A stretch of DNA of 64,000 nt, from positions 3,909,001 through 3,973,000 of the forward strand of contig NZ_AP017312.1 of NCBI RefSeq assembly GCF_002355375.1, in the 5' to 3' direction. A program made the translations under genes and the position numbers. Positions 1-64,000 of the stretch are shown here, piece after piece. Numbering within the stretch: position 1 is the stretch's first letter; the number at the start of each line of letters is the position of its first letter. The notes beneath the pieces are model-generated. The model ran no database searches and was not told the origin of the DNA. It saw nothing but the letters and a program-made list of their open reading frames with translations. This DNA comes from Aneurinibacillus soli. GTDB taxonomy: Bacteria > Bacillota > Bacilli > Aneurinibacillales > Aneurinibacillaceae.

Positions 1-147
1 CTTTTTAAACCAGGAAAAAGGTATGGTATCAAAACAAGAAAAAGGTGCAAGGAATCGGGATTTCTCCTTTTTTCTCACACCTTTTTTCAGCTCTTTTGAG
101 CAACTTTATTTCGATTTTGCTACGAGTTTATTTAATGTGGCACGGGT

Positions 148-1554
148 TTATTTTTTCGTTACAACACATTTAACAAGCAAGCAGACTGATTCCACATGCG
201 CGGTATTTGGAAACATGTCCACCGGCTGAATCCACTCTATCCGGTATCCTTTCGCCAGATATGCGACATCCTTAGCCAGCGTCGACGGATTGCATGACAC
301 ATACACCATTCGCGCAGGCTTCGCACGCAGAATCGCATCAAGCAGCGCACGGTCGCAGCCGGTACGCGGTGGGTCCACGACGACTACATCTGGGCGCTCG
401 CCTTGCTTCACCCACTGTGGTAGCAACTCTTCCGCTCGCCCAACATAAAACGTTGCGTTCGTAGTCCCGTTCAGCACTGCGTTCTGCTTCGCATCTTCAA
501 TCGCTTCTGGAATGATCTCAATCCCACGCACATCTTTTGCATCACGAGCCAACCAAAGCGCAATCGTTCCGACACCGCAGTACGCATCCACCACCCGCTC
601 GTTTCCTGTCAGTGCCGCCGCTTCTGCTGCCGCCTTATATAACTTGATCGTCTGCGCCGGATTCAACTGGAAAAACGCCCGTGGCGATAGTGCATACGTA
701 AGATCACCAAGCGTCTCCTTAATATACGGTTCACCCCAGAGCGGTACCGTTACATCACCAAAAATAAGCGATGTTTTTTTCAAATTAATATTATGGCTAA
801 CACTCGTCAGCTTCGGTAGACGCATCCGCAGTTCGGATACGATCTCTTTTTTGCGTGGCAGTTCATTTGTTGCCGTCACAAAAATAAGTTGTTGCTCGCC
901 CGTAGCAAATCCAGCGCGGGCAACAACTGTACGCACGACCCCTGTTCGTTTCTTCTCATTGTATGGAGCAATATGAAGCTTCTCCAGCACATCCCGGGCA
1001 GCCTGTACCATTTCATTCGTTGCCGGATGCTGCACCGGGCAGCCGCTAATATCAACCAGACTGTGACTCGCTGGAGAATACAACCCAACTGCAATTCTCC
1101 CATCCTGTGTTCCCACCTGAAGCTGAGCTTTATTGCGGTAACTCCACGGCTCATCCATGCCGAGAATCGGACGCAGTGGGATCTGATCTGTCCCCATATA
1201 GCGTGCGAATGCCCCCCGCACAATGTCTTCTTTTGCTTTCAACTGTCCATCATAAGACACATGCTGCATCTGGCAGCCGCCGCACTCTTCGTACACCGGA
1301 CAGGATGGCTTCTGGCGCTGCGCGGATGCCTGCTTAATTTTTTTGACAAGCCCTTCGGCAAATGTCGGACCGTCTTTTGTGATCTTAACTTCTACTACTT
1401 CATCCGGTAGCGCTCCCGGAATGAATACCGCTTTCTTCTTGTAATAACCGATTCCTTCTCCATTAATACCGATTCGCTTTATTGTAACGAGAATCTCCTG
1501 GCCGATCCGAAGCTGTACCGTGCCTGCCTGATTCGTATTTTTATTCTTCTGCAT
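148..1554 (-). CDS. rlmCD: 23S rRNA (uracil-5-)-methyltransferase, RlmCD/RumA family
   Basis: This SAM-dependent enzyme methylates C5 of uridine in 23S rRNA. The 468-aa length is normal for the family. Residues 1-75 look like a TRAM RNA-binding domain. Cys85, Cys91 and Cys94 in CPVYEECGGC are the iron-sulfur cluster ligands. The SAM-binding motif DAYCGVGTIALWLA lies near residue 320, and the catalytic cysteine and proline are in VSCNPSTLAKD near 420. The gene stands alone on the minus strand. The first 147 bases of the window hold no gene, only a 9-bp AAAAAGGTG/CACCTTTTT inverted repeat that could end this transcript. Which of the two RlmCD target uridines it modifies cannot be read from sequence. 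Confidence 0.93.
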   Translation of the reverse strand: MQKNKNTNQAGTVQLRIGQEILVTIKRIGINGEGIGYYKKKAVFIPGALPDEVVEVKITKDGPTFAEGLVKKIKQASAQRQKPSCPVYEECGGCQMQHVSYDGQLKAKEDIVRGAFARYMGTDQIPLRPILGMDEPWSYRNKAQLQVGTQDGRIAVGLYSPASHSLVDISGCPVQHPATNEMVQAARDVLEKLHIAPYNEKKRTGVVRTVVARAGFATGEQQLIFVTATNELPRKKEIVSELRMRLPKLTSVSHNINLKKTSLIFGDVTVPLWGEPYIKETLGDLTYALSPRAFFQLNPAQTIKLYKAAAEAAALTGNERVVDAYCGVGTIALWLARDAKDVRGIEIIPEAIEDAKQNAVLNGTTNATFYVGRAEELLPQWVKQGERPDVVVVDPPRTGCDRALLDAILRAKPARMVYVSCNPSTLAKDVAYLAKGYRIEWIQPVDMFPNTAHVESVCLLVKCVVTKK

Positions 1555-1622
1555 CCATCATTCATCCTTATTTCCTGCTAGGCAGGTTGTTCACATTATA
1601 TCGCCTCATTATAGCATACCAA

Positions 1623-1657
1623 AAACCCCGCAGGCGTCGATACGACCTGCGGGGTCC
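1623..1657 (-). terminator. Rho-independent terminator of the globin chemoreceptor gene
   Basis: A perfect 10-bp stem (ACCCCGCAGG with CCTGCGGGGT) is followed on the minus strand by a short T run. It lies about 20 bases past the stop codon of the minus-strand chemoreceptor gene. Confidence 0.85.
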
Positions 1658-1676
1658 ATAGCAGTAGCATTATTTA

Positions 1677-3431
1677 TTACATATACGAACGATGTTTTTG
1701 CTTCTCGGCGATAATACTCTCCTTCAAGCTCGTAAGCTTCTCCATTACTTCACGCGAAGCATCGGCCAGGTCACGCAAGCAGCGCTCAGCCGTTGGGCGA
1801 TCTCCCCGGTTATAAGCCTGAACCGCTTCTTTGGCCAGACTGTGGACACGGGCATGCGGTGCTTCAATCACTCGATACAGCGGACTGTCACCGAATAGGC
1901 GCTTCGCTTCTCCGTAGTACCACTTACCAAGACGGCAGTCAAAATGAGACGCCACATCTTTCTCATCAATTTTCTCAAATCCGAGCAGCAAATTGTAAAC
2001 CTTCCAGCGCCAGAGTAAGTGATCAGTGATGGCCAGCTGAAGCAAGTCTTCCTGACTCATTTTCATATTTTTCGAGATTGAACGCACCCGATACTCGTCA
2101 ATCATCTTACTTAACTGATAAACGGCCTCCCCGGTACGCCGTCCGATGGCGGCTCCCTTCTCAATCGCTTCGACAATGTTATGATTGCGTGCCGTAATAT
2201 CATCGGTTGCCGCTGCCTGTTCCTGACTGATTGCTGCAATCTCTTCAAAGTGTCGGCCAATTTCATGAATACCTACATTCATGCCTTGCAGATCAGCCGA
2301 TACATTCGCCAGCTTCTCAACGCCTTCATGCAGGCGGTTCGAAGATTGGCTCGTTACATTTTTAATCTCAGACGTGATGCTATGCAGTTCATGCATATCA
2401 TCCGTGATATGGGCTACCGACTGTTTTGTACTATCCGCAAGCTTGCGCACTTCTTCTGCTACAACTGAAAACCCTTTGCCATGTTCACCCGCACGCGCCG
2501 CTTCAATGGATGCGTTAAGGGCAAGCATATTTGTCTGATCGGCAATGCTTTTAATGGCATCAGTCAGCTTGCTCATACTGTTGACGCGTCCATACAGTTG
2601 ATCTACCTGGCCCGCAATCGTTACCTGCTCTGCATCCATCTCATGCAACGAATTCATAACAGCACCAAGTGCAGAAACGCCGCTATCAAGCTTATCAATC
2701 GTATCCGTCGCATCATGTGCCACACTCGCAATCGAACTTGATACTTCTTCTACTCCGGCGTTTAACTCTTCCATCGCTGCGCTGACCGCAGCCGAGTCTT
2801 TCATCTGCTGCTCCTGATAGAACAATAGATCGCGCACTTCGTCAATATTGGCATTGTATTCAATAATGGTCGACAATCCACCAATAAAACTGTTAGCTTG
2901 CAACTCCATATATGTCTCCACCACAATCTGCTGATCGAGTGTAATCATACTTTCGTATGCAAGAAGTGCATCTGTCATCACCGCCGGGCGCTTCGCAAAC
3001 GCTTGCACAATATGTGGAATAAACAACTGATTCAGCAGGGTAAACGCTGGAAAAAACCAGTCCGGTGTCAGGCCGATGCGCGCATGTGCTTCCGCAATGG
3101 CGCGGCGCTTAAATACGTATTCAAGATCAAGCTTATCATCAAACAGACTGATCATATACGCATAAAACGTCTTCTTGAGTTTTTGCTCATCCGCATGATT
3201 GACCAATATCTGATGTAAAAACGACACTTCATGCAAACGGGCATAAAATTTATCCACAATTTCCTGATGGTGCTTCTCAAATACACCTTTTAGACTATGC
3301 ACAATTTCTTTTTGGATTTTGGAAATACCCAGGAAGTCAAGCTTCTCTTTTAATCGTTCATTCGCTGAAATATCCGAATGATGTTCCGTATTGAAATAGC
3401 TATAGTTCGTCATTTTATCTTTAGCAAACAT
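1677..3431 (-). CDS. HemAT-like globin-coupled chemoreceptor with C-terminal CZB zinc-binding domain
   Basis: This is a soluble oxygen/redox chemoreceptor that would signal to CheA/CheW. Residues about 30-190 form a protoglobin sensor, with the probable proximal heme histidine His116 in AEAHARIGL. Residues about 200-440 form the methyl-accepting signalling coiled coil, with the hairpin-tip motif around [20 protein letters not shown]. Residues about 460-575 match a chemoreceptor zinc-binding (CZB) domain: [20 protein letters not shown] and HARVHS supply the His/Cys/His/His ligands. No membrane segment is visible. The start ATG follows GAGGGGTG at good spacing. Bacillus subtilis HemAT lacks the CZB tail, so this receptor may sense zinc or hypochlorite as well as oxygen; that is inference. 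Confidence 0.88.
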
Positions 3432-3625
3432 AACCTTTCACCCCTCAATCTCACTCTTTTTACGTATACAGCTCCCTATCTAACTTTTATTTTACCACTA
3501 TTAAAGGACTAATTAACTAGATAATAAAGAAATAAAGCGACATTTTCCTGAACTTACTATCATACAGAGAATTGTATGTCTGCTACAATAACGAAATAGA
3601 GTACTGATTGTCAGGGGGATGCACC

Positions 3626-3994
3626 ATGTCGACTTCGACAGCCATTACAACGCTAGAAACACTCGCAGCCATTCATCGTTGTAATGATGAGAGTCAATTA
3701 TATACACAAATCGTGCACAATTTTGCACGCCTTCCTCACTTCTCCTGGATCGGAGTGTATCTGGAGACAGAAGGCCTGCCTATGCTAGCTGCTTCTTCTG
3801 CAGATACACCACTTGATTCCCTGGCTCGCCAGTCGATTCTGCAAATTCCGATCGGGACAGAAGAAGAGTATTACGGAAAACTTACGATTATTGCTCGCCC
3901 ATCATGTACAATTGATGAGGCTGATTATATGGGATTGACCAAAATCGGGCATGAACTCGGCAAAAAAATTACCACACTCCGCACATCTGAATGA
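3626..3994 (+). CDS. Small GAF-domain-like protein
   Basis: A 122-aa protein. ATG at 3626 is preferred over the upstream TTG at 3608 because AGGGGGA lies just before it. The body (SWIGVYL, LPMLAAS, QIPIGTEEEYYGKLTII, MGLTKIGHELGKKI) has the alternating strand/helix pattern of a single GAF domain, but it is shorter than usual and the ligand pocket cannot be assigned. It resembles free-standing GAF proteins such as methionine-sulfoxide reductase fRMsr, but I do not see that family's cysteines (the Cys at SCTID is isolated), so I do not claim that activity. It is divergent from the chemoreceptor and 49 bases upstream of a small membrane protein. Confidence 0.6.
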   Translation: MSTSTAITTLETLAAIHRCNDESQLYTQIVHNFARLPHFSWIGVYLETEGLPMLAASSADTPLDSLARQSILQIPIGTEEEYYGKLTIIARPSCTIDEADYMGLTKIGHELGKKITTLRTSE

Positions 3995-4043
3995 TTTTGT
4001 CTAATGCCCGAATCGTTTATAATGAGACAGAGGTGAAAAACGG

Positions 4044-4229
4044 ATGACAACTTATCAAAAACAGTCGCTTCTCATTGCGATTCTTGGTGTCGCTTCCTTA
4101 ATGGGTGTTGGTATTTCTTTTGCTGAACGCAATTTTCTTATGGCCATAGTTTGTACAATCATCGCCATACTTGTAATCGGGATTGGTTTTATGAACAAGG
4201 CGAAGCACCGAAAAAATGGGACACTGTAG
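4044..4229 (+). CDS. Small two-helix membrane protein (YlaF/DUF5325-like)
   Basis: A 61-aa protein with two hydrophobic segments (residues about 7-25 and 31-50) separated by the short loop AERN, and a basic C-terminal tail (NKAKHRKN). The ribosome site GAGGTG precedes the ATG. The AERN turn between two helices is reminiscent of the Bacillus YlaF family of unknown function; this is a resemblance only. The gene ends just before a strong bidirectional terminator. Confidence 0.6.
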   Translation: MTTYQKQSLLIAILGVASLMGVGISFAERNFLMAIVCTIIAILVIGIGFMNKAKHRKNGTL

Positions 4230-4273
4230 CTTGATCTGGCAACAGTCAAAATAGTACCAATAAGTAGATGTAC

Positions 4274-4309
4274 AAAAAATCCCGATCAAAAACGGTCGGG
4301 ATTTTTTTG
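4274..4309. terminator. Bidirectional terminator
   Basis: AAAAAATCCCGA pairs with TCGGGATTTTTT around a short loop, with T runs in both directions. It separates the small membrane protein gene from the metal-efflux operon. Confidence 0.85.
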
Positions 4310-4324
4310 CATACCTTATACTAA

Positions 4325-4346
4325 TATTCAAATGAATACTTGAATA
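4325..4346. promoter_or_regulatory. SmtB/CadC-type metal operator
   Basis: Inverted repeat with perfect 7-bp arms, TATTCAA (4325-4331) and TTGAATA (4340-4346), 8 bases apart. It has the A/T-rich TCAA...TTGA form typical of ArsR/SmtB operators. It lies about 60 bases upstream of the CDF exporter, whose operon also encodes an SmtB-like repressor, so autoregulated metal-inducible expression is the natural reading. Confidence 0.7.
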
Positions 4347-4404
4347 AATGAAGAGATCCATATACACTGGAGCTACCATCTACTTACGAACAGGAGGATT
4401 TTGT

Positions 4405-5367
4405 ATGGGTATGCATCATCACGATCACGACCACCATGGCCATGATCATCACGGAGGGCATCATCACCATCATGGCGAGCATGCCAATGAGAACACTCTG
4501 CTGTGGGCATTTTTTTTAATTGCTGGCTTCATGATTGTCGAGTTTATTGGCGGCTTTTTCACGAACAGTCTCGCCCTGCTGTCCGACGCGGGGCATATGC
4601 TGAGTGACGCTGCTTCGCTTTTTTTAAGTGTAATGGCAATGTGGCTGGCGCGTAGGCCAGCTACCTCGACGAAAACATACGGGTATAAGCGAACTGAGAT
4701 CCTCGCTGCGTTTCTGAACGGCCTTACGCTGGCTGTCATCTCGATTTACATTTTTGTCGAGGCGTACGATCGCTTTTTTGAACCGCAACCCGTCGCCAGT
4801 CTTACCATGATGCTGATTGCTGTCATCGGTCTTGTTGTCAACATCGTGGTCGCCTGGATTTTGATGCGGGGCGGCGATACACATGATAACCTCAATGTAC
4901 GCAGCGCTTTTCTGCATGTGCTCGGCGACATGCTCGGTTCTGTCGGCGCGATTGCAGCCGGTGCCTTCATCTGGCTATTCGGCTGGACCATTGCCGATCC
5001 GATTGCCAGTGTCATTGTAGCTGCTCTCGTGCTCCTATCTGCCTGGAGAATTATTCGAGATTCTGTTAACGTATTAATGGAAGGCGTACCGAGCGGTATG
5101 GACATCGAGCGCATCCGACATGCTGTACTGGAACTTGATGGAGTGGATGCAATTCACGATCTGCATGTGTGGACCGTTACCTCAAGCTTCCCGTCTCTTA
5201 GCTGCCATGTTGTCATCAAAGATTACACACAGGCCGGAGATATTCTACGAACAGTCAATCAACTATTCAAAGATCAATTTGGCATCAAACATACAACCAT
5301 TCAAATTGAAGATGCAGCCATGTGCGCCAAAGGAGATATGTGCGATGAAGAAGACCACCAGCACTGA
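4405..5367 (+). CDS. CDF-family Zn/Co/Cd efflux protein (CzcD-like)
   Basis: Proton-coupled exporter of Zn2+ or related divalent metals in the cytoplasmic membrane. The ATG at 4405 follows AGGAGG at 8 bases, giving 320 aa. Residues 3-25 are a His/Asp-rich metal-binding tail. Six transmembrane helices follow (about 35-220), with the metal site residues in LLSDAGHMLSDA (TM2) and HVLGDMLGSV (TM5). The C-terminal cytoplasmic domain (about 225-300) contains DLHVWTV and LSCHVVI, and the protein ends with Cys/His-rich MCAKGDMCDEEDHQH. The operator upstream and the overlapping ArsR gene indicate induction by metal excess. Confidence 0.92.
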   Translation: MGMHHHDHDHHGHDHHGGHHHHHGEHANENTLLWAFFLIAGFMIVEFIGGFFTNSLALLSDAGHMLSDAASLFLSVMAMWLARRPATSTKTYGYKRTEILAAFLNGLTLAVISIYIFVEAYDRFFEPQPVASLTMMLIAVIGLVVNIVVAWILMRGGDTHDNLNVRSAFLHVLGDMLGSVGAIAAGAFIWLFGWTIADPIASVIVAALVLLSAWRIIRDSVNVLMEGVPSGMDIERIRHAVLELDGVDAIHDLHVWTVTSSFPSLSCHVVIKDYTQAGDILRTVNQLFKDQFGIKHTTIQIEDAAMCAKGDMCDEEDHQH

Positions 5368-5731
5368 GCCCTCGGTGTGCCATCTTCCTGCAGAAGAGGT
5401 ACATAGCCTGCGGAAAGAACTGGCTCCCCGTCCGATTGAGCATCTGGCCGCCCTTTTTAAAGGGCTGGCCGATGCGAATCGAGTCAAGATCGGCTATATA
5501 TTAACCCGACATGAGGAGTTATGTGTGCACGATATCGCTGATCTGGCAAGCATCTCCGTTGCCAATGCGTCGCATCATCTGCGGCTGATGCGTACACTCG
5601 GCTTAACAAAGACACGCAAAGAAGGTACCACTGTTTTTTATTCCCTGACCGATGATCACGTTCACCGCATTCTGTTATTAGGTATGGATCATATAGAGGA
5701 AGGGAAACATCACGAAGATTATACAGAATAG
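5345..5731 (+). CDS. ArsR/SmtB-family zinc-type repressor
   Basis: A 128-aa winged-helix repressor. The ATG at 5345 lies inside the end of the exporter gene (23-base overlap) and follows AAGGAG, so the pair is translationally coupled. The recognition helix region is SVANASHHLRLMRTLG. The C-terminal helix carries Asp and His in DDHVH, then His and Glu in MDHIEEG, at exactly the D-x-H / H-x-x-E spacing of the alpha-5 zinc site of SmtB. The alpha-3 segment ELCVHDIADL has a single Cys and not the CVC of CadC, which favours zinc sensing at alpha-5. It presumably binds the inverted repeat at 4325-4346. Confidence 0.9.
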   Translation: MKKTTSTEPSVCHLPAEEVHSLRKELAPRPIEHLAALFKGLADANRVKIGYILTRHEELCVHDIADLASISVANASHHLRLMRTLGLTKTRKEGTTVFYSLTDDHVHRILLLGMDHIEEGKHHEDYTE

Positions 5732-5740
5732 GAGAGTTCC

Positions 5741-6226
5741 ATGGACAAGCAACAACTGCTAGCAGCAATCGAACAACTGTCAGACCGTGAGTGCAAAGCA
5801 ATCGAACGTACACTGACAGCTGTACAAAATATGAAAGAAAACAAATATCCCTTTCTTGGCAATTTTCTTGGTGTGACCGAAGAGACAGACGCAGATTCGG
5901 AAACATTCGTCTGCTCGATGCCAATCGGGCGCGAGGTGCTGAATCCGTATCGCATCGTATACGGCGGTATTACCGCAACGCTTGCGGATATGGCTATGGG
6001 CTGGATGCTAGAAAAGCGTATTTCCGGGCAGGATAAGTTTGTCACACTGGACATGCATACGAACTATCATCGAGCAGGTACAGGCAAGCGGCTCATTGCG
6101 ACCGCGCGAGTTATCAACCAGGCGCAGGATATCTGGCAAATGGCGTGTGACGTACATAACGACCGGGGTGATCTGGTCGTGACCAGTACCGGCACGTTCC
6201 TGCAGCTACATCGCAGCCGCGACTAA
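5741..6226 (+). CDS. PaaI-like hotdog-fold thioesterase
   Basis: A 161-aa single hotdog-domain protein. The segment NPYRIVYGGITATLADMAMGW (residues about 67-88) corresponds to the HGG...LAD active-site helix of PaaI/YbgC-type acyl-CoA thioesterases; Tyr replaces the usual His before GG. The first 40 residues are an extra helical extension. The substrate is unknown. Ribosome site GGAGAG precedes the ATG, 9 bases past the repressor gene, so it may be read through from the metal operon, although a metal role is not implied. Confidence 0.75.
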   Translation: MDKQQLLAAIEQLSDRECKAIERTLTAVQNMKENKYPFLGNFLGVTEETDADSETFVCSMPIGREVLNPYRIVYGGITATLADMAMGWMLEKRISGQDKFVTLDMHTNYHRAGTGKRLIATARVINQAQDIWQMACDVHNDRGDLVVTSTGTFLQLHRSRD

Positions 6227-6264
6227 GCCTTACTCTTCCCGATGCCTGGAAAGGGGCTAGGATC

Positions 6265-7047
6265 ATGAAACAAACCGTACAGACAAATGGCATTTCACTC
6301 GCGTATCATGAAGAAGGACAGGGGGAAGCTGTTGTATTCCTCCACGGTTTTTGCGGCAGCTCTGCTTACTGGGAACGAATTGTGCCCGAACTTTCCCGTA
6401 CATTCCGGGTGATTACCCCGGATCTGCGCGGGCACGGCGCAAGCGCGGTAAGCACTGGCACGTATTCGATGGACTTGCTGGCAGACGATATTGCCGGACT
6501 ACTCAAGGCACTCAATCTTGAACAGGCATATGTGTTCGGTCATTCTCTTGGTGGGTATGTGACGCTTGCCCTGGCAGATAATCATCCAGAACTGGTAAAA
6601 GGATTCGGGCTCATCCACTCCACCGGGATGCCGGATGATAAGAAAGCAAAAGAAATTCGACAGGAAGATGCCGCACGCATCGAGGAGGAAGGAATCGAGC
6701 CGTTCATCAATGAGCTGATTCCGAAGCTTTTCACACCCAAAAACCAGGAAGAGATGAAAAATGTAGTGGAGCACACTCGCCAGATCGGTCTAGCCACCCC
6801 TCCTAAAGGTGCAATCAACACCTTAAAAGGCATGGCAGTACGCCCGGACCGCACGACGTTCCTTACAAAAGCAAAATGTCCCGTATTGCTTGTCACCGGA
6901 GAAGACGATCACGTCATTCCATCGGAAAACACATGGACCGGCGCACCAGAGCATGCTGTGCGAGAAACATACTCCCACTGTGTTCACATGAGCATGTACG
7001 AAGCGCCAGACAAGCTCATCCATACCATTCAAAATTTCGTAAAATGA
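6265..7047 (+). CDS. Alpha/beta-fold hydrolase
   Basis: A 260-aa serine hydrolase of the esterase/epoxide-hydrolase-like superfamily. The oxyanion region is HGFCGSSAYW (residues about 27-36), followed by TPDLRGHGAS. The nucleophile elbow is GHSLGGYV (Ser near 96), the acid residue is probably in TGEDDHVIP, and the catalytic His is in SHCVHMSMYEAP. The lid region (about 130-190) is charged and helical. No signal peptide is present. The natural substrate cannot be assigned. Ribosome site AAGGGG precedes the ATG and a strong terminator follows directly. Confidence 0.85.
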   Translation: MKQTVQTNGISLAYHEEGQGEAVVFLHGFCGSSAYWERIVPELSRTFRVITPDLRGHGASAVSTGTYSMDLLADDIAGLLKALNLEQAYVFGHSLGGYVTLALADNHPELVKGFGLIHSTGMPDDKKAKEIRQEDAARIEEEGIEPFINELIPKLFTPKNQEEMKNVVEHTRQIGLATPPKGAINTLKGMAVRPDRTTFLTKAKCPVLLVTGEDDHVIPSENTWTGAPEHAVRETYSHCVHMSMYEAPDKLIHTIQNFVK

Positions 7048-7049
7048 AC

Positions 7050-7093
7050 AGAGGCAATCAGCATCGTATTCTAGCGTGCTGATTGCCTCTTTC
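7050..7093 (+). terminator. Rho-independent terminator after the hydrolase gene
   Basis: AGAGGCAATCAGCA pairs perfectly with TGCTGATTGCCTCT, followed by a T-rich run. It begins right after the hydrolase stop codon. Confidence 0.88.
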
Positions 7094-7264
7094 GTTTTAC
7101 CTTCGATTCCCTCGAGCGCTTCACGCACATCTGTTTCTCCTCCGTATTTTGTACGTTTATTAATTTTTTACATAAAAAATATGGTGAGGGCACGCGATCA
7201 ATTATATAATAAAGGCTGGTCAATAAAGATTTAAAACCGCTAATGCTTATTTTGGGGGATACAC

Positions 7265-8062
7265 ATGGAACACTATTGGATTGCCATTATCTTAGGTATC
7301 GTGGAAGGCTTAACAGAATTTTTGCCAGTTTCCTCCACGGGCCATATGATTTTGATGGCAGATTTACTCAATTTTGACGGGGACAAGGCCAAAACATTTG
7401 AAGTCGTGATTCAACTTGGTTCGATTGCTGCTGTTGTGTTTGTGTTCTGGCGACGCCTGCTCAGTCTGATTGGAATCGGACGCTCACGCACGTACGGTCC
7501 GCAGTTGAATTTGCTGCATGTAATTATCGCTGTACTTCCAGCTGGTTTGATGGGTGTGTTACTGCATGACTTTATCAAGAAACATTTATTCTCCCCATAC
7601 ACGGTGCTCATGGCGCTAGTGGCGGGAGCGATTCTGATGATTGTAGCAGAGCGCTTTCAACCGCGCACAACAGCACCGACCATTGATGATATCACCTACC
7701 GTCAGGCGTTTGGTATCGGTTTATTCCAGTGTCTGGCACTCTGGTCCGGGTTCTCCCGCTCCGGTGCAACGATTGCAGGCGGTCTGTTGCTTGGGACAAG
7801 CCATAAAGCGGCTGCTGAGTTTACCTTTATCGTGGCAATTCCGGTTATGATAGGGGCAACCGGATTGGACCTGATAAAAAGCATGCACTTCCTTTCAGCC
7901 AGCGATTTCGGTTTTTTCGCAACCGGCTTCGTAACGGCGTTCGTTGTTGCCATGCTGGCGATTGTGTCATTCCTGAAGCTCTTGCAACGAATCAGCTTGA
8001 CACCATTTGCGATTTACCGCCTGCTTCTGGCAGCTGTGTTCTACCTGTTTGTGCTTCGGTAA
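7265..8062 (+). CDS. uppP: Undecaprenyl-diphosphatase UppP/BacA
   Basis: This integral membrane phosphatase recycles undecaprenyl diphosphate to the monophosphate carrier lipid for peptidoglycan and other wall polymers, and confers bacitracin tolerance. The 265-aa length is standard. Both family motifs are present: [14 protein letters not shown] (residues about 14-27) and the arginine/serine motif [13 protein letters not shown] near 163. Eight hydrophobic segments are visible. The ATG follows GGGGG at good spacing. It is monocistronic, bounded by terminators on both sides. Confidence 0.96.
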
Positions 8063-8064
8063 TG

Positions 8065-8103
8065 AAAAAGAGACTCTCGCATTTTGCGAAAGTCTCTTTT
8101 TTA
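8065..8103 (+). terminator. Rho-independent terminator of uppP
   Basis: AAAAAGAGACT pairs with AGTCTCTTTTT around a GC-containing loop; T run on the plus strand immediately after uppP. Confidence 0.85.
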
Positions 8104-8156
8104 CTATAATAGGTCTGGCAAAATCCCGCACAGCATCAGCCGTCCTTTCTTTCTTT

Positions 8157-8471
8157 TCACTCTTCAATGTAAGGCGCGACTTCCGCCATACCGCCTTCTA
8201 CGTTCACAATTTTCTCGAACCCGTGATTCAATAGGAACTGCGTCACATGCCAGCTGCGAACACCGTGTGCACACATCACAAAAATTGTCTGATCCCGATC
8301 AAGCTCCACAAGACGCTCGGGTACAGTATTCATCGGCATATGATTTGCTTTCTTTAGATGCCCCACTTCCCATTCATACGGTTCGCGTACATCCATAATA
8401 TAACTTTCGTCGAGTGCTCCCTGCTTATACAAATCCGCAAATTCATGCGCAGAAATCGCATTTACTGTCAT
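8157..8471 (-). CDS. Single-domain rhodanese-like sulfurtransferase
   Basis: A 104-aa rhodanese domain. The start at 8471 is chosen because GAGGAGGAAA precedes it; the longer frame has no ribosome site. DVREPYEWEVGHL is the typical CH2A-like strand, and the active-site loop is CAHGVRS with the catalytic Cys near residue 64. The protein would carry persulfide sulfur or act as a thiosulfate sulfurtransferase in the cytoplasm; the partner is unknown. Confidence 0.88.
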   Translation of the reverse strand: MTVNAISAHEFADLYKQGALDESYIMDVREPYEWEVGHLKKANHMPMNTVPERLVELDRDQTIFVMCAHGVRSWHVTQFLLNHGFEKIVNVEGGMAEVAPYIEE

Positions 8472-8642
8472 GCTGTTTGTTTCCTCCTCATAAGCTTCTG
8501 CTTTTTTCCTTATCGTTATTATAGCCAGAGTATACGTGTTATTGCCACTCTGTCTATGTTGCAAATGCGCGGTGCAAGTAGAGACCCTGCACAGAACATG
8601 CTACAATGGATGAAATACGCCATGAAGGAAAGGATGAACGGA

Positions 8643-8864
8643 ATGAACCTGACAGAAAACACACCTGAAAATATTGAATATATGATTGAAGCGATCAAGG
8701 ATAAGCTGCGCATCGCGAATGCCAGCGCTGTAAAAGCGACTCACTTCGATGACAGCAAATACGAGGACCTCAAAGATATTTATGATATGGTTATGTCACG
8801 TACACAGTTCAGTATTAGCGAAATGGAAGCAATCGTGAACGAACTAGGCAGCCTACGCAAATAA
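8643..8864 (+). CDS. UPF0435/DUF1128 family protein (YfkK-like)
   Basis: A 73-aa helical protein. It closely follows the Bacillus YfkK pattern: MNLTENTPENIEYMIEAI at the N-terminus and the family-typical FSISEMEAIVNELGSLRK at the C-terminus. ATG at 8643 is preferred because it matches the family start; an alternative ATG at 8634 sits almost on the AAGGAAAGG ribosome site. The molecular function is not known. Confidence 0.85.
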   Translation: MNLTENTPENIEYMIEAIKDKLRIANASAVKATHFDDSKYEDLKDIYDMVMSRTQFSISEMEAIVNELGSLRK

Positions 8865-8873
8865 ACTTTTAAC

Positions 8874-8906
8874 AAAAAAGCAGCCCGATACAGTGGCTGC
8901 TTTTTT
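8874..8906. terminator. Bidirectional terminator between the UPF0435 gene and corA
   Basis: AAAAAAGCAGCC pairs with GGCTGCTTTTTT, with runs on both strands. It serves the two convergent genes. Confidence 0.87.
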
Positions 8907-8915
8907 GCGTTCTAC

Positions 8916-9875
8916 CTATTTATGCATATCAAGCCATCCCTTACGGCGGAACCAGAGGAACATACTCCCTCCGATGACCACCATTATCGCCAATACAGCA
9001 AAATAGCCATACTTCCAATCCAGCTCAGGCATATTCTTAAAGTTCATTCCATACACGCCCGCAATAAACGTCAACGGGATAAAAATAGACGAAATAATCG
9101 TCAATACCATCATGACATTGTTCATCCGATAGGAGTTCACCGAGATATAGTTATCCCGCATATCCGCTGTCATCTCCCGGCTTGAATCAATCATCTCAGC
9201 AAGCCGCAACAGATGGTCATAAATGTCCGTGAAGTACAGATGATGCTCTTTGAACTCTGTTAATCGTTCTGAGTTTACTACACGATACAGCAAATCCCGC
9301 ATTGAGCCAACTGTCCGACGTAGCTTGAGAAGATCCGCTCGAATTGCAAAGACTTCATCCATCAGCTTACGCCCCGGTATGTGCCGCTCGTCCGTATCCA
9401 GCTCACTCAGTGCATCTTCAATCCGGTACACAGACGGAAAATAATAATCGACCAGTTTATCAATCAGCAAATAGGCGATATATACCGGCCCACCAGAACG
9501 ACCCGGTATCGCCGCAAGGAACTTCCGCCGCACCTCATCAAGCTCATGCAGCGGCTTCAGGTGGAACGATACGAGAAAATTCGGACCGACGAACATGTCG
9601 ACTTCCTCCACATCAAGCGTCGTTTGGTTCAGCGAATGCAGAACGAAAAACAAGTAGTTTTCATAATAGTCGAGCTTGGGTCGCTGCAGAAAATGCAGAC
9701 AATCTTCAATCGCCAGCGGATGAAAATGAAAGTGCGTATCTAACAGCCTCGCTTCGTCTTCTGTCGGCACATTGAAATCGACCCAATACCAGTCGATATC
9801 CGCAGCGGATAGGCGTGAGAGCGGGATGTTTTCCAGCAACTCCCCTGTTGTCGTTATCGCAAGCGTCGTAATCAC
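8916..9875 (-). CDS. corA: CorA-family magnesium/divalent-metal channel
   Basis: Homopentameric inner-membrane Mg2+ channel of 319 aa. The N-terminal two thirds are the soluble alpha/beta funnel and long stalk helix. The C-terminal end has two transmembrane helices joined by the signature loop YGMNF (GMN motif), with the following acidic NMPELDW loop. The protein ends in a basic tail (RRKGW). The start is GTG after AGGAGA. Co2+ or Ni2+ may also pass. Confidence 0.93.
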   Translation of the reverse strand: MITTLAITTTGELLENIPLSRLSAADIDWYWVDFNVPTEDEARLLDTHFHFHPLAIEDCLHFLQRPKLDYYENYLFFVLHSLNQTTLDVEEVDMFVGPNFLVSFHLKPLHELDEVRRKFLAAIPGRSGGPVYIAYLLIDKLVDYYFPSVYRIEDALSELDTDERHIPGRKLMDEVFAIRADLLKLRRTVGSMRDLLYRVVNSERLTEFKEHHLYFTDIYDHLLRLAEMIDSSREMTADMRDNYISVNSYRMNNVMMVLTIISSIFIPLTFIAGVYGMNFKNMPELDWKYGYFAVLAIMVVIGGSMFLWFRRKGWLDMHK

Positions 9876-9940
9876 ACGTCAGTCTCCTATTCTATATGCC
9901 TCTTTCTTGTTATTGTATGCTCACCGCCTATTCCTTGCAA

Positions 9941-9976
9941 ACGCACAGCGGGGACATGACCGTCCCCGCTGTGCGT
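9941..9976. terminator. Strong hairpin upstream of corA and past lpdA
   Basis: ACGCACAGCGGGGAC (9941 onward) pairs with GTCCCCGCTGTGCGT, giving an almost perfect 15-bp stem. The run of five T is on the plus strand; on the minus strand only three T follow. By position it should end the minus-strand dehydrogenase operon. Confidence 0.7.
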
Positions 9977-9980
9977 TTTT

Positions 9981-11405
9981 CTATTTATTCACAATATGAA
10001 TCGCATGCCCAAGTGCTGCACAAGCTGCTTCGAGCCATACCTCACTAAGTGTCGGATGCGGGTGAATGGTCAGCGCGATATCTTCCACCCGAGCCCCCAT
10101 CTCCAGTGCCAGTACTCCTTCCCCAATCAAGTTCGATGCATCCGGTCCACTCATATGAAACCCGAGCAGCAGATGACTGTCCGCCTCTACAATCACCTCA
10201 GCTATCCCTTCGGCTTCTCCGGTCGCAAGTGCGCGCCCATTCGCCCGCACTGGGAACTGACCTACTTTCACAACATATCCCCGCTGTTCCGCTTCTTCCC
10301 GTGTCAAGCCCACTCCCGCAATCTGCGGCTCCGTAAAAATCACATACGGAATAAAAGAGGAATCCACCGCGCTCGGCAACCCACCGATCACTTCTGCCGC
10401 CACAATCCCTTGTTTAGATGCACGATGCGCCAGTGCCGGACCTGGTGTGCAATCCCCAATCGCAAAAATATGCGGTTGATTTGTCCGGCACTGCTCATCT
10501 ACCAGGATATAACCGCGTTCATCCGTCTGCACACCTGCTTGTACAAGCCCGAGATCTTCTGTATGCGGCACACGACCGATTGTGACCAGCACTTTTTCAC
10601 TTTCAATCGTGTATGCGTTACCAGGCATAGTCTTCACATGCAACTGTACTCGCCCGTTTTCTATCACCGCGTTCTCCACCCTCGTTCCGGTATGGATATG
10701 TATGCCCACTTGCTTTGCATGACGCAGTACATCCTTCTTGAATGTTGATGCTACCTGCGGCAGTACATCTTCCTCCGCTTCCACAATCTCCACCTGACAG
10801 CCCAGCCGAGCAAGCGCCATGCCGAGTTCCATGCCGATATAGCCCCCGCCGATAATCGCTACACTCGCAGGCATCTCAGTCAACGCGAGAATGTCTGTCG
10901 AATCAAGAATGTGCGTTCCGTCAACCGAAAGAAATGACGGAATCATCGGCCTAGACCCGGATGCGATAATCGCCTGCTCAAATCGGTACGTTTCAAAATC
11001 GCCACCTGTCTCCACACCGATGCGGTCTGATGACAGGAACACCGCCTGACCGCATACGATAGTCACACCATTCTTCTCGCACAACTGGCGCACTCCACGA
11101 TTGAGCTGCCCGATGATCTCCTGCTTGTGTTTCTGCCAGGCGGTCAGCGAGAACTGTATGTCACCCTGTGGAAGTGTAATCCCGATCCCTGCGAGCCGAG
11201 ATAGCTTCGCATATTCCCCGGCAGCATGAATGAGTGCCTTTGATGGAATGCAGCCCCGATTCAGGCAGACACCGCCAAGCTCTTCTTTTTCGACCAGTAC
11301 AACTGATTTACCAAGCTGGCCAAGCCGGATAGCGGCGGCATACCCACCCGGCCCACCTCCGATCACGACGATATCTGTTTCTATGACCACTTCTCCGACT
11401 ACCAT
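9981..11405 (-). CDS. lpdA: Dihydrolipoyl dehydrogenase (E3)
   Basis: FAD-dependent disulfide oxidoreductase that reoxidises dihydrolipoyl groups of the E2 subunit with NAD+. At 474 aa it is standard length. The FAD-binding GGGPGGYAAAIRLGQLG is near residue 17, the redox-active disulfide motif GGVCLNRGCIPSK near 44, the NAD-binding GGGYIGMELG near 187, and the C-terminal His/Glu pair is in HPHPTLSEVWLEA. It is the last gene of the operon, starting at the base after the E2 stop codon. Confidence 0.95.
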   Translation of the reverse strand: MVVGEVVIETDIVVIGGGPGGYAAAIRLGQLGKSVVLVEKEELGGVCLNRGCIPSKALIHAAGEYAKLSRLAGIGITLPQGDIQFSLTAWQKHKQEIIGQLNRGVRQLCEKNGVTIVCGQAVFLSSDRIGVETGGDFETYRFEQAIIASGSRPMIPSFLSVDGTHILDSTDILALTEMPASVAIIGGGYIGMELGMALARLGCQVEIVEAEEDVLPQVASTFKKDVLRHAKQVGIHIHTGTRVENAVIENGRVQLHVKTMPGNAYTIESEKVLVTIGRVPHTEDLGLVQAGVQTDERGYILVDEQCRTNQPHIFAIGDCTPGPALAHRASKQGIVAAEVIGGLPSAVDSSFIPYVIFTEPQIAGVGLTREEAEQRGYVVKVGQFPVRANGRALATGEAEGIAEVIVEADSHLLLGFHMSGPDASNLIGEGVLALEMGARVEDIALTIHPHPTLSEVWLEAACAALGHAIHIVNK

Positions 11406-12698
11406 CTACACCAACTCCATAAATAGAAGTTCCGGATTTTCCAGCAATTTCTTGATCCGGTTTGTAAATCGCACAGACGCGACACCGTCAATAATCCGAT
11501 GGTCGAACGATAACGACACATTCATCATGTCGCGAATGACCATCTCCCGGTTGCGCACAACGGCACGCGGCTCTATTTTATGCAAGGCAAGAATCGCAGC
11601 TTCCGGGTGATTGATGATCGGTGTTGCCTGCTGACCGCCAATCGATCCGACGCTTGTGATCGTAAACGTACCGCCACTCATGTCGGAAAGCGTCAGTTTT
11701 CCCGTACGCGCTTTCTCCGCCAGCTCCCGAACTTCTCCCGCAATGGCAAACACCGATTTCCGATCTGCATGCTTAATGACAGGTACGACAAGCCCTTGCT
11801 CTGTATCCGTTGCCACGCCAATATGATAGTAGTTTTTTAAAATGATCTCGCCGGTGCTGTCATCGACGGATGCATTAAACATACGGAATTGTTTGAGCGC
11901 AATCACAACCGCCTTGATGAAAAATGGCAAATACGTCAACTTCACACCATGCTCCTCGGCATGCGGCTTCATCCGATTACGAAGTGCAATCAGCGCATCC
12001 ATCTCCACGTCGTCAAAATGCGTCACATGCGGGATGACCGTTACCGACTTCACCATATGCTCGGCGATCTTTTTACGGATGCCAGCAAGCTTTATGCGTT
12101 CCTCTGTTTCTTGCGGCAGATCGCTTGCAAGATGCGGCGCGGCGATGACAGACTGCTTCACTTCAGGCGGTATCTGATCTGTGGCAGCAAAAGAAGTCTG
12201 TGATGTTGTATCCTGTTGTACCGGCTCCGATTTTGCAAATCGATGTACATCCACCTCAAGCACACGGCCTGCCGGACCGCTTCCTGCTACCTGCTCCAGA
12301 TCAATGCCCAGACTGCGTGCCAGCTGCCGCACATACGGGGCCGCCAGTGCGCGATGAGTCTTGGCAACAGATGATACTGCTAGAATACTGTTAGAGACCG
12401 AAGAGGCCACTATCTTTTCCTCCGATCGTACCGCAGCTGTTTCTATTTCCGTTTTTTCTCCCACCCCATCGTCAATCACAAACATAACCTGCCCGACATG
12501 TACCGTATCCCCTGCCGCAAACAACAGCCGCGTAATCACACCGCTGACCGGCGCAGATAGCTCCGCGTTCACCTTATCGGTCTGCACTTCCACTACCGAC
12601 TGATCCTGATCCACATGATCGCCTTCTGCGATAAGCCAGCGAGTAATTTCTCCTTCATGCATTCCCTCTCCCACATCAGGAAGCTTGAACTCTACCAT
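11406..12698 (-). CDS. 2-oxo acid dehydrogenase E2 (lipoyl acyltransferase)
   Basis: Core acyltransferase of the complex, 430 aa. A single lipoyl domain occupies residues 1-75 with the lipoylated Lys42 in QTDKVNAEL. A Ser/Glu/Val-rich linker follows, then the peripheral subunit-binding domain at about 115-150 (APYVRQLARSLGIDL...GPAGRVLEVDV), a second linker, and the catalytic domain from about 195 with the active site SFDHRIIDG near 400. Spacing to E1b is 23 bases, with the E3 gene directly abutting. Whether the substrate is pyruvate, branched-chain oxo acids or acetoin products cannot be read from E2 alone. Confidence 0.92.
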   Translation of the reverse strand: MVEFKLPDVGEGMHEGEITRWLIAEGDHVDQDQSVVEVQTDKVNAELSAPVSGVITRLLFAAGDTVHVGQVMFVIDDGVGEKTEIETAAVRSEEKIVASSVSNSILAVSSVAKTHRALAAPYVRQLARSLGIDLEQVAGSGPAGRVLEVDVHRFAKSEPVQQDTTSQTSFAATDQIPPEVKQSVIAAPHLASDLPQETEERIKLAGIRKKIAEHMVKSVTVIPHVTHFDDVEMDALIALRNRMKPHAEEHGVKLTYLPFFIKAVVIALKQFRMFNASVDDSTGEIILKNYYHIGVATDTEQGLVVPVIKHADRKSVFAIAGEVRELAEKARTGKLTLSDMSGGTFTITSVGSIGGQQATPIINHPEAAILALHKIEPRAVVRNREMVIRDMMNVSLSFDHRIIDGVASVRFTNRIKKLLENPELLFMELV

Positions 12699-12721
12699 GG
12701 CGTCCTCCTCACCCTCTTCCG

Positions 12722-13705
12722 CTAAAACTGCACGGTTTCAATAATGCCCTGCCGAATGCGCGCCGGTGTCGGCATATACGAATCTTCCATTGTAAAAAAC
12801 GGAACCGGCACATCATATCCGGTTACGCGTTTTACCGGTGCTTTTAAATAAATGAGTGCTTCATCATTAATCAGCGATGTGATTTCTGCGCCAATTCCGG
12901 CTGTTTTATGCGCTTCGTGCACGATAAGCGCACGCCCGGTTTTTTTCACAGAAGCAATGATCGCATCCCGGTCAAGTGGATACAGGGATCGCAGATCAAT
13001 GATTTCGCAGCTCCAGCCCTTCTCCTGTGTGATCTGTTTGGCTGCCAGCTGAGCCGTGCGCAGCATACTACCCCACGCAAAAATCGACAGGTCACTTCCT
13101 TCCTCCACGATGCGCGCCTTGCCAATCGGAACACGGTACATCTCCTCCGGTACCTCTTCCTTAAACGCTCGATACAGCCGGGTCGGTTCAAGGAACAATA
13201 CTGGATCCGGATCTTCAATCGCAGAAATCAAAAGCCCTTTCGCATCATACGGCGTTGCAGGTACGACTACTTTCAGGCCTGGCGTATGCACGAAAAACGT
13301 CTCAACACTCTCCGAATGCAGCTCCGGTCCACGAATGCCCGCACCATATGGCGTACGAATAACGAGTGGTGTCGTGAACTGCCCGCGCGTCCGGTGACGC
13401 AGACGAGCCGCATGTGAGACGACCTGCTCGAATGCCGGGTAAATAAAGCCAAGGAACTGAATTTCCGCCACCGGCAGCATTCCATTCAGTGAAAGCCCAA
13501 TCGCGGACCCAATAATACCGGACTCTGCAAGCGGCGTATCGACTACTCGGTCCGCTCCGTGCTTCGAAAGCAGACCTTCTGTCGCCCGGAATACGCCCCC
13601 GTTCACACCGATGTCCTCGCCAAGCAACATGACACGTGGATCATCGGCCAGCTTCTGGTCGAGCGCTTCGGTGATGGCCTGTATGATTGTCAGCTTTCGG
13701 CTCAT
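12722..13705 (-). CDS. 2-oxo acid dehydrogenase E1 beta subunit
   Basis: Transketolase-like subunit of the thiamine-diphosphate-dependent decarboxylase, 327 aa. GEDIGVNGGVFRATEGL (about 29-45), TPLAESGIIGSAIGLSLNG (about 57-76), and AEIQFLGFIYPAFEQ are classic E1b motifs, with the C-terminal domain containing HEAHKTAGIGAEI. Its start overlaps the E1a stop by four bases, typical of translational coupling of alpha/beta partners. Confidence 0.94.
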   Translation of the reverse strand: MSRKLTIIQAITEALDQKLADDPRVMLLGEDIGVNGGVFRATEGLLSKHGADRVVDTPLAESGIIGSAIGLSLNGMLPVAEIQFLGFIYPAFEQVVSHAARLRHRTRGQFTTPLVIRTPYGAGIRGPELHSESVETFFVHTPGLKVVVPATPYDAKGLLISAIEDPDPVLFLEPTRLYRAFKEEVPEEMYRVPIGKARIVEEGSDLSIFAWGSMLRTAQLAAKQITQEKGWSCEIIDLRSLYPLDRDAIIASVKKTGRALIVHEAHKTAGIGAEITSLINDEALIYLKAPVKRVTGYDVPVPFFTMEDSYMPTPARIRQGIIETVQF

Positions 13706-14835
13706 ACGTGTCCGCCCTCCTCATCCATCAACGATAGAAATTCTGTTCGCTGCTCCGCGATATGCCATGGCACATCCGCATATACATGATCAAACATATC
13801 AATCGGACTTGTTTTCGGAAACGCTTCCACTTTGGCGAATGCTGCTTCGATTTCGTCTGTAAGCTTTTTCGTAAGCGCCTGTTCTCTCTCTTCCGTCCAT
13901 AATTCTTTCTTCATAAGAAACTTCTGGAGCCGCGTAATCGGGTCACGCTGTTCACGCCACTCCTTGGCCAGCACGTCCTGATCCCGATATTTCTTCGGAT
14001 CATCCGCTGTAGTATGAGCGCCATAGCGAAAGGTAACCGCTTCGATGAGTGTTGGTCCCTTGCCTGCCTGTGCCCGCTCGATCGCTTCTCTCACCGCCAG
14101 CCACACAGCAAAAATATCATTGCCGTCTACTCGTATGCCCGGAATGTCATACGCTGCCGCACGTTGAACAATCGTACGTGAGGCAGACTGCCGCTGAAAC
14201 GGTACACTAATCGCATAGCCATTATTCTGGCAGAAAAATAAAACGGGAAGCTGATAGACACCCGCAAAATTTAGCGCTTCATGAAAATCCCCTTCTGACG
14301 TGGCACCATCTCCGAAATAAGCGATACTGATTGACCCTTCACCCTTTATTTTAGTTGCCCAGGCCGCACCTGCCGCATGCAGCATCTGCGTCGCAATCGG
14401 CACAGACGGCGGCAAAATATTCTTTCCCGTTGGGCACACACATCCTTCCATCCGGCCCATCCAGTACAAAAACAAATTCTCAAGCGACTGCCCGTGCGTC
14501 AACATCGCTGCGTGATCACGGTATGTCGGAAACATCCAGTCCCCTTCTCTAAGCGCCAGCGCACTGCCCACCTGTGCCGCTTCCTGCCCTTCAAACGGCG
14601 CATATGTTCCAATACGACCTTGCCGCTGCAAGATCACCGCCTTGCGGTCAAATGCCCGGGCCCGTGTCATCTGCTCATACATGTGTACCATAAGAGACGG
14701 ATCGATTCTGTTTTCAATCTCCTGCTGCACCTCTCCATCCGGCGTAATCACTTGAAACAATTCCGGAATGCGAACATCTTCTAGGCGACCCGTCAACGCT
14801 GCCGCACGAGCCCGCATATCTTTTTCAATCAGCAT
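13702..14835 (-). CDS. 2-oxo acid dehydrogenase E1 alpha subunit (pyruvate-type features)
   Basis: Thiamine-diphosphate-binding alpha subunit, 377 aa. The ThDP motif starts at GDGATSEGDFHEALNF and ends at CQNNGYAISVP. GRIGTYAPFEGQEAAQVGSALAL near residue 70 and FRYGAHTTADDPKKYR near 275 resemble bacterial PdhA more than branched-chain BkdA1, and there is no ptb/buk/bcd gene beside it as in many bkd operons. I therefore lean to pyruvate (PdhABCD order) with branched-chain acids as the main alternative. AAGGAGG precedes the ATG. The promoter upstream is overlapped by a cre box, implying CcpA control. Confidence 0.9.
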   Translation of the reverse strand: MLIEKDMRARAAALTGRLEDVRIPELFQVITPDGEVQQEIENRIDPSLMVHMYEQMTRARAFDRKAVILQRQGRIGTYAPFEGQEAAQVGSALALREGDWMFPTYRDHAAMLTHGQSLENLFLYWMGRMEGCVCPTGKNILPPSVPIATQMLHAAGAAWATKIKGEGSISIAYFGDGATSEGDFHEALNFAGVYQLPVLFFCQNNGYAISVPFQRQSASRTIVQRAAAYDIPGIRVDGNDIFAVWLAVREAIERAQAGKGPTLIEAVTFRYGAHTTADDPKKYRDQDVLAKEWREQRDPITRLQKFLMKKELWTEEREQALTKKLTDEIEAAFAKVEAFPKTSPIDMFDHVYADVPWHIAEQRTEFLSLMDEEGGHV

Positions 14836-14935
14836 AATGCTGCCTCCTTATGTGAGTTCCGTGTACCTGCTGAGCCTGCTGTATCGTATGCGAATGATGG
14901 AATAAATGTCTTGATACCACTATCTCTTTATGCAG

Positions 14936-14965
14936 ATTATAAAATTTATTCTGAACATTTTGCAA
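14936..14965 (-). promoter_or_regulatory. SigA-type promoter of the E1a-E1b-E2-E3 operon
   Basis: On the minus strand, -35 TTGCAA (14960-14965) and -10 TATAAT (14936-14941) are 18 bases apart. It is about 100 bases upstream of the first start codon, and no competing promoter is seen. Confidence 0.65.
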
Positions 14966-14974
14966 ACGCTTACA
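14960..14974. promoter_or_regulatory. cre box (CcpA operator)
   Basis: TTGCAAACGCTTACA fits the consensus WTGNAANCGNWNNCW at every position. It covers the -35 hexamer of the dehydrogenase operon promoter, so binding of CcpA would block polymerase. Confidence 0.7.
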
Positions 14975-15008
14975 TTAAAGAGTACATGCGCTTCCGCTTT
15001 ACCATGAT

Positions 15009-15056
15009 AAAGGGGCTGACCCTTTCGTCTAGTTAGACTTTTCGGTCAGCCCCCTT
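15009..15056. terminator. Terminator-like hairpin past the second chemoreceptor gene
   Basis: GGGGCTGACC pairs with GGTCAGCCCC around a 22-base loop that itself can pair (GTCTA/TAGAC). It follows the minus-strand chemoreceptor gene. T content downstream is moderate on both strands. Confidence 0.65.
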
Positions 15057-15081
15057 ATTACTTTTTCGATATAAAACTATC

Positions 15082-17139
15082 CTACACTTTGAAACGGTTC
15101 ACTGTGTCAATCAACTTATTCGTCATCGCATGCAATTCTTCAATAGACGCTACCGCTTCTTCGATGGAAGCGGTCTGTTCTTGTGACGAAGCGCTTACAG
15201 CCTCTGTCATCGCAGTTGCTTGTTTCGTTACGTGATGGATGCCTTCGACTGATTCAACCATGCTATTTTTCAGCGTTTCCATTTCACGAACTTCCTGCTC
15301 CAGACGTACAATTTCTTCTGTTACCGTATCAATGGATGTATTAATCTCAGCAAATGCACCGCTCGTATGATCTAACGACACGTTCACATCATCCACTAAT
15401 TCTGTTGCATGATTCATCGTAGAATCAAGCGTTTCAATTACACCTGTAATCCGATCAATAATTTGCTGCACTTCTTGCGTAGCTGTAGACGATTGTTCCG
15501 CTAGTTTGCGCACTTCATCCGCAACCACCGCAAATCCTTTGCCTGCCTCTCCTGCACGTGCCGCCTCAATGGCAGCATTCAAAGCTAATAGATTCGTTTG
15601 CTGAGAAATCGAGTTAATCGTTTCGATAATCGTACTAATGGAAACAGACATCGCGGCAAGATCTTTAATACCATAGCCAACTTGAGCACTTGCTTCCGTA
15701 TTTCGCTCAAATACGCGGCGCAGCTGCTCCATTGCTACAAGACCGCTCTCGTTTTTATCTTTCATCGTATACGCATGCGTAACCATAGACTCGGATTCGT
15801 GTTCTACACCTTTAATCTTTTCGCCCAGCGTGCTCGTTTCATGCAACACGCTACCCACTAGCTCAGATTGTCGATTCGTATCCTCAGATAGGCTCTGCAT
15901 ACTTCCTGAAATCTCTTCGCTCGCCGCACTAATTTCTTCTGCTGCAGCGGAAATTGTGCCCGCTGATACGTTCACATTATCCGAAACGCTCCGAACCTGA
16001 GTAATGACTGTTCGCAGACTTTCAATCATCGTGTTAAACGATTGTCCCAAACGCCCTACTTCGTCTTTTGTCTGAATGTCCGTTTGTACACTCAAATCTC
16101 CAGTAGCCGCTACTTCTACTGTACGTGTCAGACTGATAATCGGCTTTGAAATCGAGCGAGAGACGAAAAGACTAAACACTACAGCAATGGCAATCCCTCC
16201 GACAATGACCCAAATTAAGATAGAACGTAACTGAATAATATCTTCATACAGCTCGTCTTCCGGAGGAGCAATCGAGACGATCCACCCGTTTGAAATATGA
16301 GCAAAACTGCTTATTTTATCCATATTGTTGAACTTGTAATAAATTAACCCGGACGGCTTTTTCTTCATCTCGTCGATCATGAATGTAAAACTACCGTTTT
16401 GAACATTGGCGAGATTTTCTCCCATTTTAAAGGTAGGATGGACAAGATAGTTAAACTTTTCATTAAACAACATAGCGTATCCTGTTTGGTATACCTTAAC
16501 TTTCTGAATCGCTTGCTTAATTACATCGAAATTAACATCCATACCTGCTACACCAATCAATACACCATCTTGATAAATAGGCTGCGTGTATGAAATTATC
16601 GTTGCACCTAAATCTTCGTATGGCTCACTCCATACACCTTTTTTCGCCTTCACGGCATTAAAATACCAGGAAAGCTTTGGATTTCCATCCGTAAAACTCC
16701 CCGGTGCAAACCCCTGTTGTTTAACAAAGATGTTCTTCTTTTCATCTTTTAGATACCACGAATATTGTAGACTTTTCGTCAACTCTGGATTTATAAACAC
16801 ATAGGCACCCATAATTCCGTCTGTACTCTCGGCGAACTTTTTCACAACCGGATCCATAATAGCATCGTATGTCGTAAAGTAAGATGGATCTACTTTTGCC
16901 TTTTGTCCGTCAAAATCAGCAGCAGATGTTGTCGCTATTCCGCTAACCGCACCTTGAATGGTTTGAATACTCACATTGAATTCATTAGCAATGTTTTGGG
17001 ACATATACAACAACTTGTCCTCTGCTTCCTTCTGCACAGCCTGGCTTCCACGAATCATACTAATGATGCCAACTGATAAGGAGGTAAGCACAGAACATAA
17101 TAAAATCGCCAGCATAATCTTTGTACCTATTTTTTTCAT
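15082..17139 (-). CDS. Membrane methyl-accepting chemotaxis protein with dCache-type sensor
   Basis: Transmembrane chemoreceptor, 685 aa. Transmembrane helix 1 is at about 8-28. A large extracellular region (about 35-300) has the two-lobed dCache organisation; [17 protein letters not shown] is the typical end of the first lobe. Helix 2 is at about 308-330, then a HAMP domain ([26 protein letters not shown]), and a cytoplasmic coiled-coil signalling tip ([38 protein letters not shown]). Family members commonly bind amino acids, organic acids or quaternary amines; the ligand is not predictable here. No C-terminal NWETF-like pentapeptide is present. Confidence 0.93.
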
Positions 17140-17299
17140 TTTCCCCTGTCTCTCCTCTTTCTGAACTTTCCTTTACGTAACATCCATTTTTTCTAAATAG
17201 TATTATTTTACACTGAAAGAAACATTAGTAAAGGAAATATACTGTATTTATCGACTGAGGATCGACAACTTATGATAGCAAAAAAACAAGGAAACATAT

Positions 17300-17340
17300 A
17301 AAAAGAGGCTGCCCCATTACACACAGGACAGCCCCTTCAA
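17300..17340 (-). terminator. Terminator of metNI
   Basis: On the minus strand AGGGGCTGTCC pairs with GGGGCAGCCTCT with two G-U pairs, followed by TTTTT. It starts a few bases past the metI stop codon. Confidence 0.8.
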
Positions 17341-17344
17341 ACGT

Positions 17345-18010
17345 TTATCTTTTATCAATTGCACGCGCCACACGGTCACCGGCAAACTGAATCACCTGCA
17401 CCAAAATAACGAGAATCGCCACGGTCGCAACCATCACTTCTGTCTGGAATCGGTAGTAACCAAAGCGAATCGCCAGGTCACCAATCCCACCGCCGCCGAC
17501 AATACCAGCCATTGCTGTGTAGCCAAGCAAGCTAATAATCGTTACCGTCAGTGCAAGCACAATGCTCGGACGCGCTTCCGGCAACAATACCTCACGAATA
17601 ATCAACCACGGACTTGCACCAGAAGCAATCGCCGCTTCAATCACGCCTTTATCCACTTCACGAAGCGATGACTCAACAAGACGCGCGAAGAATGGGATCG
17701 CTGCTGCTGATAGTGATACCGACGCTGCACCCGGGCCAATTGTCGTACCGGCCAGAAGCTTAGTTAATGGAATAAGTGCAACAAGCAAAATGATATACGG
17801 TACAGAACGAATGATATTGGCGAGAGAACCAAGTACTACATTAAAAAAACGATTCTGCAAGAATAAACCTTTGCTCGTTATGAACAGAAGTACTCCGAGT
17901 GGAATTCCTGCAACGAACGCCACACCAACCGATACGGCCATCATATAAAACGTCTCACCAAATGCTTTTCCGAATTCCGGAAGCAAGTCAATTAAATTAC
18001 TAAGCTGCAT
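17345..18010 (-). CDS. metI: Methionine ABC transporter permease MetI
   Basis: Five-helix membrane permease of the D/L-methionine importer, 221 aa. The EAA-type loop that contacts the ATPase is ESSLREVDKGVIEAAIASGASPWLIIREVLLPEA. It overlaps the end of metN by 11 bases. The substrate-binding lipoprotein MetQ, which usually follows, is absent: the next gene downstream is the chemoreceptor beyond a terminator. Confidence 0.95.
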   Translation of the reverse strand: MQLSNLIDLLPEFGKAFGETFYMMAVSVGVAFVAGIPLGVLLFITSKGLFLQNRFFNVVLGSLANIIRSVPYIILLVALIPLTKLLAGTTIGPGAASVSLSAAAIPFFARLVESSLREVDKGVIEAAIASGASPWLIIREVLLPEARPSIVLALTVTIISLLGYTAMAGIVGGGGIGDLAIRFGYYRFQTEVMVATVAILVILVQVIQFAGDRVARAIDKR

Positions 18011-19013
18011 CTGCTAGCACCTCCAGTCCGGCTGTACGCTGCCGGATATGTTCGATCGCACGAGCAATCTCCTGTGAATCGCCAATCAGTTCCATAATAA
18101 AAATCCCAAGCGGCTCATCCTGAATGTATTCAATCTTGCCGTGCAAAATATTTCCTTCTACATTGAATTTTTTGAGCACTTCCGATACGACTGCCTTCTC
18201 CGCAATCTCGCCCTGGAAGTTAATTTTGACCAACGTTCCTCTCCGGTTTTCCAGCAGCTTATCCGGCAGACTAAAGTGTAGCACTGTATCGATAAAATCA
18301 CGTGTCAGCGGCTGCACCGGGCGAGCGAACAATTCATACACATCTCCAGATTCAATCACCTTACCATTCTGCATGACCGCAATGCGATGGCAGATCTCTT
18401 TGACTACTTCCATCTCGTGCGTAATCAATACGATTGTAATACCGAGCGTACGGTTGATTTCTTTAAGCAGTGCCAAAATTGAGCGTGTTGTGCTCGGATC
18501 AAGCGCTGATGTTGCCTCATCGCACAACAACACTTTCGGATTGTTCGCTAGTGCGCGGGCGATGCCAACGCGCTGCTTCTGACCGCCGGAGAGCTGCGCT
18601 GGATAATGGTGCCCTTTATCTCCGAGTCCCACAAGATCAAGCAACTCTGGTACACGCCGTTCAATTTCCTCTTTCGATTTCCCTGCTGCTTTCAACGCAA
18701 ATGCTACATTTTGCGTGACAGTCTTCGAACTAATCAAGTGGAAATGCTGAAAAATCATTCCAATTTTCAAACGCTCGTGGCGCAGGTCCTTCCCTTTCAG
18801 TTTAGTAATGTCAACACCATCGATCAAAATTTTGCCGGACGTTGGTGTTTCTAGCATGTTCAGGCAGCGCAGAAGTGAACTCTTGCCCGCCCCGCTATAT
18901 CCGATAATACCGAAGATTTCGCCTTTTTTGATTGTAAGGGTTACATCGTCGACCCCTTTAACCGTACTTTTCTTGCCTCTATACTCTTTTGTTAACTGCT
19001 GAATCTCAATCAT
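18000..19013 (-). CDS. metN: Methionine ABC transporter ATP-binding protein MetN
   Basis: ATPase of the methionine importer, 337 aa. Walker A is GYSGAGKSSLLR near 38, the signature is LSGGQKQRVGIARAL near 140, Walker B is VLLCDEATSALD, and the switch His is in LITHEME. Residues about 260-335 form the NIL domain that senses cytoplasmic methionine and inhibits transport. Expression is controlled by the SAM-I riboswitch in its leader. Confidence 0.96.
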   Translation of the reverse strand: MIEIQQLTKEYRGKKSTVKGVDDVTLTIKKGEIFGIIGYSGAGKSSLLRCLNMLETPTSGKILIDGVDITKLKGKDLRHERLKIGMIFQHFHLISSKTVTQNVAFALKAAGKSKEEIERRVPELLDLVGLGDKGHHYPAQLSGGQKQRVGIARALANNPKVLLCDEATSALDPSTTRSILALLKEINRTLGITIVLITHEMEVVKEICHRIAVMQNGKVIESGDVYELFARPVQPLTRDFIDTVLHFSLPDKLLENRRGTLVKINFQGEIAEKAVVSEVLKKFNVEGNILHGKIEYIQDEPLGIFIMELIGDSQEIARAIEHIRQRTAGLEVLADAA

Positions 19014-19054
19014 GATAGCCTCCCTCTCCTTCTTCTATATAGTAATGCTCAAAC

Positions 19055-19097
19055 AAAAAAACGACCTCTTACCTGTCCGAAACAGATAAGAGGTCGC
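19055..19097 (-). terminator. Expression-platform terminator of the SAM-I riboswitch
   Basis: On the minus strand GCGACCTCTTATCTGT pairs with ACAGGTAAGAGGTCG followed by TTTTTTT. The stem repeats the sequence of the aptamer P1 3-prime strand (CAGATAAGAGGTC), which allows an anti-terminator to form when SAM is scarce. Confidence 0.88.
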
Positions 19098-19118
19098 AAG
19101 AAGGGGAAAAGCGAGACC

Positions 19119-19223
19119 TCTTATCTGTCGGACATGCGTCCAGCTGGAATTGGCACCAATTGAATCATTCAACGGTTGCCGAGGCTTCATCGGGCCAGTC
19201 CCTCTGCCTCTCTGGATAAGAGA
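19119..19223 (-). ncRNA. SAM-I (S-box) riboswitch aptamer
   Basis: The minus strand shows the conserved S-box core in order: CTTATCCAGAGAGG, GAGGGACTGGCCC, GATGAAGCCTCGGCAACC, GGTGCCAATTCC and the closing GACAGATAAG. High SAM would favour the downstream terminator and switch off metNI. Confidence 0.95.
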
Positions 19224-19279
19224 ATATAGAATATGCCGTTTTGTTCGTTCATTTGCCTTGTATTGCCTTGTTAATTAGA

Positions 19280-19308
19280 ATTTTAGAGTAATTATTCCTA
19301 CATGTCAA
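19280..19308 (-). promoter_or_regulatory. SigA promoter of the riboswitch-metNI transcript
   Basis: On the minus strand, consensus -35 TTGACA (19303-19308) and -10 TAAAAT (19280-19285) are separated by exactly 17 bases, about 55 bases upstream of the aptamer. Confidence 0.8.
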
Positions 19309-19420
19309 GTTGGGTTTTGTTTTCCGAATACTTTTTTAGACACCACTTCTATATATTCGACAACATTCAGAATATACTTTTAAAACTCTAAGCAGAACCA
19401 TTAGAATTATACTAGAAAAA

Positions 19421-20842
19421 ATGTCGTATCATAGAATAATTTGTCTTATATTTACTTTTCGGATACAAAAGGAATTTGCTAGACGTTGTCAAATTATGAG
19501 ATTAAGAAAGGTGCGGTGCATCTTGGATTTTGTCATTTTTATTTTTTACTCTGTCCCCGAGATGCTGTTAATTGTCCTTTTATCTGTTTTTTTAGCAGGC
19601 AGGTACGAACAGCAACAAGCAATCAAATATTTCATCGCCGCTTTATTTTTAGCCTGTGTTTTTGAGGGCATCCAGGGTCTGTCACTTGCCGAATCTATCA
19701 GGCTTATCATTCAGCTACTCGTATTTTTATTATTTATGATTTTATTTTTCCGTATCCCCATTATACGGATTCTTACAGGTACAGTTATTACCTTGCTGCT
19801 TTTACAGGCAACAGAAATTATAACGATAAAAGTGTTCACTACTTTTGCTCATAAGGATTTACTGGACATAAAAAAAGATTCTTTGCTCTGGCTTTTCATG
19901 ATCTGGCCAAACTTACTCATTCTTTCACTTACTTTTTGGCTTCTCTATAGAAAGAAATTCTCAATTTTTAAAGAAGATCATCCAACAGCCAGACCACAAA
20001 GTTACTCAATCGGCTCTTATTTATTTTTTACTTTTCTTTATATTTTTTCGATTATCGGTGCTGAGTTTTTAGCCAAGGGCAGTAAACAAAGTGGGATTCA
20101 ATTAGCATTTCTATTAGGCTTTGAGATTTTTTCAATCCTGCTTGTACGAGAAATCATCACTTCAAAAGCAAGAGAAACAGAACTATCTATCCACAAGCAA
20201 TATATCGCTGACATTACATCTTTATTTACAACCATTCGAGCACAGCGGCATGACTTTGCGAATCACATTCAGGTGTTATACATTTTCGCTAAACAAAAGA
20301 ATCACGAGCGTCTGCTTGCCTACATCGAAGAACTTGTAGAACAGGTTAAAGAAATCAATGAAGTGCTTGTCTCAGATAATCCAGGACTTAGTGCGCTGCT
20401 GCAAGCCAAAGCATGTCAGTTCAAAGAGAAAGATATTGCACTGAATCTGCAGCTTTTCTCATCCTTAACCGAGCTGGACATGCGTGCAACCGAAGTCAAT
20501 CAAATCATCGGAAATCTGCTGGACAATGCAGCGGATGCAATCGAGCTTGCTGGCTACCCAACGCAAGAGATCCATCTCAGAACGAATCGCCAGGAAAGTA
20601 ACACCTGTATCAAAGTCACAAATATTCGCCCTGTCATTTCCGCTGACATGCAGAAAAAAATATTTGAATACGGATTTTCAACAAAACCACATCATACAGG
20701 TGTTGGGCTAGCTATCGTACATAGTCTTGTGAAAAAAAATGGGGGAACCTTATCGCTTATCAGCAATGAAGAACACGGAACCGAGTTTACGATCACATTT
20801 CCTATCAAAGAGGGGACGAAACGTGAGCAAAAAACTAGCTGA
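19421..20842 (+). CDS. AgrC-like sensor histidine kinase (SpoOB/GHKL type)
   Basis: Membrane sensor kinase, up to 473 aa. Residues about 45-245 (longest frame) contain about six hydrophobic helices with almost no extracellular domain, as in AgrC-type peptide receptors. The phospho-acceptor region is AQRHDFANHIQVL, the N box NLLDNAADAIE, and the G boxes KIFEYGFSTKPHHTGVGLAIV. The start is uncertain: the ATG at 19421 has no clear ribosome site, while TTG at 19523 is preceded by GAAAGGTG and gives 439 aa, the usual AgrC size. It overlaps the AgrB gene by 20 bases. Its expected partner, an AgrA/LytTR regulator, is not nearby. Confidence 0.88.
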   Translation: MSYHRIICLIFTFRIQKEFARRCQIMRLRKVRCILDFVIFIFYSVPEMLLIVLLSVFLAGRYEQQQAIKYFIAALFLACVFEGIQGLSLAESIRLIIQLLVFLLFMILFFRIPIIRILTGTVITLLLLQATEIITIKVFTTFAHKDLLDIKKDSLLWLFMIWPNLLILSLTFWLLYRKKFSIFKEDHPTARPQSYSIGSYLFFTFLYIFSIIGAEFLAKGSKQSGIQLAFLLGFEIFSILLVREIITSKARETELSIHKQYIADITSLFTTIRAQRHDFANHIQVLYIFAKQKNHERLLAYIEELVEQVKEINEVLVSDNPGLSALLQAKACQFKEKDIALNLQLFSSLTELDMRATEVNQIIGNLLDNAADAIELAGYPTQEIHLRTNRQESNTCIKVTNIRPVISADMQKKIFEYGFSTKPHHTGVGLAIVHSLVKKNGGTLSLISNEEHGTEFTITFPIKEGTKREQKTS

Positions 20843-21440
20843 TTCCATTGCCGGAGTATTAGTCGAACAGAGCCATACACAACACTCTGAAGCCGTATTG
20901 TCGTATGGTCTGCAAATTATGATCAACTCCATCCTCAAAATTTCCGTGATTACGTTCGCAGGGTGGGCTTTGCACCTTCTGCCAGAAATGTATGTAATGA
21001 TTCTTTCCTTTGGTATTTTACGCATGATTACAGGCGGCGTCCACGCTCACACATTTGTACGCTGCCTGAGCATTAGCTCTATTTCCTTCATCCTTCTTTC
21101 CTTGCTAGTCAGCCCTACCCTGCCTTACTTTTTCACACATACTTCAGCTATTCTCTTCGCTTTTATTATGATAGGTTTGCTCACCACATGGGTGTATGTG
21201 CCGGGCTCCTGGGGAAATCGAAAATTCTCTGCCCGGCGCATCCAACAATCAAAAATTCTTTCACTCTCTATCCTTCTTATTGTATGTACGGCTGTTGGAT
21301 CATATCTTCCTTCTACTTCTTATCCCAATCTTTTATGGGCCGCTATACTTGGCATGACATGGCAGTACATCCTGGTCACACCACCTGGCTATGCTTTCTA
21401 TCGTGTAATTGAAAGAACAGTTGCTACCGGAAGGGGGTGA
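20823..21440 (+). CDS. agrB: AgrB-like membrane peptidase/maturase of the autoinducer
   Basis: Membrane cysteine endopeptidase that removes the C-terminal tail of AgrD and closes the peptide ring. The start is GTG at 20823 after GAGGGG (205 aa, family length). The catalytic pair is His and Cys in GGVHAHTFVRC; the distance of seven residues between the first His and the Cys equals that between the catalytic His77 and Cys84 of Staphylococcus aureus AgrB. Five or six hydrophobic helices follow. The last codons contain the AGGGGG ribosome site of the peptide gene, so B and D are coupled. Confidence 0.92.
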   Translation: MSKKLADSIAGVLVEQSHTQHSEAVLSYGLQIMINSILKISVITFAGWALHLLPEMYVMILSFGILRMITGGVHAHTFVRCLSISSISFILLSLLVSPTLPYFFTHTSAILFAFIMIGLLTTWVYVPGSWGNRKFSARRIQQSKILSLSILLIVCTAVGSYLPSTSYPNLLWAAILGMTWQYILVTPPGYAFYRVIERTVATGRG

Positions 21441-21445
21441 ACAAT

Positions 21446-21580
21446 ATGATGAAGAAACTTAAAGCTGCCGCATTTACATACGCAGCAGCGTTTGCGTATC
21501 TGTTTGCACTCGCTGACATCGGAACAAACAGCTGGTTCGTATCATACCAGCCAGAAATTCCAGAAGAACTGCAAAAATAA
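21446..21580 (+). CDS. agrD: AgrD-like cyclic autoinducer precursor peptide
   Basis: A 44-aa peptide six bases past agrB with a strong ribosome site. Residues 1-23 are an amphipathic basic/alanine-rich leader (MMKKLKAAAFTYAA...), as in AgrD. The C-terminal tail QPEIPEEL matches the conserved tail EPKVPTEL of S. aureus AgrD. Aligning on this tail puts Ser29 where AgrD has its ring cysteine and predicts a five-residue ring Ser29-Trp-Phe-Val-Ser33, so a lactone and not a thiolactone (there is no Cys in the peptide). Ring closure at Tyr34 is an alternative. Residues 24-28 (DIGTN) would form the exocyclic tail. Confidence 0.88.
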   Translation: MMKKLKAAAFTYAAAFAYLFALADIGTNSWFVSYQPEIPEELQK

Positions 21581-21609
21581 AAATGAATAGCATTTATTTT
21601 TATATGTAT

Positions 21610-21663
21610 ATACCAGAAGGCCTTGTTATGTAAGACAAAAACAAGGCCTTCTGGTATTTTATC
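21610..21663 (+). terminator. Terminator of the agr-like operon
   Basis: ATACCAGAAGGCCTTG pairs with CAAGGCCTTCTGGTAT around a 17-base loop, followed by TTTT. No response-regulator gene lies between agrD and this hairpin. Confidence 0.87.
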
Positions 21664-21747
21664 ATACGCGATTTTTGTACATAATAAGGTATACTAGAAA
21701 ACTAGAAACGCAGCACGAAAACCCACACAAAAAAGGAGAGCTCCCCT

Positions 21748-22935
21748 TTGCTCAAAACAGCCACTGTGGAACAATGGCAGCAGCACATCGAAAGCATTTA
21801 TGCTAGACAGGCTCCTGCACATACATACAATCCTTTCCAATATAATACAGACTGCCTAACTACTATACTGAAAGACGCTACATATTGGGAGAGAGAACCA
21901 AAACAATTATATACGTTGTATACACTACTGTTTCTTCTGCAAAAAACAGAAGAAGCTAAGCAGAATGTTGCGCTTGCTTCTACATTTTATCAGTACCAAT
22001 ACACGATGGTCGTAGATGAGCTGTTGGATCGACTGTTCGAGGTACTCGATAATGTCAATCTCAAAAAACTGCACCAAGAGTATCCGACCTATCTGGAGCC
22101 ACTGATTGACCTTCTAGCAAAGCTATGCTTCCCGACTACAAATAGCTCCATTGACTGGCTTACCATCTATCGATCTTTGTGGAATACCTTGCTATACCAG
22201 CCAGCGTGGATACAAGCTGAAGCAACCCGCCTGACTCGTGAATTGAAAAAACAAACGCGTAGTCCACTGCAAAAAGATCATATGTTGCTGGCACGTGCGC
22301 ACTTTTATGTGCTAGCCGGGCAAGATGAAGCCGCTTTGCAACAATGGGCACAGACCGCTGCACAAAAGATTGGACACTTACTTCACTACATTCATTCTTT
22401 CTCCCAATCCAATCAGTGGGAACGCACGCTTGTCTGGTTGCGCACATTGCGGCCCTATCTGCCACAAGCCGACCATGAAGAATTCAACTTCTTCTGTGCA
22501 TGCTGGGCGGATACTGCGACAGAACTGCATACAGAAGAGGAATACCTCACTCTTTTGCGCTCATTACTGCCGCGAAGCATACGATTTTACATGAGTTATC
22601 TTTTTGAAACCGAACGGTATAAGCAATGGATCGACTTACATATGGCTCTCGGAGAATCTCCGCTTATGATGTATAAAGAAAATCTCAGCCGGATCGAAAA
22701 GCATGATCTCACCCTTCTGCTGCCGCTCTATCATCAAGCGATTGAACACCTCATCCTAGAGAAGAAACGAGCCGCTTATAAAGATTCTGTGAAGCTACTA
22801 AAGAAACTACGAACGTACTATAAAAAGCTCAAACAGCAGCCTGTATGGGATACATATATCATCCGGCTTATCGAGCGGTATGCTCGCTTGCGCGCTTTTC
22901 AAGAAGAGCTTCAGAAAGGAAAACTCCTGCCATGA
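21748..22935 (+). CDS. YwqB-like helical protein lacking the SWIM zinc finger
   Basis: A 395-aa all-helical, Leu/Tyr/Gln-rich protein with TPR-like stretches (ARAHFYVLAGQDEAALQQW). It directly precedes, with an ATGA overlap, an SNF2 ATPase. In Bacillus the same neighbour (YwqB) carries an N-terminal SWIM finger with CxC...CxH ligands. No such motif occurs here; the protein begins at what would be the region after the finger. The start is TTG preceded by AAGGAGAG. Truncation by loss of the first exon-like part is possible, but the ribosome site is good and I see no finger remnant in the 80 bases upstream. The function is unknown; the pair probably acts on nucleic acid. Confidence 0.65.
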   Translation: MLKTATVEQWQQHIESIYARQAPAHTYNPFQYNTDCLTTILKDATYWEREPKQLYTLYTLLFLLQKTEEAKQNVALASTFYQYQYTMVVDELLDRLFEVLDNVNLKKLHQEYPTYLEPLIDLLAKLCFPTTNSSIDWLTIYRSLWNTLLYQPAWIQAEATRLTRELKKQTRSPLQKDHMLLARAHFYVLAGQDEAALQQWAQTAAQKIGHLLHYIHSFSQSNQWERTLVWLRTLRPYLPQADHEEFNFFCACWADTATELHTEEEYLTLLRSLLPRSIRFYMSYLFETERYKQWIDLHMALGESPLMMYKENLSRIEKHDLTLLLPLYHQAIEHLILEKKRAAYKDSVKLLKKLRTYYKKLKQQPVWDTYIIRLIERYARLRAFQEELQKGKLLP

Positions 22936-25709
22936 TTCTTACAGATACCTTTACCATTTCAAGCGACTGGATGGAGAACAACACCTTTTTTGTCCAGGCT
23001 GTTGATCAGAAGGGGCGAACAGTAGACCCTTTTACACTTAAATCGATTTTATTTAGCTGGCATAAAGAATCATATTACGGCACCTTCATCGAAACCGTCA
23101 CCCATGATCGCAAGGAAGGTCTGCTCCTCTCCCCTGCTATCGCACTGGATCTGTTTGCCGCCCCTGCCCCATTAGAGCATACTACAATCGAATGGAGCGA
23201 AGAGACGAACGAACTGCTTGCTATAGCTCCTATCCTGAAGCAAGCGATTGCCAAAAGACACATACAGCCTGACTTCACCAAATGGCAGGCAGGAGAATTC
23301 AGCTGGAAGCTCCTTACACCTATAGAGAATGCTCCTGTCTTTCTTGATGCCTGGCTAGAAAGCCTGCTTACAGAAGCGATCAATGAACACCATCCCTTAC
23401 TTCACACCGACGTACGAATGCGAGCGCAATGGGAGGAAGAAGACTGGCTGATGGCGATTGGCTGGACACAGGATAACACGCCGTTCCGAACCTGTTTGCA
23501 GTTAGAAGAAAATGAAGATGGCGAGTGCTGGTTCCTGCATGTCTTGCTACAGAATCGCACACAGCCTGAACAACTGTATGCAGTCACACAAGCGGAACCT
23601 AGCGATATGCCCGCTCCTCCTTACCCGGAACAGTGGCAGCCTTACCACTCCCGCATTGAAAAAGATATACGGAAAATCAGCCGCATCTTGCCATGGATTG
23701 AGGAGACATCAGATCGCACGCTTCGCCAGACCCTGAACAATGAAGAAGCCTGGCTGTTCCTGACCGAAGGCAGCGAGCAATTGATTGAATCTGGCATCTC
23801 TGTATTCTTACCAGCCTGGTGGGAACAAATCAAACAGATGAAGCCGCGCCTAAAAGCCCGAGTTGCCTCATCCGTAGGCTCATCCCGCCAATCCTTATTC
23901 GGCATGGAACAAATCATGGAGTTTGACTGGAAGCTCGCAGTTGGCGATGTTACCCTGTCCGAAGCGGAGTTCAGCGAGATCATCGAACAGAAAAAACATC
24001 TCGTCCACATCCGGGGCAAGTGGATTCAATTCGATGCTACCATGCTTGCCCAGCTGCAAGCTCTTATTAAGGAGGCTAGTACCGGGAGGGGGATGACATT
24101 CCGGGATGTATTAGAGAATCACCTCCTGCCACCGGAAGAGCCATCTTCTGACGGACTGCGAATCGACGTAGAGCTCAATAAACCCCTGCGCAAAATGGTC
24201 AGTCAGTTACTACAAACCTCTACCATTCCTGTGGTAGAATCTCCACGTTCTTTGCAAGGCGAATTGCGCCCGTATCAGCTTGAAGGGGTTTCCTGGCTTC
24301 TCTTCCTCCGACGATTCGGGCTGGGAGCCTGTCTCGCAGACGATATGGGACTGGGGAAAACGGTGCAGTTTATCTCGTATTTGCTGCATGTCAAAGAAAC
24401 GGAGAGTACGCAGGCCCCTTCCCTGCTCATCTGCCCAACCTCGGTACTGGGTAACTGGCAAAAGGAGCTGCAGCACTTCGCTCCGTCCCTTAACGTGCAT
24501 ATTCATTACGGTTCCGCTCGAGAAAAAGGGGACGCATTCGTGAATGCCTGTAAAGAAGCAGACCTCGTGCTCACATCGTATAACCTGTCGCACCTAGACG
24601 AAGATGACCTGCATGCTATCTCGTGGAATACGATCTGTCTCGATGAAGCGCAAACGATTAAAAATGCGCATACGAAACAATCAAGCGCGATTCGCAAGCT
24701 GAGCGGACATCACTGTATCGCTCTGACCGGCACTCCAATTGAAAATCGGTTAACCGAGCTGTGGTCCATTTTTGATTTTATTAATCCTGGTTATCTTGGC
24801 AACCTGAGCACCTTTACCCGGCGCTTCGTAACGCCGATTGAAAAGACAAAAGATAAGGCATTGATTGAAGCCGTGCAGCAATTAATCCGTCCGTTCCTGC
24901 TGCGTCGTGTCAAAAAGGATCCAAAAATCCAACTGGATCTGCCTGATAAATATGAAACGAAGGAGTTTGTTTCACTAACCGTCGAACAGGCCTCTCTGTA
25001 CGAAGGGTTAATTCAAGATATGTTCACCAAAATCGAGCAAGCCTCCCCAATGGAACGAAGAGGCTTGATTTTATCGACCTTAACCCGCTTAAAACAAGTG
25101 TGTAACCATCCGGCTCTATTTTTGAAGGAAGGAAAAAATCCGGACTGGCAGGAGCGCTCCCATAAAACCGAGCGACTTCTTACACTTGTAGATGAGATTC
25201 GGCAGGAAGGAGATCGCTGCCTGATTTTTACACAATTCGTCGAGACCGGACATCTCCTACAGGGGATTCTTGAACAAGAATTACAGCAGCCTGTTTATTT
25301 CCTGAACGGCAGCACACCAAAAGCGAAGCGGGATGAGATGATTGCTCGCTTCCAGGATGAGACGTTGCCTGCCGATGCGACATGTGGCATTTTTATTCTG
25401 TCACTAAAAGCCGGGGGTACGGGCTTAAATCTCACTGCTGCCAATCACGTCTTCCACTTCGACCGCTGGTGGAATCCAGCAGTGGAGAATCAGGCGACAG
25501 ACCGAACATATCGCATCGGTCAGACCCGTCATGTTCATGTGCATACATTCGTAACGATGGGTACGCTAGAGGAGCGGATTGATGAGATGTTAACGCAAAA
25601 GCAGAACTTGAGCGAGCAAATCGTAGGCAGTGGAGAGAGCTGGGTCACAGAGATGTCCACCGATGAGCTGCGAGAGCTATTTGTCCTGCGCAAAGAATGG
25701 ATTGAATAG
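22932..25709 (+). CDS. SNF2-family DEAD/DEAH-box ATPase (YwqA-like)
   Basis: A 925-aa Swi2/Snf2-type ATP-dependent nucleic-acid translocase. The start ATG at 22932 overlaps the upstream stop (ATGA). Residues 1-440 are a family-specific N-terminal region. Helicase motifs follow: LADDMGLGKTVQFI (I), LICPTSVLGNW (Ia), CLDEAQTIKN (II, DEAQ), LTGTPIENRL (III), and in the second lobe LIFTQFVETG (IV), LSLKAGGTGLNLTAANHVFHFDRWWNP (V) and QATDRTYRIGQ (VI). A role in DNA repair or transcription has been suggested for such proteins, but the bacterial substrate is not established. Confidence 0.93.
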   Translation: MILTDTFTISSDWMENNTFFVQAVDQKGRTVDPFTLKSILFSWHKESYYGTFIETVTHDRKEGLLLSPAIALDLFAAPAPLEHTTIEWSEETNELLAIAPILKQAIAKRHIQPDFTKWQAGEFSWKLLTPIENAPVFLDAWLESLLTEAINEHHPLLHTDVRMRAQWEEEDWLMAIGWTQDNTPFRTCLQLEENEDGECWFLHVLLQNRTQPEQLYAVTQAEPSDMPAPPYPEQWQPYHSRIEKDIRKISRILPWIEETSDRTLRQTLNNEEAWLFLTEGSEQLIESGISVFLPAWWEQIKQMKPRLKARVASSVGSSRQSLFGMEQIMEFDWKLAVGDVTLSEAEFSEIIEQKKHLVHIRGKWIQFDATMLAQLQALIKEASTGRGMTFRDVLENHLLPPEEPSSDGLRIDVELNKPLRKMVSQLLQTSTIPVVESPRSLQGELRPYQLEGVSWLLFLRRFGLGACLADDMGLGKTVQFISYLLHVKETESTQAPSLLICPTSVLGNWQKELQHFAPSLNVHIHYGSAREKGDAFVNACKEADLVLTSYNLSHLDEDDLHAISWNTICLDEAQTIKNAHTKQSSAIRKLSGHHCIALTGTPIENRLTELWSIFDFINPGYLGNLSTFTRRFVTPIEKTKDKALIEAVQQLIRPFLLRRVKKDPKIQLDLPDKYETKEFVSLTVEQASLYEGLIQDMFTKIEQASPMERRGLILSTLTRLKQVCNHPALFLKEGKNPDWQERSHKTERLLTLVDEIRQEGDRCLIFTQFVETGHLLQGILEQELQQPVYFLNGSTPKAKRDEMIARFQDETLPADATCGIFILSLKAGGTGLNLTAANHVFHFDRWWNPAVENQATDRTYRIGQTRHVHVHTFVTMGTLEERIDEMLTQKQNLSEQIVGSGESWVTEMSTDELRELFVLRKEWIE

Positions 25710-25730
25710 ATAAAATGGAGGTGCTACCCT

Positions 25731-27860
25731 TTGTTTTTCATGCAACGTGTGATGCGCTTTTTAGTCCCTTATAAGGGACTAAGCGCCTTACTAATTCTTG
25801 CCCTTATAATTGAATTAGCTTTCGAGACCTTGTTACCACTTAGTTTCAAATTCATTATCGACAACGCTATTATACCGGGTGATTATACAAAGCTAGTACT
25901 CATTCTCAGCGGCCTCTTGACCGGGGCTATTCTCGTTACGATTGCCGGAATCAGTCGAGATTTTCTCTCGGCACGAATGGGTACAGCCATTATACGTGAT
26001 ATGAATGTAACCATGTATGAACACTTACAAAAACTCTCCATGGACTTTTATGCCCGAACGAAAAGCGCCAACATCGTAGCACGTTTTAACTCGGATCTCT
26101 CTGTTGTCGAGAACTTCCTAATGCTCATTCCATACGGAATTTTGTCCGTGTTAGGCCTCGTTCTCAACGTAGTGTTCCTGTTCGTACTCCAGTGGAAACT
26201 TGCCCTGCTGGCTACAATTGCCCTGCCGCTCTGTCTGCTTGGCCCAAAGCTGCTCGGGACACGCGCCTCTGACAAAACACTGCTGCTAAAAGAAACACAG
26301 GCACAGATTGCTGAAGTCGTACAGGAGAATACAAGCGCTCAACCCGTTCTCAAAGCATTCAATCTAGAACGTTCTTCCATCCGTTCCTTTCATGCGCTCA
26401 TGACTCGCTACACAAAAATTTCTGCGAACGCTCATTTTTTCACGTTTCTCGTAGACCGTTCGACGAATATCGGCATTATTATTCTCAATCTTATCGTCAT
26501 TTGTTCCGGTTCGATCCTAGCATTCCAGGGGTATCTCTCGATCGGGTCATTGCTCGCCTTTAACGCGATCCTGCTTAGCATTAGCAACCTACTTGGCGGC
26601 ATTACATGGCTGGCTCCCCAGCTGATTCACGCTACGGCAGGGATGCAGCGAGTAGAAGCGTTACTCGAAGAAGCGCCGATTCATGACACTGAGCTCACCC
26701 CTGCGCTTATGCCGCTGCGAAACGAAATCCGCTTTACAAATGTTACATTCGGCTACACACCAGATCATCAAAATTTGAAGCAAATCAACCTTGTCATCCC
26801 AAAAGGAAGCTACGCAGCCTTCGTCGGATCGAGCGGCTCCGGGAAAAGTACAATCATCAATCTTCTCATGCGGTTTTACGAACCGTCCGCTGGCGCAATT
26901 TCATTTGATGATGTGAACATTCACACGATGTCACTTTCCTCCCTTCGCTCCCAGATCGGCATTGTTTTTCAGGACAGCTTCCTATTTAATACGTCGATCC
27001 TGGAAAATATCAGGATGGGCAAACCGGACGCTTCTGACCAGGAGATTGAGGACGCAGCACGCGCAGCCGAAATTCATGACATCATTCTTTCATTTCCGGA
27101 AGGGTACGACACTTGTGTGGGAGAACGGGGGTCCAAACTTTCCGGTGGACAGCGCCAGCGCATTGCCATCGCCCGGGCAATTATTCGCAACCCTTCCATT
27201 TTAATTCTGGATGAAGCAACGTCTGCACTTGACCCAGCAACCGAGACGGCGATCAATCGTACTTTACAAATGCTAGCTCACAGCCGCACCGTTATCTCCA
27301 TCACGCATCGTCTGGCGTCAGCGGAACACGCTGACTGTATTTTTGTCCTGCATCAAGGTCAACTAATCGAGCAGGGAACGCATCAAGAACTTTTGGCATT
27401 ACCAGACGGTACATACCGGGATTCCTGGGACAAACAAAACGGCTTCCAGATGAGTGACAACGGCTTCCATGTAGAGATCAAGCCGGAAAAGCTTAGAAGA
27501 ATTCCGATTTTATCTACACTGGATGATGAACTGCTTGACGAGATTTCCCACTACTTCGTTACCGAATCATATGCCAAAGATCGGATTGTACTAGAAGAGG
27601 GAGATTTAGGAGATAAATTTTATATCATCGTGCGAGGAAAAGTGGAAGTGCTAAAAAACACGGATAGCCAGGAACAAAAACGACTGGCATTGTTATCAGA
27701 TGGTGATTTCTTTGGTGAGATCGCGCTCCTACAAAACGTACGGCGTACTGCATCAATTCGCTCGGTTACGCCAGTCATCCTGCTTAGTCTACGGCGCGAA
27801 CTTTTCCAGCGCGTATTAAAAAAAGCCCCTCACCTGCAAGAAATGCTGCAACGGGATTAA
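25731..27860 (+). CDS. ABC exporter with C-terminal cyclic-nucleotide-binding domain
   Basis: A 709-aa half-size ABC exporter. Residues about 15-310 are the six-helix type I exporter domain. The nucleotide-binding domain (about 330-560) has GSSGSGKSTI, the Q-loop VFQDSFLF, signature LSGGQRQRIAIARAI and ILDEATSALD. Residues about 590-705 are a cNMP-binding (Crp-like) domain: VLEEGDLGDKFYIIVRGKVEVL and the phosphate cassette-like GDFFGEIALLQNVRRTASI, with the Gly-Glu and Arg expected of a functional pocket. The start is TTG 7 bases after GGAGGTG, or ATG at 25740. The fusion suggests allosteric control of transport by a nucleotide; the substrate is unknown. Confidence 0.9.
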   Translation: MFFMQRVMRFLVPYKGLSALLILALIIELAFETLLPLSFKFIIDNAIIPGDYTKLVLILSGLLTGAILVTIAGISRDFLSARMGTAIIRDMNVTMYEHLQKLSMDFYARTKSANIVARFNSDLSVVENFLMLIPYGILSVLGLVLNVVFLFVLQWKLALLATIALPLCLLGPKLLGTRASDKTLLLKETQAQIAEVVQENTSAQPVLKAFNLERSSIRSFHALMTRYTKISANAHFFTFLVDRSTNIGIIILNLIVICSGSILAFQGYLSIGSLLAFNAILLSISNLLGGITWLAPQLIHATAGMQRVEALLEEAPIHDTELTPALMPLRNEIRFTNVTFGYTPDHQNLKQINLVIPKGSYAAFVGSSGSGKSTIINLLMRFYEPSAGAISFDDVNIHTMSLSSLRSQIGIVFQDSFLFNTSILENIRMGKPDASDQEIEDAARAAEIHDIILSFPEGYDTCVGERGSKLSGGQRQRIAIARAIIRNPSILILDEATSALDPATETAINRTLQMLAHSRTVISITHRLASAEHADCIFVLHQGQLIEQGTHQELLALPDGTYRDSWDKQNGFQMSDNGFHVEIKPEKLRRIPILSTLDDELLDEISHYFVTESYAKDRIVLEEGDLGDKFYIIVRGKVEVLKNTDSQEQKRLALLSDGDFFGEIALLQNVRRTASIRSVTPVILLSLRRELFQRVLKKAPHLQEMLQRD

Positions 27861-27875
27861 CGTCCCGTTTTTTTC
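27850..27875 (+). terminator. Short terminator at the ABC/SET convergent overlap
   Basis: AACGGGA pairs with TCCCGTT followed by a T run. The hairpin overlaps the stop codons of both convergent genes, which share four bases. Confidence 0.7.
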
Positions 27876-28462
27876 TTTCTATCGTAATGAATTTCTGTAA
27901 TCGAAAGCATCGGTTCTTTACCGGCAATCACAGCCTGAATTTTATGAGCGAATTCAGCTCGGACGAGATGCTTAAGAGGCTGATCGACATCATTATAAAC
28001 TCGAAAAGCTTCCTGTGCCAGCAGATCCCATCGGTCGGCGTACCGCAGCAGATCATCCGGCATGACCCGCACCCGGTCTGTACCTTCTTCTGGAAAGCAC
28101 TCAAACGGAACATCGACATTTAACGTGCCGTAATCATCTGTCAGCTGTTCACCCGGATAAATATCCCGTGCCGCCAGCTCGATCTCATACGCGGTCCCTA
28201 CACAATTCGCATGAAAACTATGGTTGACGTATTTCCCAATGTCCCAGCACAAAATGTACTGTCCGTGCTGATTGCGGTACGAATATTTGAGCACATCCTT
28301 CTGGCGAAGCGGCTCAAGCGACTCTACGACTTCCGTCTCCAAAATTTGATCAAGATCGTCCAACGCCCAGGTGATTGTTCCTTTCGGGATGAATTTGGTC
28401 GCAAAGACACCGAATCCGATCTGATCGTTAATGTACCGTAGCTCTGTATCAGGATGCATCAT
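27857..28462 (-). CDS. SET-domain protein (putative protein-lysine methyltransferase)
   Basis: A 201-aa protein. The start at 28462 (MMHPDTELRYI) is chosen because GGAGGAA lies before it; the longer frame has none. GFGVFATKFIPKGTITWAL is the SET N-terminal strand pair. KYVNHSFHANCVGT is the NHS motif with pseudoknot, and GEQLTDDYGTLN is the final ELxxDY motif. These residues form the SAM and lysine channel in SET enzymes. Small bacterial SET proteins of this kind have mostly unknown targets. Confidence 0.85.
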   Translation of the reverse strand: MMHPDTELRYINDQIGFGVFATKFIPKGTITWALDDLDQILETEVVESLEPLRQKDVLKYSYRNQHGQYILCWDIGKYVNHSFHANCVGTAYEIELAARDIYPGEQLTDDYGTLNVDVPFECFPEEGTDRVRVMPDDLLRYADRWDLLAQEAFRVYNDVDQPLKHLVRAEFAHKIQAVIAGKEPMLSITEIHYDRKKKTGR

Positions 28463-28562
28463 AGTAAATTCCTCCATTTTTACTCGTTTCTCCACCATAT
28501 TAAATAACAAGAGATAACGTGTAAATACCCCTGCATACAAAATCTTCATCGGATAAGAGCCC

Positions 28563-28600
28563 AAAAAGCCCTGCTGAACATTGTACAGCAGAGCTTTTCC
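28563..28600 (-). terminator. Terminator of the M15 peptidase gene
   Basis: On the minus strand AAAAGCTCTGCTG pairs with CAGCAGGGCTTTTT with a single mismatch; it begins at the stop codon. Confidence 0.78.
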
Positions 28601-29395
28601 TTACCTCTTCCCTTTTGTTAGCGTTACCGTCCATGTATTCTGATCCCATTCGATCACGTAACCAAGCACCTGTGCGATCTCTCGTCCCTGTGCGTACCCC
28701 GTTTCCCCAATCACAATGGTTGTTTGCAATATGCCTGCACCAAGCATCGCCTTCCCGTTCTCAAATCCGACCGTAACTCCGGCAGCATTACCAACTGCTC
28801 GTACTGGCAAATATGAAAGGTTGTCCCGAATAATGCCGCGCGCATCCAGTTTTGCTCCATTTATGATAATGCTACAAGTCTGCTCCTGATTGGTCACTGC
28901 ACTTGCTGCTGGTTCCGGAATTACGACGACAGTCGCCGGACGTGCGGGTCCTTGTCCAGTCTGAAGCTGGCTGCACCGATAACCAAACGTCATCTCGAAA
29001 TGTGGTGTATCCTTGAACGTATTAAAATCACCGCCCCAGGCAAATCCTTTCGACTTAAACACCCGCACTACTTGCTGCCATTCAGCACTGCTATCGTCCC
29101 ACGTCACATCTTTCCCGTCTTTTGTGTACAAGGCGAAGTCAATCGCCAAACCGTAGTTATGGTAGGATTGTCCCCCTCTTGCATTCGTCACAATTTTCCC
29201 CGGTTTTGTCCGTCCTTGTGCATATAAATCGTTCTGTTCGGCTATCGAACGGTATCCTTGTGTGATGAGAACGTAGATCCCTTTCTGCCATAGCTCAAAA
29301 ATAGCATCCCATGCTTTCTGTCGAACAGTCGGGTGTACATTCGCGTCATTTAAGCGAAAGTTTTTTTGTACAAGCCAATCCCATGTAATCGTCAT
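28601..29395 (-). CDS. M15-family peptidoglycan LD-carboxypeptidase/endopeptidase (CwlK-like) with stalk domain
   Basis: A 264-aa zinc peptidase for peptidoglycan cross-peptides. ATG at 29395 lies 6 bases after AGGAGG. Residues about 15-145 are the VanY/CwlK-like domain: TQGYRSIAEQNDLYAQGRT, the zinc ligands in SYHNYGLAIDF (His, Asp) and DTPHFEM (His). Residues about 180-262 look like a copper-amine-oxidase N-like stalk domain (IIINGAKLDARGIIRDNLSYLPVRAVG). There is no signal peptide, which is typical of phage endolysins released through a holin or of proteins that act after lysis. Confidence 0.85.
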   Translation of the reverse strand: MTITWDWLVQKNFRLNDANVHPTVRQKAWDAIFELWQKGIYVLITQGYRSIAEQNDLYAQGRTKPGKIVTNARGGQSYHNYGLAIDFALYTKDGKDVTWDDSSAEWQQVVRVFKSKGFAWGGDFNTFKDTPHFEMTFGYRCSQLQTGQGPARPATVVVIPEPAASAVTNQEQTCSIIINGAKLDARGIIRDNLSYLPVRAVGNAAGVTVGFENGKAMLGAGILQTTIVIGETGYAQGREIAQVLGYVIEWDQNTWTVTLTKGKR

Positions 29396-29464
29396 ATTCA
29401 TCCTCCTCTTCCTTTCACAATATGCAAAGGAGTATCTGCCCGCGTCAACTCTAGCTTCCTCAAG

Positions 29465-29523
29465 CAAAAAAAGCACCTCTCTATCCCCAATATTGATCGT
29501 CGGAACAAGAGAAGTGCTTTCTA
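29465..29523 (-). terminator. Terminator of the M48 peptidase gene
   Basis: On the minus strand AAAGCACTTCTCT pairs with AGAGAGGTGCTTT and is followed by TTTTTT. Confidence 0.8.
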
Positions 29524-29528
29524 TTTAC

Positions 29529-30320
29529 TTACAAGTGTTCCACCACAGCCTCTCGACTTGATGTGAATCCGTATACTTCTGCATATAATGCCATCGTTTC
29601 TAATTCAAGTATGCGCAATGGAAGAGGAGGATGAGAAGAAAGAAGATGGCTCAGCCAGACGAAGAATCCGCCTTCAGCTTTACTCTGTGTAATGTACTCA
29701 AGACGGTTTACCTTATGGTATAAACTTTTACCAATAGCCAAAATCGTGAGACCATTCATGGCTGCGTCTACATTGCCTGTATAATACGCCGCCATCCGAT
29801 CACATGTATACTCACAAGCCCGAGAATAGGCATTCCCGAGAAATGGGATCCACATCGCAGGCAAAATCAGCATGTTTTTCGTAATGTGTCGCTGCTTAAT
29901 ATGTGCCAATTCATGGGCCAGTACAAACTCTAACTCCGCTTCTTCCCCCGTCTCAATTAACTCAAAAATATCCGAGTAGAGCACAATAAAGTTCCTACCC
30001 AAAAGTCGGGTAGCAAAGGCGTTTAATACTCCCCCTTCCTGGATAACAAAAATATCCGGTATCGCGGAGATGCCCATCTTGCTACATAACTCTTCTGTTT
30101 TCTCATGGACGGAGGCAAATTGCTGCTTTGTAATTTTCACACCATTACTGCGAATACTCCCCATCATAATGCCATGGAACAACGTCGTGATAATAAAACC
30201 TAGTATGATATATAAAATACCGATGATGGATAGTATAAGAGAAAGGTAAATAAGAATGCTTACAACAAGTGAAATCGTAAAATATGTTTTCTCATTCGGA
30301 TGTACCAGATTACCTTGCAT
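29529..30320 (-). CDS. M48-family (HtpX-like) membrane zinc metallopeptidase
   Basis: A 263-aa membrane protease. Two hydrophobic helices are at about 12-32 and 36-58. The zinc motif HELAH is in LEFVLAHELAHIKQRH near residue 140, and the third ligand is probably Glu in YSRACEYTCDRMA. It resembles HtpX but is a little short and lacks a clear C-terminal membrane pair after the active site. AGGGGG precedes the ATG. A 35-codon peptide gene lies 15 bases upstream, in the same transcript, which suggests a peptide-processing job; HtpX-like quality control is the alternative. Confidence 0.85.
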   Translation of the reverse strand: MQGNLVHPNEKTYFTISLVVSILIYLSLILSIIGILYIILGFIITTLFHGIMMGSIRSNGVKITKQQFASVHEKTEELCSKMGISAIPDIFVIQEGGVLNAFATRLLGRNFIVLYSDIFELIETGEEAELEFVLAHELAHIKQRHITKNMLILPAMWIPFLGNAYSRACEYTCDRMAAYYTGNVDAAMNGLTILAIGKSLYHKVNRLEYITQSKAEGGFFVWLSHLLSSHPPLPLRILELETMALYAEVYGFTSSREAVVEHL

Positions 30321-30335
30321 ACCTTACATCCCCCT

Positions 30336-30443
30336 TTACTTTATTATGAAGTAGCCATAACCTCCGTACCTTTTTTCCATTTCTGTAGACAGAATTTGAA
30401 GTTCCTGCGTAGTAAATTGCTGTTTAACCATTAAATTATCCAT
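30336..30443 (-). CDS. 35-aa peptide gene upstream of the M48 peptidase
   Basis: Begins MDNLMVKQQF, continues TTQELQILSTEMEK, and ends RYGGYGYFIIK. AAAGGTGAG precedes the ATG at good spacing, and the stop lies 15 bases before the peptidase start, so the two are probably co-translated. The first part (QELQILS) looks like a leader of a ribosomally made peptide, and the aromatic/glycine tail looks like a core. No modification enzyme other than the peptidase is seen nearby. I do not recognise the family; it could also be a regulatory leader peptide. Confidence 0.6.
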   Translation of the reverse strand: MDNLMVKQQFTTQELQILSTEMEKRYGGYGYFIIK

Positions 30444-30542
30444 AGTTATACTCACCTTTCTCATCTAAGTATGTAAATATAAACCATTACTATTTTAAAC
30501 TATATATACAGTAAAAGGTAATATACTAATCAAATTTTTTTC

Positions 30543-30580
30543 AAAAAAATAACGGAAAGCTCACATGCTTTCCGTTCTAT
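30543..30580 (-). terminator. Terminator of the repeated-module operon; copy 1 of a 38-bp direct repeat
   Basis: ACGGAAAGC pairs with GCTTTCCGT around TCACAT and has a T run on the minus strand, so it ends the gene at 30600. The same 38 bases, with one mismatch, occur at 36177-36214 in the same orientation, where they form the 3-prime end and terminator of the thioredoxin-like gene. Confidence 0.85.
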
Positions 30581-30599
30581 TTAGTAGCTGATCTTGCTT

Positions 30600-31049
30600 T
30601 TACACAAAAACATCATATGCATGTATTTCCATCCAGTAAACCAGCCCGTGATTATCATAAGGTGCAGTTGAATTAAGTCGAACAAAACACGATGCATGCC
30701 CCTTATTAATCTCTTGCTCCGTTCCATTCCCAAACTGGAACCAGTCACTGTAGCCATCTGCATTCCATTCCAAGCCACCAGCAATACGCGGCAATGTAAA
30801 TACTGGCGTTGTTCCTCCCGACAGCTCAAACTTCACCTGAACATGTACGTCTCCCCCGGAATTTTCATCGCAATACACAGCATAAAGACGCCACTTTCGT
30901 GTAGCTCCCGGCTGGACAGGTGGAACGGCATATCCGAATGGGCCATACACATTACTAGCCCGTGCCCATCCACCGTTTCTGCTTACTGTCAAAACTCCCT
31001 GTCCAGCCATCCCAAAAATTGGTCTTTTATGTACAAGTTCTACTCTCAT
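30600..31049 (-). CDS. Unrecognised 149-aa protein, duplicate of the neighbour's C-terminal domain
   Basis: Not recognised. The protein is rich in Gly, Trp, Tyr and Asn and looks like a compact beta-sandwich (KWRLYAVYCDENSGGDVHVQ, TTPVFTLPRIAGGLEW, DGYSDWFQFGNGTEQEINKG, ASCFVRLNSTAPYDNHGLVYWMEI). From residue about 25 to the end it is almost identical to residues about 95-224 of the protein encoded just upstream (31073-31747). GGGGGG precedes the ATG. No signal peptide. It is the last gene of the operon. A role as a partner or decoy of the neighbour is conjecture. Confidence 0.75.
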   Translation of the reverse strand: MRVELVHKRPIFGMAGQGVLTVSRNGGWARASNVYGPFGYAVPPVQPGATRKWRLYAVYCDENSGGDVHVQVKFELSGGTTPVFTLPRIAGGLEWNADGYSDWFQFGNGTEQEINKGHASCFVRLNSTAPYDNHGLVYWMEIHAYDVFV

Positions 31050-31460
31050 AACGGATCCCCCCTTTTCTTTACTTAAAAGAAATCATATGCATGTATTTCC
31101 ATCCAGTAAACCAGCCCGTGATTATCATAAGGTGCAGTTGAATTAAGTCGAACAAAACACGATGCATGCCCCTTATTAATCTCTTGCTCTGTTCCATTCC
31201 CAAACTGGAACCAGTCACTGTAGCCATCTGCATTCCATTCCAAGCCACCAGCAATACGCGGCAATGTAAATACTGGCGTTGTTCCTCCCGACAGCTCAAA
31301 CTTCACCTGAACATGTACGTCTCCCCCGGAATTTTCATCGCAATACACAGCATAAAGACGCCATTTTCGTTTAGCCCCCGGTTGAACAGGTGGAACGGCA
31401 TACCCGAATGGGCCATACACATTACCAGCTGGCACCCATCCACCGTTTCTGCTTACTGTG
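30613..31460 (-). repeat. Tandem duplication, about 380 bp each, offset 470 bp
   Basis: The stretch 30613-30990 recurs at 31083-31460 in the same orientation. In the first 300 bases I see only one or two substitutions; divergence rises towards the 5-prime coding end (for example the AGQGVLTVSRNGGWARAS/AGQQAITVSRNGGWVPAG region). This is a recent duplication or gene conversion. Confidence 0.9.
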
Positions 31461-31747
31461 ATTGCCTGCTGTCCAGCAAAACCAAAAATAGCTCTTCTGT
31501 GTACACATAGTGGTTTGAACAGGCGAGAAATAACAGCATCAATTTCAGTCGTCGAATACCGACATGCAACAAGTGCCTTTTTTATATCAGGAGCAAGTAA
31601 GGGAGGCTCTGTATATACAGCTAGCAGCACATTCGCCATTTCCTGAGCTGATGTTTCCGGGAATTTTCTCTTTATCTGCACAGCTGTTCGATCAGCAGGA
31701 ATACCTGCCGCCTTTAGCGCCCGTGCCAGTTGTTCAGATGTAATCAT
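31073..31747 (-). CDS. Unrecognised 224-aa protein with two N-terminal repeat modules
   Basis: Not recognised. Residues about 5-45 (EQLARALKAAGIPADRTAVQ... IKRKFPETSAQEMANVLLAVY) and about 52-78 (PDIKKALVACRYSTTEIDAV) are copies of a helical module that also occurs three times at the end of the upstream 1168-aa protein. The rest (about 90-224) is the beta-rich domain duplicated in the downstream gene. The protein starts 20 bases after the large gene, with GAGTGAG before the ATG. The shared module suggests that these proteins dock to each other. Confidence 0.75.
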   Translation of the reverse strand: MITSEQLARALKAAGIPADRTAVQIKRKFPETSAQEMANVLLAVYTEPPLLAPDIKKALVACRYSTTEIDAVISRLFKPLCVHRRAIFGFAGQQAITVSRNGGWVPAGNVYGPFGYAVPPVQPGAKRKWRLYAVYCDENSGGDVHVQVKFELSGGTTPVFTLPRIAGGLEWNADGYSDWFQFGNGTEQEINKGHASCFVRLNSTAPYDNHGLVYWMEIHAYDFF

Positions 31748-31767
31748 GCCTGTATCTCACTCTCCAT

Positions 31768-34700
31768 CTAGAATGCGCCCATAATCGCATCAGTTAATTC
31801 ATCATCCGACACATCTGGAAATGCCCGTTTAATGGCTGGTGCTGTTTGCTCGATTGACATACCTTCTAGCCGCAAGTGTCTGGCTAATTTTCCTGCTGAA
31901 TCAGGTTCGTCTCCAAACACATCGAATATAATATCTGCCAGATCATCATCTGTAAGATTTGGATACATATGAGTCAGAACAGGAGACGTTTCTTCCATTT
32001 TATATCCAGCAGCATGCAGGGCAAGAGCAAGCGTCAGTGGAAGCAACGAAGGAGGCTGGAATACATGAGTCAAAATAAACGCTTCATCAGCTATCAAAAT
32101 ATCAGGAAAAGCGAATCGTATTTTGCCTGCTGCTTCTATTACCGTATTTCCCTGCTTCTTAAGATCAAATGCAAGATCAAATGGTGTTTTCTGCTTCGAT
32201 GGGATAAAAATCTCCATAGTACCCCACGGTCCCGTGCTATCTTTTGCCGTCGCCTGCACCCGTGCCGTATAAGACATCCCTTCCAACAACGTCAGGCCTT
32301 CAGTTAAAACTGTTTGCGTTATGTTCTTTTTTGCACTCCCTGCTACTTGATTCTCCTGTTTATCAACCAGAACAAAATTGTAAGCTTCCGCCTGATTTAC
32401 CGGTTCCCATGTAACTGTTAATACATTATTTGTATAATCGAGGAATAAGTTTTTTGGCTGCTCAAGTAAGAAAATACTGGTATCGCACCAATCTCCTTCA
32501 AACGAAACTTGTTTGTTTTCATGTAAAATGGTTACAATCGCTTTAACTTTTACGGTGTAAAGAAGTCCAGGAACGATCTGGCTGTCCTGAATACGTATGG
32601 ATGCTTCTGTGACACAACTCTCTTTCACACACGTACCTTGTTTCCACACTTGAATAACGTAGGAGATGTCCTCTCCAGCAATCGCGTTCCACGAGGCAAA
32701 CATTGTATGCGTATGATCACAAGTAACTACTAGCGTAGAAATGGCAAGCTTTCTTCGTACAGCCTGCTCTGCTTTTTCTTGTGCTTGCTGTGCTCTGATG
32801 TATGCTTGGCTAGCACGTTCCAGCTCCAGCAAACTCGTAAATCCAAACAATGAAAGCAACCCGGTAGAAATACCTGCGATTGCCGCTACAATTCCCCCGA
32901 CTCCTCCTGCTCCTGCTGCCCCACCAATTCCCTCTGCTGCTTCTCCACTTCCAGCGGCCGCTGCAGCCGCGCCTCCCGTGCCGCCTACAACAGAGGCAAC
33001 TTCTGCACCTTCTGCAGCTAGCTCCGCTACTTCCGCTAGTCCTTCCGCTTCTCCTGCTAGTTCTTCTGCTTCTCCTGCTAGTTCCTCTACCTCTACTGAT
33101 TGCTCTCCTTCTCCTCCAGTAGGCTCTTTTTCTCCCTCTACTTTGCGGCAGACAAGACTTGCAATTGTCTGGGAAGCAGCTTCTTTTAGTCCAGCTGCCA
33201 GAACAAACTTACCTAGTTGAACTGGATCTTTCAGCATCTGTTCCAATATAGAATCAAGATTTTTCTCCAAATTTTCTTTGATAAAGCTCTCAAATCCCGC
33301 TAAATTCATTTTTTTGGGCTTTTCAATGACAAGTGGAATATCGAGCGGAGCTTGAATTACGGGCTCTTTCTTACCAGTAATAAAAATTTCACACTTCACC
33401 TGTAATGGCAGTGGGAATCCCTGATTGGTATTCGAATTGGATGCCCCATCTTTCTTGATCGCTACAGAAAACTTCGTTGTAATTAGCTCTTTAAAGACCA
33501 GTTTGACGAGTTGCTTGCATCCCTGTCCGCTAGAAATCTTCTTGCTCATCTCTTCTATCCGACCTGCATAATCAATGGTGTTGGATGTGTGTTCCATTGG
33601 CCATTCAGTAATTCTAAATCCTTTCTCCTTGCTCCAGGCAAATCCTATGGAGGGCTGGGACACACCAAGAATTGTTCCAGGATACGTAACTTTTCCTTCA
33701 AATTGTCTGGACGTAGTATTGTAATCTAGATTCGCGGACGCAACATCTTTGTCAAACAACCTGATGCCCGCTTTCAACCCGAACTTCTTGCTAGCTCCCA
33801 GGGTAGAAATGTATACTTGTGGTCCTGTATCAGGCAGAAAATCAGAACCTGTAAACACGACAACGTCAAAGTCGAGCACACTGTGGGAAAACCCATCTAT
33901 TTCTATTCCTTCTTTTGAAACAAGCGCCTGTATGGCAAACTGATGATCGTAAACCTCAATTACGCTATCTACATAAAATCCTTTTTTGTACTCTTTAGAA
34001 AAATACGTACCCGATACCGTTGAGTAATACAATCGACCCGATTTAAAAACAATTTTAAGAAAACCATCCGGCCAATTCTTTGTCTGTACAACCGTAGTAA
34101 AGAAATCATCAATTCCTAATCCCTTTGCCGCTGCATCTAGGCCGACTTCCACAATGGAAGGTACTCCGTTAATCAGCAATATGTATCCAGTAAGTACAAC
34201 AGGTGATCTCCCATCTGATCCAGGCTGTCCGAATCCAACCTGGCCAAATAAACGGATATCTAGTGGTTCTTTTTGATTTTTAAATGTATACGCAACCGCA
34301 AGTTTTAGCTGGCAAAGCCGAATATTAAACATTCCGAGAGGACTTGTGATTTCGTTTTTTGTCTCTACAGAGAATGATGCCTTATCTTTCGTAACCGTTA
34401 GCGCACCACTAAATTCATACTTCTTACCATCTATTACAATGCTCATCATTCCTTGCAAATCAAATGCCCAGGCATTGCTCGGTTTATATAGGAGAGTGAT
34501 CTGAGAGAAACGAACGATTTCGGTGTCTATAAGATAAAAATTCTCAATCGACGCATAAAACACAGTATTGGCCGATTCTTTTGCTAAATACGCATAAACA
34601 GCAATACAGGGAGGCTCCTGCTTGATGATGGGGATCAAATTAGTAAATAACTCACCTGTAAGCATAAGCTGTCCATATAGTGTGACCCCAGGCTGTACCG

Positions 34701-35274
34701 ATATTACGTGCTTGTCATCCAGAGCTGGAACATTGATAATTTTTGCAAGTGCTGGCATCTCCTTTGCCAGCACTTGCAAAGAATCTGCCTTAAAAGAAGA
34801 GAGAGCAAAGCCTGCTTCTTTAATCTTCAGTACATTATCGATTTCCTTTAGATAGCTGGTAAGAGATGCAAATGTGAAACCATCAGCTAATCTAGCAGCT
34901 ATAAAAAGTCCTTGTGGCTTATCTTTATCTGTTGTTTTTTTCACTACGAAACCAGCTGTACCAAATCGTGATGATTCACCAAACAACATAAATAGCTCTT
35001 GTGTTACGTTAATCAACAGGTTCGCCTGCTTGAATCCGAATACAGGAAAATCTGCTGGAAGCGTCTCAATCCCCCACTTCTCTTCTGAAGCCGTATGAGT
35101 TCCTGACCGAGTTAGCTGATCAGCCAGCACAGGAAGGGAAATCTGTTTACTGGTATCCGCCGTTAGACAGGCTTTTACTACTGTTTCCGTATTGGCTCCA
35201 CTTCCTACCATGCAATGCACTTCAGTGGTGACTCCTGCCAGCTTTATTTTCCCGCCCATCACTACTTCTACCAC
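31768..35274 (-). CDS. Unrecognised 1168-aa protein: beta-rich body, Gly/Ala segment, two FN3-like domains, three C-terminal modules
   Basis: Not recognised. The start is taken as GTG at 35274, about 12 bases after AGGAGG; ATG at 35259 is an alternative. Residues 1-600 are beta-rich without known motifs (KYEFSGALTVTKDKASFSVE, DGFLKIVFKSGRLYYSTVSG). About 720-810 is an acidic then Gly/Ala-rich stretch ending in a hydrophobic segment (GIVAAIAGISTGLLSLFGF) that could enter a membrane. About 830-1040 contains two fibronectin-III-like domains (NVLTVTWEPVNQAEAYNFVL). The last 130 residues are three copies of a 40-residue helical module (IRFAFPD, LTHMYPNLTDDDL, IKRAFPDVSDDEL). No signal peptide, wall-anchor or catalytic motif. 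A structural or toxin-like role is possible but unsupported. Confidence 0.75.
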   Translation of the reverse strand: MVEVVMGGKIKLAGVTTEVHCMVGSGANTETVVKACLTADTSKQISLPVLADQLTRSGTHTASEEKWGIETLPADFPVFGFKQANLLINVTQELFMLFGESSRFGTAGFVVKKTTDKDKPQGLFIAARLADGFTFASLTSYLKEIDNVLKIKEAGFALSSFKADSLQVLAKEMPALAKIINVPALDDKHVISVQPGVTLYGQLMLTGELFTNLIPIIKQEPPCIAVYAYLAKESANTVFYASIENFYLIDTEIVRFSQITLLYKPSNAWAFDLQGMMSIVIDGKKYEFSGALTVTKDKASFSVETKNEITSPLGMFNIRLCQLKLAVAYTFKNQKEPLDIRLFGQVGFGQPGSDGRSPVVLTGYILLINGVPSIVEVGLDAAAKGLGIDDFFTTVVQTKNWPDGFLKIVFKSGRLYYSTVSGTYFSKEYKKGFYVDSVIEVYDHQFAIQALVSKEGIEIDGFSHSVLDFDVVVFTGSDFLPDTGPQVYISTLGASKKFGLKAGIRLFDKDVASANLDYNTTSRQFEGKVTYPGTILGVSQPSIGFAWSKEKGFRITEWPMEHTSNTIDYAGRIEEMSKKISSGQGCKQLVKLVFKELITTKFSVAIKKDGASNSNTNQGFPLPLQVKCEIFITGKKEPVIQAPLDIPLVIEKPKKMNLAGFESFIKENLEKNLDSILEQMLKDPVQLGKFVLAAGLKEAASQTIASLVCRKVEGEKEPTGGEGEQSVEVEELAGEAEELAGEAEGLAEVAELAAEGAEVASVVGGTGGAAAAAAGSGEAAEGIGGAAGAGGVGGIVAAIAGISTGLLSLFGFTSLLELERASQAYIRAQQAQEKAEQAVRRKLAISTLVVTCDHTHTMFASWNAIAGEDISYVIQVWKQGTCVKESCVTEASIRIQDSQIVPGLLYTVKVKAIVTILHENKQVSFEGDWCDTSIFLLEQPKNLFLDYTNNVLTVTWEPVNQAEAYNFVLVDKQENQVAGSAKKNITQTVLTEGLTLLEGMSYTARVQATAKDSTGPWGTMEIFIPSKQKTPFDLAFDLKKQGNTVIEAAGKIRFAFPDILIADEAFILTHVFQPPSLLPLTLALALHAAGYKMEETSPVLTHMYPNLTDDDLADIIFDVFGDEPDSAGKLARHLRLEGMSIEQTAPAIKRAFPDVSDDELTDAIMGAF

Positions 35275-35334
35275 GACACAAAAACACCTCCTGTAGGCTG
35301 ATGCCCACACCGGGATTGAACACGGTCTCTTTCT

Positions 35335-35832
35335 TTAGCTATTTGCTGGCTTTTCTGGTTCATCCGCTGGTTTGGCAGGCTGCTGATCTGCTAGTTTCGT
35401 AATTTCCAGAGTAAGACCATCTATTGTAATTCCTTTAATCGGTGACCATTCGCGGTTAAATTCCGGCTCTGTCTGTCCCTCTGCTGTCTTCACGCTTCCA
35501 AACTCAAGCTTTACATTAAATTCTCCCGCTCCTGTTGAAAAGTTTAGCTTGTCTACAAGAATGGCAAAGTTCTTTACCCCTTCAGGCAGACTAGAAGTAA
35601 TATCATCTATCCCAAATCTTTGAGAAGCCCAACTAACAAATTTCACTACAGCAAGTGGATTTATTTGCTGGCTTTTATCCTCAATCTCATCTTTATTGTA
35701 ATGGAATTCATATCCTTTTTTTAGATCCGGAGGAATAGGAATTTGTGCTGAGATCGGTAATTTGATCTGCGCAGTTTTATCCGTTTCATCCCCAATAGTA
35801 ATCGTTCCTCCTATATTTACCTGTGTGCTCAT
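35335..35832 (-). CDS. Unrecognised 165-aa protein, first gene of the repeated-module operon
   Basis: Not recognised. The start at 35832 (MSTQVNIGGTITIGDE) follows GAAGGGAG. The N-terminal third is beta-rich, the middle (NPLAVVKFVSWASQRFGIDDI) is helical, then strands (NFAILVDKLNFSTGAGEFNV, IKGITIDGLTLEITKL), and the C-terminal 18 residues are Pro/Ala/Glu-rich (QPAKPADEPEKPANS). No signal peptide or cysteines. It is 60 bases upstream of the 1168-aa gene in the same direction. Confidence 0.72.
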   Translation of the reverse strand: MSTQVNIGGTITIGDETDKTAQIKLPISAQIPIPPDLKKGYEFHYNKDEIEDKSQQINPLAVVKFVSWASQRFGIDDITSSLPEGVKNFAILVDKLNFSTGAGEFNVKLEFGSVKTAEGQTEPEFNREWSPIKGITIDGLTLEITKLADQQPAKPADEPEKPANS

Positions 35833-36080
35833 ACTTTTTTCTCCCTTCTGTACTTTTGTATTTTGGTTAGGCTTATAACTGCTACTTCCAAACTCCTTAC
35901 CTATAGAAAATAAAACCATAAGGAATAGAGCAAATTAGTATGGGCATCACCTCCTGCACGAAATGATTTAATATTGTGTAAAAACAGAAAATTTGGAAAA
36001 GGAAGGCTGAAGTGCGGTGAAATAAAAACGAAGTATATGATGTAGCTGTTGTTCCTAAGTAGTTATATTATTCATACAAT

Positions 36081-36109
36081 ATTATGATAGAGGTAAGAAT
36101 ATTTTCCAA
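36081..36109 (-). promoter_or_regulatory. Possible promoter of the repeated-module operon
   Basis: On the minus strand TTGGAA (36104-36109) and CATAAT (36081-36086) are 17 bases apart. It would leave a leader of about 240 bases before the first gene, which contains an unused AGGAGGTGATG near 35950. The -35 is only a 4/6 match, so this is tentative. Confidence 0.35.
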
Positions 36110-36176
36110 GTCTTTTATTTCGATAAAATACGACACAATTATACAGCTTTTATGGATTATGGTCGAAAATCCTCGA

Positions 36177-36214
36177 AAAAAAATAACGGAAAGCTCATAT
36201 GCTTTCCGTTCTAT
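36177..36214 (-). terminator. Terminator overlapping the thioredoxin-like gene end; copy 2 of the 38-bp direct repeat
   Basis: ACGGAAAGC/GCTTTCCGT hairpin with an eight-base T run on the minus strand. The stop codon TGA of the thioredoxin-like gene lies in the loop. It differs from 30543-30580 at one base only. Confidence 0.85.
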
Positions 36215-36512
36215 CCAGCGCCTCTTCCAATTGTTCAAATATCACAAAACGTGATTGACGAAAAATCTCTTTTCCGTGTAGAAACAACAAAATCGTTGGC
36301 GCGGTAAATACGAGAAATTCCCCTGCAATCGCAGGCGTTTTTTCAACGGATACCGCAACGCTTTTTACCTGCGAATATTTTTGAAGCAGCTTCTCTGTCT
36401 TCTCAAATACAACATCACAAACTCCGCAATTCGCCATTTTAATAAACACTAAACTTATTTCGTGGCGCTCTATGTGTGCTTTTATCTCGGATAGCTTGAT
36501 ATATTCATCCAT
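36195..36512 (-). CDS. Thioredoxin-like protein (CGVC)
   Basis: A 105-aa thioredoxin-fold protein. The redox motif is CGVC in IKMANCGVCDVVFEK (residues about 29-32); the cis-proline is in FTAPTILLFLHGKEI. The Trp that normally precedes the CxxC is replaced by Asn/Ala. It lacks a signal peptide, so it is a cytoplasmic thiol oxidoreductase or monitor similar to small Bacillus thioredoxin-like proteins. It sits just outside the unusual operon, with a terminator hairpin at its stop codon. Confidence 0.85.
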   Translation of the reverse strand: MDEYIKLSEIKAHIERHEISLVFIKMANCGVCDVVFEKTEKLLQKYSQVKSVAVSVEKTPAIAGEFLVFTAPTILLFLHGKEIFRQSRFVIFEQLEEALDRTESI

Positions 36513-36600
36513 GTTCGCTCATCACCTTTATGCTTGTACTCCGATACATCCCCAACTATGCCCCGAAAATCTGTATAATCAACACACTTAACATTAATAC

Positions 36601-37032
36601 TTACTTTTCCTCATCCAGCTTTGCATTTCGTTCCGCCTTTAGTCGTTTAAACGTCTCAATCGTATTCCTTACAATAGCCTTTACCGCCTCTTTTTCTTCA
36701 GGAGAAAATTCGTTATATCCATCATATAAAGCAATATTAAGTTCTGGATCAAAAATTAAATCTGCCTGTATAGTAGAGTCAAGGGAAGCAAATTTAGTTT
36801 CTTCAGGAAGATAACCAGCCGCAGCCATAAGGTGCTCTACTGTAACATCGTTAAAAGCCCTAGAAGCTAACTTATTTATGATTTGAGCACTTGGTGCTGT
36901 TTGGATTAATTGACGCATAAGACGAGATATATATCCTGGATCAACCCCTGAGTCCAAACCGAACTTATTAATTGATCTATTTCCTTTTGCTAAATGAAGA
37001 AGCTTAGCAAATTCTGCTTTATTAAACTCCAT
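36601..37032 (-). CDS. XRE-family (phage repressor-like) regulator
   Basis: A 143-aa protein with an N-terminal helix-turn-helix of atypical XRE form (LLHLAKGNRSINKFGLDSGVDPGYISRLMRQ, residues about 10-40) and a charged helical C-terminus (EFSPEEKEAVKAIVRNTIETFKRLKAE). It is divergent from a small Cro-like gene at 37197, with several copies of a TTGTC-containing operator in between; one copy covers its own start codon. This is the arrangement of a prophage or ICE immunity switch. No ImmA protease is seen. Confidence 0.82.
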   Translation of the reverse strand: MEFNKAEFAKLLHLAKGNRSINKFGLDSGVDPGYISRLMRQLIQTAPSAQIINKLASRAFNDVTVEHLMAAAGYLPEETKFASLDSTIQADLIFDPELNIALYDGYNEFSPEEKEAVKAIVRNTIETFKRLKAERNAKLDEEK

Positions 37033-37076
37033 TGTCTACTCCTCCTAATTTAAAGTAATTTTACATTAATTAATTG

Positions 37077-37177
37077 CTTGTAGACAATGAAATATCCAAA
37101 AAACCGTTGTCTATTAACAATAATTTTATTGACTGTTGTTTGCAGACATGGTAAATTTTTATTGCGAACAGACAACG
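37077..37177. promoter_or_regulatory. Repeated operators between the divergent XRE genes
   Basis: Copies of a TTGTCtg..aACAA motif: CTTGTAGACAATG (37077-37089), CGTTGTCTATTAACAATAA (37104-37122), TTGTTTGCAGACATG (37136-37150) and TTGCGAACAGACAACG (37162-37177). A half site is at the start codon of the left gene (37030-37038), and a near-perfect palindrome, CATTGTCTGCGAACAATG, lies beyond the right gene (37408-37425). Confidence 0.7.
37129..37157 (+). promoter_or_regulatory. Promoter of the small Cro-like gene
   Basis: -35 TTGACT (37129-37134), 17-base spacer, -10 TAAATT (37152-37157). An operator copy fills the spacer, so repressor binding would block it directly. Confidence 0.65.
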
Positions 37178-37196
37178 ATTTTGGAGGTGAAAAACG

Positions 37197-37406
37197 ATGC
37201 GAGTGGATATTGATGCAGTAATCAACCTAGCTAAAACCAAAGGATGGAGCACCCCTGAACTTGCCAGTAAAATCGGAATAAATTACTCGTATTTATTCCG
37301 TATATTAACGGGCGAGAAGAAGGGCGGTGCTAAGTTTTTAGGTGGAATATATCACCTATGTAAAAATGAAAAGTTAAATATAGATGATTATATTCTTTTA
37401 GATTAA
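37197..37406 (+). CDS. Small Cro-like XRE regulator
   Basis: A 69-aa single helix-turn-helix protein (NLAKTKGWSTPELASKIGINYSYLFRILTGEKKGG, recognition helix around NYSYLFRIL). GGAGGTG precedes the ATG. It is divergent from the larger XRE regulator and followed by a palindromic operator copy at 37408-37425, so the pair probably forms a bistable switch over the same sites. Confidence 0.82.
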   Translation: MRVDIDAVINLAKTKGWSTPELASKIGINYSYLFRILTGEKKGGAKFLGGIYHLCKNEKLNIDDYILLD

Positions 37407-37472
37407 TCATTGTCTGCGAACAATGAAAAAGTATGGATACTAACTGATTTGTAAAAACGATAGGAGGAAAGG

Positions 37473-37544
37473 ATGAATCCGTGTGACCGTGAAAAATTGG
37501 ATCGAACTAATGTCCAACTTGCTGATGCTGGAGCAGGTAGCTGA
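37473..37544 (+). CDS. Possible 23-aa leader peptide overlapping the next ORF
   Basis: ATG at 37473 has the only good ribosome site here (AGGAGG, five bases before). It reads MNPCDREKLDRTNVQLADAG and stops at 37544, in a different frame from the 88-aa frame. Either it is a coupled leader or the sequence carries a frameshift relative to an ancestral gene. Low certainty. Confidence 0.35.
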   Translation: MNPCDREKLDRTNVQLADAGAGS

Positions 37545-37749
37545 GCAGCAACGGATAACAGGGAAAGTAGTAGCCGCACTAAATTGGAATGTAAGAATGC
37601 AAGAAGTGCTAGAGCGCACAGCTGCATATGACATGTCACTAATGAATGAAGAACAAAATGCAGCGTATACGGAACGGCTACAGATGAACCGAATGATGTT
37701 GGACATGAAAAAAGCTGCCCTGTGCGGGAACACAGTAACAGCTACATAA
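37483..37749 (+). CDS. Unrecognised small helical protein (88 aa)
   Basis: Not recognised. It is wholly helical and rich in Met, Leu, Glu and Gln (LMLEQVAEQQRITGKVVAAL; RLQMNRMMLDMKKAAL). GTG at 37483 lies 14 bases from AGGAGG, too far for a normal start; ATG at 37510 has no ribosome site. Translation may be coupled to the overlapping 23-codon frame. Small proteins of this type are common beside phage repressor pairs. Confidence 0.5.
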   Translation: MTVKNWIELMSNLLMLEQVAEQQRITGKVVAALNWNVRMQEVLERTAAYDMSLMNEEQNAAYTERLQMNRMMLDMKKAALCGNTVTAT

Positions 37750-37861
37750 AGGTTTATTCATTAACGAAATCGTACCACATGGATGGTATGGCAGCAAGGC
37801 ATTCGAATTTCAAGCAGGGACTTCTACAATCAATCGTTTCTGTTCTTCTTCTAGGCACCAA

Positions 37862-37914
37862 AAAGAGGATGTTTCAAAGGTCATAAAGTGACTAGAGAAA
37901 CGTCCTCTTTAGTT
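37862..37914. terminator. Hairpin between the small ORF and the thioesterase gene
   Basis: AAAGAGGATGTTTC pairs with GAAACGTCCTCTTT with one G-U pair. T runs are short on both strands. It fits the end of the minus-strand thioesterase or of the phage-like module. Confidence 0.6.
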
Positions 37915-37937
37915 AGTGACTTGCCACCGGACGTTAG

Positions 37938-38489
37938 CTATCCGTTTACTACCCCGTACAGCTGCTCACTTACATCCAGGTGATTCGTATTAATATACGT
38001 TAAATTCTCAATCAGATCTTTCGTCTGTGCCCGGTGCGTTTTGCGTGCAATCGCCCGCTCCGGTGCAGTTTTAAATAAATACTTTTCTTCCTCCGTCTCC
38101 GGGATAACACCCGGAATCGGCATCGGTTTCCCCATATCATCTACGGCCACAAGCGTCTGGAACGATACCGCCGCAATCCGGCGTTCCCCTGTCATCAAAT
38201 CTTCAGCGGTAGAGCGGATGAATACTTCCATTGAAGTCCGACTTGTCCACGTAACATACGCAACCAGGCATATGGAATCCCCTACACGTACAGGGGAGAG
38301 AAAATCTACAGAATCCGTAGACGCTGTTACACATGGCCGTCTCGCATGACGCGTAGCGGACAATACCGCCACCTCATCAATTAACTGCATCAGTCGGCCC
38401 CCGAACAGCGTGTAATGGTGTTGCGTATCGGGTGGAAGTACGATATTTGCTTTGACGCAACGCGAAAGTTTACTTGGCTTTGCATTCAT
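37938..38489 (-). CDS. Acyl-CoA thioesterase, hotdog fold (ACOT/YciA-like)
   Basis: A 183-aa hexameric-type acyl-CoA hydrolase. The hotdog motif is LFGGRLMQLIDEVAVLSATRHA (residues about 27-50), with the catalytic Asp in LIDEVA. TASTDSVDFLSPVRVGDSICL is the typical second strand region. The C-terminal 50 residues are an extension (EKYLFKTAPERAIARKTH). GAGGTG precedes the ATG. The substrate is probably medium- or long-chain acyl-CoA; it cannot be refined further. Confidence 0.88.
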   Translation of the reverse strand: MNAKPSKLSRCVKANIVLPPDTQHHYTLFGGRLMQLIDEVAVLSATRHARRPCVTASTDSVDFLSPVRVGDSICLVAYVTWTSRTSMEVFIRSTAEDLMTGERRIAAVSFQTLVAVDDMGKPMPIPGVIPETEEEKYLFKTAPERAIARKTHRAQTKDLIENLTYINTNHLDVSEQLYGVVNG

Positions 38490-38591
38490 TATGTATCACC
38501 TCATCGTTGTTATTGTTTGTATTATAACAGATGATTTTTATCTTGTATTGTTATAATTCAGATTAAAGCGTTTACAACTGTAAAAAAAATA

Positions 38592-38643
38592 AAAAAAGCA
38601 TGGACAAAATCAGGCTGCAAGCCATCATTTCGTCCATGCTTTT
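38592..38643 (-). terminator. Terminator of the cupredoxin gene
   Basis: AAAAGCATGGAC pairs with GTCCATGCTTTT, with a further T-rich run on the minus strand. Confidence 0.85.
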
Positions 38644-38653
38644 CGGAACAATA

Positions 38654-39130
38654 TTATTCGACAATCAATTTTCCAGTCATTTTATCGTGACCACTTCCAC
38701 ACATCACGGAACAGTCATATTGGAACGTACCGGCCTTATCTGCGACAAACTCTGCGCTTCCGTTTCCTTTAATGTTCACCTTATAGTCTGGAATTTCGAA
38801 ACCGTGTCCACCGTCGTCACTCATCAAGGTGATTTTTACCTTGTCCCCTTTTTTCACGCGGATTTCTTTTTTATCAAACTCAAAATCTTTTGCCATGACT
38901 TTTACTTCTACTACTTTTCCAGTAGGAGCCTGATTATTCGAAGCTTGCGCAGCTGGAGCAGGAGTCTGATTGCTCGGAGCTGACGTAGCAGGTGCTGATG
39001 CTTGACTGCTTGATGATGTTGTAGCAGGTGCCGAAGAACTGTCAGCTTGTTTCGTACTCGTTCCACAAGCACTTAACATGGAAGCTGTTACGATAGAAGT
39101 CGCAAACAAAACAACCATTTTCTTTTTCAT
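38654..39130 (-). CDS. Lipoprotein with a CuA-type cupredoxin domain
   Basis: A 158-aa exported lipoprotein. ATG at 39130 follows GGGGAGG. The signal peptide is about 1-20, with the lipobox LSAC and acceptor Cys near 22. A Ser/Ala/Pro/Gln-rich linker (about 25-75) leads to a cupredoxin domain of about 80 residues. CSVMCGSGHDKM gives C-x3-C-x3-H-x2-M, and the upstream His is in GGHGFEIP, so all ligands of a binuclear CuA site are present. Unlike cytochrome oxidase subunit II there is no transmembrane hairpin. It may carry electrons or deliver copper to an oxidase at the outer face of the membrane. Confidence 0.88.
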   Translation of the reverse strand: MKKKMVVLFATSIVTASMLSACGTSTKQADSSSAPATTSSSSQASAPATSAPSNQTPAPAAQASNNQAPTGKVVEVKVMAKDFEFDKKEIRVKKGDKVKITLMSDDGGHGFEIPDYKVNIKGNGSAEFVADKAGTFQYDCSVMCGSGHDKMTGKLIVE

Positions 39131-39212
39131 GATCGTATTCCTCCCCATTCCAGTAATGAAATAATCTATACGTATTTGTATCACACTAGTATTTTATCAC
39201 GGAAATCTGAAA

Positions 39213-40250
39213 TCAAACTGAAAAAACGAGGTTTAGATGACGTTTCACCGCTTCAACAGCTGCTTCAACGCAATCAGCCTCAATGATAATGGGCTCTTCT
39301 ATATACGTTTGTTCCATATATTTATATCGCGGATCATAATAATACTCAATTAATAAGCGAATCGCCTCTTCATATTCATCGTTCAGAAGGTGACGTTCGA
39401 TTTCCGCTGCTACCGGAGTATGGATTCGATTCTTTATTTTTACGAACGCCTCTAGGCACTGCTCCTTATGCTCCTCGGGACGATATTCTTCCATAATAAT
39501 CCGCACACGTTCATGAAGCGGCAATTGTACGATGATATGTATGCCGCTGATTTTAGCTTGCATAACAAACTCAGGAAGCAAAATTTTACCGATTCGTCTA
39601 CTTTCCGCTTCCATAACTACATAGGGAGCATCGGCCGCCTCCTCAAGCTGACTCAATAATAAAGAATCGAAAGACTTTTGATTATTCGATTGTAATCCAA
39701 TTTCCCCGAAAATCGAACCCCGATGCCCGGCCGCTGCTTCCAGGTCAAGGATCGGGTAGCCCTGCTCTTTTAAGCGGTGAAGAATATACGTTTTCCCAGA
39801 ACCCGTATTCCCTCCCAGAACAACCGCACGTGGATGAAAATCGTATTGCGAAAGCCTTTCGACTACCCATTTCCGATAGGCTCGCACTCCTCCAGCCAGG
39901 CGGAAAGCACGTATGCCCATAAGCGAAAGCAACGTCGCCGTTGTTTTACTTCGCATACCTCCCCGCCAACAAAAAACAGCTAGTTGAGAATCATACTGCT
40001 GAAATTGTTTAATAAACCGAGGAAGCTTACTTGAAACGATTTCTAACCCGCGTTCCTTCGCCGCATCCACACTCACTTGCTTATAGAGTGTGCCGACTTC
40101 AGCCCGTTCCGTATTATCAAAAATAGGAATGTTCACACTCCCCGGAATGGTAGCTTCTGCAAATTCCGCAGGAGAACGAACATCGACTAACATAAGCTCC
40201 CCTCTGGCATGGCGTTCGAGTAATTCCTGGATGTTTAGATCTTGAAACAA
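39213..40250 (-). CDS. mnmH: tRNA 2-selenouridine synthase
   Basis: Converts 2-thiouridine to 2-selenouridine at the wobble position of certain tRNAs using selenophosphate. 345 aa. The N-terminal rhodanese domain has the catalytic Cys in FCWRGGMRSK near residue 94, and the C-terminal P-loop domain has GGNTGSGKTYIL near 148. The start is TTG at 40250, 9 bases after a GGGGGG run that overlaps the selD stop region; no in-frame ATG is better placed. It is co-transcribed with selD, which makes its substrate. Confidence 0.93.
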   Translation of the reverse strand: MFQDLNIQELLERHARGELMLVDVRSPAEFAEATIPGSVNIPIFDNTERAEVGTLYKQVSVDAAKERGLEIVSSKLPRFIKQFQQYDSQLAVFCWRGGMRSKTTATLLSLMGIRAFRLAGGVRAYRKWVVERLSQYDFHPRAVVLGGNTGSGKTYILHRLKEQGYPILDLEAAAGHRGSIFGEIGLQSNNQKSFDSLLLSQLEEAADAPYVVMEAESRRIGKILLPEFVMQAKISGIHIIVQLPLHERVRIIMEEYRPEEHKEQCLEAFVKIKNRIHTPVAAEIERHLLNDEYEEAIRLLIEYYYDPRYKYMEQTYIEEPIIIEADCVEAAVEAVKRHLNLVFSV

Positions 40251-40266
40251 AGCATTGCGCCCCCCA

Positions 40267-41316
40267 TCACAAAACGGTTATGCGTCCCGGATTTTCATCC
40301 GTCACATATCCAATCCGTTTCGCTTCAACGCCAGCATGCACCAATGCTTCTAACAGCTTCTCCGCGTCTTGATTCGCAACCGAAATCAATAATCCTCCTG
40401 AAGTGACCGCATCGCATAAAATATACCGTTCGATCATGTCGAGGTCGTCTGCAAACTGCACCGAACTTTCAACATGTACAAAATTATTTTTCGTACCTCC
40501 AGGCATGCATCCGCTCTCAGCCAACTCACGTACACGAGGCAAAATCGGTACGTTAGATTGTTCAATGGTAATCCCAACCTGGCTACCTTTTGCCATTTCC
40601 AGCGCATGTCCAAGCAGGCCAAAGCCTGTAACATCTGTACATGCATGTACGGTATACTTCGCCATTGTTTCCGCAGCCACTTTATTCAGTGTCGTCATAA
40701 CCTTCGTGACACGTTCAATCTCCTCTTCGTTAAGACGATCATTCTTAATGGCTGTTGTCAAAATACCGACCCCAATCGGTTTTGTTAAAATCAACTGATC
40801 TCCTGCCTGGGCATTCGCATTCGTTTTCACGTGATCTGGATGAACGAGCCCCGTTACAGCAAGACCAAATTTTGGCTCGTTATCATCGATCGAGTGACCG
40901 CCAACAAGAGTCGCTCCGGCCTCACGTACTTTTTCAGCCGCACCTTGCAAAATTTCCGCCAGAACTTGTTTGTCCAATTTGTGGATAGGAAAGGCTACGA
41001 TATTCATAACCGTAAGCGGCTTTCCTCCCATTGCATAAATATCACTGAGGGCGTTTGCTGCCGCAACCTGTCCAAATGAATACGGATCGTTCACAATAGG
41101 GGTAAAGAAGTCGAGTGTTTGCACGAGTGCCAGATCGTCTGAAATCTTAAATACTCCAGCATCGTCACTCGTATCCAGACCAACAAGCAGATTGGGATGC
41201 GGCTCGGTCTTAGGTAAACGCTGAAGTACTTGCGCCAAATCCATAGGACCAATTTTACATCCACAACCTCCCTTCGTTGATAAGGCGGTTAACTTCAGAT
41301 TATTGTTCGTCGACAT
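40267..41316 (-). CDS. selD: Selenide, water dikinase (selenophosphate synthetase)
   Basis: Makes selenophosphate from selenide and ATP. 349 aa; the ATG at 41316 follows AAGGAG. The catalytic motif KGGCGCK places Cys at position 18 where some organisms use selenocysteine, with Lys21. GLDTSDDAGVFKI and VGGHSIDDNEPKFGLAVTG are AIR-synthase-like motifs. Pairing with mnmH and the absence of selA/selB in this window suggest a selenouridine role; selenoprotein genes elsewhere cannot be excluded. Confidence 0.95.
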   Translation of the reverse strand: MSTNNNLKLTALSTKGGCGCKIGPMDLAQVLQRLPKTEPHPNLLVGLDTSDDAGVFKISDDLALVQTLDFFTPIVNDPYSFGQVAAANALSDIYAMGGKPLTVMNIVAFPIHKLDKQVLAEILQGAAEKVREAGATLVGGHSIDDNEPKFGLAVTGLVHPDHVKTNANAQAGDQLILTKPIGVGILTTAIKNDRLNEEEIERVTKVMTTLNKVAAETMAKYTVHACTDVTGFGLLGHALEMAKGSQVGITIEQSNVPILPRVRELAESGCMPGGTKNNFVHVESSVQFADDLDMIERYILCDAVTSGGLLISVANQDAEKLLEALVHAGVEAKRIGYVTDENPGRITVL

Positions 41317-41568
41317 AACAGATCTCCTTTTTGCATCATAACGTGCATAAAATTCCGATGGGTACACCTTAATAGTACACCAGGAAGATCTTTCTTCGCA
41401 AAATACGACATTTAATTGATTTACGCAAGCTTATCGTAAAAATATGATCAATTTATGATCATTACGTAAAAAGTCCTCCCTTTCCTCATGATGGATACAT
41501 AACCAATAACGGCCTAATGTTCTCCCCGTAATTTTTCGTTATTGTAAAAATGTAAGTTGAAATTAAAT

Positions 41569-41688
41569 GAGTGCCTAATCTGGGAAACCAGAACGGGGGA
41601 ACCGTTTCTTGGGGTGAAATCGCAATTGCGATCGGGGAGCCTTTCAACCGAACCCGGCAGCTAACCTCGGCGGCATACGAAAGGGAGA
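41569..41688 (+). ncRNA. c-di-AMP (ydaO/yuaA) riboswitch
   Basis: Conserved ydaO blocks appear in order: CTGGGAAACCAG, GGGGGAACC, TTGGGGTGAA, GGGGAGCCTTTCAACCGAA, CCGGCAGCTAACCTCG and the final GAAAGGGAG. It lies directly upstream of an NlpC/P60 wall hydrolase gene, a classical target. The last block is also the ribosome site of that gene, and only 11 bases remain before the ATG, with no intrinsic terminator in between. The rest of 41317-41568 shows nothing I can assign. Confidence 0.92.
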
Positions 41689-41698
41689 ATTTTTCTTT

Positions 41699-42274
41699 AT
41701 GTTTAAAAAAGTCGTTTCTGTTGTCGTACTATCTAGTGCTTTCGTGACAGGTATGTGCAATGTAGCTATTCCGAATGCAAGCGCAGCAACCTATCACCAT
41801 TCTCACCACCGCTCTCACCACCACTCTCACTCTGCAATCCCATCGTCTACAACGGCCTCACAGGGGCAGCAGGGACAGCAGGGTCAACAAGGACAACAAG
41901 GACAAGGAGAGCAAGTTGCAGCTTACGCGCAGCAATTCCTCGGTGTTAACTATACACACGGGGGACGATCTCCACAAACTGGCTTTGATTGCTCAGGATT
42001 CGCCTATTATGTATACAAACATTTTGGCATTACCTTATCTACAGGACCAGCTGGCCAATTGCAACAAGGGACACAGGTGAGTAAGTCGGACTTGCAGCCA
42101 GGAGACATTGTATTCTTCAGCTCCGAGCATTCTCACAGTGGTTACCATGAAGGAATTTACATCGGGAATAATAAATTCATTCATGCGGTTGCTCCGGGAA
42201 GACCTGTCCAAATCACCAACTTAGACTCTTCCTGGTATACACAACGCTTCCTAGAAGCTCGACGATATTTATAG
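41699..42274 (+). CDS. Secreted NlpC/P60 peptidoglycan endopeptidase
   Basis: A 191-aa exported wall hydrolase. The signal peptide ends at about NASA-A (residue 30). It is followed by a His/Ser-rich stretch and a GQQ repeat linker (about 55-70). The NlpC/P60 domain occupies about 72-190. The catalytic Cys is in FDCSGFAYYVY, the His in YHEGIYIG, and the third polar residue is His in HAVAPGRP. It would cleave D-Glu-(m)DAP bonds. Control by the c-di-AMP riboswitch links it to osmotic and wall homeostasis. Confidence 0.93.
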   Translation: MFKKVVSVVVLSSAFVTGMCNVAIPNASAATYHHSHHRSHHHSHSAIPSSTTASQGQQGQQGQQGQQGQGEQVAAYAQQFLGVNYTHGGRSPQTGFDCSGFAYYVYKHFGITLSTGPAGQLQQGTQVSKSDLQPGDIVFFSSEHSHSGYHEGIYIGNNKFIHAVAPGRPVQITNLDSSWYTQRFLEARRYL

Positions 42275-42289
42275 GACTTAGGACACAGC

Positions 42290-42330
42290 AAACCGCTATC
42301 TGATAAATAATCAGGTAGCGGTTATTTTGT
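42290..42330 (+). terminator. Terminator of the NlpC/P60 gene
   Basis: AACCGCTATCTGA pairs with TCAGGTAGCGGTT (one G-U pair), then a T-rich run. Confidence 0.82.
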
Positions 42331-42495
42331 TTGATCACATCAAACACAATTGCCAGTCCCAACGCTTTTTCTTACGCGGCCTTTCCAAAACGACAATAGA
42401 ATAGAATCTTATTTACGTTCTATATACAATGTGCTGATCTGTCCAAAGTTATCTTACATAATCCTCCACTATATTCTCTCCTCAAAACATCCCCT

Positions 42496-43038
42496 TCATA
42501 AATCTCCCAAGTGTAACAGTTCTTCCAGCATAGTTTCTCCCGAATATAGTTTTGGCAATTTCATCATAATATACCGATTCAGCCAGCGGTTTAGTTCACC
42601 AATATCTGGCTCCGTACCGTCAAGTTTATCCTGTGTCATTTTGCACTCAGCAGCCATTATCATCTCATTTATCTGACTGATAATACTCCGATCGCTTGTG
42701 ACAGTATATGAAACGGACGTACAGTTCTGCACATACTTGTCAATAATAGCTTTATCCGCCCCATCTCCTAACAAGTTTTCAGCTATAGCATGAACAACGA
42801 TATCATCAAACTGTTTGAAGTCATCCTTTCTAAGACCAAACAGAACAAAGTTGTATCTTGTCTTATTATTCATTACCAGCACACATTTGCGGCGGTTCCA
42901 TAAAAACAAATGCGCATGCCACGAATAAAGCGGATCACGATTTATCGGCTTATCTCCCGATATATCAAATTTTAGTTCACTAGCTAGTTTTTTCGTGCAT
43001 TGAATTGTCAGCATAAATGAATCAACTCCCATATCCAT
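42496..43038 (-). CDS. DUF6933-like protein of unknown function
   Basis: A protein of up to 180 aa. LTIQCTKKLASELKF at the start and LYSWHAHLFLWNRRKCVLVMNNKTRYNFVLFGLRK resemble the DUF6933 domain, as I recall it, found in many Bacillales; no function is known. The rest is helical. The start is uncertain: ATG at 43032 has AAGG six bases before it, and ATG at 43014 follows GGGAG. The first 30 bases of the upstream region recur near 50966. Confidence 0.6.
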   Translation of the reverse strand: MDMGVDSFMLTIQCTKKLASELKFDISGDKPINRDPLYSWHAHLFLWNRRKCVLVMNNKTRYNFVLFGLRKDDFKQFDDIVVHAIAENLLGDGADKAIIDKYVQNCTSVSYTVTSDRSIISQINEMIMAAECKMTQDKLDGTEPDIGELNRWLNRYIMMKLPKLYSGETMLEELLHLGDL

Positions 43039-43067
43039 CCTTCAAATATAGCCTTACCACGCACTCC
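43035..43067. repeat. 33-bp dispersed repeat, copy 1
   Basis: The stretch from CCATCC to CACGCACT recurs at 50966-50998 with three substitutions. Here it covers the 5-prime end and leader of the DUF6933-like gene. Confidence 0.7.
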
Positions 43068-43210
43068 ACATGTGATATGATACAGTAAAAATTTGCTCAA
43101 TGAGGGAGCATCTTTGCCCGATTTACTTCTATGTATGAACATACGATAAATGCGGCTTTAGAAGAGATATAAATGTTGTTTCAAAATAGTTTGCAAAGGA
43201 GCAAGGGAAT

Positions 43211-44185
43211 ATGAGATATCGTCGTCTCGGAAAAAGCGGACTTGAAGTATCGGTATTAGGATTGGGTACAAATGCATTTGGAAAACGAGCTGATCAAGAA
43301 ACTTCAATCAAGATTATCCATCATGCCTTGGACAGTGGTATCAATTTCATTGATACGGCTAATATTTATGCTAACTCTGAATCAGAGAGAATTATTGGAC
43401 AGGCTCTGGATGGAAAGCGATACAACGTTGTGTTAGCGACAAAGGCTGGATTAGTGAGAGGAACAGGGCCGAATGCGAGTGGTTCATCTCGCTTTCATCT
43501 TCAGCAGGAGTTAGAAGACAGTCTTAGACGTTTAAAAACGGATTATATCGACCTGTATCAAATTCACACATTTGACCCGTATACTCCACTTGAAGAAACG
43601 TTGCGTACTTTAGATGATATGGTTCGTTCAGGGAAGGTTCGTTATATTGGTGCATCTAACTATGTTGCATGGGAGTTAATGAAAGCATTAGGTATTAGTG
43701 AATGGAAAGGGTTTGCCAGGTATATTTCAACTCAAATTAGTTACTCTCTTGCGGATCGTACACCTGAAAATGAACTCGTTCCTATGTGTGTAGATCAAGG
43801 TGTCGGTATTATTCCGTATTTTCCACTAGCTGGAGGGATTCTAACCGGAAAGTATCATGAAAAAGAGACGGTACCTGTAGGTTCTAGAGCAAATACCGAT
43901 CCTAACTTCAACAGATTTCTTGATGATAGAACCATTACACTTGGACAAAATGTAAGCAAGCTGGCCGCCGAACACGGTTATACTTCCAGTGCGATTTCGC
44001 TGGCATGGCTCATGGATAGACCCGCTGTCTCAACAGTTATCGTGGGTGCTACACGTATCGAACAACTGGAGGATAATTTGAAAAGCGTAAACATGAATCT
44101 CGATTCAGAAGTAACAAAAGAATTGGATGAACTCAGCAATCCATTTCGTTACGGTAAACCATTTGCTTTTTACCGTTTACCTTAA
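43211..44185 (+). CDS. Aldo/keto reductase
   Basis: A 324-aa NADPH-dependent oxidoreductase of the AKR superfamily (voltage-gated K+ channel beta/YghZ-like group). LGLGTNAFG, NFIDTANIYANSESE with the catalytic Asp and Tyr, the Lys in VLATKAG, and the His in YQIHTFDP form the tetrad. The cofactor-binding end is TVIVGATRIEQLEDNL. AAGGAG precedes the ATG. The substrate is unknown. Confidence 0.93.
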   Translation: MRYRRLGKSGLEVSVLGLGTNAFGKRADQETSIKIIHHALDSGINFIDTANIYANSESERIIGQALDGKRYNVVLATKAGLVRGTGPNASGSSRFHLQQELEDSLRRLKTDYIDLYQIHTFDPYTPLEETLRTLDDMVRSGKVRYIGASNYVAWELMKALGISEWKGFARYISTQISYSLADRTPENELVPMCVDQGVGIIPYFPLAGGILTGKYHEKETVPVGSRANTDPNFNRFLDDRTITLGQNVSKLAAEHGYTSSAISLAWLMDRPAVSTVIVGATRIEQLEDNLKSVNMNLDSEVTKELDELSNPFRYGKPFAFYRLP

Positions 44186-44298
44186 TGAATTCGTATCACC
44201 GGAGGGTTATTACGGCGATTTTTGGTCATTTAAGGATTCTATCCCATTGCCATGCGGCAAGATCCCTTTATTGTTCAAAAAAGCTTTTAGACAATTGA

Positions 44299-44347
44299 AC
44301 AGAATCCATTTTTAAAAAAAGACTGATTAAAATGGATTCTGTTTTTG
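44299..44347 (+). terminator. Terminator of the aldo/keto reductase gene
   Basis: ACAGAATCCATTTT pairs perfectly with AAAATGGATTCTGT, then TTTT. Confidence 0.85.
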
Positions 44348-44438
44348 TTTTCTCTATTCAATTTTTGCAAAAAAGATTGTTCATGATTAAATAAGACTCA
44401 ATTTAACGCTGTCTTTCTCATGAATTTGAAGGAAATAA

Positions 44439-45065
44439 TTACTGTATTTTATTTTTATAAATCACTTTATTGACATCGTGCCTTACCGTTTTGTGACCAT
44501 CTTTAATACCTTTCCCAATCGCTATAAGCATAACGTCCAAGTACCTCTCAGAAATATGCAATGTCGACTTTAGCTGTTCCGAATCATACCCTGACATTGT
44601 GATGGTCTCAAGACCCGCTTCGTTTGCCAATAAAAGTAATGACATGGACGCTAGGCTTGCATCTCTTGTTAATTCAATTGTTAAATCCTCTTTTGATTTA
44701 TTCGCGTAATAATTTATGGCAGCACTCGCCAGATAATCTCTCAGTGACGCATCAAAAAAACCTTTTTGAAACCCCTCTTCATGTATATTTATGATATTTT
44801 CCTTCTCAAAAGCTTGATAATCCCCCAGTACAACAATTAATGCGGACGCTTCTGTTACTTGCTGCTGGTTAAAAGCTATCGGTAATAATAAATCCCGTAG
44901 ATGTGGATCGTCGATGATTAGGTACCGGGTTGCTTGTATATTATTTCCGTTAGGTGACTTACTTGCACTTTCAATCAATGAAGCCAACATTTCTGAACTG
45001 ACTTTATAATTTGAGTCGTAATGCCTAACTGAACGTCTTTTTTCTAAAATTTCTCTTACACTCAT
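44439..45065 (-). CDS. Nitroreductase-family FMN oxidoreductase
   Basis: A 208-aa flavin reductase. ATG at 45065 follows GGAGTG. MSVREILEKRRSVRHYD is the classical N-terminal FMN-binding motif (RxSxR), with SKSPNGNN and the C-terminal IAIGKG. It is divergent from an HxlR regulator gene 123 bases away, the usual pairing for quinone- or electrophile-inducible nitroreductases. Confidence 0.9.
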   Translation of the reverse strand: MSVREILEKRRSVRHYDSNYKVSSEMLASLIESASKSPNGNNIQATRYLIIDDPHLRDLLLPIAFNQQQVTEASALIVVLGDYQAFEKENIINIHEEGFQKGFFDASLRDYLASAAINYYANKSKEDLTIELTRDASLASMSLLLLANEAGLETITMSGYDSEQLKSTLHISERYLDVMLIAIGKGIKDGHKTVRHDVNKVIYKNKIQ

Positions 45066-45188
45066 TGTATTCACTCCAAATGTTTTATTTGCTGCACCGT
45101 CGATTATAATGGACAATAATACACGAGAAAATAACGCACAATAATGTGGTATAGCCACCTTTAAGTGCCTATTTAGGAGGAATAAAGA

Positions 45189-45539
45189 ATGAGCAGTCAA
45201 AACACTGGAATCAATATTTTCATGAATACTGTAGGTGGAAAATGGAAATGTTTAATTCTCTTTTTCTTGAGCCAAAAATCAATGAGAACGAAGGAATTTT
45301 ATGAACTAATACCGAGCATTACTCAAAAAGTCTTAACAGATCAATTAAAGCAGCTGGAAAGGGATGGGCTTGTCCGAAGAGAAGTATTTAAGGAAGTACC
45401 GCCAAAAGTAGAATACAGCTTAACGGAGTTAGGTAAATCGTTTGTCCCAGTATTAAACACAATGTGTGCATGGGGTAATAATTATGCGGTTGTAAGAGGC
45501 ATAGATAGAGAAGAGCAAATCTGTTGTAATCATAAATAA
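45189..45539 (+). CDS. HxlR-family redox-type transcriptional regulator
   Basis: A 116-aa winged-helix protein. GGKWKCLILFFL, SITQKVLTDQLKQLERDGLV and YSLTELGKSFVPVL are family motifs. Cys21 sits near the dimer helix where related sensors (HypR, YodB) carry their reactive thiol. A Cys-Cys pair is in the tail (QICCNHK). AGGAGG precedes the ATG. It probably controls the divergent nitroreductase gene in response to electrophiles or disulfide stress. Confidence 0.88.
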   Translation: MSSQNTGINIFMNTVGGKWKCLILFFLSQKSMRTKEFYELIPSITQKVLTDQLKQLERDGLVRREVFKEVPPKVEYSLTELGKSFVPVLNTMCAWGNNYAVVRGIDREEQICCNHK

Positions 45540-45560
45540 ATAGAAATCTTAATTTGGTGG

Positions 45561-46010
45561 CTAATCAACACGCTTGCCATCAAACATCATTTTTTGCTCA
45601 AATGGAGCTATCAGCGCAATCAAGGTATAGGAGTAACCGAAATCACCGCATCTTTCCGAAAAAGCCACTAGTTCCTCGGTAGTTTCAGTCACCACCTTCA
45701 GCATGTAGTTGTACTCTCCACTGATCCGGTACATATCCGTCACCTCGGGCGATTGCTTGCAGAATTCAATAAAGGCGGAGCATTTCTTCGTCCGGAACAT
45801 GACGAAAGCAGTCGTGTTCTTGCCTAGCTTCGCCTGAGAGATGGCAGCATGATACCCCGTAATCACACCTTGCTCTTCTAACCTCCTTACCCTCTCTTTT
45901 ACTGCAGGCTGCGTCATCCCAATGATCCTCCCAATTTCCACCATCGAAATGCGAGCATTTTCGTGAAGAAGATGTAAAATTTTGTAGTCTACCTGATCCA
46001 GATGAATCAT
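45561..46010 (-). CDS. Lrp/AsnC-family regulator
   Basis: A 149-aa protein. The N-terminal helix-turn-helix is LHENARISMVEIGRIIGMTQPAVKERVRRLEEQG; the C-terminal RAM domain contains EYNYMLKVVTETTEELVAF. It is divergent from an MFS exporter gene, so control of that exporter (amino-acid efflux or drug export) is likely but not shown. Confidence 0.9.
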   Translation of the reverse strand: MIHLDQVDYKILHLLHENARISMVEIGRIIGMTQPAVKERVRRLEEQGVITGYHAAISQAKLGKNTTAFVMFRTKKCSAFIEFCKQSPEVTDMYRISGEYNYMLKVVTETTEELVAFSERCGDFGYSYTLIALIAPFEQKMMFDGKRVD

Positions 46011-46199
46011 CCTTTCATTTCTTTAAGTAAATACGCCAAATTAGCTTGAATATGTAAAGCAATATAGAAGAAATAACTTTATTTATCTATGTAAACTATA
46101 GAATTATTTACGTAATATGTCACTAGATCAATACTTGTCGCACCCGCGCGGGAATCGACAAACTAACACCCATTATTCTTCGTTTAAGGAGTGACGCTA

Positions 46200-47375
46200 T
46201 TGTCTTACTATAAAGTGATTTACTTACTTGCCCTGGGGGAGTTCATGGTGGGCACTACCGAATCAATTGTCACCGGAATTATCGGTATGATTGCAAAGGA
46301 CACGCAAGTCCCACTCTCACTCGCCGGGCAATTGGTAACCGGTTTTTCTTTAGCGTTTGCCTTCGGTTCACCGCTGGTAATCGCTTTTACGGCAAGTATG
46401 GAGCGAAAGAAACTACTTATCACAGTTCTTCTTCTCTTCATCGCTGGCAATCTGCTCGCATTTTTCAGTCCTAACTTTTCTGTTTTGATGGCTTCCCGAA
46501 TCCTGCTCGGCTTAAGTGGAGGCGTCTATACCGTGGTAGCGCTTGCTGTCGCTGCTAACCTGGCTCCGCCCGAGAAAAGGGGGAGTTCGATTGGGATCAT
46601 TCTCATGGGCTTTAGTGTCTCGCTAGTTCTAGGGGTACCTGCTGGAACTATAGCAGGCGAAATGTGGGGCTGGCGTTCTGTTTTCGCCATCATTGCGGCA
46701 TTAAGTATCATCCCTGTTCTCTGCATTTCGCTGTACCTTCCCAAACTGTCAGGGCAGAAAGCCATCCCTTTGCGGACACAGCTTGCTTCTCTCAAAAACA
46801 ATAGGATTCTTACAGCTTTGCTGACTTCGTTCCTTTTTGTGACGGGGTACTCAACAGTCTATACGTACATTACGCCGCTTTTGCAAACTACTTCCGGGAT
46901 GTCGACAGCTGTTGTCAGCACGACGCTATTATTGGCCGGTGTAGCCAGTGCAGTAGGGTCACGTATAGGAGGATTTGCTACTGATAAATGGGGAGTACGA
47001 CCTACGCTTTACATAAGCTTATTCCTCCATGCAGCAATTTTGATCATCCTCCCCTTCATGGCGCAGCTTATTTTTGGTGCCATGATTACGACGATGGTTT
47101 GGATGTGTGCCGTACAGATGACCGTGCCTGCCCAGCAATATTATCTGATTACCTTGTCACCTCAGTCGTCCGAAATTGCGCTAAGTGTCAATACTTCCAT
47201 CTTCCAATTGGGATTGGCCGCAGGAGCAGGAGTGGGGGGCCTGATCTTGAATCATTATTCGGTTGCTCCTCTCGGTTGGGTTGGGGGAGCGTCGGTGTTT
47301 ATAAGTCTTTTTCTCGTCTGGTTGTCCTTCTCATCAGAGAAAACTGTCACACCAACAACAGTCATATCAAAATAA
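46200..47375 (+). CDS. MFS transporter, drug:H+ antiporter-1 family
   Basis: A 391-aa transporter with twelve hydrophobic segments. The start is TTG at 46200, 8 bases after AAGGAGTG; the GTG inside the ribosome site is unlikely. LGEFMVGTTESIVTGIIGMIA at the N-terminus and LLGLSGGVYTVVALAVAANLAPPEKRGSSIGIILMG (motif B/C region) place it near YdhP/NepI/AraJ-type exporters. The Lrp-type neighbour suggests amino-acid-like or small-molecule efflux. Confidence 0.88.
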   Translation: MSYYKVIYLLALGEFMVGTTESIVTGIIGMIAKDTQVPLSLAGQLVTGFSLAFAFGSPLVIAFTASMERKKLLITVLLLFIAGNLLAFFSPNFSVLMASRILLGLSGGVYTVVALAVAANLAPPEKRGSSIGIILMGFSVSLVLGVPAGTIAGEMWGWRSVFAIIAALSIIPVLCISLYLPKLSGQKAIPLRTQLASLKNNRILTALLTSFLFVTGYSTVYTYITPLLQTTSGMSTAVVSTTLLLAGVASAVGSRIGGFATDKWGVRPTLYISLFLHAAILIILPFMAQLIFGAMITTMVWMCAVQMTVPAQQYYLITLSPQSSEIALSVNTSIFQLGLAAGAGVGGLILNHYSVAPLGWVGGASVFISLFLVWLSFSSEKTVTPTTVISK

Positions 47376-47378
47376 GAA

Positions 47379-47416
47379 AACAGTCAGGGGGAAAACGCCC
47401 TGACTGTTTTTTTTGT
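47379..47416. terminator. Bidirectional terminator
   Basis: AAAACAGTCAGGG pairs with CCCTGACTGTTTT, with T runs on both strands. It ends both the MFS gene and the convergent transporter gene. Confidence 0.87.
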
Positions 47417-49242
47417 TAGGATTTTAAATGGAATGGCACTTTAACGATTATGATATCCTCCCGATTCAACAACGCGCGTTCAATAAAGTAAGCGGCCTGG
47501 TTATGAAGCATCCGGTGCCATGTTTTTTTAGTAATAAAGATTGGGAGAACAACGGTGATTTCATATTTCCCATCGACACGCCGTTGAACCTGGTCAATAA
47601 AGCGAAGCAATGGATTTTTGATGCTTCGATAACGTGAATAAAAAGTTTCCAGGCGAATCCCAGGATTCCACGTTTGCCATTTTCCCCTGAACTTCTCATC
47701 TTCATCTTTATCAATGGACACATGAAACGCGATAATCTGCTCGGGCGGGCTGGATTCTAAGGCATATTCGATCGAATTGCGCACGACTTGATTGATTCCA
47801 CCTACCGGAACGATCATCAGCGTACTCTTTAGATGTAGCGGGTGATCGATATCCATCTTTAACTGGTTAGCAACGCTTACGTAATGCCTTTTAATGCTAA
47901 ACATCATCCATACAAGAATCGGAATAATAATGGCGATCGTCCAGGCACCTGCGGAAAATTTCTCCACAAGAGAAATAATTACAACTGAAAAGGACATAAT
48001 CGCGCCCAAACCATTGATAAATACCTTCGATTTCCACCCTGAAGGCTTTTCCATCCTCCACTTCTTAACCATACCTAGTTGCGCGATCGTAAACGAAAGA
48101 AATACGCCGATGGCATACAACGGAACCAGACTATCGGTCACAGCATCAAATCCAATGATTAACAGAATCGACATGAGTGACAGAACCATAATGCCGACAT
48201 TAAGTGAAAGTCTGTCACCCCGTGTGGAAAACTGTCGGGGCATATAGCCGTCCTGTGCCACGATGGCAGCCAGAAGTGGAAAGCCCGCAAAGGCTGTATT
48301 GGTAGCCAGAAACAGGACAAGCGCTGTCGAAATTTGTGTCGAATAATACATCCAGGAATACCCAAACAGGTTGGAGGCAATCTGAGAAAGAACGGTTGGA
48401 TTCCCAGTTGGACTTGGTGCAACTCCATATAAATTGGCCAGAATTGTAATACCCATAAACATGACAAACAACAAAATCCCCAAGTATAAGAGCGTGGTTT
48501 TCGCATTCTTCACCGTTGGGTCTCGAAAGACTGGAGTGGCGTTGGAGATCGCCTCTACACCTGTCAAAGCCGAACAACCCGATGAAAAAGCGCGCAGCAG
48601 AACATAGAGGGTAACTCCCTGTGGAATGTGCGCCGGCATCGGAATGGAGGTGGAAGGAATGCCATGCACGACAACCTGATACAGGCCAGCAAGTAACAAG
48701 GCAAAAATATTAAAAATAAAAAAGTATGTCGGAAAGGCAAAAACTGTACCAGCTTCTCGAACCCCTCTCATATTAATAAAAGCGACAATCAGAACGCCTA
48801 GCACAGAAAGCTCAACATTCCACGGTATTAGATTCGGAAAGGCGGATGTAATGGCAGCCACTCCCGCTGTAGCGGATACAGCTACTGTTAACGTATAGTC
48901 GACGAGCAGCGCAGCGCAGGCAATCAGCGCCATCAGCGGATTAAAGTTTTCTTTCGCTACCGCATACGCCCCGCCTCCTTTTGGATATCCATTAATCACC
49001 TGACGATACGAAATAATCAGGGTAAAGAGGAGAATCAAAATGACCAGTGAAACAGGAAGACTAAACCACCTGGCAGCTGTTCCATAAGCAACAAGCGCAA
49101 TTAAAATCGATTCTGTCCCGTACGCTACCGAGGATAAAGCATCGGATGAAAGGATCGGCAAAGCCATCCATTTCGGCATTCGCTCTTCCTGCAACGCTTC
49201 TGTTGACAGCGGGCGGCCGAATAAAAAATGTTTGATTTTCAT
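47416..49242 (-). CDS. KimA-like APC-superfamily potassium transporter
   Basis: A 608-aa membrane protein. ATG at 49242 is preferred since the GTG at 49254 overlaps the GGAG site. About twelve helices occupy residues 25-440. MALPILSSDALSSVAYGTESILIAL, SYRQVINGYPKGGGAYAVAKENF and LVDYTLTVAVSATAGVAAITSAFP match the KimA (YdaO) family of high-affinity K+/H+ symporters. Residues about 450-608 form a soluble C-terminal domain typical of the family. No c-di-AMP riboswitch is visible before this gene, although one occurs elsewhere in the window; other APC substrates remain possible. Confidence 0.82.
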   Translation of the reverse strand: MKIKHFLFGRPLSTEALQEERMPKWMALPILSSDALSSVAYGTESILIALVAYGTAARWFSLPVSLVILILLFTLIISYRQVINGYPKGGGAYAVAKENFNPLMALIACAALLVDYTLTVAVSATAGVAAITSAFPNLIPWNVELSVLGVLIVAFINMRGVREAGTVFAFPTYFFIFNIFALLLAGLYQVVVHGIPSTSIPMPAHIPQGVTLYVLLRAFSSGCSALTGVEAISNATPVFRDPTVKNAKTTLLYLGILLFVMFMGITILANLYGVAPSPTGNPTVLSQIASNLFGYSWMYYSTQISTALVLFLATNTAFAGFPLLAAIVAQDGYMPRQFSTRGDRLSLNVGIMVLSLMSILLIIGFDAVTDSLVPLYAIGVFLSFTIAQLGMVKKWRMEKPSGWKSKVFINGLGAIMSFSVVIISLVEKFSAGAWTIAIIIPILVWMMFSIKRHYVSVANQLKMDIDHPLHLKSTLMIVPVGGINQVVRNSIEYALESSPPEQIIAFHVSIDKDEDEKFRGKWQTWNPGIRLETFYSRYRSIKNPLLRFIDQVQRRVDGKYEITVVLPIFITKKTWHRMLHNQAAYFIERALLNREDIIIVKVPFHLKS

Positions 49243-49499
49243 CCCGTTTTCCACTCCAATATAATTGATTGGTTCCTCCGCTCTCGAATTCGAGATTAGG
49301 CCGACCTTTTAGTTATTTCATGTGACTTATTATAAGCAGATTATTTTAAAAAAACACTATCAATAATTCGGCTCCACGATGACCAGATTAGACTTTGCTA
49401 CACAGCATATCCTACGCATCCAGGTACTTTTCTTGCGCCTTGACTTCTCTCCCCTCTCAAAATAAAGTAGGGATAAGAAGATGCACGGGAGGAATAATA

Positions 49500-49880
49500 A
49501 TGAACGAACTATTGCTCCAGCAAATCTTGGAGGAACTCAAGGGCCTCAAAGATGAACAACAAGGATTGCGACAAGAAATTATAGATACCAGAAAAACAAT
49601 GGCGACTAAGGAAGATACATCTGATATCAGACAAACGATGGCAACCAAAGAAGATGTATCTGATATTCCTCTTATCAAACAAGCTGTGGCAGAAATTAAT
49701 GAGCGCACGAAAGTCATTGAGCAATCTGTACGGCACCTAGAAGAGAATGAGCCGGCTGATGTATTAGCTATGCTTGACCGCATCGATCAAAAATTAGAAG
49801 AAAAAGACTCGGAAATCACCGTTCTCAATAACCGTCTGTTTAAGGTTGAATCAACTGCTGAACGATTAAGGAAACAATAA
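49500..49880 (+). CDS. Unrecognised coiled-coil protein
   Basis: A 126-aa protein; ATG at 49500 follows GGGAGG. It is entirely heptad-patterned helix (LLLQQILEELKGLKDEQQGLRQEI; EINERTKVIEQSVRHLEENE; LDRIDQKLEEKDSEITVLNNRLFKVE). There is an internal duplication, RKTMATKEDTSDI/RQTMATKEDVSDI. Small coiled-coil proteins of this sort are common in Bacillales and often lack an assigned role. Confidence 0.72.
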   Translation: MNELLLQQILEELKGLKDEQQGLRQEIIDTRKTMATKEDTSDIRQTMATKEDVSDIPLIKQAVAEINERTKVIEQSVRHLEENEPADVLAMLDRIDQKLEEKDSEITVLNNRLFKVESTAERLRKQ

Positions 49881-49923
49881 AAAATGTGCAGCCCCTCAAT
49901 AAAGGTCGCTGCACATTTTTTTA
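49881..49923. terminator. Bidirectional terminator
   Basis: AATGTGCAGC pairs with GCTGCACATT and has a run of T on the plus strand. It lies between convergent genes. Confidence 0.8.
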
Positions 49924-50745
49924 TGTTGCTTTCAGTTTGTAGAGAAGAAAACTAAACCCAAGCGTTACAAGCGAAAAGATCACCGCTATACTTGAAAATG
50001 CAAGGACATAGGCGTTGTATTCTGCAAGTTGAACAATCATCTTATAGCTGTTCACATGCAGAAATCCTGCAACAATGTTAAACACAACAAGCAAGGCGAA
50101 AATCATGACGAGTCCTCTTGCAGAATTTTGGATATCCGCTTTGCTTAACGCAACGTGGGAAGAAATGCTGATAGCCAGCACAATAAACAGCCAGAAGGAA
50201 GGAGTCACCAGGTTATGCAGAGTAAAGATACTCTTACTTATCATCATCACTGCTTCACCTATCATTTTTAACACATTGATATCTACCGTCTCTACAGATA
50301 TATGCTGATGAATTTGGGCTTTAAAAGTGGCATACGATTGAGGCACAAGAAGATACATGCCTACTATTAAAGAAGCAATTCCACTAAAGATAGGCCCTAA
50401 CCCAATAAAGAAGTTGCCGACTTGCTGATAAACGCTGGCTGGATTGTATTGATGCTCAACATAGCCAAGCACACCATCTGGACTGTTGAGTTGCAGGAGC
50501 TTTACCTTTGTTACCTTGTGTCCCCATAGGATACACTGGATAAGATGTCCGATTTCGTGAATCGGTGTGCCTATCCATGCGGTCAGGATCACTCCTTTTC
50601 GCCCCAACGCTCGAACCAAATATGTATTTGAGTATTTTTCTAAATATCCTAAAAGGAAACCAATAATAATAAAAACACCTACCAAATAAAGCATTTCTAC
50701 AAAGCTTATCAGGAGGGTGTTGATAAATGATAATGCGATATTCAT
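49921..50745 (-). CDS. Integral membrane protein with HExxH motif (M50-like)
   Basis: A 274-aa protein with six or seven hydrophobic segments. GTPIHEIGHLIQCILWGHKV (residues about 58-77) has HEIGH in a membrane-adjacent helix, as in site-2 proteases, followed by a short beta segment (VKLLQLNSPDGVLGYVEHQYN). The usual second ligand motif (LDG/NxxPxxPLDG) is not seen, so catalytic activity is doubtful. No partner gene is adjacent. Confidence 0.65.
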   Translation of the reverse strand: MNIALSFINTLLISFVEMLYLVGVFIIIGFLLGYLEKYSNTYLVRALGRKGVILTAWIGTPIHEIGHLIQCILWGHKVTKVKLLQLNSPDGVLGYVEHQYNPASVYQQVGNFFIGLGPIFSGIASLIVGMYLLVPQSYATFKAQIHQHISVETVDINVLKMIGEAVMMISKSIFTLHNLVTPSFWLFIVLAISISSHVALSKADIQNSARGLVMIFALLVVFNIVAGFLHVNSYKMIVQLAEYNAYVLAFSSIAVIFSLVTLGFSFLLYKLKAT

Positions 50746-50907
50746 TGAAATCTCCTTGTCATAATGCCGTGCTGTTTAAGTAATCTTGCTCCGACTGCTG
50801 TTGCGCCATGAATCAGCATTTCAGGCATTAATAATCTCTCGTCGTCAATCGGACACGATTTTCCCCACTACTATACCATATTTGATTTGCATGAACTATT
50901 GAAACTT

Positions 50908-50950
50908 GGGTAAACAAGAAGCACCTGCCAATTTATCCGACAGATGCTCT
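50908..50950 (-). terminator. Terminator past the 51-kb gene pair
   Basis: On the minus strand AGCATCTG pairs with CAGGTGCT (one G-U pair) and is followed by TCTTGTTT. It is about 100 bases past the stop codon at 51050. The remainder of 50746-51049 holds only the dispersed repeat copy at 50966. Confidence 0.6.
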
Positions 50951-50965
50951 ATACATACTTGCTTT

Positions 50966-50998
50966 CCATCCTTTAAATATAGCTTTACCACGCACTGC
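50966..50998. repeat. 33-bp dispersed repeat, copy 2
   Basis: Near-copy of 43035-43067 (three substitutions). No gene follows it here, so it may be a relic of a second DUF6933-like gene start or leader. Confidence 0.7.
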
Positions 50999-51049
50999 GC
51001 AAGGGAATATACCAGGATTTTCAACTGTTCATTCTATGTCAAAAATACA

Positions 51050-51373
51050 TCAAGTTACAATCCATTTATGACCATCCCCTAAGCTGCTAGTTAGGGCTGT
51101 TCTAACATCTTGAGCATTTTGTGCAGTATTACTCACTTCTATTACCGAAACTGTCTGCTTGGTGCCAGATTTATATTGAATTTCAACTTTGTATACTTGT
51201 CCTATTTGTCTAGAATCTAGGTGAAATTTATCAGAGGTGTAAAGACTGTCTTTTGTTCTCATGATCGTACTAATGTCAATAATTTCATTGATGATATCAT
51301 CTTGAATTTCAGATTTTTGTTTTGTATTTGTTGTTCCCATATTTCTTCCTGCTGGTCCTTGTACATATGGCAT
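51050..51373 (-). CDS. Unrecognised 107-aa protein
   Basis: Not recognised. The start MPYVQGPAGRN follows GGCGGTG. The N-terminus is Gly/Asn/Lys-rich; the middle is helical (QDDIINEIIDISTIM); the end is strand-rich (QVYKVEIQYKSGTKQTVSVIEV). No signal peptide and no cysteines. It lies 35 bases after the 417-aa gene and is probably co-expressed with it. Confidence 0.65.
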   Translation of the reverse strand: MPYVQGPAGRNMGTTNTKQKSEIQDDIINEIIDISTIMRTKDSLYTSDKFHLDSRQIGQVYKVEIQYKSGTKQTVSVIEVSNTAQNAQDVRTALTSSLGDGHKWIVT

Positions 51374-51408
51374 TATTGATCACCGCCTTATTTTTTGGGA
51401 ATTGTTTA

Positions 51409-52662
51409 TCAACCCTGTCCGTTGTATTCAACTTTGGAAGTTACACCAATAATTTGCGGGCTGGCATTACTTGGACTGGAGAAAGTAATAGTTGTAGTGT
51501 TATTTCCGTTTTCTACAGGTTTTAAAGAAGCAATTCCATCAATACTAAAACGGAACCCGAACAAGTCTACCCAATCGATATCTGCATCTGCATTCGTTTC
51601 GAATTGTTGTTTATACACTTCTGTTGATACAGTAAGTTGGATAACAGGCTTGTACATAACTAAAATAGATTCAGGGATTAGATGAAGACTTCCACTTACC
51701 CCAAAGAAACTATCATTAGTTACCCCAACAGCTCCCTGCACAATTTCCACATTAGGGTTTACAAAACTTGCATTATACCATGTTCCTCTACTTATTTGAT
51801 ACGCTTGAAGTCCAACAGCTGTAAATCTTAGTTCGTAGTGTGCATCTGTTATGATCCTCGATGTATTTATATTCACTGATACGCTGGTTGAAAAACAATC
51901 ATGGTGTACCTTTGTGTCATAAACAGTTTTCCAGGGACTTTTAATTACAGAATCTTTGTTAATTCTTACATCAAAATCATATTCATTATTCGAATATTGA
52001 TCCCAACGCACCTTGTCCTTGGCTAAATCACCATTAATAGTGATTGCAGGTACTTGTATAGCAGCCCCTCCACGACTTATAGGCATAGTATCTTTAGACA
52101 GGTTATTTATAGCATCACTTAAACCTGCATCTAAACTTTTTAATATCTTTGCAATTTCATCGTTGATTTCTACCACTTTTGCCTGTAAATCATTCATCTG
52201 GCCACCGACGTATTGTCCACCAAATGGATCATTTAACCATTCTGAAAATGTTTCCTGAGGTGTACCGTCTGATTTCGAATTATTTGCTGCCCACACATAA
52301 TAATCTTTGCGTGCCTTATCACTTATTACTTGCTGTTGATTTCTTAAATCTCCTAATTCTTGTTGTTTTTTCAGATAATCTTTGTTGTCATCTCCATTTT
52401 TGGGTTTAATGGATTTCAACAAAGTTGAATATGATGAATCAAGTGCATCTCCAGGTACATAGAACCCTCCTAGATCTACTGATACTGCATTAGCAATACC
52501 ATAAGCATTGATATCTGTACCAGTAATCCAACTTGCCTCTAGTGGTGTCTCACTAAATTGAAACACATATGATCCATCACCAGATGCTATACCAGGATAC
52601 TTATCTTGAAGCGCTGCATAGAGATATTCATACTGACTTTTTTTCCCGAAATCATCAGACAT
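51409..52662 (-). CDS. Unrecognised 417-aa protein downstream of a split sigma factor
   Basis: Not recognised. GAGGGG precedes the ATG. Residues about 85-200 are helical with coiled-coil character (KKQQELGDLRNQQQVISDKARKD; LQAKVVEINDEIAKILKSLDAGL). The rest (about 205-415) is beta-rich and Asn/Ser/Thr-rich (STSVSVNINTSRIITDAHYELRF; VMYKPVIQLTVSTEVYKQQF). There is no signal peptide, one Cys, and no enzyme motif. A helical region followed by a long beta body is seen in some pore-forming or surface-layer proteins, but I cannot support either. Confidence 0.68.
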   Translation of the reverse strand: MSDDFGKKSQYEYLYAALQDKYPGIASGDGSYVFQFSETPLEASWITGTDINAYGIANAVSVDLGGFYVPGDALDSSYSTLLKSIKPKNGDDNKDYLKKQQELGDLRNQQQVISDKARKDYYVWAANNSKSDGTPQETFSEWLNDPFGGQYVGGQMNDLQAKVVEINDEIAKILKSLDAGLSDAINNLSKDTMPISRGGAAIQVPAITINGDLAKDKVRWDQYSNNEYDFDVRINKDSVIKSPWKTVYDTKVHHDCFSTSVSVNINTSRIITDAHYELRFTAVGLQAYQISRGTWYNASFVNPNVEIVQGAVGVTNDSFFGVSGSLHLIPESILVMYKPVIQLTVSTEVYKQQFETNADADIDWVDLFGFRFSIDGIASLKPVENGNNTTTITFSSPSNASPQIIGVTSKVEYNGQG

Positions 52663-52778
52663 ACTTTTACCCCTCTCACATACGTTTTTTCAAGTGAAAA
52701 TCTCCTTCAATGAAAAGATAAAATAAAGTAATTTCATCCCTTCATGAATATAGGGTAAAAATAAAAGCGATTTAACAA

Positions 52779-53006
52779 CTACTTTTTATAACCATTTTTT
52801 CTTATTTCTTCAATAAACCTTACTTGAATTTCTTGAACAACTTCTTCCTTGGGGGCCTTAATAAACTTAGTTAACTCGTGAATATAATCATCAAAAAAAT
52901 TTAGTATGTATATAAGCGATTCATTATTCCCACACCTTGCTTCTTCTAGTATTGAAGAAAAGGAAGCAGATCCTTCTGTAAACTCTTTAACCACTTTTTT
53001 TTGCAT
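52779..53006 (-). CDS. Sigma region-2-like small subunit (RsoA-like)
   Basis: A 75-aa helical protein. ATG at 53006 follows AAGGAG. GSASFSSILEEARCGNNESLIYILNFFDDYIHELTK and EEVVQEIQVRFIEEIRK follow the pattern of sigma region 2 helices (variable acidic start, then LVQEL...L.EAIRK). In Bacillus subtilis the co-sigma RsoA has this size and role and works with SigO. Its gene overlaps the region-4-like gene by 61 bases, in the order region 4 first, region 2 second. Confidence 0.65.
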   Translation of the reverse strand: MQKKVVKEFTEGSASFSSILEEARCGNNESLIYILNFFDDYIHELTKFIKAPKEEVVQEIQVRFIEEIRKNGYKK

Positions 53007-53296
53007 TTGTTTACTCCTTGTTGAGTCATGTTCAGTTCAACGGCGATTTCTTTTTCTGTGAATCCATATAAGATGCTTGATTGTATGATGTATTTAGCTT
53101 GCTTAGAGGGAATTTTATTAAGTAAATCGTGAAGATATAAATTAGATATGATTAATGAGGTAGGGTCATTTCCGATATATTCTTCTAAAGATAATTCTTT
53201 TTTCCTTCTTTTTTTTTCACGATATTGAATGTTCCAAGCTATTCGTCTTAAAATTCTCATACAATTTTCGATTTCGGCTACATCTTCATCGTGCAT
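52946..53296 (-). CDS. Sigma region-4-like protein (SigO-like subunit)
   Basis: A 116-aa protein. LLNKIPSKQAKYIIQSSILYGFTEKEIAVELNMTQQGVNKCKKKWLKSL is a sigma-70 region 4 helix-turn-helix (recognition helix MTQQGVNKCKKKW). The N-terminal 55 residues (ENCMRILRRIAWNIQYREKKRRKKELSLEEY) are basic and helical and do not form a full region 2. The core-binding part would then be supplied by the overlapping 75-aa protein. The pair is directly upstream of, and on the same strand as, the 417-aa gene. Confidence 0.72.
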   Translation of the reverse strand: MHDEDVAEIENCMRILRRIAWNIQYREKKRRKKELSLEEYIGNDPTSLIISNLYLHDLLNKIPSKQAKYIIQSSILYGFTEKEIAVELNMTQQGVNKCKKKWLKSLQKDLLPFLQY

Positions 53297-53608
53297 TTTA
53301 TCGCCCCTCTAGCGTATTCCCCCCTAACATATAGGTAATTTTTTCATGTTTATAACAACCTCAAATAGAATGTTTTTTTATACATTTAAATATTTTAATT
53401 TCTTCTATACAACTCACACTTCGCACTCTCCTTAGATGCCCCGTCGCTCAGCGAGGGGATGGGATATACAAAAAGACGACTGTTATCAGCCCCCCCACTC
53501 TGATAAAATATAAAAAAAGGGTTATCCCTCAAGCAGTTCATTCGACTGCCTACCGGATAACCCTGATTATTTACCTATACCATTCAGCTCAGGCTGACGA
53601 TTGTTACT
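53297..53608. other. Gene-free stretch with two hairpins
   Basis: It holds a GC-rich hairpin at 53439-53458 (CCCC-g-TCGC with GCGAGGGG), which may be a terminator or a relic of an IS605-type right end, and the surface-protein terminator at 53513-53567. Otherwise it is A/T-rich with no ORF, and probably contains the promoter of the sigma-like operon, which I cannot pinpoint. Confidence 0.5.
53513..53567 (-). terminator. Terminator of the surface-protein gene
   Basis: GGGTTATCC pairs with GGATAACCC, with an inner GCAGT/ACTGC stem. A run of T occurs on the minus strand. Confidence 0.8.
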
Positions 53609-56600
53609 TTACTTGCTCTTGTGTGCCAGCATTTTCAGCAAAACCGTTACAGCTTCTGCTCTTGTTGTTTTATCACCAGGAGCAAATTCGTTCGTGCCTT
53701 TACCTTCTATAATGCCAAGTTTCTTCATCGCTGCTACTGCGCCTTTCGCCCATGCCGGAATGTCCTTGTCGTCCGCGAAGCCCGTTGCAGTATCCTCTTT
53801 GATAGACTGACCCAAAGCGTTTGCGATCATCGCTGCCATCTCCGGACGTGTAATCTCGGCATCCGGACGGAAGGTGCCGTCCTCATAGCCATTAATAATG
53901 CCTGCATGCACCGCTTGCGCGACTGCTTTCTGTGCCCAAACGCTGATCTTCGCTGTATCGGTGAAAGTCAGCGCCGCTCCTTCTCCTTGCGGCTTCAACG
54001 TATTCATCAGCATGACCGCAAATTCCGCGCGAGTCACAGTAGAATTCGGCTTAAACGTGCCGTCCGGATAACCGCTGACGATTCCGCTGCTTACCGCTTG
54101 CTTGATGTTGGCCTCCGCCCAGTGTCTGGAGATATCGCTAAAGTTAACTTCCGTTTTCGTGTCTGTCGGGTGATCCGTTATTGGCATATCCGCTGCTTGA
54201 CCTACAGCGAATACCGCATATTTCGTAAAGTGATTGACCTCTACGGTGACGTGATTGCCGTTTACCTTGCCGCCGACTTCTATCCATGACTTCTTCGCTT
54301 CGTCATAATAGAATACAGATGCCTTTTGGTTGCTCTTCAAGCTTGCCGGATCGAATGATAAGGTCAACGTTACCGGTTTACTGAAGTTCTCCGAGAAGTT
54401 TTTCAAAATCTCATAGATCGGACTGGCTAGAACGTCTTTTTTCGTTAGAAGCTTTTGCGTATCCGACAATTTCTCTATCGTTAATTTCAATTCTTTGCCT
54501 GCCGCATCGGCAGGAATAGTGATCGTGACCGCATCTCCTAAGCTAACCTTGCCTGTTTTACCTATGGGAAGCGTTAGTTTACCATCTGTTGAGGTAACTT
54601 TGTCGTTGCTTGGGGTCGGTGGTGTTATTGAACCGCCACCGCCACCACCGCCACCGCTGGATGGAGCCTGTGCGCGTGTCACAGTCACCGTATATGTCTT
54701 CGATGTGCCGTTCTGCGCCGTCACTACGATAGTGATTGGGTTACTGCCCACGCTCAGGTTGATCGCGCCGCTTGCCTGCCCGCTTGCAACCGCTGCTCCG
54801 TTCACTGTCATCGTAGCGTTGCTATCATATACATTCGCCGTTGCAATAAGACTGGATACACCATTAGCCACACTGGAAGTGTAGGTCGTCGTCCCCGATG
54901 CGAAGACGGGACTTAGCGTACCGCTCGACAGCGTCAGTCCGCTCAAGTCGGCGTTGCTGCTTGCCGCTGGTTCGCCGCGTGTCACAGTCACCGTATATGT
55001 CTTCGATGTGCCATCCAGCGCGGTCACCACAATCTGAATCGGATTCGCTCCCACATTCAAAGGTACGCTGTACGAAGTCACGTTGTTGTTTACAGTGCTT
55101 GTAACCGTACCAGATGCAACAGATACATTCACTGTCGCCGTCGGATCTCCCAGCATCGGCGTGACCGTCACTGTATCAACACTAGTAGCGACAGATGCCG
55201 TGTAGGAGGTTATGTTAGATGTAAACGACGGGCTGAGCGTTCCAGCCGAGAGTGTTAATCCAGTTACAGGAGCGTTATTGTTTGGACTAAATTTCCTGAT
55301 TTGGTCATCTTCTGTATCGTAATTCTCATCCAGTACATACATATTCCCACTACTGTCCACCGTAACTCCGTAAGGATATACGAACTGAACATCCCCTGGA
55401 TTACTGCTCCCCCACTGCGTAAGGTAAGCACCGTTGGAATCAAACTTCTGTATACGGTCGTTGTCACTATCCGCCACGTACACGTTTTCGCTACTGTCTA
55501 CTGCTATTCCTTGAGGATATTGGAACTGCCCATCACCGCTGCCATTACTCCCCCACTGCGTAAGGTAAGCACCGTTGGAATCAAACTTCTGTATACGGTC
55601 GTTGTCACTATCCGCCACGTACACGTTTTCGCTACTGTCTACTGCTATTCCTTGAGGATATTGGAACTGCCCATCACCGCTGCCATTACTCCCCCATTTC
55701 GTGACGTACGTACCGTTGGAATCAAACTTCTCTATACGATTGTTGTTACAATCCGCCACATACACGTTTCCGCTACTGTCTACTGCTATTCCTTGAGGAT
55801 ATTGGAACTGTCCATCACCGCTGCCATTACTCCCCCATTTCGTGACGTACGTACCGCTGGAATCAAACTTCTCTATACGGTTGTTGTCACTATCCACTAC
55901 ATACACGTTTCCGCTACTGTCTACTGCTATTCCTTGAGGATTTTGGAACTGCCCGTCACCGCTGCCATAACTCCCCCATTTCGTGACGTACGTACCGCTG
56001 GAATCAAACTTCTCTATACGGTTGTTTCTAGTATCCGCCACATACACGTTTCCGCTGCTATCTGTTGCACTAAAACTTGGATCGATGAAGCTACTGCCAT
56101 AACTCCCCCATTTCGTGACGTACGTACCGCTGGAATCAAACTTCTCTATACGGTTGTTGTTAGTATCCGCCACATACACGTTTCCGCTACTGTCTACTGC
56201 TATTCCTTGAGGATAACTGAACTGCCCGTCACCGCTGCCATCACTCCCCCATTGCGTGACGTACGTACCGCTGGAATCAAACTTCTGTATACGGTTGTTA
56301 TAGTCCTCCACATACACGTTTCCGCTACTGTCCACTGCTATTACTTGAGGATAACGGAACTGCCCGTCACCGCTGCCATAACTCCCCCATTTCGTGACGT
56401 ACGTACCGCTGGAATCAAACTTCTGTATACGGTTGTTGCTAGAATCCAACACATACACGTTTCCGCTACTGTCTACTGCTACTCCTTGAGGATATTGGAA
56501 CTGCCCGTCACCGCTGCCATAACTCCCCCATTTCGTGACGTACGTACCGCTGGAATCAAACTTCTCTATACGGTTGTTGTTAGTATCCGCCACATACACG

Positions 56601-57091
56601 TTTCCGCTACTGTCTACTGCTATTCCTTGAGGATAACTGAACTGCCCGTCACCGCTGCCATAACTCCCCCATTTCGTTATGTACGTACCGCTGGAATCAA
56701 ACTTCTCTATACGCTTGTTGTTAGAATCCACCACATACACGTTTCCGCTACTGTCTACTGCTATTCCTTGAGGATAACTGAACTGCCCGTCACCGCTGCC
56801 ATCACTCCCCCATTGCGTTACGTACGTACCACTGGAATCAAACTTCTGTATACGGTTGTTGTTAGTATCCACCACATACACGTTTCCGCTACTGTCTACT
56901 GCTATTCCTTTAGGACTATTGAATTCCCCCCCAATTGCAGGCAATTTAAATCCCCCGCTTGTAGGGACTTCATGAATACCGTCTGATCGTATGGCTGCAT
57001 AAGCTTTTGTTGAGAAATTAACGGAAATGGCACCCGTCAATAAAACCACAACCAATAACCAATATAATTCTTTTGTATACCTTATTGACAT
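53609..57091 (-). CDS. S-layer-anchored surface protein with 12 NHL repeats, cadherin-like domains and three SLH domains
   Basis: A 1160-aa exported protein; ATG at 57091 follows GGAGGG. The signal peptide is about 1-32. Twelve NHL repeats of 45-47 residues (core GIAVDSSGNVYVADTNNNRI, KFDSSGTYVTKWGSYGSG) would form two six-bladed propellers. Two cadherin-like beta-sandwich domains (LTLSAGTLSPSFTSNIT; LTLSSGTLSPVFASGTTTYT) follow, then a seven-glycine linker. A ZU5-like region ends in HFTKYAVFAV, and three SLH domains anchor the protein to pyruvylated wall polymer. Repeat 7 is atypical and repeat 12 is degenerate. Propeller proteins of this class bind protein or glycan; the ligand is unknown. 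Confidence 0.92.
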   Translation of the reverse strand: MSIRYTKELYWLLVVVLLTGAISVNFSTKAYAAIRSDGIHEVPTSGGFKLPAIGGEFNSPKGIAVDSSGNVYVVDTNNNRIQKFDSSGTYVTQWGSDGSGDGQFSYPQGIAVDSSGNVYVVDSNNKRIEKFDSSGTYITKWGSYGSGDGQFSYPQGIAVDSSGNVYVADTNNNRIEKFDSSGTYVTKWGSYGSGDGQFQYPQGVAVDSSGNVYVLDSSNNRIQKFDSSGTYVTKWGSYGSGDGQFRYPQVIAVDSSGNVYVEDYNNRIQKFDSSGTYVTQWGSDGSGDGQFSYPQGIAVDSSGNVYVADTNNNRIEKFDSSGTYVTKWGSYGSSFIDPSFSATDSSGNVYVADTRNNRIEKFDSSGTYVTKWGSYGSGDGQFQNPQGIAVDSSGNVYVVDSDNNRIEKFDSSGTYVTKWGSNGSGDGQFQYPQGIAVDSSGNVYVADCNNNRIEKFDSNGTYVTKWGSNGSGDGQFQYPQGIAVDSSENVYVADSDNDRIQKFDSNGAYLTQWGSNGSGDGQFQYPQGIAVDSSENVYVADSDNDRIQKFDSNGAYLTQWGSSNPGDVQFVYPYGVTVDSSGNMYVLDENYDTEDDQIRKFSPNNNAPVTGLTLSAGTLSPSFTSNITSYTASVATSVDTVTVTPMLGDPTATVNVSVASGTVTSTVNNNVTSYSVPLNVGANPIQIVVTALDGTSKTYTVTVTRGEPAASSNADLSGLTLSSGTLSPVFASGTTTYTSSVANGVSSLIATANVYDSNATMTVNGAAVASGQASGAINLSVGSNPITIVVTAQNGTSKTYTVTVTRAQAPSSGGGGGGGGSITPPTPSNDKVTSTDGKLTLPIGKTGKVSLGDAVTITIPADAAGKELKLTIEKLSDTQKLLTKKDVLASPIYEILKNFSENFSKPVTLTLSFDPASLKSNQKASVFYYDEAKKSWIEVGGKVNGNHVTVEVNHFTKYAVFAVGQAADMPITDHPTDTKTEVNFSDISRHWAEANIKQAVSSGIVSGYPDGTFKPNSTVTRAEFAVMLMNTLKPQGEGAALTFTDTAKISVWAQKAVAQAVHAGIINGYEDGTFRPDAEITRPEMAAMIANALGQSIKEDTATGFADDKDIPAWAKGAVAAMKKLGIIEGKGTNEFAPGDKTTRAEAVTVLLKMLAHKSK
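55300..56930 (-). repeat. Tandem 141-bp coding repeats (NHL region)
   Basis: About a dozen 138-141-bp units with long identical blocks; for example, the two neighbouring units around 55410-55690 are identical over most of their length. This indicates recent expansion or homogenisation and a hot spot for length change. Confidence 0.9.
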
Positions 57092-57194
57092 ATTGCATTC
57101 CCTCCAAAACTCCAAAATATTATAAATTTAAAAATCCGCCTCTCCTTCTTGTCAGTTTTTACTGCTTTCACACTACTTTAAGACTATTTCAGCC

Positions 57195-57231
57195 AAAAAA
57201 AAATCCCCCGTTTGGGGGGGGAACAAAAAAA
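57195..57231 (-). terminator. Terminator of the two-component operon
   Basis: On the minus strand CCCCCC pairs with GGGGG around AAACG, followed by nine T. It lies just past the response-regulator stop codon. Confidence 0.8.
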
Positions 57232-57244
57232 TGACAAATACCGC

Positions 57245-57847
57245 TCATACTAGTATATTTAAATCTTTGGCACGCTGCAGTGCTTTCACCCGATTGTTTA
57301 CTTCAAGCTTTCTGTATACATTTTTAATATGATATTTTACAGTTTCACTCGCGATGTTCAGGTGATAGGCGATTTCCTTGTTCGACAATCCCCTCGCGAT
57401 CATCCGTACAATCCTCGTTTCCTGCTCTGTCAGTATTTCTTGATCCCGTCGGAGAACCTCCATGGAAGGCTCGATTTCCCCTCTCCGATATCTTTTTCTG
57501 ATCTTGTCCAACATTTTTGACATTCGCTGGACGGTTACAGGCTTCATAAGATAATCCAGCGCGCTCATATCGAAGGCTTGAACCGCATAATCGTCATATG
57601 CGGTTACAAAGACCACATCTATGGAAGCATCGAGATCAAGCAACAGACTAGAAAGCCTCATACCGTTAATTTCCGGCATGGAAATATCCAGAAATGCGAT
57701 ATGTATCGGATTCTCCTTCACAAATTCATACGCTTCCAACGGGTTCAGAAACGCATGGCATAGTTCGATCTGGCCGCTCTCGGATAGTATCCTCTTCAAA
57801 CGTTTCACCGATAATTCTTCATCATCCACGATAATCGCTCGTAGCAT
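57245..57847 (-). CDS. Response regulator, receiver plus LuxR-type HTH
   Basis: A 200-aa protein. The receiver domain (1-120) has the acidic pocket VDDEE, phospho-acceptor Asp in IAFLDISMPEING and Lys in YLMKPV. It resembles LytR/AgrA-type receivers. The output domain (about 135-195) is a LuxR HTH (LTEQETRIVRMIARGLSNKEIAYHLNIASETVKYHIKNVYRKL), not LytTR. It starts four bases after the kinase stop, so the two are one unit. Confidence 0.92.
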   Translation of the reverse strand: MLRAIIVDDEELSVKRLKRILSESGQIELCHAFLNPLEAYEFVKENPIHIAFLDISMPEINGMRLSSLLLDLDASIDVVFVTAYDDYAVQAFDMSALDYLMKPVTVQRMSKMLDKIRKRYRRGEIEPSMEVLRRDQEILTEQETRIVRMIARGLSNKEIAYHLNIASETVKYHIKNVYRKLEVNNRVKALQRAKDLNILV

Positions 57848-57850
57848 GCT

Positions 57851-59077
57851 TCAACCTCCAATCTGCTTGATCGCTCGTGCGGGAATGTCGAAGATAACCT
57901 TCGTGCCTATTCCTTCTGCACTTTCAATACGAATGCTTTTTCCGTACTGAAGCTGGATGCGCTGACTTATGTTCCACAGCCCTATGCCCTTCTTTTTCAC
58001 ATCCGATTTAAGTATTTCATCCCGTTTTTTTCCGCTCATACCGCATCCATTATCTTCTACGGTAAAGCTGACTACGGCGTCCTCTTCCTTTTTTACGGAT
58101 ATTTTTACGGTTCCCCCCCGTAAATTGGACATCAGGCCATGTCTTATGGCGTTTTCCACCAATGGCTGCAGAATCAGCGGGGGAATCAGGATATCCAGAT
58201 TTGCATCTACATCGTACTCCACACGCAATCTAGCGCCAAAACGCGCCTTTTCGATGTTGATATACGCTTTTACCAACTCCAATTCATTTTCTATGGTTGT
58301 TAGTGAATCCAGTTGTTTGAAATCAAAGCTACTTCTCAAATACTGCGAAAGATCCAGCGTCAATTCCTCTGCCTTATGAGGTTTGTCGATGCACAATGCG
58401 GCAATAGAATTCAGGGCGTTGTACAGGAAATGAGGTTTGATCTGGGAACGCAAAAAGGCGATTTCCGCGTCCTTGGCGTCTGATTGCAGCTGCTGGTTCT
58501 TTCTGATCATTTCCTTTATTGTTTCGTTTAAAGAAGTGAAAAACAACACAATCACTACAATAATAATGATATGAATGAACTGTACCTGAAAAACCTTGAA
58601 TGAAAACCCTCTAATGAAAGACCCTATTATGAGTCCAACAAGACAATAGTGGATAGCTAGTATAAGCGCAATTTGTATCCTCTTTTTCTTCTTTGCTTTC
58701 GTGAAGAACTTTTGAAAGAATAGGATAACCGGCATGCTAAATGAAAGGGTCAGAATTGTAGTATAAAATCCCAGATCGCCCCCTAAATAAAATCGGTATA
58801 GGATTATAAGTGCAGATAGGAATAAACCTGTTCTCAAACCACCATATAGCGTCCCCCACAACAATGGAACGATTCTGGTATCCAAACGGGTATCGGTGAT
58901 AACGTAAACAGGAAAAGACATACATAATAGGATTGACAGCCCCGATAATACGGCGAGGATGATCTTTACGTGATTATTTCTCTCAGACCTCTCCACAAAA
59001 AATATTTCAAAGGTGAATATTAGAGTTGCTATAAACGCTAGTTGCAGCGAAAAATCCTTTATAATGTTCATAATCAT
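57851..59077 (-). CDS. LytS-family sensor histidine kinase
   Basis: A 408-aa kinase. Six or seven hydrophobic helices are in the first 190 residues; PLLWGTLYGGLRTGLFLSALIILYRFYLGG is 5TM-LYT-like. The His-kinase motif is FLRSQIKPHFLYNALNSIAAL with phospho-His in PHFLYN. The ATPase has PPLILQPLVENAIRHGL and VEDNGCGM. AAAGGTG precedes the ATG. The pair is downstream of, and on the same strand as, nothing else, and sits next to the SLH surface-protein gene, a possible target. Confidence 0.92.
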   Translation of the reverse strand: MIMNIIKDFSLQLAFIATLIFTFEIFFVERSERNNHVKIILAVLSGLSILLCMSFPVYVITDTRLDTRIVPLLWGTLYGGLRTGLFLSALIILYRFYLGGDLGFYTTILTLSFSMPVILFFQKFFTKAKKKKRIQIALILAIHYCLVGLIIGSFIRGFSFKVFQVQFIHIIIIVVIVLFFTSLNETIKEMIRKNQQLQSDAKDAEIAFLRSQIKPHFLYNALNSIAALCIDKPHKAEELTLDLSQYLRSSFDFKQLDSLTTIENELELVKAYINIEKARFGARLRVEYDVDANLDILIPPLILQPLVENAIRHGLMSNLRGGTVKISVKKEEDAVVSFTVEDNGCGMSGKKRDEILKSDVKKKGIGLWNISQRIQLQYGKSIRIESAEGIGTKVIFDIPARAIKQIGG

Positions 59078-59249
59078 CCTATCACCTTTTTAACATTGTA
59101 TGTTGATAGACTGAATTCTGGGCACAGAGAACCGAGAGTGCAAAAATAAAGCAAATGCATTCTACATCGAGGTATCTGACTATGAAAAAAAGTACGATAA
59201 GAAATTTAAACTTCAAACGGTTCAGCTTATTCATGAACAGGAGAAGACG

Positions 59250-59468
59250 GTGGCACAGACTGCCCGGGAATTGGGGCTAAGCGAGAATACTTTGTATCGC
59301 TGGATGGCCGAGTTCAGAAAGGATGGGGAACAGGCCTTTCCCAGCAGTGGTCAGCTAAAACCGGATGAGAAAGCCCTACGAGATCTTCAAAAGAAGATTC
59401 GCGATTTAGAGAAGGAGAACGAGATCTTAGAAAAGGCGATGCACTACTTCGCAAAAGACCGGCGCTAG
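59250..59468 (+). pseudogene. IS3 orfA (HTH protein), start lost
   Basis: A 72-aa frame from GTG 59250. The real N-terminus (EKKYDKKFKLQTVQLIHEQ) lies upstream in the same open frame (back to 59115) but has no ATG/GTG/TTG at the expected place. TARELGLSENTLYRWMAEFRKDG is the helix-turn-helix and DLEKENEILEKAMHYFAKDR the leucine zipper. Confidence 0.8.
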
Positions 59469-59515
59469 TTTATGCTTTCATTCACAAACACCGCTTTCAG
59501 CTCCGTGTCGCGAAG

Positions 59516-60157
59516 ATGTGCAGCGTCCTCCACGTTTCTCGAAGCGGTTATTATGAGTGGATCAAACGCAAGGAAAGCCAGAGGAGTCAACGTCGAAAAG
59601 AGCTGGAGACGCAGATTCGCCGCGCTTTTCTAGAATCCCGCCGTCTCTATGGCAGTCCGAAGATCACATATGTTCTAAGGCAGAAAGGCATTCAGGTGTC
59701 AGAGAAAACAGTAGCTCGTATGATGAAAGAGCGGGGTTTAAAATCCCGTACTGTCAAGAAGTACAAGGCTACAACCAGCTCTAAACACAACCTACCCGTT
59801 CACGATAACGTACTCGCTCAGAAGTTTAGCGCCCAGGCACCGAATCAGGTGTGGATGGCAGACATTACGTACATTCCTACCCAAGAGGGTTGGTTGTATC
59901 TAGCGAGTATCATGGACCTGTATACACGAAATATTGTCGGTTGGCACATGGATAAACGGATGACGAAAGAACTTGTACTAGAGGCATTAGATCAAGCATA
60001 TCGCCGTCAGCGACCGCAGAACGAAGTTCTGCATCATTCGGATCGGGGTAGTCAATATGCTTCACATGAGTATCAGAAACGCTTTACAACGTGCGTACTA
60101 TCAGATGGCGTAATTCTCTCGATTCCATGTGTCCAATCTATTGACAGAGGTCCATAA
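59516..60157 (+). pseudogene. IS3 orfB transposase, truncated
   Basis: A 213-aa frame. SRSGYYEWIKR and KLYGSPKITYVL-like helices precede the integrase core, with first Asp in VWMADITYIPT and second Asp in HHSDRGSQYAS. After YQKRFTT the reading frame passes into unrelated sequence (VLSDGVILSIPC), so the third catalytic residue Glu is missing. Confidence 0.85.
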
Positions 60158-60315
60158 AAAATAGTATTGCAAAAAAGGATGTCTTTTTATCTAGTATAAA
60201 TTCCATTAGCAAACCACCTTCGTAAATCTTTATATCTAACTTTAATTATACATTTTCCGACAAATTCCTTTTTTTTAAATCATCAAATCAATAAAAAGCA
60301 CCATATTCCTAAATT

Positions 60316-60344
60316 AAGCCTCCCACTCATCTGGGAGGCTTTTG
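60316..60344. terminator. Terminator-like hairpin
   Basis: AAGCCTCCCA pairs with TGGGAGGCTT with T on the plus strand. It could have served the SASP remnant on the minus strand or an older gene. Confidence 0.7.
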
Positions 60345-60391
60345 ACTGTATATAACCCTTCATAGTTTATTGTATGTTTGGACATTGAATA

Positions 60392-60568
60392 TTATTGCAC
60401 GTATTTACCACTTAGTTGTTGCTCTGCCATCTGAACCAGACGCTTCGTAATCTCGCCTCCGACAGAACCGTTCTGGCGAGACGCTATATCTGGTCCGGGC
60501 TGCACACCGAATTCAGAAGCGATCTCATACTTCATCTGGTCTAGTGCTTGTGGGGCTGGTTGTTTGTA
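60392..60568 (-). pseudogene. Remnant of an alpha/beta-type small acid-soluble spore protein
   Basis: The minus frame reads [35 protein letters not shown] and [16 protein letters not shown], then stop. This matches the body of SspA-type SASP (normally about 65-75 aa): ALDQMKxEIAxEFGV and [15 protein letters not shown]. An in-frame stop lies six codons upstream of the conserved part and no start is present, so the 5-prime end is lost. It shows that the host makes endospores. Confidence 0.85.
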
Positions 60569-60645
60569 TTACGGCTTTGTTGATAACCTTGGGTGTGTGG
60601 CATAAAGGATATTCCCCCTATGTGGTTATTCTTGGTGTTTTGTAG
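60541..60645 (+). pseudogene. C-terminal scrap of a membrane-protein gene
   Basis: The plus frame reads [20 protein letters not shown], then HKGYSPYVVILGVL and stop: a transmembrane segment and short tail with no start. It overlaps the broken 5-prime end of the SASP remnant, suggesting a deletion junction near 60541-60568. The family is not identifiable. Confidence 0.4.
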
Positions 60646-60793
60646 TTTTCAGTTTCCGCGTAAAAGGAAATTTACACCTCGGATATTTAGTATGTGTAAA
60701 CAAGCCCATTTCCCCTTTGAATGTAAACACATTAATGAGAAAGATCATACCCTGACATAGTCAAATAACTATATAATTAATGGAGGAGAGTAT

Positions 60794-61192
60794 ATGGAAC
60801 GACCATTTGGATTTGGGCACGGATTTGGACATGGATTCGGATTTGGAGGTCCCTTTGGGTTTGGAAGTCCCTTTGGATTCGGAGGATTTGGAGGTCCCTT
60901 TGGGTTTGGAAGTCCCTTTGGATTCGGAGGATTTGGAGGTCCCTTTGGGTTTGGAAGTCCCTTTGGATTCGGAGGATTTGGAGGTCCCTTTTTTCGGGAA
61001 GGTGAGCGAGGAAGTATGTCTCCAGCGCAGCAAATGACTCCATACACAGGAGGAGTATCACAGATGTATCCATCTCAAGAGATGGCGCCGTACACAAGGG
61101 TAGCTTTGCAGGAGTATCCAAATCAACAAATGACAGCTTATCCACAAACACCTCAACGTACAGAATACTCTCAGCCATACGGAGCATCTTAA
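60794..61192 (+). CDS. Gly/Phe-rich repetitive coat-like protein
   Basis: A 132-aa protein; GGAGGAGAG precedes the ATG. Residues 1-66 consist of GFG/PFG motifs, with a 15-residue unit (GGPFGFGSPFGFGGF) repeated three times. The C-terminal half is Gln/Tyr/Pro/Met-rich (QQMTPYTG, MYPSQEMAPYT, QEYPNQQMTAYPQT). Composition of this type is typical of spore coat or exosporium proteins. Upstream, AC then 17 bases and CATACCCTG resembles a SigK mother-cell promoter; this is weak evidence. Confidence 0.7.
   Translation: MERPFGFGHGFGHGFGFGGPFGFGSPFGFGGFGGPFGFGSPFGFGGFGGPFGFGSPFGFGGFGGPFFREGERGSMSPAQQMTPYTGGVSQMYPSQEMAPYTRVALQEYPNQQMTAYPQTPQRTEYSQPYGAS
60841..60990 (+). repeat. Three 51/45-bp tandem units in the coat-like gene
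   Basis: The unit GGTCCCTTTGGGTTTGGAAG plus TCCCTTTGGATTCGGAGGAT and TTGGA repeats three times almost without change, producing open frames on several strands that are not genes. Confidence 0.85.
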
Positions 61193-61558
61193 CAAAAAAA
61201 TTACCACCCAAATAAAGAGACCACTAAAACACTTGGTTTTTTCAAAAGAAATTAAAAACGATATCAAAAAAGACGACTCAAATTCAATTTTGAATTTGAG
61301 TCGTCTTTTAGCTTCAATTTTTAAGCTAATTTTCACAAGTGCTATTTCTCCGGTGTACCCAGACACCACACCAACACCGATTACAGCATAGCTGAGCATA
61401 TCCAGTCCCAGATCCCACGTCTCTTGCGGCACCATAATGCCAGCTGCTTCCCGGACCGTATCAGCTAGCTTGCCGATCTCCTTCTGCTCATCCGGTTTCG
61501 CTTCCTTCCATGCTGCTTGCAGGTATGCGATCACTTTCCCTGCGTCTATTTTTTTCAT
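61058..61558 (-). CDS. Unrecognised protein whose frame runs through a terminator
   Basis: The first 85 or so residues look real (MKKIDAGKVIAYLQAAWKEA; DEQKEIGKLADTVREAAGI; DLGLDMLSYAVIGVGVVSGY). After KISLKIEAKR the frame passes through a 20-bp perfect hairpin (61268-61309) and into antisense of the coat-like gene, giving a Cys/Leu-rich tail that is surely not native. The stop was probably lost by a small indel. There is no strong ribosome site. Small phage-type helical/membrane protein remnant is my best guess. Confidence 0.4.
   Translation of the reverse strand: MKKIDAGKVIAYLQAAWKEAKPDEQKEIGKLADTVREAAGIMVPQETWDLGLDMLSYAVIGVGVVSGYTGEIALVKISLKIEAKRRLKFKIEFESSFLISFLISFEKTKCFSGLFIWVVIFLLRCSVWLRVFCTLRCLWISCHLLIWILLQSYPCVRRHLLRWIHL
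61268..61309. terminator. Perfect 20-bp hairpin, bidirectional terminator
   Basis: AAAAGACGACTCAAATTCAA pairs fully with its complement across a two-base centre. T runs are on both strands. It serves the coat-like gene and the opposing minus-strand gene. Confidence 0.85.
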
Positions 61559-61832
61559 CTTTGTTTTGTTTCAAATTCGTGGCACTGGACAGCGATCTCT
61601 CTCCAGTCCAGGTGAAAAACACCTAAACACCGTGCCGCGCAAGTACGTTTCCGACCAGCGTTCCAAGTACAAATACTGGCTCATATTCCTGCAATCCATT
61701 TCCACTGAGTCTTGTTTCTCGCTGTCTACTGTCCCACAATACATAGACAACCACTCTCCCATCCTACCTCCTCCTCACCGCCCTTCTGGGCAAAATAAAA
61801 AGGAGCAGCTTTTCACTACTCCCTCACCTATC

Positions 61833-62192
61833 TTATTCTTGTGTGATCCATTCCCACGCTTCATTCTGCTGTTCGAGATCGAAGTACTTCATATCGGCTT
61901 TAATAAAATAATCTTCTATTTTGATAATCGGCTTCATCCACTTCCGATCACTTATTACAGCAACTTTGTCGTAATACTTATAGAATTCCTTATTAAATTC
62001 TATATCTTCTAAAATAGCATCCCAGGAAACCCCTGTGTATTCTCCAACCATAATCAGCACTCGAATCTTTCCATAACGATCGGCTGTTTCTCGGAAAGCT
62101 CGCTCAATATCGGGGTAGTCCTTTTTTGTTACCTTTTCACTGACTTCAATCGCTACAACAGCGTCACTACGACTTTCTATTACTCTGATCAT
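61833..62192 (-). CDS. SpoIIAA-like (STAS-related) protein
   Basis: A 119-aa single-domain protein; ATG at 62192 follows GAAGGTG. MIRVIESRSDAVVAIEVSEKVTKKDY, YGKIRVLIMVGEYTGVS, DKVAVISDRKWMKPIIK and IKADMKYFDLEQQNEAWEWI fit the SpoIIAA-like family (Pfam SpoIIAA_like), whose function is not settled. Members lack the phosphorylatable Ser of SpoIIAA. The stretch 61559-61832 upstream of its stop shows no gene. Confidence 0.8.
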   Translation of the reverse strand: MIRVIESRSDAVVAIEVSEKVTKKDYPDIERAFRETADRYGKIRVLIMVGEYTGVSWDAILEDIEFNKEFYKYYDKVAVISDRKWMKPIIKIEDYFIKADMKYFDLEQQNEAWEWITQE

Positions 62193-62275
62193 GGAGATCA
62201 CCTTCCCTTCTCTATTTCTATTCGATATAGAAGTGGGCTGTCCTTGTACCTTGTAGCAAAATATATGGCAAATAT

Positions 62276-62596
62276 GTGAGTACGGCACATTCAAGCTGGA
62301 AGCCTGTCGGAACCGCAGGTTTCTCTACTGGTCCTGCTTACGTCTCCTTTGTTATCGATAATAGTACGCCTTATATCGCTTTTGCAGACGACAAGAATAC
62401 CAAAGTAATTATTATGAAATTCAACAGCACAAACTCAAGTTGGAATCTTGTTGGAATCAGAGCCTTCTCATCCGACCCTGCTTATAGTATTTCCTTTGCC
62501 ATCGATAAAGGTACGCCATATGTCGCTTTTACAGACGATGGGAACAATGGTAGAGCAACTGTCATGAAATTTCCTACTCCCACAGCAGGCAAATGA
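62276..62596 (+). pseudogene. Fragment of a repeat-containing secreted protein
   Basis: A 106-aa frame without a start region or signal peptide. It has two copies of a 50-residue repeat: SSWKPVGTAGFSTGPAYVSF...NSTPYIAFADD and SSWNLVGIRAFSSDPAYSIS...GTPYVAFTDDG. The next residues (TVMKFPTPTAGK) look like the end of a third blade. This pattern is common in secreted propeller-like proteins. The 5-prime part is missing. Confidence 0.6.
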
Positions 62597-62668
62597 TGTT
62601 TATACCATGAAGCAGGCGACAACCAGGGTGAATTGGTAGCTGTAAATCAAGAATACAACTAACTTTTA

Positions 62669-62710
62669 AAGAGGAGTTGACTCAAAAGGTTATGAGTTAG
62701 CTCCTTTTTG
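62669..62710 (+). terminator. Terminator-like hairpin
   Basis: AGGAGTTGACTCA pairs with TGAGTTAGCTCCT (two G-U pairs), followed by TTTT. Confidence 0.7.
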
Positions 62711-62861
62711 TTATTCTTTCGTTTGGTTGCTTAAGCGTTTGGTGATTGATAACGCTACATACATCAATTGTCGCTAGTACACCACGCCTGATTTCGTCAA
62801 CCAGCCCGTACAGAAACGCCAGGGCTTTCATATGTGCCACATCGCTCGGGTATAAATGCCG
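62697..62861 (-). pseudogene. C-terminal fragment of an ORF interrupted by the TnpB element
   Basis: The minus frame reads RHLYPSDVAHMKALAFLYGL, VDEIRRGVLATIDVCSVIN, then HQTLKQPNERITKRS and stop. It begins exactly at the right end of the IS605-type element, as expected if the element inserted into this gene. The family is not recognised. Confidence 0.4.
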
Positions 62862-62863
62862 CC

Positions 62864-62991
62864 TTGAACACTCCCACCACTTAAAATCTTACGATTTTTG
62901 AAGTGGGGGATTCTTGGCTCGTCCGCTCTACTGAGCAGAATTCGTACACTGTACGCCCAAGCTACCTCCGTGTGTCCCACGGTTGGTTAGA
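62864..62991 (-). ncRNA. Presumptive omega RNA and right end of the TnpB element
   Basis: Directly past tnpB on the minus strand is a GC-rich structured stretch ending in a CCCCCACTTC/GTGGTGGGAG hairpin and the tip GTTCAA at 62864. This is the usual layout of IS605-group right ends, whose transcript serves as the TnpB guide RNA. The flanking 20 bases (62863 down to 62844, starting GGCGGCATTTATACC) would be the guide. Confidence 0.7.
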
Positions 62992-64000
62992 TTATGTTTC
63001 TAACAGTCGGAGTCCTTCTTGCAAAATGTTTATCGCGGCATTGACATCCCGATCATGGTGCGCCTGACATTCAGGGCAATCCCATTCACGTAGGTTCAAA
63101 TTTTTCACCTCTTTATTCCGGTATCCGCAACAGGAACAGAGCTGACTCGATGGAAAGGTCTTTCCGACAAAGCTAAGGGTACGACCGTACCATTTTGCCT
63201 TGTATTCCAGCATCCGACGAAACTCAGCCCATGAGGCATCGGAAATGCTCTTGGCAAGGTTGTGGTTCTTCTGCATATTCGACACCTGCAAGTCCTCTAC
63301 GCAGATTGTTTGGTTTTCACGAATCAGCGTAGTAGACAGTTTTTGGAGGAAGTCTGTGCGACAGTTTGCGATTTTCTCATGCAGACGAGCGACTTTGATT
63401 CTCGCCTTGTTCCAGTTGGAACCACCTTTTGTACGCCTCGACATGATGCGTTGCAGTCGTGCCAACTTCCCTTCATACTTGCGAAGATACTTGGGGTTAT
63501 CAAACGTTGCTCCATTGGAGAGAATGGCAAACTGCTTAACGCCGACGTCTACTCCTACCTGATTCTCTACTTTCGGTAACGGTTGCATCTCTACTTCGCA
63601 TAGTACCGATACAAAGTATTTGCCCGATGGATTTCGGCGAACGGTGGCAGACAGGATACGCCCTTCTACCTCACGACTTTTTGCGAAGCGTACAAATCCA
63701 AGTTTTGGAAGTTGGATATAGGTTCCTTCTATCCGAATCGCATCCTTGTTGTTCGTAGTGTTGTACGACTGCCTGCGATTCTTCCGGCTTTTGAATTTTG
63801 GATACCCTTTTTTCTCGTTGAAAAACTTTTTGTAGGCCGCATCCAGGTCTTGCAATGCGTTTTGTAAGACGGTAGAATCTGGCTCTTTTAGCCAAACGAA
63901 TTCTTTTTTCAACGGGGTCAAGAGAGCCGAACAGGACGTATAGTTCAATGTTTTTTGTTCTTGTTCATAAACCTCCTTCCGTTTCGTCAGAAAGTGATTG
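62992..64000 (-). CDS. tnpB: TnpB, RNA-guided nuclease of IS605/IS1341-type element (5-prime end outside window)
   Basis: At least 335 codons are inside the window; the frame is open at the edge ([16 protein letters not shown]...), so the first part is missing. RuvC residues are Asp in [12 protein letters not shown], Glu in [11 protein letters not shown] and Asp in [13 protein letters not shown]. The zinc ribbon is CSCCGYRNK...WDCPEC. All catalytic positions are intact, so the nuclease may be functional. No tnpA is visible. TnpB uses the RNA from the element's right end to cleave matching DNA. Confidence 0.93.

Follow-up and report, generated by a model that had tools for sequence, protein, structure and literature searches.

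The analysis suggests that three adjoining genes of Aneurinibacillus soli very probably form an Agr-type peptide signalling unit, whose product would be closed to a lactone through a serine; this degree of confidence applies to the unit and its serine ring and does not extend to Spo0F, which is considered below as a recipient of the signal. The analysed stretch of DNA, in the following referred to as the window, comprises 64,000 nucleotides and originates from a genome (G000) of 4.12 Mb that is assembled in one contig and 99.98% complete. Positions 19523–21580 of the window hold the genes for a kinase, AgrB, and AgrD, and all elements of this C-B-D unit are located on the + strand. The unit and its surroundings comprise the following features:

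19523–20842, + strand: membrane sensor histidine kinase (AgrC-like receptor), assigned by domain models and homologue comparison
20823–21440, + strand: AgrB peptidase/cyclase with a GTG start, assigned by PF04647 and alignment
21446–21580, + strand: AgrD propeptide of 44 aa without Cys, assigned by TIGR04223 and alignment
21530–21544, + strand: predicted ring SWFVS with Ser29 as putative nucleophile and Ser33 as C-terminus, from the homologue alignment and the Cys-bearing paralogue
21610–21657, + strand: terminator-like hairpin with a perfect 18-bp stem, from sequence and fold
19356–19362, - strand: TGTCGAA upstream of the operon, perfectly matching the consensus of the Spo0A box; suggestive

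The 5′ end of agrB overlaps the kinase gene by 20 bases, and agrD starts 5 bases past the AgrB stop. Downstream, the arms of the hairpin (21610–21627 and 21640–21657) are followed by a short T run, and the structure folds with −37.1 kcal/mol (z −8.1). A sequence-only reading of the window had described kinase, AgrB, and AgrD genes in C-B-D order that overlap or nearly abut and end at a terminator, and this description was borne out, whereby the gene order is also kept in the relatives G003, G005, and G009. A simple terminator scan with a loop limit of 3–8 bases did not list the hairpin at 21610–21657, probably on account of its 12-base loop. Upstream of the unit, a SAM riboswitch (RF00162, 93.8 bits) is located at 19118–19222 on the - strand, and the - strand genes behind it resemble those of a methionine-type ABC transporter.

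The longest kinase reading frame spans 19421–20842, and 19421 had been proposed as its start. According to the homologue comparison, this would be about 100 bases too early: because the kinase homologues of G005 and G009 start about 35 residues later than the longest frame of the window, the TTG at 19523 behind AAAGGTG, which gives a protein of 439 aa, is the likelier start. The longest reading of the G003 kinase starts slightly before those of G005 and G009. The N-terminal half of the protein is hydrophobic as judged by eye and is followed by a SPOB_a phospho-acceptor helix pair (49.2 bits) and a HATPase_c domain (64.1 bits). Both H277 of the long reading (within RAQRHDFANH) and the N and G boxes are intact, and the H, N, and G motifs are conserved in all four type-1 sequences of the alignment, of which the focal kinase is one. 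By its sequence, the gene adjoining agrBD is a membrane GHKL histidine kinase with intact catalytic motifs; it reaches 49.5 bits against the staphylococcal AgrC equivalog model NF046015, which is below the cut-off of 500.

AgrB matches PF04647 with 96.8 bits (cut-off 23) and is the sole match to this model in the genome at E 0.001. In AgrB enzymes the histidine is catalytic. The sequence-only reading had made its proposal depend on the conservation of the AgrB His and Cys in homologues, and His73 and Cys80 (numbered according to P0002, in which the first residue is absent) are indeed invariant in 10 of 10 aligned AgrBs; for the Cys, a catalytic role has been described in the literature (PMC4979651). 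The best relative of AgrB in the named-genome collection, and the only one found there, belongs to Aneurinibacillus terranovensis DSM 18919 (52% identity), whereas searches of the plasmid and phage collections at 1e-5 and for a solved relative among structures at E 1 yielded none. A structure model of AgrB calculated from a two-row alignment was dropped (mean pLDDT 48.6). AgrD scores 33.8 bits against the curated model TIGR04223 (cut-off 19), contains no Cys, and carries Ser29 five residues ahead of the predicted cut (SWFVS/YQPEIPEEL, with the slash as the cut). In the alignment of ten AgrDs, the column of Ser29 is occupied by Ser in nine cases and by Cys in one (L007), and the five type-1 AgrDs (G000, G005, G003, G009, and G010) share the pattern NS[WF][WF][FTV][VAS]Y[QE]PEIP[EK]EL. 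Of the five paralogous type-2 agr loci of the focal genus, four have Ser in the ring column and one has Cys; elsewhere the column holds Cys in L082 and Ser in the sister locus L134. Since a paralogous AgrD has Cys in the very same column, Ser29 likely stands in for the usual Cys as ring nucleophile, and the alignment of homologues thus agrees with the earlier proposal of a Cys-less peptide that has Ser29 at the ring position and SWFVS as predicted ring.

The unit is conserved in relatives with 40–61% identity per protein and, on this sequence evidence, is more than a chance arrangement. While G003, G005, and G009 retain the full C-B-D arrangement, a fourth relative, G010, keeps AgrBD, and Ser29 is present in all of them. 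In G010, agrB-agrD (L055) and the matching kinase gene (L076) are found on separate contigs, the latter amid unrelated genes. G005 encodes one more protein homologous to the focal kinase (L077, 4903–6213), with no agrB or agrD detected in the 11.5 kb of sequence around its gene; this protein might be an eavesdropping receptor. The type-2 agr loci of the focal genus (L004, L006, L007, and L008) have the order C-B-D-A with an adjacent REC-LytTR gene. Type-2 receptors lack the phospho-His, the N-box, and the G-boxes, and four of the five lie beside REC-LytTR genes, the fifth (L005) being without a regulator.

Based on these features and by analogy with the Agr family, AgrB would bind AgrD and cut before Tyr34 by means of Cys80 and His73, whereby the tail YQPEIPEELQK is removed, and Ser29 would attack the acyl-enzyme to give a 16-membered lactone with the ring SWFVS. 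ALA is a signal-peptidase motif, and the leader could be removed after the ALA at residues 21–23, which would leave a DIGTN tail on the ring. The exported peptide would then be sensed by the membrane kinase, which would autophosphorylate on the His of QRHDFANH. Because no AgrA-like regulator was found in the genome, the phosphoryl group would have to be passed in trans to a receiver of another type. If Spo0F were the recipient, the peptide would convey cell density to the sporulation phosphorelay.

Across the genome, receivers were matched 49 times and HATPase_c 58 times. No AgrA-type REC-LytTR regulator was found in a search of the whole genome (LytTR at E 1), and the sole LytTR match is L009, a protein of 223 aa without a receiver. 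Within the window, the only receiver is encoded at 57245–57847 on the - strand, about 36 kb from the unit, which is in line with the claim that the locus has no adjacent response regulator. Likewise, receiver or LytTR genes were not detected in the 12.3 kb (G005), 19 kb (G003), and 18 kb (G009) of sequence around the other type-1 loci or in the 6 and 9 kb of the two G010 pieces. It had been suggested that the cognate regulator is encoded elsewhere or that the kinase signals to a non-cognate one. In a genome of one contig and this completeness, whose single LytTR protein lacks a receiver, the first suggestion finds no candidate of the AgrA/LytTR type, and the proposal is now better put as possible signalling to a non-cognate regulator.

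For the majority of the receiver matches (43 of 49, hybrids counted), a HATPase_c match lies no more than 4 kb away. By sequence and context, the remaining six are Spo0F, Spo0A, two CheY-like proteins, CheV, and a 499-aa receiver protein, whereby the names Spo0F (encoded between pyrG and fba) and Spo0A are our assignments. In Bacillus, kinases encoded elsewhere in the genome pass phosphate to the orphan receiver Spo0F. By the same evidence of sequence and context, the genome holds the orphan focal kinase along with Spo0F, Spo0A, and Spo0B, the latter encoded between rpmA and obg. Spo0F is attractive as a recipient because it is such an orphan receiver and because the focal kinase shares the string QRHD..NHIQVL with the Spo0B of the strain, and it is therefore our first candidate, albeit a tentative and rather doubtful one. 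Besides the focal kinase and Spo0B, a third SPOB_a protein of the genome is a CitA-type kinase that has a receiver gene next to its own. Across the complete phospho-acceptor segment, the identities of the focal kinase amount to 21/74 with Spo0B and 19/77 with this CitA-type kinase, and the kinase of G031, which has an adjacent REC-LytTR gene, is even closer to Spo0B (26/75). Since the CitA-type kinase is nearly as close and the G031 kinase closer, the likeness to Spo0B does not discriminate, and our estimate for Spo0F was lowered slightly for this reason. The sporulation kinases KinA–E have a HisKA phospho-acceptor and not SPOB_a, so that the focal kinase carries SPOB_a where kinases of the KinA–E type would have HisKA.

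Two further potential signs of a phosphorelay link were considered. The first one was the Spo0A box, with TGTCGAA as consensus. It occurred upstream of 7 of 33 regulator-less C-first loci, whereas the background was 130 of 3532 windows and none of the 32 loci with REC-LytTR had it (Fisher P 0.011), and in 5 of the first 14 upstream regions against a shuffle mean of 0.39. Outside the discovery loci, it was present at 2 of 24 regulator-less C-first loci (P 0.22) and was thus not replicated in later loci. Across the window, 12 copies were found where 9.7 are expected, which is chance level. The second one was the presence of Spo0B. At E 0.01, the model PF14682 had matches in 32 of the 39 genomes that carry regulator-less loci, with 27 of these matches above the cut-off, and missed seven genomes, including G000, where Spo0B is present but divergent. 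On account of these seven genomes, the marker cannot decide the matter, and a phosphorelay link is not demonstrable for all regulator-less genomes.

Alternatively, the kinase may act by cross-talk on a receiver that already has a kinase partner, such as the CitB-like regulator at 1334637; we hold this to be marginally likelier than the Spo0F step, though we would not call it probable. The 43 receivers with a nearby HATPase_c match would offer many such targets, the partner of the CitB-like regulator is the CitA-type kinase with SPOB_a whose phospho-acceptor identities are given above, and a Listeria AgrC has been reported to phosphorylate a non-cognate regulator in vitro (PMC10891604). Against this stands that none of the paired receivers in particular shows a positive sign of such cross-talk.

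Whether the locus is unusual was examined in a survey of AgrB loci in Bacilli. AgrB was found in 117 of 398 genomes with 148 matches, of which 116 loci were examined; the 32 left out are 19 full matches in f11, which we call staphylococcus-like as a guess, and 13 weak or partial matches. REC-LytTR was encoded next door on the same strand at 31 loci, counting L173, whose own receptor is short and whose REC-LytTR gene may belong to a neighbouring separate kinase. Another 15 loci have a LytTR protein without a receiver, and 70 have neither; a long receptor gene is present at 40 of these 70, whereby two of the 40 were miscalled (L005 lacks kinase motifs and L177 consists of two short receptors). 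The residue at position −5 in the 40 loci is Ser in 14, Lys in 13, Cys in 9 (L136 was read by eye as Cys), other in 1 (L177, with Lys at −4), and unassigned in 3; in the 31 REC-LytTR loci it is Cys in 20, Ser in 7, and unassigned in 4. Altogether, 105 AgrDs at the 116 loci have predicted ring residues, namely Ser in 44, Cys in 32, and Lys in 29, where nine AgrDs were picked by eye, the cut was placed by our own tail scoring, and the residue was taken at −5 or, failing that, as Lys at −4. The earlier statement that serine lactones occur in a few staphylococci was therefore too narrow: Ser is the commonest predicted ring residue in this Bacilli sample, and Clostridium thermocellum has a serine lactone as well (PMC5322536).

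A tree was calculated from 63 long receptors, without L005, L122, and loci whose kinase was split or missed. In this tree, 21 of 28 REC-LytTR rows fall into one group of 23 rows (100/100), and the focal kinase sits among the regulator-less ones. The regulator label requires 6 changes compared to a shuffled mean of 20.9, a clustering that is aided by near-copies in a tree with some long branches. H-box patterns miss many full kinases (e.g., IKHDSLNH), so that absence of the motif in long receptors beyond L004–L008 means little. Because regulator-less long receptors are common in the survey and the focal kinase clusters among them, the locus is, on the sequence data, no oddity and fits well into a widespread regulator-less group. 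A Ser ring, the C-B-D order, and the lack of an adjacent regulator are encountered repeatedly in Bacilli, and the exceptional character that had been ascribed to it does not hold. The same tree bears on the idea that the REC-LytTR partner of the unit was lost in this lineage and that the remnant is decaying. A related C-B-D unit in G031 (L078) does have REC-LytTR directly downstream, and 8 of 11 family genomes searched contain at least one REC-LytTR gene. However, G000 and G010 both carry the unit with intact genes and conserved motifs although neither shows a LytTR protein with a receiver, and the clustering of regulator-less loci is unlike recent decay, which makes this explanation improbable. 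Least probable of all is that Ser29 is not the nucleophile and that the product is linear or closed elsewhere and serves another role, e.g., as a bacteriocin-like peptide, since the second serine, Ser33, is present in 2 of 5 type-1 AgrDs and replaced by Val or Ala in the other three, whereas the Ser at −5 is present in all five and the last ring residue varies, paralogues have Cys in the same column, and a Ser-lactone pentapeptide with Tyr after the cut is proven in C. thermocellum (PMC5322536).

Besides serine, the survey revealed AgrD-like peptides beside agrB that have a conserved Lys in place of Cys or Ser. In 13 of them the Lys is at −5 (L135, L137, L140, L142, L143, L145–L147, L153–L155, L158, and L159), and in 16 it is at −4 (L157, L162, L163, L165, L166, L170–L172, L174, L177, L180, L181, L183, L185, L193, and L199). 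In related loci, Lys at −5 replaces Cys under the same tail (KMGVW/HEPKPPHLR compared to CTGHL/HEPKPPHLR), and with Lys at −4 the ring would count 16 atoms by our own count, equal to Cys or Ser at −5. It is possible that these peptides are lactam signals; a limited word-based literature search retrieved no natural lysine-ring Agr peptides. Furthermore, short receptor genes (193–249 aa) occur at 42 loci. L129 is a piece of a kinase with an N-box, and the other 41 (e.g., L164, L165, L180, and L186) have no N-box and resemble the AgrC membrane domain alone. The short receptor overlaps agrB in 40 of the 42 loci, and therefore there is no room for a kinase domain between them. At 14 loci, a short receptor is followed by a LytTR protein without a receiver, and four short receptors scanned against Pfam gave no family match at E 1. 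An iterated-profile score had pointed to kinases, an assignment that was rejected since, with the exception of L129, no kinase domain is present. The possible Lys-lactam peptides and the kinase-less receptors may be more surprising than the focal locus itself.

Taken broadly, the locus could be part of an extensive and little-described radiation of Agr systems among the Bacilli, where the ring residue is swapped between Cys, Ser, and Lys (thiolactone, lactone, and lactam) and receptors are cut loose from AgrA. These would occur as regulator-less full kinases, the focal one feeding Spo0F and sporulation, as dead kinases beside REC-LytTR, and as membrane-domain-only receptors beside a receiver-less LytTR protein; as a whole we consider this proposal speculative and unlikely to hold in every part. 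Density signalling to sporulation in Bacilli is otherwise ascribed to Rap/Phr-type peptides. Should the kinase act on the phosphorelay, an Agr lactone would directly take on this role in the group. Even without the Spo0F link, the survey reveals the B-D-C-A thiolactone system as one branch among several, and it yields a testable list of Ser- and Lys-ring signals and of receptors that should be unable to act as histidine kinases.

The agr locus of Staphylococcus has the gene order B-D-C-A. In common with it, the window has an AgrB of the same family, the AgrD tail motif, a membrane GHKL kinase as putative receptor, and a predicted five-residue ring; unlike it, the window has the order C-B-D, no AgrA, and a kinase with SPOB_a above the cut-off; in the kinase tree, this protein is placed apart from the kinases of B-D-C-A loci with good support. 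In the B. subtilis-type phosphorelay, an orphan membrane kinase occurs in one genome with Spo0F, Spo0B, and Spo0A. Compared to kinases of this type, the window kinase has SPOB_a and not HisKA, and its input would be a putative self-made Agr peptide, a link that is hypothetical. Clostridial AgrBD loci with a partner that is away from the locus or not known have been described for VirS of C. perfringens (PMC7492741) and for RgaS-RgaR (PMC10602386), and the Agr1 locus of C. difficile is an incomplete agr locus that affects sporulation (PMC8534292). All of these are incomplete like the present one, but in the window the kinase gene belongs to the operon, and it is the regulator alone that is absent. 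With regard to the ring, a serine lactone has been reported for S. pseudintermedius (PMC3673130), and the AgrD-type pentapeptide of C. thermocellum (Clo1313_2818) was confirmed by LC-MS/MS to be a Ser-closed lactone (PMC5322536). The predicted ring of the window resembles the latter in its five residues including Ser, in the Tyr right after the cut, and in the conserved Pro five residues on. In C. thermocellum, however, agrD is located outside an apparent agr operon, and none of AgrB, AgrC, and AgrA was identified (PMC5322536), whereas in the window agrB and the kinase gene are adjacent to agrD.
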